This document shows positions 1 to 53,413 of a stretch of DNA of 53,413 nucleotides, piece after piece. Source of the stretch: Acrocarpospora catenulata (GTDB lineage Bacteria; Actinomycetota; Actinomycetes; Streptosporangiales; Streptosporangiaceae); NCBI RefSeq assembly GCF_018476525.1, contig NZ_JAHCST010000063.1, positions 1 to 53,413 of the forward strand. The letters are read 5' to 3'. A model generated the notes under the pieces. The model saw only the letters and a program-made list of their open reading frames with translations. It was not told where the DNA came from and searched no databases. A program made the position numbers and the translations under genes. Every line of letters begins with the position of its first letter. The first letter of the stretch is position 1.

Positions 1-108
1 TAGTCGTATGTGGGGTTTGCCCGGCCGCGCCGGTGTCTGGACTGAACGTAGGGAGCGCAGCGACCGGAGAGAGGGAAGACGCCGGCTGAGAGCGGCCGGG
101 CCGCCGTG

Positions 109-169
109 CCGGAGGCGCGGCCAATGTCACAGCCGGGCCGGCCCGCCGGAGGCGGGCCCAATGTCACAG
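109..169. repeat. Two 24-bp direct repeats with G+C hairpins
   Basis: Two near-identical 24-base units at 109-132 and 146-169 (period 37) both end in CAATGTCACAG. The unit interior differs only by a CG/GC swap. Each lies at a hairpin: 140-158 has arms GGCCCGCC and GGCGGGCC around a GGA loop, and the upstream copy can pair GGCCGC with GCGGCC. They sit directly downstream of the minus-strand gene that ends at 164, so they may form its terminator. The repeat itself has no known identity. Confidence 0.5.
140..158 (-). terminator. Hairpin after DUF3499 gene
   Basis: Perfect 8-bp stem (GGCCCGCC / GGCGGGCC) with a 3-base loop, immediately past the stop of the minus-strand gene. There is no T tract, as is common in actinomycetes. 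Confidence 0.4.
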
Positions 170-559
170 CTCGCGGTTGGGTTGGGCGGATTTGAGTACT
201 CGGAGGTGGCCGCGGCGCCCGACTTCTACGCCTTGTCCGGTCGGCTCTCCGGCGGTGGGTGCGGGGCGGGCCGCCTCGCGGACGGCGTTGGCCAGGGCTT
301 CCAGATCGTCTCCGCTGGGCGCTCCCGGCTCGTACGGCAGGCGCACGACCTCCCAGCCGCGGGGCGCGGTGAGCCGCTCGGCGTGTTCCGCGCACAGGTC
401 ATAGCAGTGCGGCTCGACGTACGTCGCCAGCGGGCCCAGAACGGCGGTCGAGTCGGCGTACACGTACGTGAGTGTGAAGACGGCAGGCTGCCTGCAGGCG
501 GTACGGGAACAGCTGCGGACGGGGCTCACGGAGGGACCGTATCCGGTCCGCGTGCACAT
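164..559 (-). CDS. DUF3499 family protein
   Basis: Small conserved actinobacterial protein of unknown function (DUF3499 family by recollection of the family's sequence). The core reads SPVRSCSRTACRQPAV, then TYVYADSTAVLGPLATYVEP, then HCYDLCAEHAERL. The paired Cys/His residues suggest a small zinc-ribbon-like fold, but that is inference. The open frame could start further upstream at 661, but that would run into the divergent neighbour at 634, so the ATG at 559 (behind a GGGGTGG stretch) or the GTG at 529, where the family normally begins, is preferred. It is divergent from the metallopeptidase-like gene, a pairing that is common in actinomycetes. The C-terminal 45 residues are low-complexity. 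Confidence 0.8.
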   Translation of the reverse strand: MCTRTGYGPSVSPVRSCSRTACRQPAVFTLTYVYADSTAVLGPLATYVEPHCYDLCAEHAERLTAPRGWEVVRLPYEPGAPSGDDLEALANAVREAARPAPTAGEPTGQGVEVGRRGHLRVLKSAQPNREL

Positions 560-633
560 TGCCACCACCCCGCCCCTCTTAACGAGCGTGTCGCCACAAT
601 CCGGACACGCCACCCCTCCCCTAAGCTGGGCGG

Positions 634-1080
634 ATGAGCTCACGAGGTCCCCGAGGTCCACGGCGGCGCGACCGCCACGGACGGGGCATGCGCGGCCCGC
701 TGGCGCCGTCCCACGTGCCGATCGCCAAGTCGCGGGGGGAACGCTTCGACGATCTGGTGCTGGACGCGGTGGACCGGCTCCGGGTGCGCTGGTCCAAGGA
801 GCTGGCCGCGGTGGAGTTCGGGGTGGAGGAGGTGCCGCAGGCGAGCGAGCTGCTGGACGGCCCTGGCCGGCTGGTCTCCGACCCGATCCCGTTCGGCCGC
901 GCGGAACCGGCGGCCGGCGGGGAGCCGGCCATGGTGGTGGTCTACCGCCGGCCGATGGAGGCCCGCGCCAGGGACCGTGAGCACCTGGCCAGCCTGGTGC
1001 ACAGCGTGGTGGTGGAACAGGTGGCGAGCCTGCTCGGCCTCACCCCGGAAGCCGTGGACCCCGGATACGACGAGGAATAG
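634..1080 (+). CDS. Metallopeptidase family protein (zincin-like, degenerate)
   Basis: 148-residue protein of the small zincin-like metallopeptidase family found next to DUF3499 genes in actinomycetes. The conserved core VVVYRRPMEARARDREHL is followed by a helix where the family's HExxH zinc motif would lie. Here it reads VHSVVVEQVASLLGL, so His and Glu are present but the canonical HExxH spacing is absent, and the protein may not be an active protease. The ATG at 634 follows GGGCGG. The N-terminal 20 residues are Arg/Gly-rich, and Met19 is an alternative start. Confidence 0.75.
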   Translation: MSSRGPRGPRRRDRHGRGMRGPLAPSHVPIAKSRGERFDDLVLDAVDRLRVRWSKELAAVEFGVEEVPQASELLDGPGRLVSDPIPFGRAEPAAGGEPAMVVVYRRPMEARARDREHLASLVHSVVVEQVASLLGLTPEAVDPGYDEE

Positions 1081-1086
1081 CGCGCG

Positions 1087-1119
1087 CACACCGCCAGGCA
1101 GCTCCGACAGCGCGGTGTG
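1087..1119. terminator. Possible terminator between convergent genes
   Basis: CACACCGC at 1087-1094 pairs with GCGGTGTG at 1112-1119 around a 17-base loop, just past the stop at 1080 and ahead of the stop of the converging gene at 1206. The long loop makes this tentative. Confidence 0.3.
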
Positions 1120-1205
1120 GCTCAGGGCCAGGGCCAGCGGGATGGTGGAGGCGACGATCCGGCCACGCACGCCGAGACCGAGGGCACCGGAGAGGTACGG
1201 AGCGA

Positions 1206-2615
1206 CTAGGGCAGCACGGCTGCCGGGTTGTCGGTGGTCGGCGGGACCAGGGCCCAGGTGCGGGCCACGGCCAGCGGCTGGGCGGTGAGCAGTTGCCCGA
1301 GCGAGGTGTTCTCCTCGATCACCCGCCCGCCGTACACCGGGCCGGACCCCGGCTGGGGCTGGAGCACGACGCTGAAGCCCTTCTCACCGCCGGGCGGCGG
1401 GTTGAGCCGGATCTCCTTGGTCCTGGCCGCCGGCACGACCACCTGGGTCGGGGGTGGCGGGTCGCCCTCCTTGGGCAGCAGCTGGAGGCGCACGGTGGCG
1501 GCCCCGAACGGTGCGGAGAGCACCAGCCGGGTGCCCTTCCTGGCGTCGGCGACCACGCTGCCGAGGTCGAGGGCGGGCGCCCCGGCCGTGTAGGCGACGT
1601 CCTGCAGGGTGCCGGTGCCGGTGATCTCCAGCCCGGCCACGATCGGCGCCTCGGAGGTGAGCAGCAGCGCGGCCGGCTGCCCGCCGACGCCGGTGGTCAG
1701 GTCCATGGTGGTGGTGGATCCGGCCGGCACCTTCACGTCCTCGCGGCCTTTCAGCGCGTACGAGCCGTCCTTGAGCACCGCCCTGACCTGGACCACGGTG
1801 TCCTGCTCGCCGGGGGCGGTGATGTAGAGCACCCGGCGCCCCGCGCTGCCCGGCACCCCGGGCACCACCACCTGGGTGTCGGGGGCGGCGGCGGCAGGCA
1901 GCCAGTCCGCTCCCTTGCCCTGGCCGAGCACGGCCTCCACGGCGGCGGTCACCCGGCCCCGGCTGGTCTCCACGTGCAGGCCCATCACCAGCGGCGAGGT
2001 GATGACCTTGCGGAGCTTGACCGCGCGGTGCTCGCCGGGTTTGAGCACCATGCCGGTGGCCTGGTCGGTGACCACCAGCCCCTCGCCCGCGTACACGGTG
2101 AAGAAGACGTCGGCGGGCGCGGCCTCCACGTTGGACAGGTGCAGGGTGAGGTCGGCGACGGCCGGACCCGGCCCGACGAACCAGGCGTCGGCCCCCGGCT
2201 CCACGCACCGCACCCCGGCGAGCCCGCGCGCCGCGCCGCTGGTCTCCTTGCTGGTACGGCCCGCCTCAAGCCCGGAGGCCATCGCGCCGGTGGCCCCGAT
2301 CCGAACGGGGTCGGCCCCCTTGGCGATGGACTTCTGCCAGAGCGTGCCTGGCTGGTCGAGTACGACGGTTTTCTCCCCGTCCAGCACGGTGGCCTCGCCC
2401 GGCCCTTCGACACCGGGCGGGGTGACCGCGCTGACGGTGGCCCCGCCGGGGTCAGGGCAGACGGTGGACACCGAGGCGACGGCGGCCCGCACGGGCTTGG
2501 GCTGCTCCACCCGCACCGGTGCGGGGCGGCTGACGAAGGCCCCGCCGTACACGGCGGCCAGGGCGATGAGCACCAGGGCGAGCATCCCGAACCGGTTCTC
2601 GATGAGACGTCTCAT
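1206..2615 (-). CDS. DUF5719 family exported/membrane-anchored protein
   Basis: 469 residues beginning MRRLIENRF, with one hydrophobic segment near residues 10-26 (MLALVLIALAAVYGG) and a long extracytoplasmic beta-rich region. It matches actinobacterial DUF5719 proteins, whose function is unknown. The start is fixed by a 4-base ATGA overlap with the stop of the upstream glycosyltransferase (2612-2615), indicating translational coupling, so the two products probably work together at the membrane. Repeated segments of the type VVVP...R...RLNPPPGG and VRLQLLPKEG suggest several immunoglobulin-like beta modules; this is inference. No catalytic motif was seen. Confidence 0.75.
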   Translation of the reverse strand: MRRLIENRFGMLALVLIALAAVYGGAFVSRPAPVRVEQPKPVRAAVASVSTVCPDPGGATVSAVTPPGVEGPGEATVLDGEKTVVLDQPGTLWQKSIAKGADPVRIGATGAMASGLEAGRTSKETSGAARGLAGVRCVEPGADAWFVGPGPAVADLTLHLSNVEAAPADVFFTVYAGEGLVVTDQATGMVLKPGEHRAVKLRKVITSPLVMGLHVETSRGRVTAAVEAVLGQGKGADWLPAAAAPDTQVVVPGVPGSAGRRVLYITAPGEQDTVVQVRAVLKDGSYALKGREDVKVPAGSTTTMDLTTGVGGQPAALLLTSEAPIVAGLEITGTGTLQDVAYTAGAPALDLGSVVADARKGTRLVLSAPFGAATVRLQLLPKEGDPPPPTQVVVPAARTKEIRLNPPPGGEKGFSVVLQPQPGSGPVYGGRVIEENTSLGQLLTAQPLAVARTWALVPPTTDNPAAVLP

Positions 2616-5395
2616 ACCAGCACCCGCTCTCCGGACACCTGCTCCTCGGCCACCGGCTCCGGCTCGGCGGCCCTGGCCCCGGGCGCGGCCAGGATGAGCA
2701 CGAGCGCCACCAGCACGCCCTGTCCCCAGAGCCAGTACCGGTGCGACGGATCGGGCGGGGAAGGCGGCGGCACGGTGACCGGGATGACCATGCGCCACAG
2801 CCCGGCCACCCGGGAGAGGCTGAGCCGGGTGAGCGCCGGTTCCGAGTCCAGCGCGCGGCGCAGTTCCGGGTCGACGGGCGCGGGCACCGCGACGAAGGCG
2901 ATCCCGCGCGATGCCAGCGCCTGGGCGTCCGTGCCGCCACGGCCGGAGGCCAGTCCGGCCACGGCGGCGGTCACCGCGCCGTCGGCTGTCCGCGCCTCGG
3001 CCTCGCCGATCAGCGGCGCGCGCCCGCGCAGCACCGTGTACGTGAGCGTCTCGCCCGCGCTCCGCAGCAGCACCGTGCCCTCCCCCGGCTCGGACTTGAG
3101 CGCGGCCAGCGAGGGAATCGGATCACGGAGGTTCCACCGCAGGGGACCGTGGTGTGCCCCCGTCCAGATCCACAGCCCGGCGGCGGCCACCGGGGTGGCG
3201 AACGCGACCAGCGCCACCAGCCAGGCCCCGGCCTTGCGGAAGCCGCCCGCCGCCCGGAACTCGGCCACCCGGTGCCCGGCCAGCGCGGTGGCCACCAGCA
3301 GCCCGGTGGCGGCGAACGCCAGCGGCACCCCGGGCCAGCCGGAGAGCCGGGCGACCACGGTGGCCACCAGCACGCCGAAGATCGCCACACCCCAGCCGAT
3401 GGCCACGATCAGCTGGTGCCGCCGGAGCAGCAGCGCCCCCAGGGCCACCGCGAGCAGTCCGGCCGTGGCCCAGAGCGGCGGGGTGCCCGGGCCGCCCGGG
3501 TTCAACGTGAGCAGGGCCTCGGGGGGCAGCCGGGGGTCGCCGGGAAGCGGCAGCCCCGCCTCGCGCAGGATCCGGGCTGGCTGGGCGACCAGTTCACCGA
3601 GCCACGGCAGCAGCAGCACGATCGGCACGATCAGGGTGATGGCAAGCGAGATGCCCACCCCCCGCCGTACGCCGCCGAAGGAAAGGGCCGCCAGCGCCCC
3701 CAGAATCGCCACGAAGGCGTATAGGAGGGGAACGAAGGCAGTGCCTATCGCAAGCAGCAATCCGAGCCCCCAGGCCGCTCTGCGGGCCGGGCGGGGGTCA
3801 CCAGAGAGCACCACGGTGGCCAGCGAGGCGTAAACCGGCAGCAGCACGATGACCACAGCGGAGCCGATCCGCCCGGTGGCCACCACCCCGGTGGCGACCG
3901 GCAGCAGCGCGTAGGTGACCGCCAACCACACCCGAGCCGGCGTGTACGGAATGAGCCGCCGGGTGGCCAAATACGCCGACAGTCCCGCCAGCGGCACGCA
4001 GCCGAGCAGCAGCACGGCCACCGCCAGCCAGACCTTGCCCAGGAAGAGCGTGGACAGCGCCGCGAGCACGGCCACGTACGGGGGCGCCCAGTCGCCGGTG
4101 TACAGCCCCCACAGATCTGCGGCCCCGCCGACCACCGGAACCAACGCCCCTCCCCCCAGCAGTCCCCCGGTGACCAGCCGCCAGTGCGCCGCCACGGTGA
4201 CCACGACCAGCGCCAGGAAGAGCCGGGCCCCCGCGTTGGCGAAGGTGCGGCGGAGGAAGCTGCCCTCGTCGTTGAGGAGTTCGTCGCCCTCTTCCTCCTC
4301 GGGCGCGCGGCCGACCGCGTGGTGCCGCCCGGCCGAGTCCAGCGGCCCGCTCCCGGCCAGCTGTCCCCGGACCATGTCGAAGATCCGGCGAACGGCCGCG
4401 CTGGGCGGTGTGAACAGGGGTTTGACCAGCTGGTAGCCGTTCTTGCGGTTCTTCTTGCGGGCTTTCCTGGCCCGGCGCAGTTTGCCGGGATGGAAGAGCA
4501 CCGAGCCGAGCGCGACGATCTCGTCCAGCGCGTACGCGGGCTGCTTGGCCACCAGGAAGAGCCCGGTCCTGACCATCGACCCGAAGGTGTTGCGGACCAT
4601 CGACCAGAGCATCGCCCAGAACGGCAGGTTGGCCATGATCACGAATAGTGCGTACCGGCGGGCCAGCCGGCGCGGGTGGTCGTCGCTGGCCGCGATCCGG
4701 CGCCGGCGGCGGGTGGCGGCCTCGGCGTGGTAGGCGGTCGCGGCGGTCACCGCGAGCACCCGGTGCCCGGCCGCCCGGGCCCGCCAGCAGAAGTCGAGGT
4801 CGTCGCGGAAGAGCGGGAGGCGCGGGTCCAGGCCGGAGAGCTCGTCCCAGACGTCCCGGCGGATCAGCATGCCCGCCGTGGAGACCGAGAGCGCGTCCCG
4901 TACCCCGCCGATGTCCTGGTCGTGCTGGCCCTGGTCGTACTCGCGGGGCTCCAGGCCGGTCTCCCTGCGGCCGGACCTGGCCACCGTGACGCCGAGCTCA
5001 AGAAGGAGTTTGCGGTCCAGCCAGTCCCGGAGTTTCGGACCCAGGATGACCGCGTCCTGGTGCTGCTCGGCCGCCCAGAGCAGGGTCTCCAGCGCCCGGG
5101 GCTCCGGGGCGCAGTCGTCGTGGATCAGCCAGAGCCATTCTGTGCCCTGGGGCTCATGCGGCAGGCGGGTCGTCACCTCGTGCACGGCCTGCGCGAACCC
5201 GGTGGAGCGGGGCATGCTGACCACCGCGTTGGGCCCGAAGGCCTGGGTCAGCAGCTTCCCGCTGTCGTCGCGGCTGCCGTTGTCGACGCCGACCACCCGG
5301 TCAAGCCGCCGGGTCTGGCCGAGGACGGCGGTGAGCGTCTCCCTGAGCCAGCGGGCGCCGTCATGGGCGACAACGATCGCGGTGACCGAGTGCAC
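2612..5395 (-). CDS. Large GT2 glycosyltransferase with polytopic membrane domain
   Basis: 927 residues. The N-terminal ~300 form a GT-A family 2 domain: VTAIVVAHDGARWLRETL, then VVGVDNGSRDDSG, WLIHDDCAP (DxD-like region), and FRDDLDFCWRARAAGH, which is the ED/R-type acceptor region. The rest holds about a dozen hydrophobic segments (for example LWLAVTYALLPVATGVVATG and ISLAITLIVPIVLLLPWL) and then an extracytoplasmic stretch before a last membrane helix near the C-terminus. This large architecture is typical of actinobacterial cell-envelope glycosyltransferases; donor and acceptor are unknown. The gene is first in a two-gene unit with the DUF5719 gene, which overlaps it by ATGA. Confidence 0.85.
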   Translation of the reverse strand: MHSVTAIVVAHDGARWLRETLTAVLGQTRRLDRVVGVDNGSRDDSGKLLTQAFGPNAVVSMPRSTGFAQAVHEVTTRLPHEPQGTEWLWLIHDDCAPEPRALETLLWAAEQHQDAVILGPKLRDWLDRKLLLELGVTVARSGRRETGLEPREYDQGQHDQDIGGVRDALSVSTAGMLIRRDVWDELSGLDPRLPLFRDDLDFCWRARAAGHRVLAVTAATAYHAEAATRRRRRIAASDDHPRRLARRYALFVIMANLPFWAMLWSMVRNTFGSMVRTGLFLVAKQPAYALDEIVALGSVLFHPGKLRRARKARKKNRKNGYQLVKPLFTPPSAAVRRIFDMVRGQLAGSGPLDSAGRHHAVGRAPEEEEGDELLNDEGSFLRRTFANAGARLFLALVVVTVAAHWRLVTGGLLGGGALVPVVGGAADLWGLYTGDWAPPYVAVLAALSTLFLGKVWLAVAVLLLGCVPLAGLSAYLATRRLIPYTPARVWLAVTYALLPVATGVVATGRIGSAVVIVLLPVYASLATVVLSGDPRPARRAAWGLGLLLAIGTAFVPLLYAFVAILGALAALSFGGVRRGVGISLAITLIVPIVLLLPWLGELVAQPARILREAGLPLPGDPRLPPEALLTLNPGGPGTPPLWATAGLLAVALGALLLRRHQLIVAIGWGVAIFGVLVATVVARLSGWPGVPLAFAATGLLVATALAGHRVAEFRAAGGFRKAGAWLVALVAFATPVAAAGLWIWTGAHHGPLRWNLRDPIPSLAALKSEPGEGTVLLRSAGETLTYTVLRGRAPLIGEAEARTADGAVTAAVAGLASGRGGTDAQALASRGIAFVAVPAPVDPELRRALDSEPALTRLSLSRVAGLWRMVIPVTVPPPSPPDPSHRYWLWGQGVLVALVLILAAPGARAAEPEPVAEEQVSGERVLV

Positions 5396-5470
5396 GGGAG
5401 TCCTTGGAAGTTCTTACGGAAGGGGTTTGTACGGCTTTGCCGCGCCCACCTTACGGCACCACCCGCCGCC

Positions 5471-5500
5471 GTCAGACCGAAAGCCGTCAGACCGAAAGCC
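5471..5500. repeat. Perfect 15-bp tandem duplication
   Basis: GTCAGACCGAAAGCC occurs twice head to tail (5471-5485, 5486-5500) in the gap between the GT2 start and the whiB terminator. It is probably replication slippage. It lies in the likely promoter region of the GT2 gene. Confidence 0.6.
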
Positions 5501-5518
5501 AGCGGTCCGAAACCAAAA

Positions 5519-5542
5519 GCGGGGGCCACAGGTGGCCCCCGC
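5519..5542 (-). terminator. Rho-independent terminator of whiB
   Basis: Perfect 11-bp stem GCGGGGGCCAC / GTGGCCCCCGC with a 2-base loop. On the minus strand it is followed by TTTTGG, giving a classic intrinsic terminator just past the whiB stop at 5547. Confidence 0.85.
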
Positions 5543-5546
5543 GTTT

Positions 5547-5804
5547 TCAAACGGCCTGGCGTTTGATCCGTCTCCGCTCCCGCTCGGACAGACCCCCCCA
5601 GATGCCGAATCGTTCGTCGTGTTCCAGCGCATATTCGAGGCACTCCGCGCGCACTTCACACGCACGGCACACCTTCTTAGCCTCTCGGGTGGAGCCGCCC
5701 TTTTCTGGAAAGAACGCCTCCGGATCGGTCTGAGCGCACAACGCGCGCTCCTGCCAACCCAGATCTTCACCGTCGAGCGCCTGTGCCATGACCGGCTCGG
5801 TCAC
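5547..5804 (-). CDS. whiB: WhiB-family Fe-S transcription regulator (WhiB/WhiB2 type)
   Basis: 85-residue WhiB-like protein. It carries the four cluster-ligating cysteines (C23, C46, C49, C55, in the order C..CxxCxxxxxC), the GIWGG turn at 67-71 and a basic DNA-binding tail ERERRRIKRQ. The core ALCAQTDPEAFFPEKGGSTR matches developmental WhiB of Streptomyces and WhiB2/WhmD of mycobacteria, which act with WhiA in sporulation septation and cell division. The GTG start at 5804 is chosen because GGGAGG lies 6 bases upstream; a longer frame to 5900 has no such site. It stands alone with its own terminator, and short palindromes lie in its upstream region. Confidence 0.93.
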   Translation of the reverse strand: MTEPVMAQALDGEDLGWQERALCAQTDPEAFFPEKGGSTREAKKVCRACEVRAECLEYALEHDERFGIWGGLSERERRRIKRQAV

Positions 5805-5903
5805 TGCACACCTCCCTGTCGCCCGCCCGTCACCAACAGCAAGTGGTGCCCCCCTATGAACGCCGTCCTCATACCCACCTTGAGGAAGGCGTAACAACAC
5901 AGC

Positions 5904-5920
5904 TGTAATTACACGCGTGT
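5904..5920. promoter_or_regulatory. Overlapping palindromes upstream of whiB
   Basis: TGTAATTACA (5904-5913) and ACACGCGTGT (5911-5920) are perfect 10-base palindromes sharing ACA, about 100 bases upstream of the whiB start, in a locally AT-rich patch. They may bind a developmental regulator; which one is unknown. Confidence 0.35.
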
Positions 5921-5952
5921 CCTACGTGCGGCGTCAAGCGGCATGGCGATAC

Positions 5953-5977
5953 CCGGGGAAAGACATGCTTGCCCCGG
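5953..5977 (-). terminator. Hairpin terminator after the membrane protein gene
   Basis: Arms CCGGGGAAAG and CTTGCCCCGG (9 of 10 paired) around a 5-base loop, 16 bases past the stop at 5994 on the minus strand. It separates this gene from the whiB promoter region. Confidence 0.55.
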
Positions 5978-5993
5978 TATATAACGCTATGGA

Positions 5994-7559
5994 TCAGTGG
6001 TCGCGCCGATCGGAACCGTACCAATGAGGGGTTGCTTCGGCCCCCTGAGCTGCTTGTTCTCGACCTGAACCAGCGTCAGGATTTACCTGCGGCCGCTCCG
6101 GCTTGTAGATCGCGGTCGGGTCGATGAGTTGGTCCGCCCGGAGCGGGTCGCTCAGCGGGTCCCCCTGGTAGCGGGGGCTGCTGAGGGCATCGCCCTGGTA
6201 TCGCACGCTTTCTGGCCCGCTCATCGGATCGCCCAGGTATCGCCCGAGGTCAGGGCTGGTGAGCGGTTCGCCCCGGTACGGGTCGTTCTGGAAGCGAACG
6301 GTCTGGTCCGGCCCCTCGTACTGGGGCGTCGGGGGAGTCTGCGGGTGGCCCAGCGGGTTGTGGTAGCCGGACTGCGCGGGCGGCGCGGGCGGCAGCGGCG
6401 CGGGGGGTAAGGGCTGCGGCGCCGGCTGGGGCACCGACTGCGGCACCGACTGGGGCGGCTGCTGCTGGTAGGACTGCGCCTGCTGGTACGCCTGGGCGAG
6501 CTGCTGCTCCCGCGGATCCCCCTCATAGGAGGGCTCGTACGCGGGCTCGTACGGCGGCTCGTAGGCCTGCTGCGCGAACTGCTGCCCCGAGTACCCCACG
6601 AACGGCGACCCCCCGTGCTGCGGGTAGGCCGGGGTGTCGTCGTACACCGGCGGGTTGTCGTAGGACAGCGGCGGGTACGACGGCGCGTCCCCCGCGTATC
6701 CGTGCTGGTCGAAGACGGGTCCCTGGGGCGGCTGCTGCTGGTACCCGTTCTGCTGCGACGCCGCGTACGAAGCCGCCGAAAAAGATTGCTCGACCGGCTG
6801 AACGAATCCCGGCTGGGCCGCGTATCCCTGGTCGTAAACCGGGGCCGCGTAGGCGTCCTGGGTGCGATCGGCGGACCGTTCCGCCGCGTACGGCAGGGCC
6901 GACTGTGCGGTGTGTTGTGGTTGTGGCGCGGCGGACGCGGGTGAGGGAACGGAGGCCGGAGGGACAGCAGGTTCGGGGACGACAGGAGCCATCACGGGCT
7001 CCGGGGCGGGCACCTGGTTGCCGTAGCCCTGGTACCCGTCGTTCTGGTAGCCGCCGAAGAACGGCTCCTGGTCTTGGTCGGGCATCCGGCCGGTTCGAGT
7101 CCTGGGCGCGGTAGGCGCGACCGCGCCCAGGACGAACACCAGGGCGAGCGCGGTGAGCGCGAGCATGGGCAGGGTGAGGACGAGGCCTTCCACCTTGTCG
7201 CCGAAGTCCAGCGACCCGGCCAGCAGGGCGAGCAGGCTGATCGCGCCGAACAGGGTGGCGATGGCGAGCGCTCCGGCCGCGCCGAGGCCGATCAGGTGGC
7301 TCTTGGGGGTGGGCTCCCCGAAGCGGGTGCAGACGACCACCGCGCCCACGGCGAGCGCGGCGCTGACCGGAGAAACCAGCAGGTCCAGGCTGAGCGCGGC
7401 ACGCACGCCGAACGCGGCTCCCGATCCCCCGAGCAGGAGCCTGAAGATGCCGACGAGCACGCTGGTGGAGACCACCGCGAGCATGATCCAGGCGGCGGGC
7501 TCTCTCAGCCTCGCCGGTTCCACCTTGATCAACGTGACCCCCTGATATCCACACCGCAT
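5994..7559 (-). CDS. Membrane protein with long Pro/Gln/Tyr-rich tail
   Basis: About 520 residues. Four hydrophobic segments lie in the first ~165 residues (AWIMLAVVSTSVLVGIFRLL; LLVSPVSAALAVGAVVVC; LIGLGAAGALAIATLFGAIS; LTLPMLALTALALVFVLG). They are followed by about 350 residues of low-complexity Pro, Gln, Tyr and Ser. Near the C-terminus a motif of the type YxGDPLS recurs four times (YRGEPLTSP, YLGDPMSGP, YQGDALSSP, YQGDPLSDP). No family with a known function is recognised. The tail is probably cytoplasmic or surface-exposed and disordered. The start is uncertain: the ATG at 7559 or the TTG at 7532, which has GGGGG at a good distance. A rare TTA leucine codon lies at 6408-6410. Confidence 0.65.
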   Translation of the reverse strand: MRCGYQGVTLIKVEPARLREPAAWIMLAVVSTSVLVGIFRLLLGGSGAAFGVRAALSLDLLVSPVSAALAVGAVVVCTRFGEPTPKSHLIGLGAAGALAIATLFGAISLLALLAGSLDFGDKVEGLVLTLPMLALTALALVFVLGAVAPTAPRTRTGRMPDQDQEPFFGGYQNDGYQGYGNQVPAPEPVMAPVVPEPAVPPASVPSPASAAPQPQHTAQSALPYAAERSADRTQDAYAAPVYDQGYAAQPGFVQPVEQSFSAASYAASQQNGYQQQPPQGPVFDQHGYAGDAPSYPPLSYDNPPVYDDTPAYPQHGGSPFVGYSGQQFAQQAYEPPYEPAYEPSYEGDPREQQLAQAYQQAQSYQQQPPQSVPQSVPQPAPQPLPPAPLPPAPPAQSGYHNPLGHPQTPPTPQYEGPDQTVRFQNDPYRGEPLTSPDLGRYLGDPMSGPESVRYQGDALSSPRYQGDPLSDPLRADQLIDPTAIYKPERPQVNPDAGSGREQAAQGAEATPHWYGSDRRDH

Positions 7560-7722
7560 ACAAACGGCATACCGAGAAAGTTTCGCACATGACTGACTTT
7601 GTCGTCGGGTGACCCACCAACCTCATGAATCCCCCGAGTGTCCTAACGTTCACATTTGTCCATGACCTGCGGTGCGATCCCCCCTGCGGGGCCGCCGATG
7701 CGCCTACTGGAAGACTGACCCC

Positions 7723-8658
7723 ATGCGCATCGTCTCCCTCGCGGGCGGGATCGGCGGGGCCCGCTTCCTCCGCGGCCTGCTGAGCGCCGCCCCCGGCGCC
7801 GAGATCACCGTCATCGGCAACACCGGCGACGACATCACTCTGTTCGGGCTGCGGGTCTGCCCCGATCTGGACACCGTGATGTACACGCTGGGCGGCGGCA
7901 TCAACGAGGAGCAGGGCTGGGGCCGGGCGGCTGAAACGTTCACCGTCAAGGCGGAACTGGCCGCGTACGGCATGGAGCCGCAGTGGTTCGGCCTGGGCGA
8001 CCGCGACTTCGCCACCCACGTGATCCGCACCCAGATGCTGGCCGCCGGCTACCCGCTCTCCCAGGTCACCGAGGCGCTCTGCGACCGCTGGCGGCCCGGC
8101 GTGCGGCTGCTGCCGATGTCCGACGACCGCGCCGAGACGCACGTGGTGATCACCGACGCCGAGGGCCGCAGGGCCGTGCACTTCCAGGAGTGGTGGGTAC
8201 GGCTGCGCGCCTCGGTCCCGGCCGAGCGCATCCTGCTGGTGGGCGCGGAGGAGGCCAAGCCCGCGCCCGGCGTGCTGGAGGCCATCGAGGCCGCCGACGT
8301 GGTGATCCTGCCGCCCTCCAACCCGGTGGTGAGCATCGGGACCATCCTCCAGATCCCCGGCATCCGCCCGGCCCTGGAGGCCAAGACCGTGGTGGGCGTC
8401 TCCCCGATCATCGGCGGCGCCCCGGTGCGCGGCATGGCCGACGCCTGCCTGACCGCCATCGGCGTGGAGACCTCCGCCCAGGGCGTCCTCGACCTGTACG
8501 GCTCCGCCCTGTTGGACGGCTGGCTGGTGGCCGAGGAGGACGCGGAGGTCTCGCTGGCAGGGGTCAGGGTGGCGGCCAGGCCGCTGCTGATGAGCTCCCC
8601 GGAGGCCACCCGCGAGCTGGCCGCCGCGGCCCTGGCACTGGCCGTGGAGCTGTCATGA
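7723..8658 (+). CDS. fbiA: 2-phospho-L-lactate/enolpyruvyl transferase FbiA (CofD)
   Basis: Transfers the phospholactyl or, in actinobacteria, the phosphoenolpyruvyl moiety from the GDP/GPP-activated donor to FO (7,8-didemethyl-8-hydroxy-5-deazariboflavin), giving F420-0 or dehydro-F420-0. The 311-residue product has the CofD signature at the N-terminus ([18 protein letters not shown], then [20 protein letters not shown]) and [10 protein letters not shown] plus [12 protein letters not shown] further in, all typical of the family. The ATG at 7723 is chosen because the family begins MRIV; the frame is open upstream to 7672. The stop overlaps the fbiB start (ATGA, 8655-8658). Confidence 0.95.
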
Positions 8659-9929
8659 TCCAGATCGAGGGCCTCGCGGGGCTGCCCGAGGTGGTCGCGG
8701 GCGACGACATCGCCGAGCTGATCACCTCCGCCGCCAAGCTCGCCGACGGCGACATCCTGGTGGTCACCTCGAAGATCGTCAGCAAGGCGGAGGGCCGCAT
8801 GCGGCCGGGCGACAACCGGGTCGAGGCGGTGGCGGCGGAGACCGAACGGGTGGTGGCGCGGCGCGGCGAGATGGTGATCGCGCAGACCCGGCACGGGTTC
8901 GTGATGGCGGCGGCGGGGGTGGACGCCTCCAACACCCCCTTCGGCACGGTGCTGCTGCTGCCCGAGGACCCCGACGCCTCGGCCCGGCGCATCCGGCAGG
9001 GCATCAGGGAGCGGCAGGGCGTGCGGGTCGGGGTGATCGTCTCCGACACCTTCGGCCGCCCGTGGCGGCACGGGCTCACCGACGTCGCGATCGGGGCCGC
9101 CGGAGTGCGCCCGGTGGCCGACTTCCGTGGCCGTGAGGACTCCTACGGCAACCCGCTCAGCGTCACGGTGACCGCGCTGATCGACGAGATCGCCGCCGCC
9201 GCCGAACTGGCCAAGGGCAAGCTCGACGGGGTGCCGGTGGCGCTCGTGCGAGGCCTGGCCGACCTGGTCACCGAGGCAGAGGGCCCGGGCGCCGCCGCCC
9301 TGGTCCGGCCCGCCGACGAGGACCTGTTCCGGTACGGCTCCGCCGACGTGGTCTTCGCCCGCCGTACCGTACGGGAGTTCTCCGACGCCCCCGTGGACCC
9401 GGCGGCGGTCCGGCGCGCGGTGGCCGCCGCGGTTGCCGCCCCGGCGCCGCACCACACCACCCCGTGGCGTTTCGTGCTGGTGGAGAGCCCGCAGGCGCGC
9501 ACCACCCTGCTGGACGCGATGCGCGCGGCCTGGACCGAGGACCTGCGTTCCGACGGTTTCACCGAGGACGCCATCGCCCGGCGGCTGCGCCGGGGTGACG
9601 TGCTGCGCAACGCCCCCTATCTGGCCGTGCCCTGCCTGGTCATGGACGGCTCGCACACCTACAGGGACGCGCGCAGGAACGCGGCCGAGCGGGAGATGTT
9701 CGTGGTGGCCGCCGGGGCCGGGGTGCAGAACTTCCTGGTGCAGCTGGCGGTGGAGGGGCTGGGCTCGGCCTGGGTGTCCTCCACCATGTTCTGCCGGGAC
9801 GTGGTCCGCGAAGTGCTCGACCTGCCGCCGGCCTGGGACCCGATGGGCGCGGTCGCGATCGGCCACGCGGCCGCCCCGCCCCGGGACCGGCCGCCCCGGG
9901 ACGCCCTCGACTACCTGATCATCCGATGA
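8655..9929 (+). CDS. fbiB: Coenzyme F420:L-glutamate ligase FbiB (bifunctional)
   Basis: 424 residues in two parts. Residues 1 to about 230 are the CofE-like gamma-glutamyl ligase ([47 protein letters not shown]). Residues from about 234 to the end are a nitroreductase-like FMN domain ([41 protein letters not shown]). The ligase adds the poly-gamma-glutamate tail of F420. In mycobacteria the FMN domain reduces dehydro-F420-0. The full fused architecture is present, as in other actinobacteria. Its start overlaps the fbiA stop, so the two are coupled; its 3' end overlaps the convergent fbiC by 11 bases. Confidence 0.95.
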
Positions 9930-12480
9930 GCGGCACCGCCCGCCGCACGCTCTGGCAGACACCGTCGCTGGCCTCGGCCGCCGCCTTCCGCTCCGGCGAG
10001 GGCCGGCCGTACTCGGTGGTGCGCTGGCGGAGCGGGCGGCCGGTCGGGGCGACCATGGCGGCGATCTCGCTGATGGTCTTGTAGGAGCCGTTCTCCGACC
10101 CCGCCATCCGGCTGATCGTCTCCTCCATCAGGGTGCCCCCGAGGTCGTTCACCCCGGCCTGGAGCACCGTACGGCAGAGCTCGTCGCGGAGCTTCACCCA
10201 GGAGCACTGGATGTTGCCGATCGCGCCGTGCAGCAGGATCCTGGCCAGCGCGTGCACGGCCACGTTCTCCCGGGCGGTCGGGCCGGGGCGGGCGATCCCG
10301 GCCAGGTAGATGGGCGCGCTGTGGTGCACGAAGGGCAGCAGCACGAACTCGGTGAACCCGCCGGTGCGCTCCTGGAGCTCGCGGATCAGCCGGATGTGCC
10401 TGACCCAGTGCACGTGCTGGTCCACGTGGCCGTACATCATGGTGGCGGTGGTCGGGATGCCGATCCGGTGCGCGGTGGTGATCACGTCGATCCACTCGGC
10501 GGCGGGCAGCTTGCCCTTGGTGAGCACCCAGCGCACGTCGTCGTCGAGGATCTCCGCCGCCGTCCCCGGCAGCGAGTCCACGCCCGCCTCCCGGGCCGCC
10601 GCCAGCCAGTCCGCCACCGACAGGTTGGTACGGCTGGCGCCGTTGATCACCTCCATCGGCGAGAAGGCGTGCACGTGCATCTCCGGGGTGCGCGCCTTGA
10701 CCGCCCTGGCGATGTCGAAGTACGCCGTGCCCGGCAGGTCCGGGTGGATGCCGCCCTGCATGCACACCTCGGTCGCCCCCGACTCCCACGCCTCGGCGGC
10801 CCGGTCGGCCACCTGGTCCAGGCTGAGCGTGTAGGCGTCGGCGTCGGTGCGCCGCTGGGCGAAGGCGCAGAACCGGCAGCCGGTGTAGCAGACGTTGGTG
10901 AAGTTGATGTTCCGGTTGACCACGTAGGTGACGTCCTCCCCGGACACCTCCCTGCGCAGCCCGTCGGCGATCCTGGCCAGCTCGGCCAGGCCGTCGTCGT
11001 CGGCGCCCACCCCATTGGGGTCCCCGGCGAGGCCGAGCAGGGCCAGCGCCTGGGACTCGGTGAGCGCGGCCGGGTCGCGTTCGGCCTGCCGGAGCGCCTC
11101 CCGGACGTCGCCGCCGACCGCGCTGTCCGCGCTGGGCAGGCGGTCCTTGAGTGCGTCCCAGTCGCCGTACACGTGGTCGAAGTCGGCCCGCCGGTCGCCG
11201 GTGCGGCCCTCGGTGTCCACCGCCGTGTGCAGGTCGGTGCGGCCGATCGCGGTGAACCCGCCGTCGGGCTCCTGCCAGGGCAGACCGGCGGGGATCGCCT
11301 CCGCGTCGGCCAGGCCGGTGGCCGGGTCGGCGAGGGCGGCCACGTGGGCGCGGAGCCGGGGGTCCAGCCAGGGTTCCCCGGCCAGCAGGTACTCGGGGTA
11401 GATGGTGAGCCGTTCCTTGAGGGTGAAACCGGCGGCGGCGGTGCGCGCGGCCAGCTCCTCGATCTGCGGCCAGGGGCGTTCGGGGTTGACGTGGTCGGGG
11501 GTGAGCGGGGAGACCCCGCCCCAGTCGTCGATGCCGGCCCGGAGCATGAGCGCGTACTCCTCGCCGATCAGGTTCGGCGGGGCCTGCACGTGCGCCTTCG
11601 GGCCGAGCACCAGGCGGGTGACGGCGATGGTGGCGGCCAGCTCCTGCAGGTCGGCGTCGGGCAGGCCGCGCATGGCCGTGTCGGGCTTGGCGCGGAAGTT
11701 CTGGACGATCACCTCCTGCACGCCGCCGTACTCGCGGGCCACCCGGCGGATGGCGAAGACGGACTCGGCCCGGTCCTCGATGCTCTCGCCGATGCCGATG
11801 AGGATGCCGGTGGTGAACGGCACGTTGCTGCGGCCGGCGTCCTCCAGCACGCGCAGCCGCACGGCCGGGTCCTTGTCGGGGGAGCCGTAGTGGGCGGCGC
11901 CCTTGGTGGTGTAGAGCGCCTCCGAGGTGGTCTCCAGCATCATGCCCATGGACGGCGCGACCGGCTTGAGCCGCTGCAGGTCACGCCAGGTGAGCACGCC
12001 CGGGTTGAGGTGCGGCAGCAGGCCGGTCTCCTCCAGCACCCGGATGGCCATCGCGCGCACGTAGGAGAGGGTGTCGTCGTAGCCGTGCTCGTCCAGCCAG
12101 GCGCGGGCCTGCGGCCACCGGTCCTCGGGGCGGTCGCCGAGGGTGAACAGGGCCTCCTTGCAGCCGAGCGCGGCCCCCTGCCTGGCGATGGCCAGGACCT
12201 GGTCGGGGCTGAGGAAGAGGGCCTCCAGCTTGTGCGGGGCGGTGGCGAAGGTGCAGTAGCCGCAGCGGTCACGGCAGAGCCGGGTGAGCGGGATGAAGAC
12301 CTTTTTGCTGTAGGTGACGATCCCGTTCCGGCCGGCCGCGTCCCGGACCCGCCCGGCGCTTTCCAGCAGCGCGTCCAGGTCGGCTCCCCTGGCCCTGAGC
12401 AGCACGGCCGCCTCTGTCACGTCGAGGGCTTTGCCGTCCCTGGCCCGGGCCAGCGCCCGCCGCATCGCGTTCTCGCTCAT
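9919..12480 (-). CDS. fbiC: Bifunctional FO synthase FbiC (CofG + CofH)
   Basis: 853-residue fusion of two radical-SAM enzymes that build the deazaflavin FO from tyrosine and 5-amino-6-ribitylaminouracil. The N-terminal CofG half carries CRDRCGYC (C69, C73, C76) and the C-terminal CofH half carries CYTGCRFC (C531, C535, C538), so both CxxxCxxC cluster sites are intact. Length and order match FbiC of mycobacteria. It is transcribed toward fbiB with an 11-base tail overlap, so FO synthesis and the later steps are read from opposite strands. The ATG at 12480 gives [10 protein letters not shown]. Confidence 0.96.
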
Positions 12481-12508
12481 AGCGGCACACTACGGTGCCC
12501 GCTTCGGA

Positions 12509-13441
12509 TCAGAACGACCGGTAGTCCCTGGCGGCCATGCGGGGCCCGCGCGCGGGAGGCCGCAGGCCACTCAGCTCGATCAGCCGGACCACCCGGTGGC
12601 GCTGCCCGGCGAACGGCTGGAGCAGCTCGAACATGCCCGCGTCGTCGGTCTTCGCGCCGGTGAAGGCGTATCCGACCAGGCCAGGGATGTGGTAGTCGCC
12701 GAAGCTGGGCGCGTCCGGGTCGCCGTGGACCCGCTGCCTGATCTCGGCCGAGGTCCACACCCCGATGCCGGGCAGCGTCCGCAGCAGCCGGTCGGCCGCG
12801 TCGCGGGCGGCCTGCTCCAGCTTGTCGGCGTGCCGGGCCGCGTTGAGTATCGTCCTGGCCCTCACCGCCTCCGCCCCGGCCCGGTGCCAGTCCCAGGAGG
12901 GCACCAGCCGCCAACGTTCGGGGTCCGGCGGCACGGTCAGCCCTTCCGGGGCGGGTCCGGGGGCGGCTTCGCCGTACTTGCGGACCAGCCAGCGCCAGGC
13001 GCGGAAGGCCTCCCTGCCGACCACCTTCTGCTCAAGCACGGCCGGGACCAGGGATTCGAACATCCGGCCCGAGCGGCCGATGCGCAGGCCGGGGTGCCGG
13101 GCGGCCACCTCGCCGACCAGCGCGGCGCGGGTGCGGAGCGCGGGGTCCGCGGTGACCTTCGCCAGCACTTCCGCGAACTCCGCGACGTCGTCATCGGCCC
13201 CGAGCAGCGCGGGGAACGTCTCCAGGAGCCACTCCGCCCCCTCGCCCCAGGCGGTGCCGTGCACCTGCCCGCCCCTGGCGGCCAGCCGGAGCGTGCCGGT
13301 GCCCTGCGGCGTGCGGCAGGCCCGCCAGACCGCCCCGTCGGCGGTCCGCCGCCAGACGGGATCGCCGGACCCGTGCGCGTACGGCGCGAGCGTGAGAGCC
13401 ACGTCGAGCGGCCCGCGGGGAGACCAGACCCGCTCGATCAT
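12509..13441 (-). CDS. DNA-3-methyladenine glycosylase / HhH-GPD family protein
   Basis: 310-residue base-excision-repair glycosylase-like protein. The helix-hairpin-helix is LRTLPGIGVWTSAEIR, followed by DPDAPSFGDYHIPG, where the family's catalytic Asp lies (GDYH). Upstream SLVPAVLEQKVVGREAFRAW is the usual first conserved helix (Q K V). It is related to AlkA-type enzymes that excise alkylated bases; the exact substrate is not evident. The start MIERVW at 13441 lies 1 base after the stop of the nucleotidyltransferase upstream, so the genes are probably cotranscribed although functionally unrelated. Confidence 0.85.
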   Translation of the reverse strand: MIERVWSPRGPLDVALTLAPYAHGSGDPVWRRTADGAVWRACRTPQGTGTLRLAARGGQVHGTAWGEGAEWLLETFPALLGADDDVAEFAEVLAKVTADPALRTRAALVGEVAARHPGLRIGRSGRMFESLVPAVLEQKVVGREAFRAWRWLVRKYGEAAPGPAPEGLTVPPDPERWRLVPSWDWHRAGAEAVRARTILNAARHADKLEQAARDAADRLLRTLPGIGVWTSAEIRQRVHGDPDAPSFGDYHIPGLVGYAFTGAKTDDAGMFELLQPFAGQRHRVVRLIELSGLRPPARGPRMAARDYRSF

Positions 13442-13442
13442 G

Positions 13443-14516
13443 TCAGGTGTCGCTGGAGAACCGCACCGCGCGTGCGGGCAGATCGATGCCCGGCCAGACG
13501 CGGGCGCCCGAGGTGAGCTCGTTCCCCGCCCCGATGGAGGCGCCATCCCCGATCACCACCTCCCGCAGCACCACGCCGGAGGCGACCACCGCCCGGTTGC
13601 CGATCACCGAGTCCACCACGACCGCCCCCGGCTCGATGACGGCGTCCTCGGCCACCACGCTGCCCCGCACACTGGCCCCGGCCCCGACCACCGACCGCGC
13701 CCCGACCACGGTACCTCCGGTCACCTTGGCCTCCGGCGAGATGACCGCGCCGTCCAGCACCAGGGCCTCCCCTGTCCGCCCGGGCAGCGCGGGCGAGGTC
13801 AGCACGCCGCGCACCAGGTCGCAGGAGCCCTGCACGAACGCGGCGGGGGTGCCCACGTCCAGCCAGTACGTGGAGTCGGCGTACCCCAGCACCGGGGCGC
13901 CCGCCTCGATCAGCCCGGGGAAGGTCTCCCGCTCCACCGAGACCACCTGGCCGGCGGGGATGCCGTCGATGACCGACCGGCGGAACACGTAACACCCGGC
14001 GTTGATGCGGTTGGTGACCGGATTGGGGGTCTTCTCCAGGAAGGCGGTCACCCGGCCCCGCTCGTCGGTGGGCACGCAGCCGAACCGGGAGGGATCGTCC
14101 ACCTCGGTCAGGTGCAGGGTCACCGCCGCGTCCTCGGCCAGGTGCAGGGCGACCTGGGCGCCGATGTCGTGCCCGGAAAGGATGTCCCCGTTGAGCACCA
14201 GCACGGGGTCCTCCGGCGGGCAGCGCAACGCCTCGGCCGCGTTCCTGATGGCCCCGCCGGTGCCCAGCGGGCTCTCCTCGGTGACGTACACGATCTCCAG
14301 ATCGAAGGCGGCGCCGTCGCCGAACGCGTCGGCGAACATGGCGGCGCGGTAGGAGGTGGCGAACACGATCCTGCGCACCCCGAACGAGCGCGCCCTGGCC
14401 AGCTGGTGGGCGAGGAACGGGACCCCGGCCGTGGGCAGCAGCGGCTTGGGCGTGCCGAGCGTCAGCGGGCGCAGCCGGGTGCCCTGCCCGCCGACCAGCA
14501 GGATCGCCTCCTGCAT
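13443..14516 (-). CDS. Sugar nucleotidyltransferase (mannose-1-phosphate guanylyltransferase-like)
   Basis: 357 residues: an N-terminal NTP_transferase domain with the nucleotide-binding signature AILLVGGQGTRLRPLT, LVLNGDIL for metal binding, TEESPLGTGGAIRNAAEAL and DSTYWLDVGTP. The C-terminal third is hexapeptide-repeat left-handed beta-helix (VISPEAKVTGGTVVGARSVV and similar). Related actinobacterial genes are annotated as mannose-1-phosphate guanylyltransferases, which make GDP-mannose, and glycosyltransferases surround it here. The base specificity is inference. ATG 14516 (MQEAILL) is preferred to the 14558 start because the family begins there. Confidence 0.82.
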   Translation of the reverse strand: MQEAILLVGGQGTRLRPLTLGTPKPLLPTAGVPFLAHQLARARSFGVRRIVFATSYRAAMFADAFGDGAAFDLEIVYVTEESPLGTGGAIRNAAEALRCPPEDPVLVLNGDILSGHDIGAQVALHLAEDAAVTLHLTEVDDPSRFGCVPTDERGRVTAFLEKTPNPVTNRINAGCYVFRRSVIDGIPAGQVVSVERETFPGLIEAGAPVLGYADSTYWLDVGTPAAFVQGSCDLVRGVLTSPALPGRTGEALVLDGAVISPEAKVTGGTVVGARSVVGAGASVRGSVVAEDAVIEPGAVVVDSVIGNRAVVASGVVLREVVIGDGASIGAGNELTSGARVWPGIDLPARAVRFSSDT

Positions 14517-14573
14517 GCCCCCGTGGGTGCCCCCCGTGGGCAAAGATCTGTCCCTCACACGGGTGAGGTTAGC

Positions 14574-15713
14574 TCAACGCTCCAATGCACGTTGGTACGA
14601 CACCATATGTGCGTCTGCCGACATCGCCCAGCTAAATTCCTGTGATCTGGCGAGTCCCGCGTCCCCCAGGGCGGCCCGGCGCGCGGGGTCGGCCAGCAGG
14701 GCGCGCAGCGCCGTCCCGATGCTGGCCGCGTCGCACTCGGTGTAGGCCACCGCGTCCCCGCCCACCTCGGGCAGCGAGGTACGCCGCGTGGTCAGCACCG
14801 GCGCGCCGCAGGCCATGGCCTCCAGCACCGGCATGCCGAACCCCTCCACCAGGGACGGGAAGGCGGCCACCAGCGCGCCGCCGTAGAATCCGGCCAGGTC
14901 GGCGAAGGGCAGGTAGCCGGTCCGCACCACCCGCACCCCGGAGGGCAGCTCGCGCACCGCCGCGTCCACCTCCAGGTCGCCCCCTGCCGACTCCACCAGA
15001 CCTCCGGCCAGCACCAGCGCGGGCCGGTCCTTCAGGTCCTGTACGGCTTTCGCGAACCCCCGCACCAGATTGGGCACGTTCTTACGCGGCGCCAGCGTCC
15101 CCAGCGAGGCCACGTACGGGTACCCGCGCAGCCCCAGCCGGTCCGAGACCCGCTTGATCTCCGCCTCGGCGGGCCGGTGGAAGAGCACCGGGTCCACCCC
15201 GTGGTAGGCCACGTCGATCCGGGTCGGGTCGGCCCCGAGCACCCGGATCAGCTCGTCCCTGGTCGCCTTGGACGGCACGATCACCCGGTTGGCCGCCCGC
15301 ACGGCGGTCCGGGTGGCCGAGCGCACGTAGGACCCCCGGCCGGTGCCGGGGCGTTCCGGTTCGGTGAACCAGGCCACGTCGTGCACGGTGACCACGGTCG
15401 GCAGGCCCGACCGGATCGGGATCGAGTAGGACGGCGCGTGGATCACCTGCGCGCCCACCTGCTGGGCCAGCACCGGCACCCCGGTCTGCTCCCAGACCAG
15501 CCGGGCCCCCCGGTTGGTGATGGCGGGCGGTCCGGGCAGGATGCGGGCGGAGGGCGCCATGTGCCCGTATCGTTCCGCGTCGGCCCGCTGGCAGACCACC
15601 GCCAGGTCGGCGCCGGCCTCGTGTAAGGCGGCGATCAGGCCGTCCACGTAGCGGATCAAAGCGCCACGGTCGGCGGGGACGGCCGCCGCGTCGATCAGTA
15701 CCCGGGGTTTCAC
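14574..15713 (-). CDS. GT4-family glycosyltransferase
   Basis: 379-residue GT-B glycosyltransferase. The acceptor half has DRGALIRYVDGLIAAL and TVVTVHDVAWF. The donor half has SLGTLAPRKNVPNLVRGFA and the E-x7-E signature in EGFGMPVLEAMACGAPVLTT. Retaining nucleotide-sugar transfer, probably mannosyl given the adjacent nucleotidyltransferase, is inferred. The GTG at 15713 has a strong GGAGGGGAG site 7 bases upstream and is preferred to the GTG at 15737. A rare TTA leucine codon occurs at 15624-15626 (residue 30). Confidence 0.87.
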   Translation of the reverse strand: MKPRVLIDAAAVPADRGALIRYVDGLIAALHEAGADLAVVCQRADAERYGHMAPSARILPGPPAITNRGARLVWEQTGVPVLAQQVGAQVIHAPSYSIPIRSGLPTVVTVHDVAWFTEPERPGTGRGSYVRSATRTAVRAANRVIVPSKATRDELIRVLGADPTRIDVAYHGVDPVLFHRPAEAEIKRVSDRLGLRGYPYVASLGTLAPRKNVPNLVRGFAKAVQDLKDRPALVLAGGLVESAGGDLEVDAAVRELPSGVRVVRTGYLPFADLAGFYGGALVAAFPSLVEGFGMPVLEAMACGAPVLTTRRTSLPEVGGDAVAYTECDAASIGTALRALLADPARRAALGDAGLARSQEFSWAMSADAHMVSYQRALER

Positions 15714-15852
15714 GAAGAGGCTCCCCTCCGGCGGCACGGCCCGGCCCCTCGAACCGGGCGTGACCCGCCTGTTCCCCCAACTCTAGGTCGCGACCCCGGC
15801 GATGGTGAGCGAAATCACAGGGCCCCGCCCCCAACTAATACGGATTCCGCAG

Positions 15853-16779
15853 CTATTCCACGGATTTATCAGTGTTTGCGACGACTTGTCGGCTGTTTCG
15901 GGCGGCCCAACCGGCCAGCGCGGCGCAGACCAGGTCCCCGGCCGAGACCACGATCCGGGACACCAGCGCGGCGGCGATGGCCGAGCCCCGGTCCAGCACG
16001 GGGGCCAGCGCGGCGACCATGGCCACCTCCCGGACCCCGGCCCCCGCCGGGGCGATCACGAACAGGAAGCCCAGGCACCAGGCCAGCGCGAAGGCCCCGA
16101 AACTCAGCGCCACCGCCCGGGGGCCGCTCGCCCCGAGGCCCTGGACGAGCAGGGCCAGGTGCACGCCGTACGCGACCCAGCCGGCGAACGCCCAGCCGGT
16201 GGCGGCCAGGACGCCGCGCCGGGTGAGCGGCCGTTCCAGCGGGGGGCGGCGGAGCAGCCGCAGGCCGAGCCCGAGCACGCCGTTGACCACCCTCGGGTGG
16301 AGCCCGGCGGCCAGCACCGGGAGGAGCAGCAGCAGCCAGGCGTACTCGGCGACCGACGCCCCCGCGAAGGCGGGCAGGGTGAGCGCGGCGAGGCACAGAC
16401 CACTGGCCAGATAGATCGGATAGGTCAGGAAGAACGCGGCGGCGCTCCGGGTCCGGGGCACGCCGTGGTCGCGGCCCATCTCCATCTGGGCCAGCATCGG
16501 CCAGACCGAACCCGGGATGTACTTGCCGAGCTGCCCGATGAAAAGGATCTTGGCGGCGTCCACGACCGGCAGCGGGGAGCCGAGGTCGGCCAGCAGTGCC
16601 CGCCACATCAGCATGCCGGCCACCAGCGCGACCAGCACCGCGGCGAAGGAGGCGGCCAGCAGCTCCGCGGAGAGCCGGGCCAGTCCCGCGCCCACCTCGT
16701 CGGCCTGCGTGGCCACCGCCCAGGCCCCGAAGCCCAGCGCGGCCAGCAGGAAGCCGACCCGGAGCAGCTTCTTGATCAC
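15853..16779 (-). CDS. Lysylphosphatidylglycerol synthase TM-region/UPF0104-like membrane protein
   Basis: 308 residues with about eight hydrophobic segments. The segment IGQLGKYIPGSVWPMLAQ is the hallmark of the UPF0104/LPG_synthase_TM family (AglD-like), and GAGVREVAMVAALAP is the second conserved block. Members act as lipid-linked intermediates' flippases or transferases, or their partners, in surface glycan pathways; the exact role is unknown. The GTG start at 16779 overlaps the stop of the methyltransferase upstream (GTGA), showing coupling. The surrounding genes are glycosyltransferases. Confidence 0.8.
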   Translation of the reverse strand: MIKKLLRVGFLLAALGFGAWAVATQADEVGAGLARLSAELLAASFAAVLVALVAGMLMWRALLADLGSPLPVVDAAKILFIGQLGKYIPGSVWPMLAQMEMGRDHGVPRTRSAAAFFLTYPIYLASGLCLAALTLPAFAGASVAEYAWLLLLLPVLAAGLHPRVVNGVLGLGLRLLRRPPLERPLTRRGVLAATGWAFAGWVAYGVHLALLVQGLGASGPRAVALSFGAFALAWCLGFLFVIAPAGAGVREVAMVAALAPVLDRGSAIAAALVSRIVVSAGDLVCAALAGWAARNSRQVVANTDKSVE

Positions 16780-17633
16780 CGGGTCCGCACGGCTTCCGGC
16801 GGCTGCGGAAGGGCCGGGCCGAGCGGGCGGCGCGGCGTCTTGGTGGCCACCCACAGGTAGGTGGGCACGATCGGCAGCAGCCCGGTCAGCACCGGGCGCG
16901 GGGTGCGCTCCAGGGTGGCCTTGGCCGCCCGGCCGACCGCGCCGGGGAACAGCTCCCCGCCCGCGAACCGCTCCGGCGAGGCCAGCACCGGGAAGGTGTA
17001 GTCCCAGACGTGGAAGTCGCGGAGCATGCGCCGCAGCCCGCCCCGGGTGCGGAACCGCTCGTAGTAGTGGTCGGCGCGGCCGAAGGCGCGCACGTACCGG
17101 TCGGCGGGCCCGGGCGGCAGGTAGGAGAGGAACGGCAGCTTGTAGTGCGGTTCCATGATGCCGAGCCGGTTGCCGAGACCGAGGTAGAGCACCCCGTCCT
17201 CGGTCAGGACCCGGCGCATGTCCCGGATCACGGAGTCGGGGTCCACCACGTGCTCGTAGATGTGGTTGAAGACCAGCACGTCGACGGAGTTGTCCGGGAA
17301 CGGCAGCGTGGTCCCGTCCGCACAGACGAACGCCACCCGCTCGCCGAACCGGGTGGCCGCCTTCCGCAGCCCCGGCACGTCGATGTCCACGCCGAAGGTG
17401 CGCGCCGCGCCCGCGCCCGCCAGCTCGTCGGCGATGAACCCCGCGGAACAGCCCACGTCCGCGACCGTCAGCCCGTCGAGCGGCCGGTCCCCGTCCCGGC
17501 CGAGGAAGTGCGCCAGCACGGCGATGATCTTCGCAGCCTTACGGCGGCGTTTCGCCTCGTCCAGCATCGCCGACTGGAACTCGGAGTACTCCAGCTGCGC
17601 GGCGCGTTCGGTGCCCACCACCACTCCTCTCAC
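16776..17633 (-). CDS. Class I SAM-dependent methyltransferase
   Basis: 285 residues. Motif I is VADVGCSAGFIAD (57-69), followed by an acidic FGVDIDVPG and the post-motif blocks FVCADGTTLPFPDNSVDVLV and NHIYEHVVDP, all standard for Methyltransf_11/25 proteins. The substrate is probably a sugar or lipid-linked sugar because the gene lies between glycosyltransferases and a membrane flippase-like gene; this is inference. GTG at residues 4-6 are alternative starts. Its 3' end overlaps the next gene by four bases. Confidence 0.85.
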   Translation of the reverse strand: MRGVVVGTERAAQLEYSEFQSAMLDEAKRRRKAAKIIAVLAHFLGRDGDRPLDGLTVADVGCSAGFIADELAGAGAARTFGVDIDVPGLRKAATRFGERVAFVCADGTTLPFPDNSVDVLVFNHIYEHVVDPDSVIRDMRRVLTEDGVLYLGLGNRLGIMEPHYKLPFLSYLPPGPADRYVRAFGRADHYYERFRTRGGLRRMLRDFHVWDYTFPVLASPERFAGGELFPGAVGRAAKATLERTPRPVLTGLLPIVPTYLWVATKTPRRPLGPALPQPPEAVRTR

Positions 17634-17655
17634 CGCTGCCCAACAGTACCGGTGG

Positions 17656-18729
17656 CTAGACGGTCAGCAGGGTGGACAGATAATTCGCCCAGTACGGTTC
17701 CGGGTCCACCGCCTTGACCCCGGCGCGCAGCCGCTGCGGGACGCCGTCCTCGTAGAACTGGCCCAGCGCCTCCGCCAGCGCGTCCACCGAGCCCGGCTCC
17801 ACCAGCAGGCCGTCCACGCCGTCGGTGACGTTGTCCGGCAGCGCCCCCACCCGGGTGGCGATCACCGGCACCCCGTGCTCGTGGCCCAGCCACACGTTCT
17901 GCGAGGCCGTCGCCGACCGGTACGGCAACACCAGCGCGTCCACCCGCCCGAACAGCTCGGGCACCTCGGCCGCGGCCACGTACCCGGGCCGCAGCTCCAC
18001 CCGGTCGGTCAGCCCCAGCTCGGCGATCAGCGCGTTGGTGGCGTCCAGCCCACCCCAGAACTCCCCCGCCACCGTCAGCGCGATCCCGGGCGTCCGGGCC
18101 AGTGCGCGCAGCAGCAGGTCCAGGCCCTTGTACGGGCGGACGATCCCGAAGAACAACAACCGGCGGAAGGGCTCCGCGGCGGCAGCCCTGGCCGTGGGGC
18201 GGGCGGGCAGGTGCGGGGCCATCGTCGCCACCTGGACCGGCCGGTCGGTGAGCTGCCTGGCCTTGCCCGCCTGCTCCTCCGAATGCGTCAGCACCCCGTC
18301 CACCCGGCGCAGCAACGCCCGCACCAGGGGCAGGTCGTAGGGCTTGGCCTCGTGAGGCAGCACGTTGTGGCAGAGCGCGACCACCCGGGCCTGCCGCCGC
18401 AGGCCGTACAGGATGGCCAGGTAGGGCGGAACCTGCACCGGGCTGAGCAGCACCGGGATCACCAGGTCGGCGGCGCGCAGCCGCCGGCCCCGCCGGAACC
18501 AGCCGTCTGGTCGCCGCCAGTCCAGGACCCGCTCCACCGCCGGGTACGGCTCGCCCTCCGGCGCGTCGATGGTCTGCTGCCCGGGATAGAGAAAGGACGG
18601 GTACTGGGCCCGCCACGACTCGATCACCACGTCGTGCCCGGCGGCGCGCAGCCGGTGCGCCAGCTCGGTGGTGTGCTGCGCCCCGCCCCCCTTGTATGGA
18701 TACGTGGGCCCGACGATGGAGATCCTCAT
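17656..18729 (-). CDS. GT4-family glycosyltransferase
   Basis: 357 residues starting MRISIVGPTYPYKGGGAQHT, the glycine-rich opening of GT-B transferases that act on lipid-linked or surface glycans. The donor domain reads LLFFGIVRPYKGLDLLL and ALVLPYRSATASQNVWLG. The start is fixed by the 4-base ATGA overlap with the stop of the GT2 gene (18726-18729), so the two are translationally coupled. The frame stays open upstream inside the GT2 gene, but that part is antisense/overlap and not coding. Confidence 0.88.
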   Translation of the reverse strand: MRISIVGPTYPYKGGGAQHTTELAHRLRAAGHDVVIESWRAQYPSFLYPGQQTIDAPEGEPYPAVERVLDWRRPDGWFRRGRRLRAADLVIPVLLSPVQVPPYLAILYGLRRQARVVALCHNVLPHEAKPYDLPLVRALLRRVDGVLTHSEEQAGKARQLTDRPVQVATMAPHLPARPTARAAAAEPFRRLLFFGIVRPYKGLDLLLRALARTPGIALTVAGEFWGGLDATNALIAELGLTDRVELRPGYVAAAEVPELFGRVDALVLPYRSATASQNVWLGHEHGVPVIATRVGALPDNVTDGVDGLLVEPGSVDALAEALGQFYEDGVPQRLRAGVKAVDPEPYWANYLSTLLTV

Positions 18730-19649
18730 TCGCCGCGCGACCTCACGATCAGGTCGGCCAGCAGCGCCACCGAGCCGATCAGCATGCCGGACAGGAAGAT
18801 CACGATGGTGTTGCTGGTCAGGTAGAACCCGTACCGCACCACGTCGTAGACGCCCTTCCCACCGCCGATGCCCACCAGCCAGATGGCGGGCGGCATGAGC
18901 ACCTTCAGCGGGTTGAAGTACATGATCATCCGGAGCACCTGGAGGATGTACCGGTAGGCGTCGGAGAAGAACCCGAACTTGGACTTGCCGGCCCGCTTGG
19001 CGTACTCGATCGGCAGGTAGTAGATGTCGTGCTGGTTGGACAGGAAGGCCAGCGTGATCGTGGTCACGCAGGAGAACCCGGGCGGCAGCAGCCGCAGGTA
19101 CGGCCTGGCCACCGACTTGCGGAACGCGCGCAGGCCCGAGTTCAGGTCGGGGATCCTCTGCCCGGCCAGCCGCTCGGCGACCTTCCTGATCACCCACTTG
19201 GCCGGCACCCGGAGCAGCTTGTGCGAGCCCTCCTCGGAGGTCCGCGCCCCCACCACCTGATCCACCGTCTGGTCCTTCTCCAGGATCTGGACCAGCTCGG
19301 GGATGCGCTCGTTCGGGTAGGTCATGTCCGCGTCGGTCCAGACCACGATCTCGCCGCGCGCCTCCTGGCTGCCGATCCGGCGGACCGTGCCGGAGCCGCC
19401 GTTGCGGTGGAAGGCCTTGATCCGCATGTGCGGGTAGCGGGGGGCGGCCTCGCGGAGCCTGGCCAGCGTGTCGTCCTTGGAGCAGTCGTCCACGGCCAGC
19501 AGTTCATAGGTGTAGCCGCTGGCGTCCATGGCCGCGCAGATGCGTTCGACCTCGTCGATGACGTGATCCTGCTCGTTGTAACAGGGCAGGACGATCGTCA
19601 CGTAGGGGCTGGCTTCCACTGCGGTTCCACTCTCCGGGGGCATGCTCAC
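18726..19649 (-). CDS. GT2 glycosyltransferase (dolichol-phosphate-mannose-synthase-like)
   Basis: 307 residues. The GT-A fold is shown by VTIVLPCYNEQDHVIDEV, ELLAVDDCSKDDTLAR, VVWTDADMTYPNERIPEL and GFSCVTTITLAFLS. Two hydrophobic segments at the C-terminus (VLMPPAIWLVGIG and TIVIFLSGMLIGSVALLADL) would anchor it. The family makes polyprenyl-phosphate-linked sugars that feed GT-C transferases, which fits the polytopic genes nearby. Its stop overlaps the start of the GT4 gene. It lies 42 bases downstream of the GT-C-like membrane gene. Confidence 0.87.
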   Translation of the reverse strand: MSMPPESGTAVEASPYVTIVLPCYNEQDHVIDEVERICAAMDASGYTYELLAVDDCSKDDTLARLREAAPRYPHMRIKAFHRNGGSGTVRRIGSQEARGEIVVWTDADMTYPNERIPELVQILEKDQTVDQVVGARTSEEGSHKLLRVPAKWVIRKVAERLAGQRIPDLNSGLRAFRKSVARPYLRLLPPGFSCVTTITLAFLSNQHDIYYLPIEYAKRAGKSKFGFFSDAYRYILQVLRMIMYFNPLKVLMPPAIWLVGIGGGKGVYDVVRYGFYLTSNTIVIFLSGMLIGSVALLADLIVRSRGE

Positions 19650-19691
19650 GTCGGACGAGGGTACTCTGCCCTGGCCTTGCCCGGTCCCACA

Positions 19692-21839
19692 TCACAGTGT
19701 GGGCAAGGACATCCAGACGTTCACGGTCAGGGTCCAGGTGCCGTCGGGGGCGCTCACCAGGGAGCGTTCGTCCTGGCGAACGCGCAGGTCGAGCACCTGA
19801 TAGGCGCCCGCGTACCGGGTGAGCTGCTCCGGTTCGGCGGCCAGCAACACCGGGACCCGCCCGGCCGAGCGGGTGGCGGCGACCAGGCGGGTCACATCGG
19901 CCTCGGCGGGCACGTCCTCGCCCGGCGCCAGGCGCAGGCGGGCGGTCGGGACGCCGCACTGGCCGCGCAGCAGCTGGGTGAAGCGGTCGCCGGTCACCCT
20001 TTCCGCGATCAGGACGGCGGCGTTGCGGGGCAGCGACTGGCAGAGCCCCGCCACGGCGTCGGCCTCGCCGCGTTCGACGGGGGTGAACGCGGTGCCGATC
20101 GAGGTGACGGCGGCCGGCACCACCACCAGGGCCATCCCGGCGGCCAGCAGCGGGCGCGAGCGGTATCCCGCCCGGCGGGCGCGGTCACGGGCCCAGCGCA
20201 GGCCCCACACGGCGAGCAGGATCAGGCCGGGGATGACCACCGGGACCAGGCGGCGGGCGGCGAACGGATGGTCGGGGGTGATGGCCGGGCGGTAGAGGGT
20301 GGTCACCGTGGTCCAGGCGATGACCGCCAGCGGCAGCACCCAGACGAAGCCCCGCCCGCGGACCATGCGCCGCACCAGCACGGCCGCGGCCAGCGTCGCC
20401 AGGACCAGCACCGGCACGCCGAGGTACCAGACCACCCAGTAGAGCGTGTCCTCGGCGTAGAGGCGGGTGCGGTCGACGGGCAGGCCGTTGGCCAGCTGCG
20501 TCGCCTCGATGAACCGCGCGGTCAGCTCGTCCTCGGGGGTGGCCGGAATCCGGCGCACGGTCTCCAGCCAAGGGCGGGCCGCGAAGAAGAACACCGCCGG
20601 CGCCACCAGCGCCGCCGCCAGGTCGGGCAGCCGCCCGCCCGCCGCCCGCCAGGGGATCCTCGGCGCCACCGCCGCCCCCGCCAGGGTCAGCGCGAGCACC
20701 ACCGCGCAGATCGCCAGCAGCGGCAGCAGCGACCCCGACAGATACTCCAGGTACGGCCGGGCCAGCACGTACCCCGCCACGAACCCGCAGGCCGCCCCGA
20801 CGCCCAGACCGACCAGCAGGGGCACCCCCAGCCGTCCATCCGGGAACAGCCGCCCCTGCGGGCGGGACCGGGAGAGCCGGTCCAGGGCGATCAGCAGCCC
20901 CGCGTACCCGAGCACCGGCAGCACGTCGCGCAGCCCGTCGATGCGGACCAGCAGCGCGGTACCGAAGGCCAGCCCCGCCAGCAGGGCGCTGCGCTGCGCG
21001 CCGACCGGCTGCTCCTCCCGGGCGGCGGGCAGGTAGCCGACCCCGGTGAGGCCCGAGCGCAGCCGGAACCGGGCGTCCAGCATCAGGGTGAGGCCGCCGA
21101 AGAGCAGGATGAGCGACGGGATCTCGCTGAACGTGGTGCGCGAGGTGTAGAGGATGGGCAGCGCGACCGCGAAGGTGAGCGCCGCCAAGGGGGCCCAGCG
21201 GGAGCCCGCCAGGCGGGCCACCGTGCCCGCGAAGGTCAGCACCGCCAGCGCGCCGAGCACGGGCGGCATCAGCAGCAGGCCGGTCACCCCGCCCAGCCAG
21301 TCCCCTACGGCGTGGATGATCGGGGTGCCCGGCATGAACTGCGGCACCACCGTGCCCCCGTCGGGGAAGAAGCCCATGCTGTCGAAGCGCAGCGCCGGGT
21401 CCGGGCCGCCGAACGCGGCGGCGTCCTCCGGGATCGGCACCCGGCCGTGCCCGGCCAGCCAGATCGCGTACTGGGCGTAGCTGGCGGGGTCGCGGCGGAC
21501 GATCAGCTGCTCGCTCCGGAAGATTCCGTTGAACACCGCCGAGGCCACGGCGACGGCCCCGATCGCCGCCACCTGCCAGGCGGTCGCGGGGACGGTCTCC
21601 GGCAGGCGGCGCAGGCCGTACCAGCAGAGCAGGGCGGCCAGCGGCACCCCCGCGAGCAGCATGGGCAGCGGATGGAACCAGCCCGCCAGGGCCAGCGGCA
21701 GGCCCGCCAGCAGCCAGCCGGTCAGCGCCAGCGCGGGCACGGCGGAGCCGACGGCGAGCACCCGGCCCGCCGACGGCCAACGCGAACGATCAATCCATGT
21801 ACGGCGAATAGGCGAGAGCTTAGTTTCCCCGGCCGACAT
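19692..21839 (-). CDS. Polytopic membrane protein, GT-C-like
   Basis: 715 residues with about 12 membrane segments and a soluble C-terminal ~150 residues. Early extracytoplasmic residues RRDPASYAQYAIWLAGHG and PQFMPGTPIIHAVGDWLGG resemble the first loop of GT-C transferases (PMT/ArnT type) that use polyprenyl-phosphate sugars. That function is inferred from topology and from the Dol-P-Man-synthase-like neighbour. ATG 21839 (MSAGETKLSP) is the first plausible start; GAGG is directly adjacent, which is a poor spacing, so the start is not certain. It is divergent from the gene at 21963. Confidence 0.7.
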   Translation of the reverse strand: MSAGETKLSPIRRTWIDRSRWPSAGRVLAVGSAVPALALTGWLLAGLPLALAGWFHPLPMLLAGVPLAALLCWYGLRRLPETVPATAWQVAAIGAVAVASAVFNGIFRSEQLIVRRDPASYAQYAIWLAGHGRVPIPEDAAAFGGPDPALRFDSMGFFPDGGTVVPQFMPGTPIIHAVGDWLGGVTGLLLMPPVLGALAVLTFAGTVARLAGSRWAPLAALTFAVALPILYTSRTTFSEIPSLILLFGGLTLMLDARFRLRSGLTGVGYLPAAREEQPVGAQRSALLAGLAFGTALLVRIDGLRDVLPVLGYAGLLIALDRLSRSRPQGRLFPDGRLGVPLLVGLGVGAACGFVAGYVLARPYLEYLSGSLLPLLAICAVVLALTLAGAAVAPRIPWRAAGGRLPDLAAALVAPAVFFFAARPWLETVRRIPATPEDELTARFIEATQLANGLPVDRTRLYAEDTLYWVVWYLGVPVLVLATLAAAVLVRRMVRGRGFVWVLPLAVIAWTTVTTLYRPAITPDHPFAARRLVPVVIPGLILLAVWGLRWARDRARRAGYRSRPLLAAGMALVVVPAAVTSIGTAFTPVERGEADAVAGLCQSLPRNAAVLIAERVTGDRFTQLLRGQCGVPTARLRLAPGEDVPAEADVTRLVAATRSAGRVPVLLAAEPEQLTRYAGAYQVLDLRVRQDERSLVSAPDGTWTLTVNVWMSLPTL

Positions 21840-21962
21840 CCTCGGCACGAACGGACGCCGCCGGTCTACCGGTAGCTTGGGCCGGGTCGGATACGGGGCA
21901 GGACCGGGTCGGATACGCGCGGGACCCAGTCGGGAGTGGGCCGGGTGCGGGCGGGAGCGGGC

Positions 21963-23381
21963 GTGGACATTCGGGTCAGGGCAGTGGCGTTCGCCGCCCG
22001 GCACCGCTGGTTCCTCGGCCTGTTCGCAGCGGGCGCGGCCCTGCGCGTGGTCGCCATGCTCGGCTACCGCCCGGCGTTGTGGTTCCCGGACTCCTACACC
22101 TATGTGGTGACCGCGATGCGGCCCCGGCCCGACCTCGTGCGCCCGGCCGGGTACTCGATGTTCCTGCGCCTGCTCGAACCCTTCCACAGCTTCGCGGCCG
22201 TGGTGTTCGTGCAGCACGTGCTCGGACTGCTGACCGCCGGCCTGGTGTACGCGGCCGTCCGGCGCTGGAAAGCCTGGGCGGGGGCCGTGGCGGCGGCCCC
22301 GGTGCTGCTGGACGCCTACCAGGTCGAGCTGGAGACCCTGCTCGTCTCCGACACCCTGTTCCTCTTCCTGGTCACCGCCGCCACCTGCCTGGCCCTGGGG
22401 CGGACCACCTGGCGGCGGGCGGTCGGCATCGGCCTGCTCCTCGGCGCGGCCACCCTCACCCGCACGATCGGCCTGCCCCTGATCCCGCTCTTCGCGGTCT
22501 TCCTGTTCCGCTACGCGCGCCCGCGGCCCGCCCTGGTCATGCTCGCCGCCGCGCTGATCCCGATCGCCGGGTACGCCGGGTGGTTCCACGCCACCTACCA
22601 CCGCGTCGGCCTGATCGGCGCGAACGGCGTCTTCCTGTACGCGCGCACGATGACCTTCGCCGACTGCGCGGTGATGCGACCCCCGGCGGACCTGGCGGTG
22701 CTCTGCGACCCCCGCCCGCCACGGGACCGCCCCCCGTCCCAGTCCTACATCTGGGACCCGGAGTCCCCGCTGGTCAGACTCCCGGGCATCACCTTCACCC
22801 GGGAGACCGACACCCTCGCCCAGCGGTTCGCGGTGCTGGCCGTCACCAGCCAGCCGGTGGACTACGCGACCTCCTTCGTGACCGAACTGGCCCGCACGTT
22901 CGCCCCCGGTCGCCCGGTTTATCCGGACCCGGAGGTCTACGCCCTCTACGAGTTCCCGGAGCGCACCCCGCCCCCGCCCGTCCGGTACGTCGCCACCGTC
23001 GGCGCCCAGTTCGCCGAGGAGTACGAACGGGGCCCGATCGCCACCGAGGTGGTCGAACCGTTCGCCGGCTGGCTGCGCGCCTACCAGAGCGTGGCCGCCC
23101 TGCCCGGACCAGCCCTGCTGATCGTCCTGCTCGTCCCGCCGGTGGCCGCGCTGCGCGGGCGGGGCCACCGCTGGGGGCTGCCGTGGGCCACCGCCTGGGC
23201 GCTGCTGGCCGTCCCCGCGGCCACCGCCGAGTTCGACTACCGGTACGTGCTGCCCGCGATCCCGCTCGCCTGCCTGGCCGCCGTACGGTCCTGCCAAGAT
23301 CGGCGTCGCGAACCTGACAAGATCGACACGACCGCCCAACAAGATCGATACAGTTCAACAGACCATGTGAACACCACGTAA
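21963..23381 (+). CDS. Polytopic membrane protein, GT-C-like
   Basis: 472 residues with roughly nine hydrophobic segments. The first loop contains LWFPDSYTYVVTAMRPRPDL and RPAGYSMFLRLLEPFH, with an acidic residue before a pair of helices, as in many GT-C-like glycosyltransferases of actinobacteria. No characterised relative is recognised. GTG 21963 follows GCGGGAGCGGGC, the best ribosome site nearby; the frame is open to 21936. The C-terminal tail is polar (QDRRREPDKID). It is divergent from the other polytopic gene and probably shares a 123-base promoter region with it. Confidence 0.68.
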   Translation: MDIRVRAVAFAARHRWFLGLFAAGAALRVVAMLGYRPALWFPDSYTYVVTAMRPRPDLVRPAGYSMFLRLLEPFHSFAAVVFVQHVLGLLTAGLVYAAVRRWKAWAGAVAAAPVLLDAYQVELETLLVSDTLFLFLVTAATCLALGRTTWRRAVGIGLLLGAATLTRTIGLPLIPLFAVFLFRYARPRPALVMLAAALIPIAGYAGWFHATYHRVGLIGANGVFLYARTMTFADCAVMRPPADLAVLCDPRPPRDRPPSQSYIWDPESPLVRLPGITFTRETDTLAQRFAVLAVTSQPVDYATSFVTELARTFAPGRPVYPDPEVYALYEFPERTPPPPVRYVATVGAQFAEEYERGPIATEVVEPFAGWLRAYQSVAALPGPALLIVLLVPPVAALRGRGHRWGLPWATAWALLAVPAATAEFDYRYVLPAIPLACLAAVRSCQDRRREPDKIDTTAQQDRYSSTDHVNTT

Positions 23382-23627
23382 AGCAGCCCTTCGTTGCATA
23401 CCGTGAAATGTCCCTGTTTGAGTATGCTTTCACCGCCGGATCACCCCTGCCGCCCCCCACTAGGACCCGGGCCAAATCACGAGATCGCCGCGCCGCGACC
23501 CGGTTCGGTGACCTACCCTCAAGAGCGCAATGAGCGAGCGAACCAGTAAACCGAGCCCCTGCCGGAGTTCCCTCCGGGGCCCCCGCCTCGCCCGTGCCCT
23601 CGGAACATCGTCCGGCGAGGAGATGGC

Positions 23628-25667
23628 ATGAGCGACCACCGGCACCGCCCCTCGCCTCATCCGGAGGACCGGCCGCAGCAGCAGGACCAGCGCGTGTGGG
23701 GGCAGTCGGAGACCGGGCCGTACGCCTACGGCCCCGCCGACCAGGCCGTCTACGGCACGCACAGCGACCCGGTCACCTACGGTCACGGTTCCCGGCGGCG
23801 GCGCGACCCGGAACCCCAGGAGCCGGAGTACCCGCAGCAGCCGCCCGGCGGATACCAGTACCAGGACCAGTACCAAGGGCAGTACCAGCAGCCCCCGCAG
23901 TTCCCGCAGGACGCCTACCAGGAGTACCGCCAGGATGCCTACCAGGAGCCGGAGCCGTCGCACGGCCGGCGACGGGCCGAGCCTGACCCGGACTTCGACG
24001 AGCACCGCTGGGGCGTGGGCGACCGCTTCGACGATGACGACGAAGAGCCCCGCCGCATGCGCTGGGGGCGCCGCAAGAAGGATCAACCGGAAGAGGAGCC
24101 GGAACCGGCCCCCTTCCACGCGGGCTCCCCGCCCCCGCCCCCGCCGCCCCCGGCCGCCAAGAAGAAGTCCGGCGGCGGAGGAGGAGGCGGCGAGAAGGGC
24201 CTCGGCGTGCTCGGCTGGACCAGCGTGGTGCTGACCTCGGTGCTGGTGCTCGGCACGCTCACCGCGTACACGCTCTACCGGCAGACCCTCGGCAACATCA
24301 AGACCGGGGCCTCCACCGACGACCTGGACAAGACCCGCCCCGAGAACCAGACCGGCGCCATCAACGTGCTGCTGGTCGGCTCCGACACCCGGCAGGGCGA
24401 GGGCAACGCCAGGTACGGCCAGAAGGCGGCCCGCGAGGACTTCACCGAGCGCACCGACACGATCATGCTGCTGCACGTGTCACCCAACCGCGACCAGGCC
24501 CGCCTGATCAGTTTCCCGCGCGACTCGATGGTGACCATCCCCGAGTGCCGCGACCTGAAGACCAAGCAGATCGTCCCGGCCCACCTCGGGCAGATCAACG
24601 CGGCGTTCACCCTCGGCGGCATGATCTGCACCCGTCGCACCATCGAGGCCCTCACCGACATCCACATCGACCACTACATCAAGGTCGACTTCAACGGCTT
24701 CAAGAACATCGTCAACGCCCTGGGCGGCATCGAGATCTGCGTCCCGAGGCCGGTGACGGACCGCCAGGCCAAACTCGAGCTTCCAGCCGGCACACAGGTG
24801 GTGAGGGGCGAGACCGCGCTGGCCTATGTCCGGTCCCGGCACGGGTTCGGCGACGGCAGCGACATCGGGCGGATCAAGCGGCAGCAGGTCTTCATCTCGC
24901 AGATCGTGAAGAAGGCCACCAGCAGTGCCATGCTCACCGACATCGGCAAGCTGACCTCCTTCGTCTCGGCGGCCACCAAGTCGGTGGAGATGGACGACCA
25001 GCTGAACACCGAGGCCCTGCTGGATGTCGCGGCCAGCGCCCGGAAGCTGACGGCCAAGGGCTTCAAGGCCACCACGGTGCCCTGGGAGCCGTACACGGCG
25101 GACAAGAACCGCGTGCAGTTCAAGCAGCCGGCCGCCAAGAACCTGTTCGACGCCATCAAGTACGACACCGAGGTCAGGGCCGAGCCGAGCGCCCCGGCGG
25201 CGAGCGCGAGCGCCAGCGCCCCGGCCGACAACACCCCCAAGCCCACCGAGGCCGCCCAGGTCCGGGTGCAGGTGATCAACGGCACCAACACCAACGGCCG
25301 GGGCAAGGAGGTGGCGGACGCGCTGGCCGCGCAGGGCTTCAAGGTGGTCGAGGTGGGCAACGCGCTCCAGGCCGACGGCAAGGACCGGCCGACCACCACG
25401 GTCAGTTACAAGGGCGCCGGCTGGGAGGGCTCCAAGCTGCTCACCGCGGTGCTCCGGCCGCAGGTGAAGGCGGACACCAACATGATCAAGCCGTCGGGGG
25501 TGGCCCCCTACACCCCGGCCACGCCGCCGCCCGGCCAGGAGAAGAAGGCCGTCGGGCCGGTGATCCAGCTGGTGATCGGGGCCGACTGGGACGGCGTCAA
25601 GATCCCCCTGGAGGCCACCGACGGCGCGACCACCGTGGACTCCGAGACCGACATCTGCACGGTCTGA
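23628..25667 (+). CDS. LCP (LytR-CpsA-Psr) family protein with LytR_C domain
   Basis: 679 residues: an N-terminal ~190-residue cytoplasmic Gln/Pro/Tyr-rich segment, a single membrane helix near 192-217, and an LCP domain from about 245 (INVLLVGSDTRQ) with the polyprenyl-pyrophosphate-binding arginine block LISFPRDSMVTIP and GGIEICVPRPV. A Ser/Ala linker precedes a LytR_C domain from about 545 (RVQVINGTNTNGRGKEVAD). LCP enzymes transfer lipid-linked glycopolymers to peptidoglycan, which fits the neighbouring glycosyltransferases. ATG 23628 has GAGGAG 5 bases upstream. A perfect terminator hairpin follows the stop. Confidence 0.93.
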   Translation: MSDHRHRPSPHPEDRPQQQDQRVWGQSETGPYAYGPADQAVYGTHSDPVTYGHGSRRRRDPEPQEPEYPQQPPGGYQYQDQYQGQYQQPPQFPQDAYQEYRQDAYQEPEPSHGRRRAEPDPDFDEHRWGVGDRFDDDDEEPRRMRWGRRKKDQPEEEPEPAPFHAGSPPPPPPPPAAKKKSGGGGGGGEKGLGVLGWTSVVLTSVLVLGTLTAYTLYRQTLGNIKTGASTDDLDKTRPENQTGAINVLLVGSDTRQGEGNARYGQKAAREDFTERTDTIMLLHVSPNRDQARLISFPRDSMVTIPECRDLKTKQIVPAHLGQINAAFTLGGMICTRRTIEALTDIHIDHYIKVDFNGFKNIVNALGGIEICVPRPVTDRQAKLELPAGTQVVRGETALAYVRSRHGFGDGSDIGRIKRQQVFISQIVKKATSSAMLTDIGKLTSFVSAATKSVEMDDQLNTEALLDVAASARKLTAKGFKATTVPWEPYTADKNRVQFKQPAAKNLFDAIKYDTEVRAEPSAPAASASASAPADNTPKPTEAAQVRVQVINGTNTNGRGKEVADALAAQGFKVVEVGNALQADGKDRPTTTVSYKGAGWEGSKLLTAVLRPQVKADTNMIKPSGVAPYTPATPPPGQEKKAVGPVIQLVIGADWDGVKIPLEATDGATTVDSETDICTV

Positions 25668-25674
25668 TCTTCCG

Positions 25675-25705
25675 GGCCGGAGCGGGCGGAAACCCCGCTC
25701 CGGCC
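25675..25705 (+). terminator. Terminator after the first LCP gene
   Basis: Perfect 12-bp stem GGCCGGAGCGGG / CCCGCTCCGGCC with a 7-base loop, 7 bases past the LCP stop. Confidence 0.75.
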
Positions 25706-25757
25706 GGATGTCTCATTGATCACTTTCCCGCCCCAAGGCGACATTCGGCGGCGAGAA

Positions 25758-25769
25758 AGGTTAGGCTAA
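25758..25769. promoter_or_regulatory. Iron-box-like sequence upstream of the acyltransferase
   Basis: AGGTTAGGCTAA matches 12 consecutive bases of the DmdR/IdeR iron-box consensus (TTAGGTTAGGCTAACCTAA). The right half then diverges (GGAGCC instead of CCTAA). It is about 140 bases before the acyltransferase start. A partial match can occur by chance. Confidence 0.3.
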
Positions 25770-25907
25770 GGAGCCTGGTGGACGCGTCCCGCTTTCCAGG
25801 TTCGCCTGATCCTCTGGGGCGCCTTCGCTAATGTCCGACTAGGGCGTGGCTTCTCATGAGCCACGACCGGCCCCCCGGTCTCCGACAGATAGCTGAGCGT
25901 TTCCCCC

Positions 25908-27653
25908 GTGAGTGAACTTCGACACCGTCCCTCGGTTCCCCCATCGCGACCCGGCGCCGACCCCGACGCCGAAGACGCGCCAACCGGGGTGATGGGACGG
26001 GTCGAGGACGATCCGACGGGTGTGATCACCCGGATCACCGACGACATGCCGGCACCGGCCATGCCCCCGCCCACCCTGCAGGGGCCCGGCGACCCGCTGC
26101 CGGTGCGGCGGCCCCGCCGCGCGGCGCCCGACCCGCCGGCCGAGGCCGCGCCGCCCTCCTTCGACTACTTCGGCGGCTCGACCAGACCTGCCCCGCAGGC
26201 CCCGCCGCCGCCGCAGCCCGCCCCGCCGCCGCAGCCGCCCCGGCAGCAGATGTACGACCCGTACACCTCCTACAGCCAGGGCACGGCCCACCCGGCGAAT
26301 CCGGCCGCCTCGCCGCACCAGTGGCCGGAGCCGACCCCGGAGCCGATCGCCGCGCCCGACGAGTGGAGCCCGTGGCGCCGCCGCAACCCGTACGACCCGC
26401 CGGCCGAACCGCTGCCCGCCCAGCCCGCGGCGTACGACCCGGGCCGCGAGCCCGTGCGCGAGCCCATCCGTGACTTCGAGCGCCCGCCCACCGAGTCGAT
26501 CCCGCTGCCGGCCTGGGCGCAGAGCACCCAGCACCAGGTGCCCACCCGGGGCAACGCCTGGCAGCAGCAGCGCGCCCAGGAGCAGGAGGAGTGGGAGGAG
26601 CCGCCCGCGCCCCCGGCCAAGCGCAAGCGCGAGCCGTACCTGGACAACGTCAAGTTCGTCCTGATCGTCACGGTGGTGGCCTCGCACGCGCTGCGGACCA
26701 CGGTGGACGCGGACGTGAACCGGGCCGCCTACATCTTCTTCTTCGGCTTCCACATGCCGCTGTTCGTGATGGTCAGCGGCTACCTGTCCAAGAACTTCTG
26801 GGACTCCCGGGGCAAGGTCAACAAGCTGGTCGACACCCTGCTGGTGCCGTACGTGGTGGTGGAGGTGGGCTACGCCCTGCTCCGGTACGCGCTGGGCCAG
26901 AAGTGGAGTCTCACCATCACCGACCCGGCCTGGCTGAACTGGTACCTGGTGGCCCTGCTGCTCTGGCGGCTCACCACCCCGGTCTGGAAACGCATGCGCT
27001 ACCCGCTGGCGGTGGCGCTGTTCGTCTACCTGTTCTCCGGGTTCTCCCAGCTGGGGCAGGACTTCAGCATGGACAGGTTCTTCGGCCTGATGCCGTTCTT
27101 CGTGCTCGGCCTGGTGCTCAAGCCCGAGCACTTCGAGCTGGTCAAGCGCACCTGGGCGAAGATCCTCGGCGCGGTGATCCTGGCCGCCTGGGCGGGCGTC
27201 GCCCTGGTCCTAGCGCCCCAGCTCAAGCTGAGCGTGTTCTACTTCCGGTTCAGCTACCACGACCTCAACCAGGTCTGGTGGTACGGCATCGGCTTCCGGC
27301 TGGCCTTCTTAGCGGGGGTGCTGGCGCTCTGCTTCGCGGTGCTGGCGCTGATCCCCAAGACCGAGACCTGGTTCTCCGACCTGGGCACCCGGACCCTCTA
27401 CTGCTACCTGCTGCACGGCATCCCCGTGCTGATCGCCCGGGAGATGGGCTGGCTGAGGCTGCCCTGGCTGGAGGGCCCGCTGGGCACGGCGGCCATCATC
27501 GCCGGCTCGCTGGTGGTCGCGATCGTCCTCAGCCTGCCGATCACCCGGTCGATTTTCCGGTGGGTCCTGGAGCCCAGGCTGAGCTGGCTGTACCGCAGAC
27601 CGGCCCCGCAGGTACCCGCCACAGACGATCAGAAGCCGGAAGTTCAGCGGTAG
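25908..27653 (+). CDS. Membrane acyltransferase (Acyl_transf_3 type) with Pro-rich N-terminus
   Basis: 581 residues. Residues 1-240 are low-complexity Pro/Ala/Arg. The acyltransferase-3 domain starts near 243 (YLDNVKFVLIVTVVASHAL), with VASHAL and the motif FHMPLFVMVSGYLSKNFW characteristic of OafA/fucose-4-O-acetylase-like proteins, and about ten membrane helices. It would acylate a surface sugar or glycan. It starts with GTG at 25908 (VSELRHRPS). A rare TTA leucine codon lies at 27309-27311 (residue 468). The gene precedes a GT4 gene and follows an LCP gene, so a role in the same surface polymer is plausible. Confidence 0.85.
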   Translation: MSELRHRPSVPPSRPGADPDAEDAPTGVMGRVEDDPTGVITRITDDMPAPAMPPPTLQGPGDPLPVRRPRRAAPDPPAEAAPPSFDYFGGSTRPAPQAPPPPQPAPPPQPPRQQMYDPYTSYSQGTAHPANPAASPHQWPEPTPEPIAAPDEWSPWRRRNPYDPPAEPLPAQPAAYDPGREPVREPIRDFERPPTESIPLPAWAQSTQHQVPTRGNAWQQQRAQEQEEWEEPPAPPAKRKREPYLDNVKFVLIVTVVASHALRTTVDADVNRAAYIFFFGFHMPLFVMVSGYLSKNFWDSRGKVNKLVDTLLVPYVVVEVGYALLRYALGQKWSLTITDPAWLNWYLVALLLWRLTTPVWKRMRYPLAVALFVYLFSGFSQLGQDFSMDRFFGLMPFFVLGLVLKPEHFELVKRTWAKILGAVILAAWAGVALVLAPQLKLSVFYFRFSYHDLNQVWWYGIGFRLAFLAGVLALCFAVLALIPKTETWFSDLGTRTLYCYLLHGIPVLIAREMGWLRLPWLEGPLGTAAIIAGSLVVAIVLSLPITRSIFRWVLEPRLSWLYRRPAPQVPATDDQKPEVQR

Positions 27654-27713
27654 TTCGATCCGGATTAACGCAACTCATGCGGATACGTCGGACCCGCCGG
27701 TCAGCCTCGCTCT

Positions 27714-28832
27714 ATGAAGGTATGTGTCGGTACGGTCGTGCACCATCCAGAGGACGCGCGCATCATGCACCGGCAGATCCGGGCGTTGCTGGACGCCGGG
27801 CATGAGGTGACCTTCGTCGCGCCGTTCACGCACTGCAACGTGACGCCGCCGCCGGAGATCCGGGCGATCGACGTGCCCCGCGCGACCGGCCTGCGCCGGG
27901 CCAGGGCACTGCGGGCCGCCCGGTCCGCGCTCCGCCGTGGCTGCGCCGACGCCGACCTACTGCTCGTCCACGACCTGGAACTGCTGCTGGCGCTCCCCCG
28001 GCGCCGCCCGCCCACCGTCTGGGACGTGCACGAGGACACCATCGGCTCCCTGGAGGTCAAGGAGTACCTGCCGGGCCTGGCCAAGTCGGTGCTGCCGCCG
28101 CTGGTCCGGCGGCTGGAGGAGCGGGCGGAACGGCGGCTCCACCTGATCCTGGCCGAGGAGTCCTACCGGGCCAGGTTCGGGCGGGAGCACCCGGTGGTGC
28201 CCAACCACACGTACGTGCCGGAGGCCCCGCCGAAGCCGCCGGGCGACAACCGGGTGGTCTACGTCGGCCACATCTCGGCGGCCCGGGGCGCGGTGGAGAT
28301 GCTGGAGGTGGCCCGGCTGCTCCGGCCGCACGGGATCAGGATGGACCTGATCGGCCCCGCCGACGTGCCGATCCGGCCGATGCTGCGGGACGCCCAGCGC
28401 TCCGGCCTGCTCGACTGGTTCGGGTACGTGCCCAACCGGCACGCGCTGCGGATGGCGGAGGGCGCGCTGGCCGGGCTCTCGCTCCTGCACGACCTGCCCA
28501 ACTACCGCGACTCGCTGCCCACCAAGATCATCGAGTACATGGCGCACGGGGTGCCGGTGATCAGCACGCCGCTGCCGGTGGCCACCGAGGTGATGCGCGG
28601 CTGCGGCACGCTGGTGCCGCAGCAGGACCCGGAGGCGGTCGTCAGAGCCGTGCTGGAACTGCGGGACGACCCCGCCCGCCGCTCCGCGCTCGCCGCCCAG
28701 GGCCACGCCGAGGCCGCCGCCCGCTACCACTGGCCGGACGCCGCCGCCGCCTTCGTGGCCCACCTGGAGGCCTGGGCGAGCGCCCCCAGCCGGGTCACCA
28801 CCCGCCGTCCCAGTCGCGCTGTTCCCGCCTAG
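27714..28832 (+). CDS. GT4-family glycosyltransferase
   Basis: 372 residues. The start MKVCVGTVVHHPEDARIMH and the N-terminal half with LLLVHDLELLLALPRRRPP, then VVYVGHISAARGAVEMLEVA and LPTKIIEYMAHGVPVISTPL, mark a GT-B glycosyltransferase of the GT4 clan. No clear Shine-Dalgarno sequence lies before the ATG at 27714, so translation may be coupled or leaderless. Donor and acceptor are unknown. Confidence 0.85.
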   Translation: MKVCVGTVVHHPEDARIMHRQIRALLDAGHEVTFVAPFTHCNVTPPPEIRAIDVPRATGLRRARALRAARSALRRGCADADLLLVHDLELLLALPRRRPPTVWDVHEDTIGSLEVKEYLPGLAKSVLPPLVRRLEERAERRLHLILAEESYRARFGREHPVVPNHTYVPEAPPKPPGDNRVVYVGHISAARGAVEMLEVARLLRPHGIRMDLIGPADVPIRPMLRDAQRSGLLDWFGYVPNRHALRMAEGALAGLSLLHDLPNYRDSLPTKIIEYMAHGVPVISTPLPVATEVMRGCGTLVPQQDPEAVVRAVLELRDDPARRSALAAQGHAEAAARYHWPDAAAAFVAHLEAWASAPSRVTTRRPSRAVPA

Positions 28833-28871
28833 AACCTGTACGGTCCTGCCCGCGGTTGATGTACTGGACGA

Positions 28872-29615
28872 ATGGCGATGGAAGACGCTCGAAGCCATGA
28901 CATCCTGGGCCGCCGGGTGGATCTGCCGGTCGAGATCAGGGACGCCACCGCGTGCACGGCGGTGTACCTGGTGCGGGCGGACGCGGCGCGGGCGGTGATC
29001 GCCTACTCCGGGCTCGACGTGACCGAGGTGCTGCCGGGCAAGGCGGTCTGCACGCTGCTGTTCGTCGAGTACCGGGACTCCGACCTGGGCGCCTACCACG
29101 AGTTCGGGGTGGCCTTCCTGGTCCGCCCGCCGGAGGCCGGGCCGCCGCCGCGCCGATCGCTGCGCGCCGGGCTCCTGGACCTGCGCGACGCAGGGTCGGG
29201 GGTGTTCGTGCACTGGCTGCCGGTGGACCAGCCGTTCACGCTGGCCGCCGGGCGGGAGATCTGGGGGTTTCCCAAGGAGCTCGCCGACGTGGACCTGCGG
29301 CTGAGCTCGCCGTACAAGCGGTGTGTGCTGCGCAGGGACGGGCGGCTGGTGCTGGATCTGCTGATCCGGCCGGGCATGCCGATGCCGCCGCGCCGGATCG
29401 CGCCGGTGCACGCCTACACGCACCTGGAGGGGGTGACCCGGCGCACCGCCTTCACCATGCGGCCCGGCGCGGTCCGGGCCAGGCCCGGCGGTGCGCTGAT
29501 CCGGCTGGGCAACCATCCGGTGGCCAAGGAGCTGAGCGAGCTCGGGCTGCCCAAGCACGCGCTGGTCACCTCGACCATCGGGCGGCTGCGGATGAGCTTC
29601 GGGCCGGCGTTCTAG
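28872..29615 (+). CDS. Acetoacetate decarboxylase family protein
   Basis: 247-residue protein of the acetoacetate-decarboxylase fold. The block REIWGFPKELADVDL corresponds to the active-site loop. The Schiff-base lysine is present (PKEL), but the neighbouring second lysine of genuine acetoacetate decarboxylases is Glu here. ADC-like proteins with changed active sites often perform other aldol or dehydration chemistry, so the reaction is not assigned. ATG 28872 and 28878 are both possible starts. Its 3' end overlaps the convergent GT2 by four bases. Confidence 0.78.
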   Translation: MAMEDARSHDILGRRVDLPVEIRDATACTAVYLVRADAARAVIAYSGLDVTEVLPGKAVCTLLFVEYRDSDLGAYHEFGVAFLVRPPEAGPPPRRSLRAGLLDLRDAGSGVFVHWLPVDQPFTLAAGREIWGFPKELADVDLRLSSPYKRCVLRRDGRLVLDLLIRPGMPMPPRRIAPVHAYTHLEGVTRRTAFTMRPGAVRARPGGALIRLGNHPVAKELSELGLPKHALVTSTIGRLRMSFGPAF

Positions 29616-30493
29616 ACGATCGGGGGACGGCCCAGGCGGAACATGCGCCACGCCGTCCGCCAGGTCATCGGGCGGCGCTCGCCCGCCGGTTCCCGCAGGC
29701 CCTCGGCGAAGCCGCGGAACCAGGACTTCAGGGCCAGCGCCGAGCGTTCCCGCACCAGCGTGAGCACCACCCAGTCCAGCAGGTAGAGCACGGCCAGCGC
29801 CCAGGGCAGGTTGCGGCGGGCCAGCCAGACGCGGTTGCGCGCGTTGAGGCGGTAGAAGTCGGCGTGCCGGGAGGGCAGGACCAGCGGGTGGTACATGACG
29901 GGCGCGGCGTCGTACTCGATGCGGTAGTCCTCGCCGAGCAGGCGCCAGGCCAGGTCGGTCTCCTCGTGCGCGTAGAAGAACTTCTCCGGCAGGCCGCCGA
30001 CCTGGAGGTAGGCCGAGCGGCGGATGGCGCAGGCGCCGCCCAGGAAGGTGGTCACCGGGGAGGAGCGCTCGGGGTCGCCGGCCCGCAGCCGGGGCACGTG
30101 GCGGCGCTGCACCGAGCCGCCGTCCGGGTCCATCACCCGGAACGAGATCACCGCCAGGTCGGGCTCGGCGGCGAAGCGGTCCCGGACGTGCGAGGCCACC
30201 TTGTCGTTGGCGTACCAGCCGTCGTCGTCGAGGAAGAGCACCACGTCGCCGGAGCACTCCTGGACGCCCCGGTTGCGGCCCTCGGGGATGCCGACGTTGT
30301 GCGTCAGCCGTACCGTCTTGATCGTCGCGGCGGAGCCGGGCGGCGGGGTGGCGGAGAGCTCGGGCACGTCCGCGCCATTGCCGATGATCACCACTTCGAC
30401 GTCGCCGTCGACCTGCGCGAGGGCCGACTCGACGGCCCGGTTCAGTTCGCTGACGCGGTTACCCATGGTGAGGATGACACACGAAATCTTCAC
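29612..30493 (-). CDS. GT2 glycosyltransferase (rhamnosyltransferase-like)
   Basis: 293 residues. It has VKISCVILTMGNRVSELNRA, EVVIIGNGADVP, THNVGIPEGRNRGVQ, VVLFLDDDGWYANDKV (DxD) and FFYAHEETDLAWRLLGEDYR, the ED-type acceptor block of bacterial rhamnosyl/galactofuranosyl-like GT2 enzymes. The GTG start at 30493 (VKISCVIL) is chosen for a GGGGCGA site 8 bases upstream; the frame extends to 30526. The C-terminus is basic and amphipathic. It is convergent with the ADC-like gene and divergent from nothing nearby. Confidence 0.87.
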   Translation of the reverse strand: MKISCVILTMGNRVSELNRAVESALAQVDGDVEVVIIGNGADVPELSATPPPGSAATIKTVRLTHNVGIPEGRNRGVQECSGDVVLFLDDDGWYANDKVASHVRDRFAAEPDLAVISFRVMDPDGGSVQRRHVPRLRAGDPERSSPVTTFLGGACAIRRSAYLQVGGLPEKFFYAHEETDLAWRLLGEDYRIEYDAAPVMYHPLVLPSRHADFYRLNARNRVWLARRNLPWALAVLYLLDWVVLTLVRERSALALKSWFRGFAEGLREPAGERRPMTWRTAWRMFRLGRPPIV

Positions 30494-30664
30494 CGCGTCA
30501 TCGCCCCGACGCTTGGCGGGTAACACACGATTTCATGATCACCGAGTCTGTATGGGCTGCCAAATCCGGATCTATGCCTGCTTGCTGCGCAATAAGGGTA
30601 TCGGAACCGTCGGCGAACACCCACCAAACGCCAAGTGTCCGGAAGGAGTTGGCCCGGAGGCGGA

Positions 30665-31423
30665 TCAAGCCAGCCGCCGGGACGCCAGGATGCTCACCAG
30701 GTGCAGAATCATCTGTACACCAGCGATGATCGCACACGCCACGACCAGGATTCGGGTAGCCGAAAACCAGGAATCGAGCACTGCCGCGATCACCACGATA
30801 AGGGAAAGCTCCACGGCCTGGATCACCCGGTGGAAGCGGAGCGCGGCGGCGGCCCGCCGGGCCATCCTGATCTTCGCGGAGGCGAACTGGGCGCCGGACG
30901 CCTCGGTCGCCGCCACCAGGCCGGAGCGGGCCCTGGCCACGTCCACCAGGTCGGTCTCCGACTTGATCAGGATCGCCCCGAGCGCTGCCGCCAGGCCGAG
31001 CACCGTGTACCAGTCGGGCAGCGTCTCCGAGGCCCGGAAGCCCAGGCCGATGAGCAGCGCCGCCTCGGCGAAGTAGTGACCCACCCGGTCCAGGTAGACC
31101 CCGGCGATGGAGGTCCGTCCTGTCCACCGGGCCAGCTCGCCGTCGGAGCAGTCCAGCAGCAGGTAGAGCTGGATGAGCAGGGCCGCCCCCACGGCGGCCC
31201 AGAGCCCCGGCAGGGCCAGCACCGCCCCGGCCAGCACGCCGGAGACGATCATCAGGCCGGTCACCTGGTTGGGGGTGATCGGCGTCCTGGCCAGCAGCCA
31301 GGTGACGTAGATGGACAGCCGCCGCATGTAGAGCAGACCCGCCCAGTGTTCCCCGTTGCGACGCTCCAGCGTCATCTCGGGCTGCGCCTTGGCGCGGAGC
31401 TCAGCGACCGACGGCGTGGACAT
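30665..31423 (-). CDS. CDP-alcohol phosphotransferase family protein, variant motif
   Basis: 252 residues, six predicted helices. The family signature D-x2-D-G-x2-A-R-x8-G-x3-D-x3-D is present as D91, D94, G95, A98, R99, G108 and D112, but the fourth Asp, the usual catalytic base, is His116 (DRVGHYFAE). As far as I recall, similar actinobacterial proteins carry the same His, so it may be a distinct subfamily rather than a broken gene. The product would join a CDP-linked alcohol to a lipid or sugar acceptor, or scaffold such a reaction. It overlaps the dehydrogenase gene by 23 bases; the start at 31423 (MSTPSV) is preferred to the GTG at 31441. Confidence 0.83.
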   Translation of the reverse strand: MSTPSVAELRAKAQPEMTLERRNGEHWAGLLYMRRLSIYVTWLLARTPITPNQVTGLMIVSGVLAGAVLALPGLWAAVGAALLIQLYLLLDCSDGELARWTGRTSIAGVYLDRVGHYFAEAALLIGLGFRASETLPDWYTVLGLAAALGAILIKSETDLVDVARARSGLVAATEASGAQFASAKIRMARRAAAALRFHRVIQAVELSLIVVIAAVLDSWFSATRILVVACAIIAGVQMILHLVSILASRRLA

Positions 31424-32459
31424 ATGCCTCAACCCGCTCACGAATCTCGGCTTCGGAGAGCCGCAGGTGTTCCAGGATGGTGTACCGGCCCGGCCGCGTG
31501 GCGGGGGCCAGTTTGACGGCCTCGACGAACTGCTCGGTGGTCAGGCCGATGTCGGCGTGCGTCACCGGCAGCCGGTGTTGGCGCAGGCAGCCGGTGACCT
31601 GGGTGAGGCGGGCCGCGTCCTCGCGGAGGAAGAAGCAGAACGCCGCGCCGATTCCGGCCAGCTCACCGTGATTGGAGGTGCCGGGGAAGAGCTGATCCAC
31701 GGCATGCAGGATCTCATGATCCCCGCCGCTGGACGGACGGCTTGACCCGGCGATGACCATCGACATGCCGGACAGGATCAAAGCCTCGGCCAGCACCGTC
31801 AAGAACGGATCGGACTCGATGGAGTCGGTCCGGCCCACCACCGCCTCGGCCGCCGTGCGGGCCATCGAGACCGCCACCCCGTCGATCGGCTCGCCACGCT
31901 CGGCGTTGCCGAGCTGCCAGTCCTCGATCGCGGACAGGTTGCTGATCACGTCGCCCACCCCGGCGCGGACCAGCGACTGGGGCGCGTCGTGCACGAAGTC
32001 CAGGTCCACCATGATGGCCAGCGGCATCGGCACCCCGAAGGAGCCCTTGCCGCCCTCGTGGGTGAGCGAGGCCACCGGCGAGCAGATCCCGTCGTGGGCC
32101 AGGTTGGTGGCCACCGCCACCATCGGGATGCCGGCCAGCGACGCGGCGTACTTGGTGGCGTCGATGGTCTTGCCGCCGCCGATGCCCACCACCGCCTCGT
32201 AGGCGCCCTTGCGCAGGTCGGCGCCGAGCGAGATCGCCGCGTCCACCGAGCCGTCCGGCACCCTGAGCACCTGGGCCTCCCCCAGGGACGGCGCGATCAC
32301 CTTGGCGATCCGGTCCCCCTGGTTCGTGCCCACCGCCACCGCCACCCGCCCGGAGGTCGCCACCCGGCTGTCCGCCAGCAGCGATCCGAGCTGGGCGATC
32401 GCCCCCCGGCGCACCTCCATGGTCAGCGGCGCCGGGAGCATCCTCGCCAGAATCGGCAT
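31401..32459 (-). CDS. sn-Glycerol-1-phosphate dehydrogenase-like (iron-containing ADH family)
   Basis: 352 residues. The NAD(P)-binding segment is VGIGGGKTIDATKYAA (91-106). ATNLAHDGICSPVASL is diagnostic of the G1P-dehydrogenase/AraM/DHQ-synthase-like branch. The metal ligands are inferred to be D170 (GVGD), H248 (SGGDHE) and H264 (NHGE). Archaeal and some bacterial members reduce dihydroxyacetone phosphate to sn-glycerol-1-phosphate. GGGAGG lies 4 bases before the ATG. The gene belongs to a tight five-gene minus-strand run, so it likely supplies a phosphoalcohol for the CDP-alcohol enzymes. Confidence 0.82.
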   Translation of the reverse strand: MPILARMLPAPLTMEVRRGAIAQLGSLLADSRVATSGRVAVAVGTNQGDRIAKVIAPSLGEAQVLRVPDGSVDAAISLGADLRKGAYEAVVGIGGGKTIDATKYAASLAGIPMVAVATNLAHDGICSPVASLTHEGGKGSFGVPMPLAIMVDLDFVHDAPQSLVRAGVGDVISNLSAIEDWQLGNAERGEPIDGVAVSMARTAAEAVVGRTDSIESDPFLTVLAEALILSGMSMVIAGSSRPSSGGDHEILHAVDQLFPGTSNHGELAGIGAAFCFFLREDAARLTQVTGCLRQHRLPVTHADIGLTTEQFVEAVKLAPATRPGRYTILEHLRLSEAEIRERVEAYVHAVGR

Positions 32460-32489
32460 CTGGCCTCCCTTGTCGTGGTCGTCGGCGGG

Positions 32490-33224
32490 TCAGAGATAGG
32501 TGCCGGCGATGGCCCGGGCCTTGGCCAGGTCGTCGTGGTTGTCCACCTCGACCCAGTCGACCTTGCCGATCGGGGCCACGTGGATGCGCTCGCCGCGGGC
32601 CACCATCTCCTGGTAGCCGTCCTCGTAGTAGAGCTGGGGGTCGCGCTCGAAGGTGGCCCGCAGGGCGTCGGCCAGCCGGTCGGCCGCGCCGGGGCGGATC
32701 AGGGTGGCGCCGATGTACTCCCCGTACGCCTGGGCGGGGTCCATCAGCTTGGTGATGCGGGCCAGGTCGCCCCCGTTCAGGGTGACCTTCATCTCCTCGT
32801 CGGCCAGCGTCTTCACATCGTCCACGGCGAGCAGGATGTCGCTGGTCTCGGGGGCGGCCAGCAGGGTGCGCTCCACCGAGACCGGGTGCACGGTGTCACC
32901 GTTGACCAGCAACGCCCCCTGCCCGAAGTAGTCCCGGGCGCACCACAGCGAGTAGGCGTTGTTCCACTCCTCGGCCTTGTCATTGTGGACCAGGGTGAGG
33001 CGCACGCCGTGCCGCTCCTCCAGGGCCGCCTTCCGCTCGTGCACGGCCTCGGCCCGGTACCCCACGATCACCACGACCTCCCGCAGCTCCACCGCGGCGA
33101 GGTTGCGCAAGGCGATGTCCAGGATCGTGGTCTCACCGTCGACCGGCACCAGCGCCTTGGGCAGCGTGTCGGTGTACGGCCGCAGTCGTCGTCCGGCTCC
33201 GGCGGCCAGCACCATTCCCAGCAA
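32490..33224 (-). CDS. Nucleotidyltransferase (phosphocholine/inositol-phosphate cytidylyltransferase-like)
   Basis: 244 residues. The NTP-transferase signature is MVLAAGAGRRLRPYTDTLP with KALVPVDG, then ALLVNGDTVHPVS for the metal aspartate and GKVDWVEVDNHDDLAKA at the end. The shape resembles the small CTP-dependent cytidylyltransferases (LicC, IPCT) that activate a phosphoalcohol. The substrate is not evident; a glycerol-phosphate, ribitol-phosphate or inositol-phosphate are candidates. The TTG at 33224 is chosen because AAGGAG lies six bases upstream. The next ATG (33215) has too long a gap. It is part of the run with the dehydrogenase and the phosphotransferases. Confidence 0.83.
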   Translation of the reverse strand: MLGMVLAAGAGRRLRPYTDTLPKALVPVDGETTILDIALRNLAAVELREVVVIVGYRAEAVHERKAALEERHGVRLTLVHNDKAEEWNNAYSLWCARDYFGQGALLVNGDTVHPVSVERTLLAAPETSDILLAVDDVKTLADEEMKVTLNGGDLARITKLMDPAQAYGEYIGATLIRPGAADRLADALRATFERDPQLYYEDGYQEMVARGERIHVAPIGKVDWVEVDNHDDLAKARAIAGTYL

Positions 33225-33334
33225 CGTGCACTCCTTGGGGGTCGAGCGTCTGTAAAGCTTCAGGTAACCCCAAAGGTTAGTTGCCTCAGCGCCCAGATCG
33301 TGTAATCCGGTGTTGGCCGAATGCTCGTCCGACG

Positions 33335-33955
33335 TTAATCGTGCGCGCTGAGTTCGGCCGCCTCCACCCCCGAGCGCGGCGCGGCCAGCCAGCACCCCAG
33401 GCTCTCCCAGCAGAACAGCGCCCACAGGTAGAGGGCGAGCAGCACGAACATGGCGGCGCTGCTCACCAGCCCGCCGACGGCCACCATGATCATACGGCCC
33501 TCCCAGCCCAGACCGGCCGTGCTCAGCCAGTGCGGCAGGTAGACGTGCTGGCGGATGCGGTAGACCGTGTCGTAGTGGTGGAAGACGATCGCGCCGAGCA
33601 GCACCATGATGATCAGCGCGGGCACCCCGTGGGCGAAGCCGACCAGGGCGATGAAGCCGTACTCGGTGATCCGCAGGAGGGGCGGGACCAGCCAGTCCAG
33701 GCGGCCGTCGTGCCGGTGCGAGGAGCCGGGACCGGCCAGCAGCAGGGCCACCAGCGGGGCGAACACCGCCAGGCCGTCCGTTCCCGCGATGCCGACGCCG
33801 AGCAGGATGCCGGTGACGAAGAGCGCGGCGATGACCGGGGGCAGCGGCGGCAGCTGCCCGGCCACCATGGCGCCCATGGCCCGGGAGAGCGGGCCGTCGT
33901 CCCGGTAGCCCAGCACCGAGCTGGCCGGGACCTTGGTCATCTCCACCATGGTCAT
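33335..33955 (-). CDS. DUF5941 family membrane protein
   Basis: 206 residues with about five hydrophobic segments (LPPVIAALFVTGILLGVGI, LAVFAPLVALLLAGPG, and others). The start MTMVEMTKV overlaps the stop of the CDP-alcohol phosphotransferase by four bases (ATGA, 33952-33955). It is recognised by recollection as the DUF5941 domain, which elsewhere is fused to or adjacent to CDP-alcohol phosphotransferases. The conserved DWLVPPLLRITEYGFI and FHHYDTVYRIRQ lack a catalytic motif of known type. It is probably a partner or pseudo-subunit of the neighbouring phosphotransferase. Confidence 0.75.
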   Translation of the reverse strand: MTMVEMTKVPASSVLGYRDDGPLSRAMGAMVAGQLPPLPPVIAALFVTGILLGVGIAGTDGLAVFAPLVALLLAGPGSSHRHDGRLDWLVPPLLRITEYGFIALVGFAHGVPALIIMVLLGAIVFHHYDTVYRIRQHVYLPHWLSTAGLGWEGRMIMVAVGGLVSSAAMFVLLALYLWALFCWESLGCWLAAPRSGVEAAELSAHD

Positions 33956-35487
33956 GCCAGCGACCTCGCGATCCGTCCGGTGATCGAGTAGAGGGCGGCC
34001 ACCCCGCCCCAGACCAGCAGCGCCAGGAAGGTGATCCGGGCGTCGAAGAGCGCGGCGGTGACCGCGATCAGCGCCATCCGCTCCCCGATGGGCAGCACGA
34101 TGATCTTCTTGATCCAGCGGGAGACCGTGCCGCCGTCCAGGCGCTCGGCCAGCTGCACGATGGTGTTCTCGCGCTGCACGGCGGCCACCGTACGGGCCGA
34201 GTCCATCGCCACCGCCAGCGAGTGTTGCGGCGGCGCCCAGGCGGAACCCGCCTGGGCGGCGTCGGTCACCGCCCCGGCGTAGGCGAAGTCGATCATGTGC
34301 CGGACCGCCTGGAGGAGCATCGCCGCCACGGCCAGCGGCCAGACGTCGCCCGGATAGCCGATGGCCAGGCCGAGGTAGACCAGGAACTCCTTGGCCCGGT
34401 CGAAGGTGGCGTCCAGCCAGGCGCCCAGCGGGGAGAAGCGCCGGGTGTAGCGGGCCAGCTGGCCGTCCACGCAGTCGAGCACGAAGGACAGGTAGAGGGC
34501 TGCCGCCCCGGCCACCATGCCCTGCCGGTCTCCGGCGGAGAACCAGACGGCGGCCAGCGCGGCCAGGCCGAGCGAGATCCCGGTGACCGAGTTGGGGGCC
34601 AGCCCGATCCTGGCCGCGAGCCGGACCAGGTGCGGCGACCAGGTGCTGACCAGGTAGGTGGCGAAGAACCCGTCGTCGGCCTTGATCGAGGACGCCATGC
34701 GGACCCGTTCCTCGTCCACCTCGGCCAGCCGCCGCAGCGCCAGGTCGGCCTCGGCCTGGCCGGTCACCCGCGTACACCGCAGCCCGATGTCGGCGTCGGC
34801 GGCGACACCGGCGGTGGTCCTGCGGCGGACCTCCCCGAGCCGGGCCGCCCGCACCGGCACCCCCGAGCGGACCAGCCCCGCCAGCAGCAGGTCGGGGGCC
34901 TCGGCCTCGGACACCTCGCCCAAGGCCTGCCGCTCGGCCAGCGCGGCCAGTTCGTCGGCGATGTCGGCCAGGTTCTTGGCCTGGTCCTCGGCCACCTGGA
35001 AGACGCCGCGGAAGGTGGCGTTGGGCGCGTGCACCTGGTGGAAGGAGTTGCCGGCCGCCACCACCCGGCCGTGCTCGACCCGGACCGGCGCGTGCGGCGG
35101 GTCGGGGGCGCCGTTGCCGACCAGGGCGCCGGTGCTCCTGGCGGGATGTTCCAGCAGGAGGGCCAGCGCCTCGGTGTGCGCCACCACGTCCCCGGCCAGC
35201 ACGGCCACCGGGGCCTCGGCCGCCCGGGCCACCGCGGCCACCTCGCGCAGCGCGGCGGGCAGGCCCACGTCGGAGACCACCCGCAGGTCGCCCACCGGCA
35301 GCGCGACCAGCTGGTCGGTGAGCCGGTCGAGCAGGGTCGCCTCGGCGCTCTCCGTCCTGGTTCCCCCGGCGCCTTCCCTTTCCAGGGCGCCTTCCGTTCT
35401 GCCTTCTGTTCTGGTGGCACAGGTGAGCCCGGACGCCGGGGTGGTCGCCAGGACCACCGCCACCGCGTCCGGCCGCCGATCCCCCAT
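33952..35487 (-). CDS. CDP-alcohol phosphotransferase fused to nucleotidyltransferase-like domain
   Basis: 511 residues. Residues 1 to ~270 look like a degenerate nucleotidyltransferase (VAVVLATTPASG where G-x-G-x-R would be, then VAVLAGDVVAH). The C-terminal half holds the complete phosphotransferase signature DCVDGQLARY...GAWLDATFD with all four Asp. The linker DDGFFATYLVSTWSP resembles the start of the phosphotransferase half of archaeal IPCT-DIPPS (cytidylyltransferase/di-inositol-phosphate-phosphate synthase) fusions. The GTG/ATG at 35529 is a longer option; ATG 35487 (MGDRRPDAV) is preferred. It is the first gene of the minus-strand run and is divergent from the cytidylyltransferase-reductase. 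Confidence 0.82.
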   Translation of the reverse strand: MGDRRPDAVAVVLATTPASGLTCATRTEGRTEGALEREGAGGTRTESAEATLLDRLTDQLVALPVGDLRVVSDVGLPAALREVAAVARAAEAPVAVLAGDVVAHTEALALLLEHPARSTGALVGNGAPDPPHAPVRVEHGRVVAAGNSFHQVHAPNATFRGVFQVAEDQAKNLADIADELAALAERQALGEVSEAEAPDLLLAGLVRSGVPVRAARLGEVRRRTTAGVAADADIGLRCTRVTGQAEADLALRRLAEVDEERVRMASSIKADDGFFATYLVSTWSPHLVRLAARIGLAPNSVTGISLGLAALAAVWFSAGDRQGMVAGAAALYLSFVLDCVDGQLARYTRRFSPLGAWLDATFDRAKEFLVYLGLAIGYPGDVWPLAVAAMLLQAVRHMIDFAYAGAVTDAAQAGSAWAPPQHSLAVAMDSARTVAAVQRENTIVQLAERLDGGTVSRWIKKIIVLPIGERMALIAVTAALFDARITFLALLVWGGVAALYSITGRIARSLA

Positions 35488-35548
35488 ACCCAGACCGCCT
35501 TCGCTGTCAGAAGCTCCACCCGGGCCCACGTACCTCGCAACGTAACCG

Positions 35549-35558
35549 AGTGATCACT
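35549..35558. promoter_or_regulatory. Palindrome in divergent promoter
   Basis: AGTGATCACT is a perfect 10-base palindrome followed closely by AATCACC, in the 91-133-base region between the two divergent CDP-alcohol gene sets. It may be an operator shared by both; no regulator gene is adjacent. Confidence 0.3.
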
Positions 35559-35590
35559 AATGAGCAATCACCCGCGAGGGTAAGGTGCAC

Positions 35591-35617
35591 CTCGGAGGAT
35601 CATGAGCTCGGAGGATC
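35591..35617 (+). repeat. Duplicated Shine-Dalgarno/start module
   Basis: CTCGGAGGATC occurs at 35591-35601 and at 35607-35617. Each is followed by an ATG (35602 and 35621). Only the second ATG has good spacing (six bases) and leads into the conserved protein; the first is in another frame and too close to the site. Confidence 0.6.
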
Positions 35618-35620
35618 GCG

Positions 35621-36973
35621 ATGAGCGGGTCACGTTTGCCGGCCGTGGGCGTGGTGCTGGCGGGCGGTGTCGGGCAGCGCATGGGCCTGGGCGCGCCCAA
35701 GCAGCTGCTGAAGATCGCCGGGAGGTCGATCCTGGAGCACTCCATCGGCGTGTTCGACCGCCACCCGGACATCGACGAGGTGGTCGTGCTGATGACGCCC
35801 GGGTTCACCGACCAGGTGCGGGAGCTGGTGGCGCGTAACGGGTTCCGCAAGGTCGGCCAGGTGATCGAGGGGGGCGCCAGCCGTACCGAGTCGACCTGGC
35901 TGGCGTTGCGGGCGCTCGGCGACCGGGAGTGCGACGTGCTGCTGCACGACGCGGTGCGGCCGCTGGTGGAGCCGCGCATCATCGCCGACTGCGTGGCCGC
36001 GCTCGGCGAGTTCCAGGCGGCCTGTGTGGCCATTCCGTCCTCCGACACGGTGCTGGTGGTCGAGGACGAGGTCGTCCGCGACACCCCGGACCGGTCGCGG
36101 CTGCGCCGCGCCCAGACCCCGCAGTGCTTCCGGCTCTCGGTGATCAGGGACGCCTACGCCCGGGCGCTGGCCGACCCCGAGTTCGCCGGGCGGCCCGCCA
36201 CCGACGACTGCGGGGTGCTGCTCCGCTACCGCCCCGACGTGCCCATCGCCATCGTGGCGGGTAGCGAGCACAACATGAAGGTCACCCATCCGGTGGACGC
36301 CTTCATCGCCGACCGGCTCTTCCAGCTCACCGCCGCGCCCGTGCCGGACGTCGGGCGGCTGGACGGGCGCACCCTGGTCGTCTTCGGCGGCTCGTACGGC
36401 CTCGGCGCCGACATCGCCGCCCTGGCCGCCGCACACGGGGCCACGGTGTTCCCCTGTGCCCGCACCCCGGTCCACGACGAGAAGGCCGTCGCCGACGCGC
36501 TGGCCCGCGCCTACGCCGCCACCGGCCGGATCGACTACGTGGTCGACGCCGCCACCGTGCTGCACCGGGGCAACCTGGCCGACGCCGAGCAGGCCGCCGT
36601 CGAGGAGACCATCGCGGTCAACTACCTGGGTCCGGTCACCGTCGCCAGGGCGGCCTTCAAACACCTCGCCGAGAGCCACGGCCACCTGCTGCTGTTCACC
36701 AGCGGCTCCGCGCTGCGCGGGCAGGCCGGGCACAGCCTCTACTCCTCCAGCAAGGCGGCGGTGGCCAACCTGGCCCAGGCGCTGGCCGAGGAGTGGGCCG
36801 AGCACGGTATCCGGGTCAACTGCGTCAACCCCGAACCGGCCACCACCCGCTTCCGCTCGTTCACCGAGGAGCCCCCGGCCAGCCTGCTGACGCCCGCGGA
36901 GGCCGCCCGTACCAGCCTGGCGGTGCTGGCCTCCGACCTCACCGGCCAGGTGATCGACGTACGGGCGGGCTAG
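35621..36973 (+). CDS. Bifunctional cytidylyltransferase/SDR (CDP-ribitol synthase-like)
   Basis: 450 residues. Residues 1-230 form an IspD/TarI-type cytidylyltransferase: VVLAGGVGQRMGLGAPKQLL, LLHDAVRPLVEP, RRAQTPQCFRLSVI and TDDCGVLL. From about 245 to the end is a short-chain reductase: VVFGGSYGLGADIAALAA, then SGSALRGQAGH with YSSSK (Ser, Tyr, Lys triad). This order equals Haemophilus Bcs1/Acs1, which reduces ribulose-5-phosphate and then makes CDP-ribitol. There is no IspF gene beside it, so an MEP-pathway IspD is less likely. The ribitol assignment is inference from architecture. Its 3' end overlaps the convergent GT2 by four bases. Confidence 0.88.
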   Translation: MSGSRLPAVGVVLAGGVGQRMGLGAPKQLLKIAGRSILEHSIGVFDRHPDIDEVVVLMTPGFTDQVRELVARNGFRKVGQVIEGGASRTESTWLALRALGDRECDVLLHDAVRPLVEPRIIADCVAALGEFQAACVAIPSSDTVLVVEDEVVRDTPDRSRLRRAQTPQCFRLSVIRDAYARALADPEFAGRPATDDCGVLLRYRPDVPIAIVAGSEHNMKVTHPVDAFIADRLFQLTAAPVPDVGRLDGRTLVVFGGSYGLGADIAALAAAHGATVFPCARTPVHDEKAVADALARAYAATGRIDYVVDAATVLHRGNLADAEQAAVEETIAVNYLGPVTVARAAFKHLAESHGHLLLFTSGSALRGQAGHSLYSSSKAAVANLAQALAEEWAEHGIRVNCVNPEPATTRFRSFTEEPPASLLTPAEAARTSLAVLASDLTGQVIDVRAG

Positions 36974-37968
36974 TTGAACAGATCGTGCAGGCCGATGCCC
37001 TCGCGCGGCTTGTTCAGCTTCGGCGAGCTGGTCAGGAAGCCGAAGCCCCAGGACAGGTGCATGGTCATGTACGCCACCGGCAGCAGCGCCAGCGCGCCCG
37101 GGGGCAGCCCGCGCCCGGTCAGCACCGAACCGGCCAGGATGGCCACGAGGTAGGCGGCCGGGATCACGGCGGCCAGCCAGAAGAACGGCGCCACCACTAA
37201 CCCGAGCACGATGCCGAGCACGGCGGTCGGCGGGGCCAGGTAGCGCAGGTTGATGGTGCCCTGGTGGGTGCGGGCCACCACCCGCCGCCACCGGCCGTAG
37301 TGGAAGTACTGCTTGGCCAGCGCCCGCACGTTGGGCCGGGGCCGGTAGGAGACCCGCATCTTCGGCTGGAACCAGACCAGGCCGCCGCTCTCCCGGATGC
37401 GGTGGTTCATCTCCCAGTCCTGCGCCCGCTGGAAGTGCTCGTCGTAGCCGCCCACCCGCTCCAGCGCCTCCCGGCGGAACACCCCCAGGTAGACGGTGTC
37501 GGCCGGGCCGCCCTCGCCGCCCACGTGGAAGGCGGCGTTGCCGACCCCGATCTTGGAGGTCATGGCCCGGGCCACCGCCTGCTCGAAGGGGGTGACACCC
37601 TCGGCGGCCATGATCCCGCCCACGTTGTCCGCGCCGGTCTCCTCCAGCGTCCGCACCGCCGTGCGCAGGTAGTCCTCGGGCAGCATGGCGTGGCCGTCCA
37701 CCCGGGCGACGATGCCGCCGCTGGAGGCCGCGATGGCCGCGTTGAGCGCGTTCGGGGTGCGGCCGGTGGGGTTGGGGACCACGCTCACCCGGGGGTCGGC
37801 GGCGGCGATCGCGTCCGCCACCTCCTGGGTCCGGTCCTTGGAGGGGCCCACCGCGAGCACCACCTCGATGGCACCGTCGTAGTCCTGTTCGAGCACTTGC
37901 TGGACGGCCTGGCGCAGGTGCCGTTCCTCGTTGAGTACCGGCATGATGACGGAGATCGAAGGGCTCAT
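36970..37968 (-). CDS. GT2 glycosyltransferase, membrane-anchored
   Basis: 332 residues. Its GT-A domain begins SPSISVIMPVLNEERHLRQA and includes LAVGPSKDRTQEVADAI, GGIVARVDGHAMLPEDYL and FQRAQDWEMNHRIRESGG. The C-terminal third has about three hydrophobic segments (LGIVLGLVVAPFFWLAAV and others). Similar proteins act in succinoglycan- or exopolysaccharide-like assembly. It is convergent with the CDP-ribitol-type enzyme and divergent from the second LCP gene, tying the sugar, alcohol and attachment steps together. The TTA leucine codon at 37198-37200 is residue 257. Confidence 0.87.
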   Translation of the reverse strand: MSPSISVIMPVLNEERHLRQAVQQVLEQDYDGAIEVVLAVGPSKDRTQEVADAIAAADPRVSVVPNPTGRTPNALNAAIAASSGGIVARVDGHAMLPEDYLRTAVRTLEETGADNVGGIMAAEGVTPFEQAVARAMTSKIGVGNAAFHVGGEGGPADTVYLGVFRREALERVGGYDEHFQRAQDWEMNHRIRESGGLVWFQPKMRVSYRPRPNVRALAKQYFHYGRWRRVVARTHQGTINLRYLAPPTAVLGIVLGLVVAPFFWLAAVIPAAYLVAILAGSVLTGRGLPPGALALLPVAYMTMHLSWGFGFLTSSPKLNKPREGIGLHDLFN

Positions 37969-38034
37969 CAGACTCGTTAGGGGCGCGTCGGGGAAGGGGT
38001 TCTTGGCTGCGCTCACGCTACTGTACGAGGGGGC

Positions 38035-39531
38035 GTGGTCGGCAACCTCGAGGGGGGACCGGTGGAGGACTCGGGTGTTGACTCGGGCGTTCACGTGGGC
38101 GGGGACGCCTACGGCGGGGTCCGGGTCGCTCCCCGCCAGGTTCGCCGCCGCCCGCGGGCCGGAGTCCGGTCGCTGGCGATCACCGGGGCGCTGTCCAGCC
38201 TGGTGCTGGTCGGCGCCGGGTTCGCCTGGGCCATCCCGAGCTACGTGAGCGGGCAGATCTCCTCGGTGGACGCGGGCACCGCCGGTTCCGAGACGCAGGG
38301 CGCGATGAACATCCTGCTGGTCGGGCTGGACAAGCGGGACGATCTCAGCCGCCGCGAGCAGAACCAGCTGCACCTGGGCCGGGACGCCGGGGAGCGCACC
38401 GACACGATGATGGTCATCCACGTGTCCGAGGACCACCGGCGCGTCACCGTGGTCTCGCTGCCCCGCGACACCTGGCTGGACGTGCCGGGCAAGGGCGAGC
38501 GCAAGATCAACTCGGCGTACCAGTTCGGCGGGGCCAAACTGGCGGTGCGCACCGTGCAGCAGGCCACCGGGCTGCGGATCAACCACTACGTCGAGGTGGA
38601 CGTGATGGGCTTCATCGACGTGGTCGAGTCGCTGGGCGGGGTGACCGTGTGCACCCCGGTGGCGATCAACGACGACAAGACCAAGCTGGTGCTCGCCCCC
38701 GGCACCCACGACCTCAACGGCGTCAGCGCCCTGGCCTACGCCCGCACCCGGGCCACCGGCCGGGCCGACCTGGACCGCATCGACCGCCAGCAGCAGGTGA
38801 TCTCGGCCCTGCTGGCCAAGGCGCTGAGCGGCGACACTCTCTCCAACCCCGCCAAACTCGGCGGCCTGGTCAACTCCACCCTCCGCACCCTGACCGTCGA
38901 CCAGCCCCTGGCCAAGAACCTCCTCGGCCTGGCCACCCAGTTCAGGGACCTCTCCCTCGACGACATCTCCTTCGTCACCGTCCCCCTGGCCGACGTCAAC
39001 TACCGCACCTCCACCGGCGAATCCGCCGTCCTCTGGGACAAGCCGGCCGCCCGCGACCTCTTCCAGCGCATCGCCACCGACCAGCCGCTGAACCCGCCGG
39101 CCAAACCCTCCCCGTCCCCGTCGGCCTCCCCGTCACCGTCCCCGACGGCCGACACCGTCGCCCCCCACCGCATCGCGGTACGAGTGATCAACGGCACCCT
39201 CATCACGGGCCTGGGCGCCCGCGCCCGCAAGGACCTCCTCGACGCCGGTTTCCTGGTTCCCTCCGAAGCCGGCGACACGGGCCGCCGCGACTACAAGAAC
39301 ACCGTCATCCGCCACGCCCCCGGCCGCGCGGACTCGGCCCGAACCCTGGCCACCGTCTTCCCCGGCGCGGACATCCGCCAGGTGGACGACATCAACGGCG
39401 TCGAAGTCATCCTCGGCCAGCAACACCACACCGTGAAGAAACCCCCCAAGCCGACCCCGTCACCCAGCCCGTCGGCCAAGCCGACCCCGACCGCGAAAAC
39501 GGCCACGGAGAACATCTGCAAGCGGACCTAG
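38035..39531 (+). CDS. LCP family protein with LytR_C domain (second copy)
   Basis: 498 residues: a short cytoplasmic N-terminus, a membrane helix about 46-67, and an LCP domain from about 91 (MNILLVGLDKRDD) with VSLPRDTWLDVPG, INHYVEVDVMGF and ARTRATGRADLDRIDRQQQ (Arg-rich acceptor/lipid site). A Pro/Ser linker precedes a LytR_C domain near 380 (IAVRVINGTLITGLG). A second Pro/Ser/Thr tail ends the protein. It would attach a lipid-linked polymer to peptidoglycan. The GTG start at 38035 has GAGGGGGC just upstream. It is separated from the KAS-III gene by 11 bases, so the two may be cotranscribed. Confidence 0.92.
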   Translation: MVGNLEGGPVEDSGVDSGVHVGGDAYGGVRVAPRQVRRRPRAGVRSLAITGALSSLVLVGAGFAWAIPSYVSGQISSVDAGTAGSETQGAMNILLVGLDKRDDLSRREQNQLHLGRDAGERTDTMMVIHVSEDHRRVTVVSLPRDTWLDVPGKGERKINSAYQFGGAKLAVRTVQQATGLRINHYVEVDVMGFIDVVESLGGVTVCTPVAINDDKTKLVLAPGTHDLNGVSALAYARTRATGRADLDRIDRQQQVISALLAKALSGDTLSNPAKLGGLVNSTLRTLTVDQPLAKNLLGLATQFRDLSLDDISFVTVPLADVNYRTSTGESAVLWDKPAARDLFQRIATDQPLNPPAKPSPSPSASPSPSPTADTVAPHRIAVRVINGTLITGLGARARKDLLDAGFLVPSEAGDTGRRDYKNTVIRHAPGRADSARTLATVFPGADIRQVDDINGVEVILGQQHHTVKKPPKPTPSPSPSAKPTPTAKTATENICKRT

Positions 39532-39542
39532 AGGTACTGCCC

Positions 39543-41552
39543 ATGGACGTCGGTGACAGGAGAGTCCAGCCGTACCGCTCTGTCATCGACAGCATCGGGG
39601 TGGCGCTGCCGTCCCGGACGATGACCACGGAAGAAGTGCTCGACGGTTGTGTGCGGCGGCCCGCTGTGCCGCTGGAGCCGACGACCGGGATCGTGTCCCG
39701 CCGGGTGGCCGGGGCGGGTGAATACTCCATCGACCTCGCGGTGCGTGCCGCGCGGGACTGTTTCGCCCGTTCGGCGATCCGGCCGGACGAGGTGGACCTG
39801 CTGGTCAGTGCCAGTGTCTCGCGGATCGACGGGCCGTTCTGGGCCACCTGCGAGCCGGCCGCCGCCACCCGGCTCCGGCATGTTCTCGGATGCACGCGGG
39901 CGTGGACGTTCGACGTGGCGAACGCGTGTGCCGGTAACTTCACCGGGATCTATCTGGCGGACGCGCTCGTCCGTGCCGGGCGGATCCGGACGGCGCTGGT
40001 GGTGAGCGGGGAGTACATCTCCCATCTGATCCGTACGGCGCAGTTGGAGATCGACGGTGCTTCTGATCCGCGGATCGCGTGCCTGACGCTCGGCGACGCG
40101 GGCACAGCGGTTCTGCTGACGCGTACGGATGACGAGCGGGCCGGCTTCGAGCACATCTCGTTGCGCACCATCGGCCGTCATCACCGGCTGTGCGTCGCCG
40201 GTCCGACCGGGGAGGCGCACGGCGGCGCCATCATGAGAACGGAGTCGGCAGCGCTGGCCATGGTCGGCGTGCGCGAGACGGTCGCGCACGCGTGGGAGAC
40301 GCTGGACAGGCTCGGCCGGTCCATATCCGACATCGACCGGTTCATCCCGCACCAGACGTCGCGGCTCGCCGTACGGGCGGGGATTCGCCGGGCCAACAAG
40401 GTGTTCGGCGGCCCGGCTCTGCACGACGGCAACGTCATCGACAACCTCGCCGAACGCGGCAACACCTCGACCACCACCCACCTCCTGGCCCTGTACGACG
40501 GCAGCCTGGACGGCCGGATCCACTCAGGTCAGCGGCTGCTCTTCGGGATCGCGGGTTCGGGTGTCAGCGTGGGCACGGCCCTGTACTCGCTGGACGACTT
40601 GCCCCATCGCCTCGCCACGGGAACCGCGTCGACACGGCCCGCGCCGCCCGCCGACCCGGCTTCCCACAGGCCGATCCAGCCCGTGCGAGTTGTCGGCCTG
40701 GGGCTGGCCGGCCGGCAGGACGGCGGCGTGACGACGCTGGGGCTGCTCCGGGAGGCGACGGGGAAATGCCTCGCGGACGCGGGGCACAAGCCCTCGGACG
40801 TGGAACTGCTCGTCCACGCAGGTGTGTACGTGACAGGCATGATCGCCGAACCGGCCGTGGCCGCGATCGCGGCGGGCGAGCTCGGATTCGACGGCTCGAC
40901 CACGTCATCGGGCAACGTCCTGGGATTCGATCTCAGCAATGGCGGGCTGGGCCTGTTCGACGCCTGCCGGGTCGCGTGTGAACTCATCCGGGCGGGCGAG
41001 GTCCGCAACGCCCTCGTCGCCGCGTCGGAGGTGGAGGAACGCGACCCGGATGCCATCCGGCCGGGCGTGGCGGCTTGTGGGTCGGCGCTGTTGCTGGAGG
41101 ACGATCCGACCGGGCAGAGCGGGTTCCTCGGCTTCCACGCCCGGCACCTGGATGGGCATGTCGGCGAGTTCGGCGCGCAGGCCGTACAGCGGGCCGGGCG
41201 GAGTTTCGTCAGGGCCGGCGACCGCGGGATCCTCCAAGATCGGTACGTCGAACATCTCCCAACTGTCGTGGCGGAACTACTCGACGCCCTGGAGGTCGAG
41301 CCGCGGCGGATCCGCGCAATCGTCCCACCCTGGCTCTCCCCGCCCGCGGTGGACCGCCTGCGCCGGAACTGGCCGGTCCTCGGGGATCGGCTCGTGCCGC
41401 CGGACGGGACGGGCGGGGACCTGTTCACCTCGTCGCTGCCCTTCGGCATGGACAAACTGCTGCGTACCGGAGCGGTGGGGCCGGGCGACCTCGCCGTCTT
41501 CGCCTGCGCCGCCAGCGGCGTCGAGATAGGCGCGGCGCTTTATCGCTTCTGA
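39543..41552 (+). CDS. Tandem ketoacyl-ACP-synthase-III-like fusion protein, second half inactive
   Basis: 669 residues made of two thiolase-fold KAS-III-like halves joined near 355-380. The N-terminal half keeps the whole KAS III triad: C129 (DVANACAGN), H270 (FIPHQTS) and N307 (ERGNTST). In the C-terminal half these positions are lost: the Cys aligns with G468 (FDLSNGGLG), the His with P596 (IVPPWLSP), and no Asn follows. This mimics an active/inactive heterodimer such as PqsC-PqsB in one chain. It probably condenses a fatty or short-chain acyl-CoA with another substrate; the product is unknown. GAGG sits 8 bases before the ATG. The next gene encodes a membrane protein. Confidence 0.85.
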   Translation: MDVGDRRVQPYRSVIDSIGVALPSRTMTTEEVLDGCVRRPAVPLEPTTGIVSRRVAGAGEYSIDLAVRAARDCFARSAIRPDEVDLLVSASVSRIDGPFWATCEPAAATRLRHVLGCTRAWTFDVANACAGNFTGIYLADALVRAGRIRTALVVSGEYISHLIRTAQLEIDGASDPRIACLTLGDAGTAVLLTRTDDERAGFEHISLRTIGRHHRLCVAGPTGEAHGGAIMRTESAALAMVGVRETVAHAWETLDRLGRSISDIDRFIPHQTSRLAVRAGIRRANKVFGGPALHDGNVIDNLAERGNTSTTTHLLALYDGSLDGRIHSGQRLLFGIAGSGVSVGTALYSLDDLPHRLATGTASTRPAPPADPASHRPIQPVRVVGLGLAGRQDGGVTTLGLLREATGKCLADAGHKPSDVELLVHAGVYVTGMIAEPAVAAIAAGELGFDGSTTSSGNVLGFDLSNGGLGLFDACRVACELIRAGEVRNALVAASEVEERDPDAIRPGVAACGSALLLEDDPTGQSGFLGFHARHLDGHVGEFGAQAVQRAGRSFVRAGDRGILQDRYVEHLPTVVAELLDALEVEPRRIRAIVPPWLSPPAVDRLRRNWPVLGDRLVPPDGTGGDLFTSSLPFGMDKLLRTGAVGPGDLAVFACAASGVEIGAALYRF

Positions 41553-41654
41553 CGCGATCAGAGCACTACGATACTTTTTGCCCGGCCGACGGGACCTCTG
41601 GCGTGGCCGGCACCGCGAACCGACGCAGTGTCAGCAGTCCGCTCTGGAGATTGA

Positions 41655-42911
41655 ATGACCGGGAAAGCCGAACAGCGGGCGAAATTCGATCCTTTCAATT
41701 TCATCCCGCTGTTCCCGGGGAAACTCCGGGACCTGCACGCCGGCTGGATTGTGGTGGCCGGATCGGTGGTGTTCCTCCTGCTGGTGCTCGCCACCCTGAT
41801 CGAAGGAACCTTCGGCCGCCTGACGGATTTCCAGTACCCCACCGACGTGCGGTACGCCTTCAGTGAATCGGTGCCCCGGACCGAACCGAACTTCCCGCTG
41901 ATCCGCGACATCACCAGCTGCCTGTGCCTCTTTCTGGTTGTCGCCGGATTCGCCCTGCTGCACCGGCACTGGCACTACATCTCCATCGCCCTGACCGAAC
42001 TGCGCGAGTCCAAGACGATCGTCCCGCGCCGGCGGCCCAGGTCCAACATGATCTCCCGGCTGCTGGGCATCGACCGGCTCATCGGCGACTGCGGCGACTA
42101 CGCCGCACTCGACGTCCTGGACGCACGCTTCGGCAAGGTGACCGCGCGCACCAAGGTTCTGCTGTCCGGCTCCGTGCTCTTCGCCAGTTACGTCTTCGCC
42201 ACCCTGCTCGGGAATGGTCTGAGCCAGAACGTCTTCCGTTTCCTGGCCCCGACGGCCGCGACACCCGACGAGCAGAACCAGTGGGTGGCCCTGGCCAAGC
42301 AGAACTGGTGGGCCGGCCCCGACCATCCCATCGGACTGGTGATCTACACCATCCTCGCGTTCCTCGCGATGGTTCTGATCTTCACCTTCAACGTGGTGGG
42401 GGTCCTCACCGTCTACTTCGGGGTGGCCCTGTACTTCGCCGCCGACATGGGCGCCGACTGGTACAACCGGGACGGCCGCTACGGCTGGACCCCCGTGGCG
42501 AAGGTCTACCGCACCGTCTACTGGGCCCTGGTGCTGCTGGGCAGCGGCATCACCAACCTGATCGCGGTTCTGGGCAGCAGCGTGCCCATCTCGGTCGTGG
42601 GCCTGATCCTCCTGTACGTGCTCCTCGCCCCCGTGTACACGCTGGTGCCGTGGCTCGCCTTCCGTACGGTCGAACGCACCGCGAAGGCCGCCCGCAGGGC
42701 GCGACTGTCCCGGGCGCTGGAAGGCGTCGACGACAGCGACCTGGAGCGGGTTCAGCTGTTCGTGGCCGAGTTCGAACGCTGCAACAACGCGAAAATCCGG
42801 CCGATGCGGCTGCGCACGGCGTCGTTCAGCGTCTTCGCCACGGTGGTGCTCCTGCCCATCGCCCTCACCGCGTTACAGATCTTCGCCCAGATCGGCGCCG
42901 GCAGCCACTGA
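41655..42911 (+). CDS. Unknown polytopic membrane protein
   Basis: 418 residues, about seven hydrophobic segments (for example GWIVVAGSVVFLLLVLATLI, VLLSGSVLFASYVFATLLG, VVGVLTVYFGVALYFAADMG, ISVVGLILLYVLLAPVYTLV). No recognised domain. A basic patch RRRPRSNM follows helix 2. A charged C-terminal region RTVERTAKAARRARLSRALE precedes a last helix, suggesting a cytoplasmic helical hairpin. GGAG sits 5 bases before ATG 41655. It begins 102 bases after the tandem KAS-III gene and may work with it. Rare TTA leucine codon at 42873-42875 (residue 407). It ends 6 bases before the convergent exported-protein gene. Confidence 0.6.
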   Translation: MTGKAEQRAKFDPFNFIPLFPGKLRDLHAGWIVVAGSVVFLLLVLATLIEGTFGRLTDFQYPTDVRYAFSESVPRTEPNFPLIRDITSCLCLFLVVAGFALLHRHWHYISIALTELRESKTIVPRRRPRSNMISRLLGIDRLIGDCGDYAALDVLDARFGKVTARTKVLLSGSVLFASYVFATLLGNGLSQNVFRFLAPTAATPDEQNQWVALAKQNWWAGPDHPIGLVIYTILAFLAMVLIFTFNVVGVLTVYFGVALYFAADMGADWYNRDGRYGWTPVAKVYRTVYWALVLLGSGITNLIAVLGSSVPISVVGLILLYVLLAPVYTLVPWLAFRTVERTAKAARRARLSRALEGVDDSDLERVQLFVAEFERCNNAKIRPMRLRTASFSVFATVVLLPIALTALQIFAQIGAGSH

Positions 42912-42917
42912 CCCCTT

Positions 42918-43361
42918 TCAGCCGATCTTCTCCCGGGCGACCGGGATGCCGCCGGAGCAGCGGATCTCGATTTCGACCTCGGAGTCGTCGGCCTCGAACT
43001 TGACTTTGACGTGGTCGTCGGGGCCGGGGTCCACGTCGTCCACCTGGTAGCCCTGCGCGGGGGTCCAGGAGAGTAGCCGGGCCTGGCCGCCGGTGCAGGC
43101 CGCGACGGCGGTGCCGCCGGAGGTGGCGAAGACCTGGGATTCCTCAGCTGAGGGATTGTCGGCCGAGGGAGTCGCTTTCGCGGGGCCCGGTTGCGGGGTT
43201 GTCGTGACCGGGATGGCGAGAGCCTGCCGTACCTGGTCGGAGGTGAGGGGGCGGACGCTGGAGCCGGCGACGGCGGCGGTCAGGCCGTTGGTCACGGCCA
43301 CACCGGCGGCCGTGGCCGCCACCACCGCCGCCAGCCACCCGGCCACCGCGAGACGATTCAT
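42918..43361 (-). CDS. Hypothetical exported protein
   Basis: 147 residues. The N-terminal hydrophobic stretch (LAVAGWLAAVVAATAAGVAV) would be a signal peptide or anchor. A Pro/Ala/Ser linker follows, and then a small acidic domain (PAQGYQVDDVDPGPDDHVKV) with two cysteines (AACTGG and IRCSGG). No family is recognised. It is divergent from the response regulator gene (82-base gap), so it may be a target or sensor of that two-component system; this is inference. The start codon is ATG at 43361. Confidence 0.6.
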   Translation of the reverse strand: MNRLAVAGWLAAVVAATAAGVAVTNGLTAAVAGSSVRPLTSDQVRQALAIPVTTTPQPGPAKATPSADNPSAEESQVFATSGGTAVAACTGGQARLLSWTPAQGYQVDDVDPGPDDHVKVKFEADDSEVEIEIRCSGGIPVAREKIG

Positions 43362-43443
43362 GAGGCCACCCTGCCTGAGCCCACGCTAAGACGAGGTTAA
43401 AGCCCCGATAACGGACTTATGCCTTATCCCCGAAGCGGCTACC

Positions 43444-44136
43444 GTGGCAGAGGAAATGGCAAATGTGCTGCTCGTCGAGGACGACGTCACCATCCGCACC
43501 GCCCTGGTCCGGGGCCTACGCGACCGGGGCCACGCCGTGTCCTCGGCCGCCTCCGCCCTCGACGGCCTCCGCCTGGCCCTCGACAACCGCCCCGACCTGG
43601 TCGTACTCGATCTCGGCCTGCCCGACCTGGACGGCGCGGAACTCCTGCGCATGCTCCGCGCGGTCAGCAGAATGCCGGTGATCATCGCCACCGCCCGGGA
43701 CGGCGAGGCGGAAACGGTCCGCCTGCTCGACGCCGGCGCCGACGACTACGTCGTCAAACCCTTCACCGCCACCCACCTCGACGCCCGCATCCGCGCCGTA
43801 CTCCGCCGTACCGGCCAGGAGGAGAGCACCACGACGATCACCGTCGGCGGCCTCCTTATGGACGTCCGGGGCCGAGTCGCCACCCTGGACGGAACCCCCG
43901 TCGAACTGACCCCACGGGAGTTCGACCTCCTGCTCTACCTGGCCTCCCGCCCCGGCCGCGTGGTCACCAAGCGCGAACTCCTCACCGAGGTCTGGCAGGT
44001 GCCCTACGGCATGACGGACAAGACGGTAGACGTCCACCTCTCCTGGCTCCGCAAGAAACTAGGCGAAACCGCCCAAGAGCCTCGCTTCCTGCACACCGTA
44101 CGTGGAGTCGGCGTCAAACTGGTCGATCCATCTTGA
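43444..44136 (+). CDS. OmpR-family response regulator
   Basis: 230 residues: receiver domain with acidic pocket (VEDD), phosphoacceptor D56 (VVLDLGLPDLDG), Thr83 region (IATARD) and K105 (YVVKPF), then a winged-helix output with ELTPREFDLLLYLASRPGRV and DVHLSWLRKKL. The start may be the GTG at 43444 or the ATG at 43456 (MANVLLVEDD). Its stop overlaps the histidine kinase start (TTGA), so both are coupled. Its target is unknown, but the PepSY gene downstream and the divergent exported gene are candidates. Confidence 0.9.
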   Translation: MAEEMANVLLVEDDVTIRTALVRGLRDRGHAVSSAASALDGLRLALDNRPDLVVLDLGLPDLDGAELLRMLRAVSRMPVIIATARDGEAETVRLLDAGADDYVVKPFTATHLDARIRAVLRRTGQEESTTTITVGGLLMDVRGRVATLDGTPVELTPREFDLLLYLASRPGRVVTKRELLTEVWQVPYGMTDKTVDVHLSWLRKKLGETAQEPRFLHTVRGVGVKLVDPS

Positions 44137-45392
44137 GACGGCGTCTGGCCCTGCTGGTGACGGCCACCACCTCACTGGTACTGATCGCGATGCTGGTCCC
44201 GATGGCCCTGCTGGTTCGGGCCGCCGCCGAGAACGGCGCCGTGGCCCAGGCCACCACCGAAGGCCAGTCGGTGGCCGCCGCGGTGGGCACGGTGTCCCCG
44301 GAAGCACTCACCCTGACCGCCGAACGGGCCTCCGCCGGCAGCGGCCACCAGATCACCGTGTTCCTGCCGGACGGCACAGCCCTGGGCGCCCCCGCCGACC
44401 GCTCCCCCGCCGTCGAACTCGCCGCCCGGGGCCGCAGCCTCTCAGCCGAGACCCCCGACGGCGGCCGGGAGATCCTCGTCGCCGTCCAGGGCGGAAACGG
44501 CACCACCGTGGTACGCGTGCTGCTCACCGCCGACGACCTGAGCCGCGGCGTACGCTCGGCCTGGCTGGGCCTGCTCCTGCTCGGCCTCGTCCTCATCGGC
44601 CTCGGCATGGCGGTCGCCGACCGCCTGGCCGTCGCGCTCACCCGGCCGATGACCGGCCTGGCCCGCGTCTCGCACCGGCTGGCCGGCGGTGACCTGGCGG
44701 CCCGCGCCGTCCCCGCCGGACCGCCCGAGGTCCGTGCCGCCGGACTCGCCCTCAACCACCTCGCGGACCGGATCGGCGACCTGCTCACCGAGGAACGCGA
44801 ATCCGCCGCCGACATCTCCCACCGTCTGCGCACCCCGCTCACCGGCCTGCGTCTGGAGGCCGAGTCCCTGGCCGACCCCGAGGAGGCCGAACGCCTCGGC
44901 GCCCGTGTGGACGCCCTGGACCGCGCGGTCACCTCGGTCATCAACGACGTACGCCGCCGTACCCGGGAACGCGGCTCCTGCGACGCCACCGCCGTCGTCG
45001 CCGACCGCGTCACCTTCTGGTCCGTACTCGCCGAGGAACAGGACCGGACGGTCACCCTCGACCTCCCCGCCGGTCCCCTCCCGGTCGCCACCTCGCCCGA
45101 CGACCTCGCCGCCACCCTCGACGCCCTCCTGGAGAACGTCTTCGCCCACACCCCGGAGGGCGTCCCCCTGTCGGTACGGCTCACGCCCACCGGCACCGGG
45201 GCCCTGCTGGAGGTGACCGACGCCGGTCCCGGCATGCCGTCCTCGCTCGAACGCGGCCGGAGCGGGGGCAACTCGACCGGTCTCGGGCTCGACATCGCCC
45301 GCCGTACCGCGGAATCCGCCGGAGGCGCGATGTCGGTCCGCACCCCGGCCGGCGGCGGAACCACGGTCGCGCTCACCTTTGCCCGGCCTTAA
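44133..45392 (+). CDS. Two-component sensor histidine kinase
   Basis: 419 residues from TTG 44133, which overlaps the regulator stop. Membrane helices at about 6-30 and 143-165 enclose a ~110-residue extracytoplasmic sensor with no recognised fold. A HAMP segment follows (LTRPMTGLARVSHRLAGGDL). The phosphoacceptor is H230 in SAADISHRLRTPLTGLR. The ATPase part has the N box LLENVFAHTPEG, DAGPGMPS and a GLGLDIARR lid. This is a PhoR/CseC-like actinobacterial kinase. The ligand is unknown. Confidence 0.9.
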   Translation: MRRRLALLVTATTSLVLIAMLVPMALLVRAAAENGAVAQATTEGQSVAAAVGTVSPEALTLTAERASAGSGHQITVFLPDGTALGAPADRSPAVELAARGRSLSAETPDGGREILVAVQGGNGTTVVRVLLTADDLSRGVRSAWLGLLLLGLVLIGLGMAVADRLAVALTRPMTGLARVSHRLAGGDLAARAVPAGPPEVRAAGLALNHLADRIGDLLTEERESAADISHRLRTPLTGLRLEAESLADPEEAERLGARVDALDRAVTSVINDVRRRTRERGSCDATAVVADRVTFWSVLAEEQDRTVTLDLPAGPLPVATSPDDLAATLDALLENVFAHTPEGVPLSVRLTPTGTGALLEVTDAGPGMPSSLERGRSGGNSTGLGLDIARRTAESAGGAMSVRTPAGGGTTVALTFARP

Positions 45393-45438
45393 CCGTCGCA
45401 AAGCGCGGCCATAGCGAAGGTCAAGCGACGGTATCCCC

Positions 45439-45753
45439 ATGAAGACCAGAACCGCCGTCCTCGGCACCCTGACCGCCCTGTTCGTCACCCTCTCCGCCGC
45501 GCCCCCCGCTTCGGCCTCCGCTTCGGCCTCCGCCTCAGTCTCCGCCTCCGCCGCCGACATCAGCCGCGCCCAGGCCATCAAGATCGCCAAGAAGCGGGTC
45601 CCCGGCGCGTACGTCACGGACGTGGAACGCGAGCGCGAACACGGCTACCGCACCTGGAAGGTCGAACTCCAGAAGGGCAACTGGGAGTACGACGTCTACG
45701 TCGCCATCAAGAACGGAAAAATCATCAAGTTCAAGCGCAAGTACGACGACTGA
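45439..45753 (+). CDS. Secreted PepSY-domain protein
   Basis: 104 residues with a signal peptide (ALFVTLSAAPPASA) and then an Ala/Ser repeat (ASASASASVSASAA) encoded by a GC-rich microrepeat. A single PepSY-like domain follows (ISRAQAIKIAKKRVPGAYV...EYDVYVAIKNGKIIKFKRK). PepSY domains can inhibit proteases or sense cell-wall material. It lies 46 bases after the histidine kinase gene in the same direction, so it is likely part of that module. A strong terminator hairpin follows. Confidence 0.8.
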   Translation: MKTRTAVLGTLTALFVTLSAAPPASASASASASVSASAADISRAQAIKIAKKRVPGAYVTDVEREREHGYRTWKVELQKGNWEYDVYVAIKNGKIIKFKRKYDD

Positions 45754-45771
45754 CGGTAAGCCCACTAACCC

Positions 45772-45814
45772 GGGCCCGGGACCTGACGAAATCAGCACGT
45801 CAGCCCCCGGGCCC
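45772..45814 (+). terminator. Strong hairpin terminator after the PepSY gene
   Basis: Arms at 45772-45788 (GGGCCCGGGACCTGACG) and 45798-45814 (CGTCAGCCCCCGGGCCC), 15 of 17 bases paired, with a 9-base loop, 18 bases past the PepSY stop. No T tract follows. Confidence 0.75.
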
Positions 45815-45820
45815 TTCTGC

Positions 45821-45954
45821 TTCCCGCTGTTCTGCCCCCGCTGTTCTGCTCCCGCGATACTTCCCGCTGTTGCGTTCCCGCCGTGCCCGGTTCCGCCGAT
45901 GAGACCGGATGCGAGCGCCGTGAGCGTCGGCCCGCTGTACTTCCCGCTGTTCCG
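45821..45954. repeat. Degenerate repeats of CCCGCTGTT
   Basis: A purine/pyrimidine-biased stretch in the gap before the hydrolase gene carries the unit CCCGCTGTT or CCCGCTGTA at about 45823, 45837, 45863, 45931 and 45943, often followed by CTGC, TGC or CTTC. The spacing is irregular (14, 26, 68 and 12 bases), so it is not a CRISPR. The function is unknown. The gap 45754-46044 holds no other gene. Confidence 0.45.
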
Positions 45955-46044
45955 CTTCCCGTGTGCTTCCGGCGCGGATTCGCTCACGCGCCCATTCCTG
46001 GAAACATGGTCGCCCACCAGTCAACCCGAGCCGGGAGCGCGCCG

Positions 46045-46764
46045 ATGCCCGAGATCGACCTAACCGAAATTTCCACCCAACGCGGCGGATCCCAGCCCTT
46101 ACACGGATATCTCGCAACACCTCCAGGCGACGGCCCTTGGCCCGGCCTGGTCATGCTCCACGAGATCATGGGCCTGGACCCGATGATGCGCCGCCACGCC
46201 GACCGCATGGCCGAAGCCGGCTACCTCACCCTCGCCGTCGACCTGTTCAGCATGGGCGGCGCCCGCCGCTGCCTGGTCTCCACCATGCGCGCCCTCCACA
46301 AACAACAGGGCCGCCCCTTCACCGACATCGAAACCGCCCGCACCTGGCTCCGCACCTCCCCCCAGTGCACCGGCAAAATCGGCGTGATCGGCTTCTGTAT
46401 GGGCGGCGCCTTCGCCCTCCTCACCGCCACCACCGACTTCGACGCCGCCGCCGTCAACTACGGCCCCCTCCCCCGCGACCTCACCGTCCTCTCCGGCGCC
46501 TGCCCCATCGTCGCCTCCTACGGCGCCCGAGACCGCACCCTCCCCAAGGCCGCCCAAAAACTCCAATCCGCCCTAACCACCCACCAAGTCCTCCACGACA
46601 TCAAGGAGTACCCCACCGCCGGCCACGCCTTCCTCAACGACCCCCAACCCACCCCTCTCCCCCTCCGCCCCTTCCTCCGCGTCCTCGGCATCACCCCCGA
46701 CCCCGCCTCAGCCCCCCACGCCTGGAACCGCATCACCACGTTCTTCGACCACCACCTGCGCTGA
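46045..46764 (+). CDS. Dienelactone hydrolase family protein
   Basis: 239-residue alpha/beta hydrolase. It has the DLH catalytic set: Glu40 (LHEIMGL), the nucleophile Cys118 in GFCMGG, Asp163 (GARDRT) and His194 (AGHAF). Such enzymes open lactones in aromatic degradation or act on other esters; substrate unknown. The ATG at 46045 (MPEIDLTEIS) has GGGAG seven bases upstream; the frame is open further upstream through the repeat region. The rare TTA leucine codon at 46099-46101 is residue 19. It stands alone, followed by the palindrome at 46787. Confidence 0.88.
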   Translation: MPEIDLTEISTQRGGSQPLHGYLATPPGDGPWPGLVMLHEIMGLDPMMRRHADRMAEAGYLTLAVDLFSMGGARRCLVSTMRALHKQQGRPFTDIETARTWLRTSPQCTGKIGVIGFCMGGAFALLTATTDFDAAAVNYGPLPRDLTVLSGACPIVASYGARDRTLPKAAQKLQSALTTHQVLHDIKEYPTAGHAFLNDPQPTPLPLRPFLRVLGITPDPASAPHAWNRITTFFDHHLR

Positions 46765-46786
46765 TCCCATCCTGGAGCCAGAAGGG

Positions 46787-46824
46787 GTAAATTGATTTCA
46801 CCTTTCAAGGTGAAACTGATTTAC
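46787..46824. promoter_or_regulatory. Large AT-rich palindrome before the AAA ATPase gene
   Basis: GTAAATTGATTTCACCTT and AAGGTGAAACTGATTTAC (46787-46804, 46807-46824) form a 38-base inverted repeat with a 2-base centre; 15 of 18 positions pair, and the three mismatches are grouped. It is strikingly AT-rich for this DNA. Its right end is 10 bases from the ATPase start codon, so it covers the likely promoter or ribosome-binding area. It could be an operator, an attenuator, or a remnant of a mobile-element end; it also lies past the hydrolase gene's stop. Confidence 0.6.
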
Positions 46825-46834
46825 GGGAGGTCCG

Positions 46835-48337
46835 ATGGACAAGCCAGGGAACATCGTCGGGCGGTCCCGTCAGTGGAGAACTCTCGAGCGCTTCCTCTTC
46901 GAAGGCGCGGAAGATGGCCCGCTACGACTGGGACTCGTATCTGGCCGCAGGCGCACCGGCAAGACGCAACTTCTCGCCGCCGCGTGCGAGGCCGTCGGCG
47001 GCCTCTACATCCCCTGCGTGCAGGACGAAGGGGATTTGGCGGCCCGATCACGGTTCGGGGCTGCGATAGCCGTACATGCAGGTTTGGGAGCCTCAGCCCT
47101 CGGCACACCGGAACCATGGGAGCGGCTGCTGCGGGCCGCCCTGGACACTGCGGCCCGGACCGCCCCGCCTGGCGCACCCCCACTCGTGGTGATCGACGAG
47201 TTCCCCTACATCATGACCGACGCCCCGCAACTCCCCTCGCTGATCCAGCACCTCTATGACGACTCCCAGAACGGGCGAGGCCCCGGCGGCAGACTGATCC
47301 TCTGCGGGTCCGCGCTGAGCGTGATGCAGGACCTGCTCTCGGGCACCAAGCCCCTTCGCGGGCGCGCCATCATGGACATGCGGCTGAACGCCCTCGACTA
47401 CCGCGAAGCCTCCCGCCTCTGGGGCATCGAGGATCCCGAAATCGCCCTCCGGGTCCACGCCTGCGTCGGCGGCATTCCCGGATACCGCCCCCTGATGACA
47501 AGCGTGCCCAGCACTCTGTCCGACTTCGACCAATGGGTTGCCGGAAACCTTCTCGAAGTCGATGTCAGCGTCTTCACCCGAACAGAGGTCGACTACCTCC
47601 TACGGGAAGACCCGAGGATCACCAATCGGACCGTCTACTACGACATTCTCAGCGCGGTAGCGGGCGGCGCGAACACCCCATCAAAGATCGGCGCCGCCAT
47701 CGGCCGCGACGACAACGCCGTTCGCTACCCACTGGCCGTCCTGGAGTCGGCAGGCTACCTGACCAGGTCACGGGACCTGCTCCGCGGCCGCCGCCCAACC
47801 ATCACCATCACCGACCCGGTGATCCGCTTCGACCGCCTCATCACCTCCCCCAACCTGGGCCAACTCGAACTGGGCCGAGTCGACCAGGTATGGCGGGCCG
47901 CCGCCCCCACCTTCCGCTCCGCCATCCTCGGCCCGCACTTCGAAGAACTGGCCCGGGACTGGGCCCACCGCTTCGCCCCCGACGAACTCAACCACCCCAC
48001 CGGCTTCGGCCAGATCGGCTACGCCACCATCCAGGACCACGCCGGCCGCGCCAAACACGAAATCGACGTCCTGGCCACCGAGGGCACCGACATCACCCTC
48101 CTCGGCGAAGCCAAAGCCACCCTCAGCCGCCGCGGCCTCCCCGACCTCACCCGCCTGGAAACCATCCGCACCCTCCTCACCCGCGAGGGCCACAACACCG
48201 ACCGAACCATCCTCACTTTGTTCTCCACCACCGGCTTCACCCCCGACCTCGAAGCCACCGCCACCGAACGCCCCGACGTCGAACTGGTAGACCTCACCCG
48301 CCTATACGGCCTGCCATCGCATCGAACTGTCGCATAA
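46835..48337 (+). CDS. AAA ATPase with nuclease-like (DUF234) C-terminus
   Basis: 500 residues. It has Walker A GRRRTGKT (37-44), Walker B with D121-E122 (LVVIDEF), then a sensor region LILCGSALSVMQDLLSG. A winged-helix segment (TPSKIGAAIGRDDNAVRYPL) follows. The C-terminus resembles a PD-(D/E)xK nuclease fold: D411 in HEIDVLA, then E425-x-K427 in LLGEAK. This is the ATPase/DUF234 type known mainly from archaea and many actinomycetes. It may be a defence, toxin or DNA-handling gene, but its role is unknown. GGGAGG precedes the ATG at 46835 after the palindrome. Confidence 0.8.
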   Translation: MDKPGNIVGRSRQWRTLERFLFEGAEDGPLRLGLVSGRRRTGKTQLLAAACEAVGGLYIPCVQDEGDLAARSRFGAAIAVHAGLGASALGTPEPWERLLRAALDTAARTAPPGAPPLVVIDEFPYIMTDAPQLPSLIQHLYDDSQNGRGPGGRLILCGSALSVMQDLLSGTKPLRGRAIMDMRLNALDYREASRLWGIEDPEIALRVHACVGGIPGYRPLMTSVPSTLSDFDQWVAGNLLEVDVSVFTRTEVDYLLREDPRITNRTVYYDILSAVAGGANTPSKIGAAIGRDDNAVRYPLAVLESAGYLTRSRDLLRGRRPTITITDPVIRFDRLITSPNLGQLELGRVDQVWRAAAPTFRSAILGPHFEELARDWAHRFAPDELNHPTGFGQIGYATIQDHAGRAKHEIDVLATEGTDITLLGEAKATLSRRGLPDLTRLETIRTLLTREGHNTDRTILTLFSTTGFTPDLEATATERPDVELVDLTRLYGLPSHRTVA

Positions 48338-48363
48338 CAGACAGCGCGGTCATCGAACCTGTA

Positions 48364-48376
48364 GTCACCGGGTGAC
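48364..48376. promoter_or_regulatory. Palindrome in gap before the metallopeptidase
   Basis: GTCACCGGGTGAC-type perfect 13-base palindrome (6-base arms, G centre), 27 bases past the ATPase stop, in a 215-base gap that otherwise holds AT-rich, probably promoter, sequence. No T run follows, so terminator or operator cannot be told apart. Confidence 0.3.
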
Positions 48377-48552
48377 CGGGGTCACAGAACCATACTTCCC
48401 GGAACTACACTTCTGCAACTTATCGTCATCATATGGACACGAAGGGTGATATTCGGCGCTCTTGAGGCGTTGCATTCAGTGGTGTCACAAGAGACCACAC
48501 CGGTTACCGGGCGACATGGCAGGAGAATGATCAAGATCGTACGCTGTGCCGC

Positions 48553-49344
48553 ATGCGTCTCTCCCCCCTCGTCGCCGCTTGCGCGGTTTCCCTGCCGCTC
48601 TTATCCGGCACGGCTGACGCGAACGCCTACCCCATCAAGGACCGCGTCCTGACCCACAACAAGCTGTACCGCGCAGGCAAACTGAAACCGGCCGCGTGCA
48701 TGGTGAAGGTGATGAACCAGCATTTCGATCCGCCGGTGTCGAAAACGTATGGTCGTGCCGTACTGGACTGCCTCAACGCCGCCTGGGCCGCCTATGCGAA
48801 GAGGGCCCGCCTTCCGTTCGCCAAGGCCAGGGTCGCGTTCGCCACGAAAGAGCCCCGGCGCTTCTGCGGCTCCTCCTGGCCGGACCGCGCCGGCGGGGTC
48901 TACTGTCCCAGCGAACGTCGCTTCATGATGCTGGTGAGCGAAGTCAGCATCGACGAGCCTTGGGGGTTGCACTTCCTGAGCACTCTCACTCACGAGTACG
49001 GCCACCATATTCAGCAAATCAGCGGAATAATCCGGGCAGACCAATACCACCCGTACCGGGGAAAAAGCGAGCTGAACGAACAGGCCCACCGCCTAGAACT
49101 CCAGGCCGAGTGCCTCAGCGGCGTCCTGTTCAAGAGCATGTGGCCCGCACTGAACAGCTCCGAGACCGAGTGGGAGAGCCTGGTCGACAGAACCCGGGCC
49201 GGGGCCGAATACCTCGAACGAACCTACAAGACCAACACCCACGGCAAGGGCCGCAACCTCGAATACTGGCTGAGGCGGGGTTTCCAGACGGGCAACCCGG
49301 CCTCCTGCAACACGTGGGTCGCCCCGTCGGCCAAGGTGGCCTGA
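48553..49344 (+). CDS. Secreted neutral zinc metallopeptidase
   Basis: 263 residues with a signal peptide (SPLVAACAVSLPLLSGTADA, likely cut before YPIKD). The zinc motif HEYGHH (H147, E148, H151) and the downstream LELQAECLSG (third ligand/active-site region) match the YpfJ-type neutral zinc metallopeptidases. Four Cys (C50, C73, C105, C118) suggest disulfides. A rare TTA leucine codon is residue 17, inside the signal peptide (48601-48603). Only a poor ribosome site precedes 48553; an ATG at 48528 with AGGAG upstream is in another frame. A terminator shared with the convergent pectate lyase follows. Confidence 0.88.
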   Translation: MRLSPLVAACAVSLPLLSGTADANAYPIKDRVLTHNKLYRAGKLKPAACMVKVMNQHFDPPVSKTYGRAVLDCLNAAWAAYAKRARLPFAKARVAFATKEPRRFCGSSWPDRAGGVYCPSERRFMMLVSEVSIDEPWGLHFLSTLTHEYGHHIQQISGIIRADQYHPYRGKSELNEQAHRLELQAECLSGVLFKSMWPALNSSETEWESLVDRTRAGAEYLERTYKTNTHGKGRNLEYWLRRGFQTGNPASCNTWVAPSAKVA

Positions 49345-49350
49345 ACAAAG

Positions 49351-49379
49351 ACCGCCGGGGACGGGATGTCCCCGGCGGT
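49351..49379. terminator. Bidirectional terminator
   Basis: Perfect 12-bp stem ACCGCCGGGGAC / GTCCCCGGCGGT with a 5-base loop, between the convergent metallopeptidase (stop 49344) and pectate lyase (stop 49389). Confidence 0.85.
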
Positions 49380-49388
49380 AGGGGTGGG

Positions 49389-50744
49389 TCAGAGGCCGAT
49401 GTTGGCCTGTGGGCCCGCGTACGTGCGGAGCAGGCCAGGCACGCTAGAGGCCGGGTCGAGGGTGTAGGAGTAGAACGAACTCGGCGTGAACGCGGAGCCG
49501 CCGGTCTCCTGTTGCCCGGTGCAGCCGGTGCAGATGCTGCCGGACTGGCGCAGTTGGGCGGCGTCGTCGCGGTAGTAGGGGTCCTTGACGTTCTCGAAGT
49601 AACTGTTCTCCAGCACCATCTTGGTGGCGCCGCGCGCGTAGTTGCCGTACCCGGTGATGTTCTGCAGGTAGTTGTTGTACAGGTGGGCGTAGGCGACGTT
49701 GTCGGTGCTGGGGTTGCGGGAGGCGTTGTCGCGCAGCCAGTTGTGGTGGATCGTCATGCGCGAGGTGACGTTGCTGGTCCAGCCGATGCCGAACGCCTTC
49801 CGGTCCTCCGACAGGATGTTCCAGGACACGGTCAGGTAGGTGGTGTCCAGGCGGCTGTCGATGAGGCCGTCGTTCATCCGGGTGATGTGGTTGTGGTCGA
49901 TCCAGACGTGATGGGCGCCGTCCATCTGGATGCCGTCGTAGTCGTAGAGGTCGTCGCCGGGGTCGTCGTCGGGCATCCGGGTGTCGCGGATGGTCAGGTT
50001 GCGGATGATCACATTGTTGACGCCGGAGCCGAGGAAGAAGCCGCCGTTGACGAGGTGGCCGCCGGTGCCCACACCCACGATGGTCTTGTTGGAGGCCACC
50101 CGGATCTCGGAGCCGTACGGGGTGGCGGTGATCGCGCCGTTGACGCGGATGACGTAGGGCTGCGCGGCGGTGGCGTACCGTACCAGGTCGGCGTAGGTGG
50201 TGACGGTGACCGTGGCGCCGCCCGCGCCACCGGTGGTGGTGGTCAGCCCCATGCCACTCGTGGCGGCGAACCCGTCAGCGTTGCTGGACCAGGTACGCCC
50301 ACCGGGTGAGGGGGTCGGGGTGGGTGAGGTGACGACGGAGCCAGTACAGGCGGTGCCGTTGAGGGTGAACGAGGACGGCACCGGGTTGGACCCCGTCCAA
50401 CTGCCGTTGAAGCCGATACCGGTACTGGCCCCGGTAGCCAGAGCACCGTTGTAGGAGACGTTGGTCGCGGTGATAGCGGCACCACTCTGGCTGTAGGTGG
50501 CGTTCCAACCCTGGACGACCGTCTGCCCGGCGGCGAAATTCCACCGGAGCTGCCAGGAGGAAAGCGGATCACCAAGGTTGGTGATCGTGATGTCGGCACC
50601 GAATCCACCAGCCCACTGCGAGCCGATGGCATAGGTGACCCGGCAACCGGGAGCCGCCGAAGCCGGGCCGGCGGTGAAGGTCAGGGCCGCGGTGAGGGGG
50701 ATGGCGGCGGCCAGCGCGACCAGCCGCGTTCGTAAGGTACGCAT
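49389..50744 (-). CDS. Secreted pectate lyase (PL1) with CBM2
   Basis: 451 residues: a signal peptide (VALAAAIPLTAALTFTAGPA), a family 2 carbohydrate-binding module of about residues 30-135 with the conserved Trp and Gly spacing, a Thr/Pro/Ser linker, and a parallel beta-helix pectate lyase. The PL1 calcium/active-site blocks include VWIDHNHITRMND, the RNPSTDN loop with the catalytic Arg, and YDGIQMDGAHH. It cleaves polygalacturonate by beta-elimination outside the cell. AGGAG sits 7 bases before the ATG. It is cotranscribed with the upstream pectinesterase (30-base gap), and the two share a nearly identical CBM2. Confidence 0.93.
   Translation of the reverse strand: MRTLRTRLVALAAAIPLTAALTFTAGPASAAPGCRVTYAIGSQWAGGFGADITITNLGDPLSSWQLRWNFAAGQTVVQGWNATYSQSGAAITATNVSYNGALATGASTGIGFNGSWTGSNPVPSSFTLNGTACTGSVVTSPTPTPSPGGRTWSSNADGFAATSGMGLTTTTGGAGGATVTVTTYADLVRYATAAQPYVIRVNGAITATPYGSEIRVASNKTIVGVGTGGHLVNGGFFLGSGVNNVIIRNLTIRDTRMPDDDPGDDLYDYDGIQMDGAHHVWIDHNHITRMNDGLIDSRLDTTYLTVSWNILSEDRKAFGIGWTSNVTSRMTIHHNWLRDNASRNPSTDNVAYAHLYNNYLQNITGYGNYARGATKMVLENSYFENVKDPYYRDDAAQLRQSGSICTGCTGQQETGGSAFTPSSFYSYTLDPASSVPGLLRTYAGPQANIGL
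50341..50673 (-). repeat. CBM2-coding repeat, copy A
   Basis: 333 bases inside the pectate lyase gene, about 95% identical to 51688-52020 (about 18 differences counted by eye), coding for the cellulose-binding module. Most differences are at third codon positions. Confidence 0.85.
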
Positions 50745-50774
50745 GGATGTGCTCCTAGGTCGGGTGGTGTGGCC

Positions 50775-52148
50775 TCAGCCGACGGGGTTCCAGCCGTCGG
50801 AACCGGCCAGGTATCTCTGCGGGGTGTAGTTGGCCGCCTGCGCATCGCTCAGCTGCGGCCGGTTGGCGTTGACCCCTGCTCCGGCACCCGTATTGCGATA
50901 TTCCAGGAAACGGGCGTTCTGCCAGATGTTGGTGGACATGTCGGTCCACGGCTGCGAGGTCCTGATCGTTGAGCTGAGCGTGGACTCGCGGTAGAGCACC
51001 TGGGCGTCGGGACGCCAGGGCCTGCCCAGGGTGGTGGTGTTCGCGGTGGCTCCGGTGACGCGGGACCGGTAGAACAGGAAGCCGTAGGTCTTGGCCGCGG
51101 GCGTACTGGCGGCGGTGATCGGGCCGCCGGTGCTGCGCTTCTCGTAGATGTCGCAGTTGTCGAAGACGATGGTGCCGCCGCCGAAGATGAAGTCGACGGT
51201 GCCCTCGACGTAGGAGTTCCTGACGTACGCGCGGGCGGAGTCGTTGACCAGCAGGGTGTCCTGATCGCCCAGGACACGCACGTTGGTCAGGGTGGTACGG
51301 TCGCCGTCCAGCCGGAGCGCCACGGCCTGCTGCCCCTCGGGGGTCGAGGTCTCGTCGAAGTCGTTGGAGACCGTCAGGTTGGTCCCGGCGAAGTCCCGGC
51401 CGCTGACCACCATGGTGTAGCTGCCGGACGTCCCACTGGTGTAAGCCGACCGGTTGTTCACGATGACCGTCTGCGCGGCCGTGGAGCCCAGGCCCTGCAA
51501 GGTGACGTACGGCTTGTTGACCGTGACGATCTCGCGGTAGGTGCCCGGCTTGATCGTGATCACCACCCGGCTGGTGTTGTTCGCGGGTACGGCGTCGATC
51601 GCCGCCTGCACCGTGCGATACCTCCCGGTGCCGTCGGCGGCCACGGTAGGAGTGGTAGCGCTGGGTGACGGGCTGCTGATCACCGAACCGGTGCAGGTGG
51701 TGCCGTTGAGGGTGAACGAGGACGGCACCGGGTTGGACCCCGTCCAACTGCCGTTGAAGCCGATCCCAGTGCTGGCCCCGGTAGCCAGAGCACCGTTGTA
51801 GGAGACGTTGGTCGCGGTGACGGCAGTACCGCTCTGGCTGTAGGTGGCATTCCAACCCTGGACGACCGTCTGCCCGGCGGTGAAATTCCACCGGAGCTGC
51901 CAGGAGGAAAGCGGGTCACCAAGGTTGGTGATCGTGATGTCGGCGCCGAATCCACCGGCCCACTGCGAGCTGATGGCATAGGTGACCCGGCAACCGGGAG
52001 CCGCCGAGGCCGGGCCGGCGGGCAACCCTGCGCCGATGTAGCCGATGACCAGCGCGGTCACGGCGACGAGCACACGGCGTCCTGACCGTCGTATGGGGCG
52101 ATGTCGGTGAACCGCCGTCAGCAGGCGGGTCGGGTCCGCTGCTTTCAC
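50775..52148 (-). CDS. Secreted pectinesterase (CE8) with CBM2
   Basis: 457 residues: a long, Arg-rich signal peptide (RRVLVAVTALVIGYIGAGLP), a CBM2 module nearly identical to the one in the pectate lyase, a Ser/Pro linker, and a CE8 pectin methylesterase: PGTYREIVTVNKPYVTLQG, STPEGQQAVALRLDGD, GDQDTLLV, YVEGTVDFIFGGGTIVF (catalytic Asp) and LGRPWRPDAQVLYRES. It demethylates pectin so the lyase can act. GTG 52148 has AAGGA seven bases upstream. It is the first gene of the two-gene pectin operon. Confidence 0.93.
   Translation of the reverse strand: MKAADPTRLLTAVHRHRPIRRSGRRVLVAVTALVIGYIGAGLPAGPASAAPGCRVTYAISSQWAGGFGADITITNLGDPLSSWQLRWNFTAGQTVVQGWNATYSQSGTAVTATNVSYNGALATGASTGIGFNGSWTGSNPVPSSFTLNGTTCTGSVISSPSPSATTPTVAADGTGRYRTVQAAIDAVPANNTSRVVITIKPGTYREIVTVNKPYVTLQGLGSTAAQTVIVNNRSAYTSGTSGSYTMVVSGRDFAGTNLTVSNDFDETSTPEGQQAVALRLDGDRTTLTNVRVLGDQDTLLVNDSARAYVRNSYVEGTVDFIFGGGTIVFDNCDIYEKRSTGGPITAASTPAAKTYGFLFYRSRVTGATANTTTLGRPWRPDAQVLYRESTLSSTIRTSQPWTDMSTNIWQNARFLEYRNTGAGAGVNANRPQLSDAQAANYTPQRYLAGSDGWNPVG
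51688..52020 (-). repeat. CBM2-coding repeat, copy B
   Basis: Partner of copy A at 50341-50673 (offset 1347 bases), inside the pectinesterase gene. Confidence 0.85.
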
Positions 52149-52457
52149 GGAGTGATCCTTTCTTTCTCGCTCAGTACGGACCCGTGAATAGTCCAGCGAA
52201 ATCTGCCGAAGAAAAAGGTTTTCCAGGAACCATCGATGGATTCACGCAGGTCAGAACCATTGCCCCTTGAACGTTTCACCGAGTTTCGGAATTTAATGAC
52301 CTGCGGAAACTCACCGTCCCAAGACCTGTACGCGGCGTACCAGTGGGAAACGAACACCGACCCAAGACGGATAAAGACAACACCCCTCGCCTCATCGAAC
52401 GAAAAGGTTTTCTTCAACCCACGGCCCCCTGCGGGGAATGCGGCCACCGACCCTGAG
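52149..52457. other. AT-richer regulatory gap upstream of the pectin operon
   Basis: 309 bases with no supported gene, between the pectinesterase start and the TetR gene end. It contains two copies of GAAAA-GG-TTTTC (52211-52223, with an extra A, and 52401-52412), each a short inverted repeat, in DNA far less GC-rich than its surroundings. This is probably the promoter/operator region of the pectin operon. Confidence 0.45.
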
Positions 52458-53051
52458 CTATGCCCCAGGAGCGAAGACGCAGGACAGAGCGTGGCGCAGG
52501 ACGGCGGCGAAGGGTCCCGCGTCGGCGGATTCGAGCCAGTGCCGTCCCGCCACACGAATGGCCCCGGCGACCGCCGCGGCCGTGACGGCGGGGAACAGGT
52601 CGCGGCGGAGATCGGTGCCGGTGCGGGCCGCGATCGCCTCCGCGAGCGGGCCCTCCGCCATGCTGAACGCCTTCAGCGCCTCGCCCTCCAGTTCGGGCGT
52701 CAGCATGATCATGCGCAGACCGGCTCTGTCCGGCTCCGGGTTGGTGTAAAGCTCGATCATGGCCGCGACGACGGCCTGGCCGAGCGGCTCGTCGGCGGGC
52801 CGGGAGCGCAGCGCCTGCCCCGCGCGCTTGGACTGGTCGGCCTGGAAGGCGCAGATCGCCTCTTCCCTGCTGGAGAAGTAGTTGTTGTAGGTACGTGGCG
52901 AGACGCCCGCGGCCGTGGCGATGTCATGGACGCGTACCAGGGCCAGCCCGTGCGGACCTTGCTCGATGGCCAGGCGCAGCGCGGCGTGGCCGATCGCCTC
53001 CCTGGTGGCCTGCTTGTTGCGGGCGCGGAGATCCATGGCGTCGTCGTTCAT
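52458..53051 (-). CDS. TetR/AcrR-family transcription regulator
   Basis: 197 residues. The N-terminal DNA-binding domain has ATREAIGHAALRLAIEQG and the helix-turn-helix VHDIATAAGVSPRTYNNYFS (41-60). The larger C-terminal part would bind a small ligand. The start is the ATG at 53051 (MNDDAMDLRA) or the internal Met at 53036; both have weak ribosome sites. It is divergent from groEL, and a 29-base inverted repeat (53074-53102) lies in the shared gap, so autoregulation is plausible. Its ligand and other targets are not evident; no efflux pump is adjacent. Confidence 0.9.
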   Translation of the reverse strand: MNDDAMDLRARNKQATREAIGHAALRLAIEQGPHGLALVRVHDIATAAGVSPRTYNNYFSSREEAICAFQADQSKRAGQALRSRPADEPLGQAVVAAMIELYTNPEPDRAGLRMIMLTPELEGEALKAFSMAEGPLAEAIAARTGTDLRRDLFPAVTAAAVAGAIRVAGRHWLESADAGPFAAVLRHALSCVFAPGA

Positions 53052-53073
53052 GAGCTGAACTCTATCCAATGCT

Positions 53074-53102
53074 GCGCACCACGCACTATATGCGTGCCGC
53101 GC
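53074..53102. promoter_or_regulatory. Inverted repeat, candidate TetR operator
   Basis: CACGCA-CTATA-TGCGTG with outer GCGC arms, 29 bases overall with only the AC/CC positions unpaired, 22 bases before the TetR start codon, in the divergent TetR-groEL gap. Confidence 0.5.
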
Positions 53103-53115
53103 AAGTTGTGAGTAG

Positions 53116-53413
<298 letters not shown>

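Follow-up and report, generated by a model that had tools for sequence, protein, structure and literature searches.

Why a single bacterial gene should encode two KAS III-like halves, of which one bears a complete catalytic triad and the other lacks it, and what such a protein may do, are the questions raised by this locus of Acrocarpospora catenulata. The window, i.e. the whole stretch of DNA analysed here (53,413 nucleotides, contig NZ_JAHCST010000063.1), carries this gene at 39543-41552(+) as a single open frame of 669 aa, with zero internal stops in the translation. In the present study, we propose that its product is probably a single-chain KAS III of the LstA/LstB type, which would catalyse the non-decarboxylative condensation of two acyl thioesters and work with a membrane partner. 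The features on which this reading draws are the following.

39543..41552, + strand: fused KAS III pair gene, 669 aa; open frame, with fused orthologues L133-L136
39543..40604, + strand: N-half, LstA-like, catalytically complete by residues (Cys, His and Asn present); profile match of 502 bits
39927..39929, + strand: Cys129 codon, predicted acyl-carrying nucleophile
40350..40352, + strand: His270 codon
40461..40463, + strand: Asn307 codon
40605..40670, + strand: linker between both profile matches, from the match coordinates
40671..41549, + strand: C-half, LstB-like, without triad; match of 333 bits to a profile of 8 rows that include the window's own C-half
40848..40850, + strand: Glu436 codon of the C-half, predicted base for the N-half site; Glu in 96/96 dead subunits, at the OleA Glu117 position
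40944..40946, + strand: Gly468 codon, lost Cys position; Cys in 0/96 dead subunits at this column
41655..42911, + strand: membrane protein, 418 aa, conserved neighbour; adjoining orthologues in L133, L134 and L135 at 69-71%

The first-pass annotation had read this gene as two tandem KAS III-like halves, and the domain search agreed, as the Pfam models ACP_syn_III and ACP_syn_III_C each matched the 669-aa protein in two stretches, both above the gathering score. The scores of the NCBIfam FabH-type models were under their cut-offs. All the residues that it had named were found as claimed: the N-half triad consists of Cys129, His270 and Asn307, and the C-half has Gly468 at the Cys position and Pro596 at the His position. 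In addition, both halves contain a Glu-Pro pair (E104-P105 in the N-half, E436-P437 in the C-half). The second half is also of thiolase (KAS III) type by sequence, since the FabH chain 2ebd_A matched a C-half-type profile (8 rows, alignment A1) over positions 9-289 at 1.9e-25, and the KAS III chain 1u6e matched residues 404-667 of the window protein at 5.9e-9. The AF2 single-chain model, obtained with a 39-row alignment, had a mean pLDDT of 85.9 and a pTM of 0.92; the C-half was its less confident part, in which residues 453-456, 502-505 and 550-558 were under 50. The MAFFT alignment A5 put separate dead subunits onto the N-half; it was used for residue comparison only, and alignment A6 for the model. 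When the model was searched by Foldseek, the top PDB matches were FabH and OleA was among the best 50 listed, with an identity of 23-24% in alignments that do not indicate the aligned half. From the pTM and the homology, the halves would be expected to pack like the two subunits of FabH or OleA.

A frame of this kind might also be an artefact or a decaying gene, in which a sequencing error or a lost stop codon has produced a functionless fusion. Little would be needed for this, as in 14 of the 77 loci whose genes are full-length, the two genes share one frame and are parted by a single TGA. The distribution of the fusion makes such an origin scarcely credible. A first scan of genome contigs with the window protein as query yielded 57 pattern matches but 0 confirmed relatives, and in a later scan 80 of 156 confirmed relatives were kept. 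A live-gene match stood beside the dead gene in 79 of these 80 loci (all but L086), and in none of the 80 were both halves in one stop-to-stop frame. When the family (341 genomes) was searched with the dead-half profile, four more fused genes turned up in four other genomes, L133, L134 and L135 (genus g33) and L136 (genus g55), which have 62-66% identity to the window protein; seven candidates were scored per genome, so that absence in this search is weak evidence. The four other genomes of the window's genus showed no match at 1e-12. In the class sample (394 genomes), the fused alignment matched 13 genomes at 1e-60, which comprise the own genome, three of family f6 with full-length copies (L164-L166, 40-42% identity to the window protein) and nine with N-part-only matches; in the phylum sample (396 genomes) the window's own genome was the only match at 1e-90. 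Overall, seven further fused proteins from two actinobacterial families were found, and in live, dead and concatenated FastTree trees of 96 rows, which were rooted at the midpoint and have long branches, all eight fused proteins group in a single clade with a support of 1.0. The orthologues with 62-66% identity in four other genomes show that the join is not due to chance or assembly, and together with the three more distant copies and the conserved residues they speak against decay. The fusion is genuine. Two other candidates were set aside: the pair in G052, fused at first sight, consists of separate genes with frame breaks, and G035 lies at a contig end with a broken live gene.

The relatives with separate genes indicate what kind of pair has been fused. 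We compared 96 pairs, made up of 76 kept scan loci, the 8 fused proteins and another 12 pairs. At least one pair is counted twice, as L024 and L042 represent a single contig. The loci L058, L067 and L086 (live gene incomplete or missing) and L112 (odd dead-gene frame) were left out of the trees and residue counts. Cys, His and Asn were kept in 96/96 live subunits. Among the dead subunits, Glu-Pro was kept in 96/96 and Cys was present at the Cys position in 0/96, and a Glu stands at the same place in 95/96 of the live subunits. In OleA (3row), as counted on the alignment, the aligned Glu is chain residue 103, 26 before the Cys, which corresponds to residue 117 of the 358-residue construct. The place of OleA Glu117 is taken in the C-half by Glu436, which also falls within one residue of LstB Glu60. 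Four displayed FabH-type sequences have no Glu at this position. The Glu is named Glu117-beta for OleA in one report (PMC4090904), and another describes a Glu-Pro at 117 that acts from the other subunit as present, among characterised thiolases, in OleA homologues only, all but two of the OleA proteins compared there having Glu117-Pro (PMC7064751). Because the Glu-Pro is kept in dead subunits and Glu117 has this trans role in OleA, we predict that Glu436 of the C-half is the base which acts on the Cys129 site of the N-half.

A plasmid search furthermore found Streptomyces and Rhodococcus records with both halves as separate adjacent genes. In the loci L028, L029 and L032, the gene run consists of a live KAS III, its dead partner, a fatty acid CoA ligase, an NAD epimerase, an NRPS and a formyltransferase, which we take to be the gene order of lipstatin; the run of L028 has one extra opposite-strand gene and that of L032 one small extra gene in between. 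The live subunit of L028 has C128/H271/N305 in its own numbering, and its dead partner carries Glu59. For lipstatin biosynthesis, LstA and LstB are described as soluble only if co-expressed and as both required for activity; LstA has C128, H271 and N305, of which the C128A and H271A variants were inactive, and LstB E60A was soluble and inactive (PMC12141560). Through the lipstatin-type relatives, on whose sequences the likeness to LstA/LstB is judged here, Glu59 of L028 and Glu436 would correspond to LstB Glu60. The trait of LstAB, a live subunit with a triad-less partner that keeps the Glu, is thus present in the fused protein. Calling the C-half dead, as had been done before, is right for its lost Cys and His (Gly468 and Pro596), but this half retains the Glu that OleA uses across its interface and that LstB cannot do without.

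On the residues and gene pairs compared, the closest characterised relative is LstA/LstB, the KAS III heterodimer of lipstatin biosynthesis, rather than PqsBC, because the same live and dead pair is found as separate adjacent genes, some of them in lipstatin-type operons. LstA/LstB of Streptomyces toxytricini likewise combine a live KAS III and a KAS III-like partner with a Glu near position 60. They are encoded by two side-by-side genes and form two chains, whereas one open frame gives one chain here; furthermore, LstC, LstE and LstF are not found beside the fused gene, which is adjoined by a membrane protein instead. PqsBC of Pseudomonas aeruginosa resembles the fused protein in that an active KAS III subunit is paired with an inactive one in pseudo-2-fold symmetry (PMC4807248). 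The idea of a single-chain pseudo-heterodimer is well supported, but PqsBC is only a parallel. In PqsC, Val replaces the Asn, PqsB was proposed to be a scaffold (PMC4807248), and the system further differs in its other substrates and its two chains. The N-half has Asn307, so a Cys-His dyad of the PqsC type without Asn is not the case here; PqsBC was rejected as nearest relative on this ground and because the separate LstA/LstB-type pairs are closer. In OleA of Xanthomonas campestris, Cys143 and the trans Glu117-Pro align with residues kept here, but the enzyme is a homodimer with two live sites, unlike the fused protein. FabH (beta-ketoacyl-ACP synthase III) shares the fold and the Cys-His-Asn triad; it is a homodimer and, in the four sequences displayed, has no Glu at the Glu117 position.

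The genes around the fusion were as the first-pass annotation had placed them, with an LCP gene (38035-39531) 11 nt upstream and the membrane protein gene 102 nt downstream. It had treated the latter as mere context, a view that could not be maintained, since three other genomes (L133-L135) also have the membrane protein next to the fused gene, with a gap of 13 nt between the two genes. The 418-aa protein has six hydrophobic segments and matched no Pfam or NCBIfam family above cut-off. It was found in 5/341 family genomes (own included), directly beside the fused gene in four of them; the fifth copy, in G323 (L163:1764-3007), is broken, has 33-36% identity and lies on a 14 kb contig with no KAS III. 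In the class sample it was found in the own genome only (1/394), and a plasmid search with it gave no match. The AF model of the membrane protein, from one sequence, was poor (pLDDT 51.8, pTM 0.34). Of the window's genes at about 29-52 kb, L136 has the fused gene alone, and L134 and L135 have this gene and that of the membrane protein but no others. In L133 there are, in addition, a weak SDR match (27%, over part of 35621-36973) and one to 49389-50744 and 50775-52148. The LCP protein was considered as a functional partner and rejected, because L134 and L135 share no gene of this stretch beyond these two; none of L133-L136 has the LCP gene beside the fused gene. In the window, an IspD-like cytidylyltransferase fused to a short-chain dehydrogenase is encoded at 35621-36973, near a glycosyltransferase and the LCP gene, and this region looks like one for wall-glycopolymer synthesis.

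Other fused copies have other surroundings. In L136 (4648-10880) the order is a FabF-like ketosynthase, the fused gene, an asparagine synthase and then an NAD epimerase; there is no membrane protein, and an LstD-like gene of 127 bits is nearby. In L164-L166, the fused unit forms the C-terminal portion of a protein that is about 1790-1800 aa long. In L164 (5550-10925), on which Pfam was run, condensation, AMP-binding and carrier domains precede it, and a type I PKS is found upstream and an NAD epimerase downstream; the layout of L165 and L166 was matched to that of L164 by length and start. Since L136 belongs to a different cluster and three copies are parts of NRPS proteins, one common product is unlikely.

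The downstream enzymes of the lipstatin pathway were searched for by profile. No LstC/OleC ligase was found beside the fused gene, and the best score in the genome was 140 bits versus 851 in the positive control G366; LstC is absent as far as the assembly shows. An LstD/OleD reductase was likewise not found beside the fused gene, and the best match to the LstD-type profile in the own genome had 179 bits (G000:C117:46924-47874) versus 560 in the same control. On the contig that carries the fused gene, but tens of kb from it, G123 and G124 encode LstD-like proteins that score 170 and 174 bits, and in G121 no LstD-like protein exceeded 83 bits. Because neither an LstC nor a clear LstD orthologue was found in the genome, we consider a beta-lactone product unlikely; for this pathway, LstC was rejected, and the case of LstD is not clear-cut.

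In the mechanism that we favour, Cys129 would be acylated by one acyl thioester, and Glu436 would take the alpha-carbon proton of a second one. The following head-to-head Claisen condensation, without decarboxylation, would yield a beta-keto acid or thioester with an alpha-alkyl chain. As neither LstC nor a clear LstD orthologue was found, we would expect this product either to remain a beta-keto lipid or to become a long-chain ketone by decarboxylation. The beta-keto acid of OleA is reported to decarboxylate spontaneously to the ketone (PMC4090904, PMC7064751). The membrane protein probably handles the product, which it may move, anchor or modify. We infer the activity, the substrates, the product and all steps from the acylation onward from the comparisons given above.

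Two other activities would fit a KAS III fold with an inactive second half. KAS III-like acyltransferases of the CerJ/ChlB3 kind exist, and the dead-subunit profile weakly matches CerJ (4.4e-9) and ChlB3 (1.1e-8); an enzyme of this type would pass the acyl group of a carrier on to an acceptor, with no C-C bond being formed, and the second half would only stabilise the first. CerJ-type enzymes differ at the Asn position, and the Asn is kept here. As the trans Glu-Pro is also kept in 96/96 dead partners, and FabH chains match the dead-subunit profile far better (1.9e-25), we consider an acyltransferase unlikely. It would be comparably surprising to find a different condensation, either decarboxylative as in FabH or of an acyl group with a beta-keto acceptor as in PqsBC, for which the second half would serve as scaffold. 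The best PDB matches of the N-half by sequence are indeed FabH chains, with PqsC at 1.7e-15, and the design of one live and one dead subunit is shared with PqsBC (PMC4807248). Against this stand the four displayed FabH-type sequences, which lack a Glu where OleA has Glu117, and the dead half itself, which keeps its Glu, in contrast to a pair in which PqsC has Val for Asn and PqsB is the proposed scaffold (PMC4807248). The head-to-head condensation with trans Glu436 is the probable reading retained below.

A description of a fused KAS III pair was not found in the open-access papers searched, nor was one of assembly-line head-to-head condensation in an NRPS. A fused LstAB may already have been noticed, since a 2025 review cites the 2019 LstAB paper and another in its passage on natural fusion chimeras (PMC12141560); where a 2026 paper names LstA-LstB, the natural chimeras given are other proteins (PMC13311259). 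As judged from sequence, what is new relative to LstAB and OleA is the single chain, the lack of adjoining lst/ole downstream genes and the new partner. We tentatively suggest that the fused unit might be a portable single-chain head-to-head module, used with the membrane protein as a two-gene lipid system in Streptosporangiaceae and elsewhere as a new final module of NRPS. The NRPS-embedded form suggests head-to-head condensation on an assembly line; if true, the form at the NRPS end would join a carrier-bound chain to a second acyl chain, with no release by thioesterase or reductase. The presence of the membrane partner hints at a lipid pathway that is as yet unexplored. Furthermore, no PDB chain named LstA or LstB was among the matches listed (34/34 in one search; 60 of 70 with the dead-half profile), and LstA and LstB are insoluble apart; the natural single chain may be a convenient construct for structure determination and for a test of trans base supply. 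A separate observation concerns the unfused pairs: in 33/80 loci (including L042, L044 and L045), mostly from Mycobacterium, Mycolicibacterium and Rhodococcus, the separate live/dead pair is found without LstC/LstD and together with genes for a universal stress protein and/or a wax ester/DGAT synthase, and these pairs are perhaps concerned with storage or dormancy lipids.
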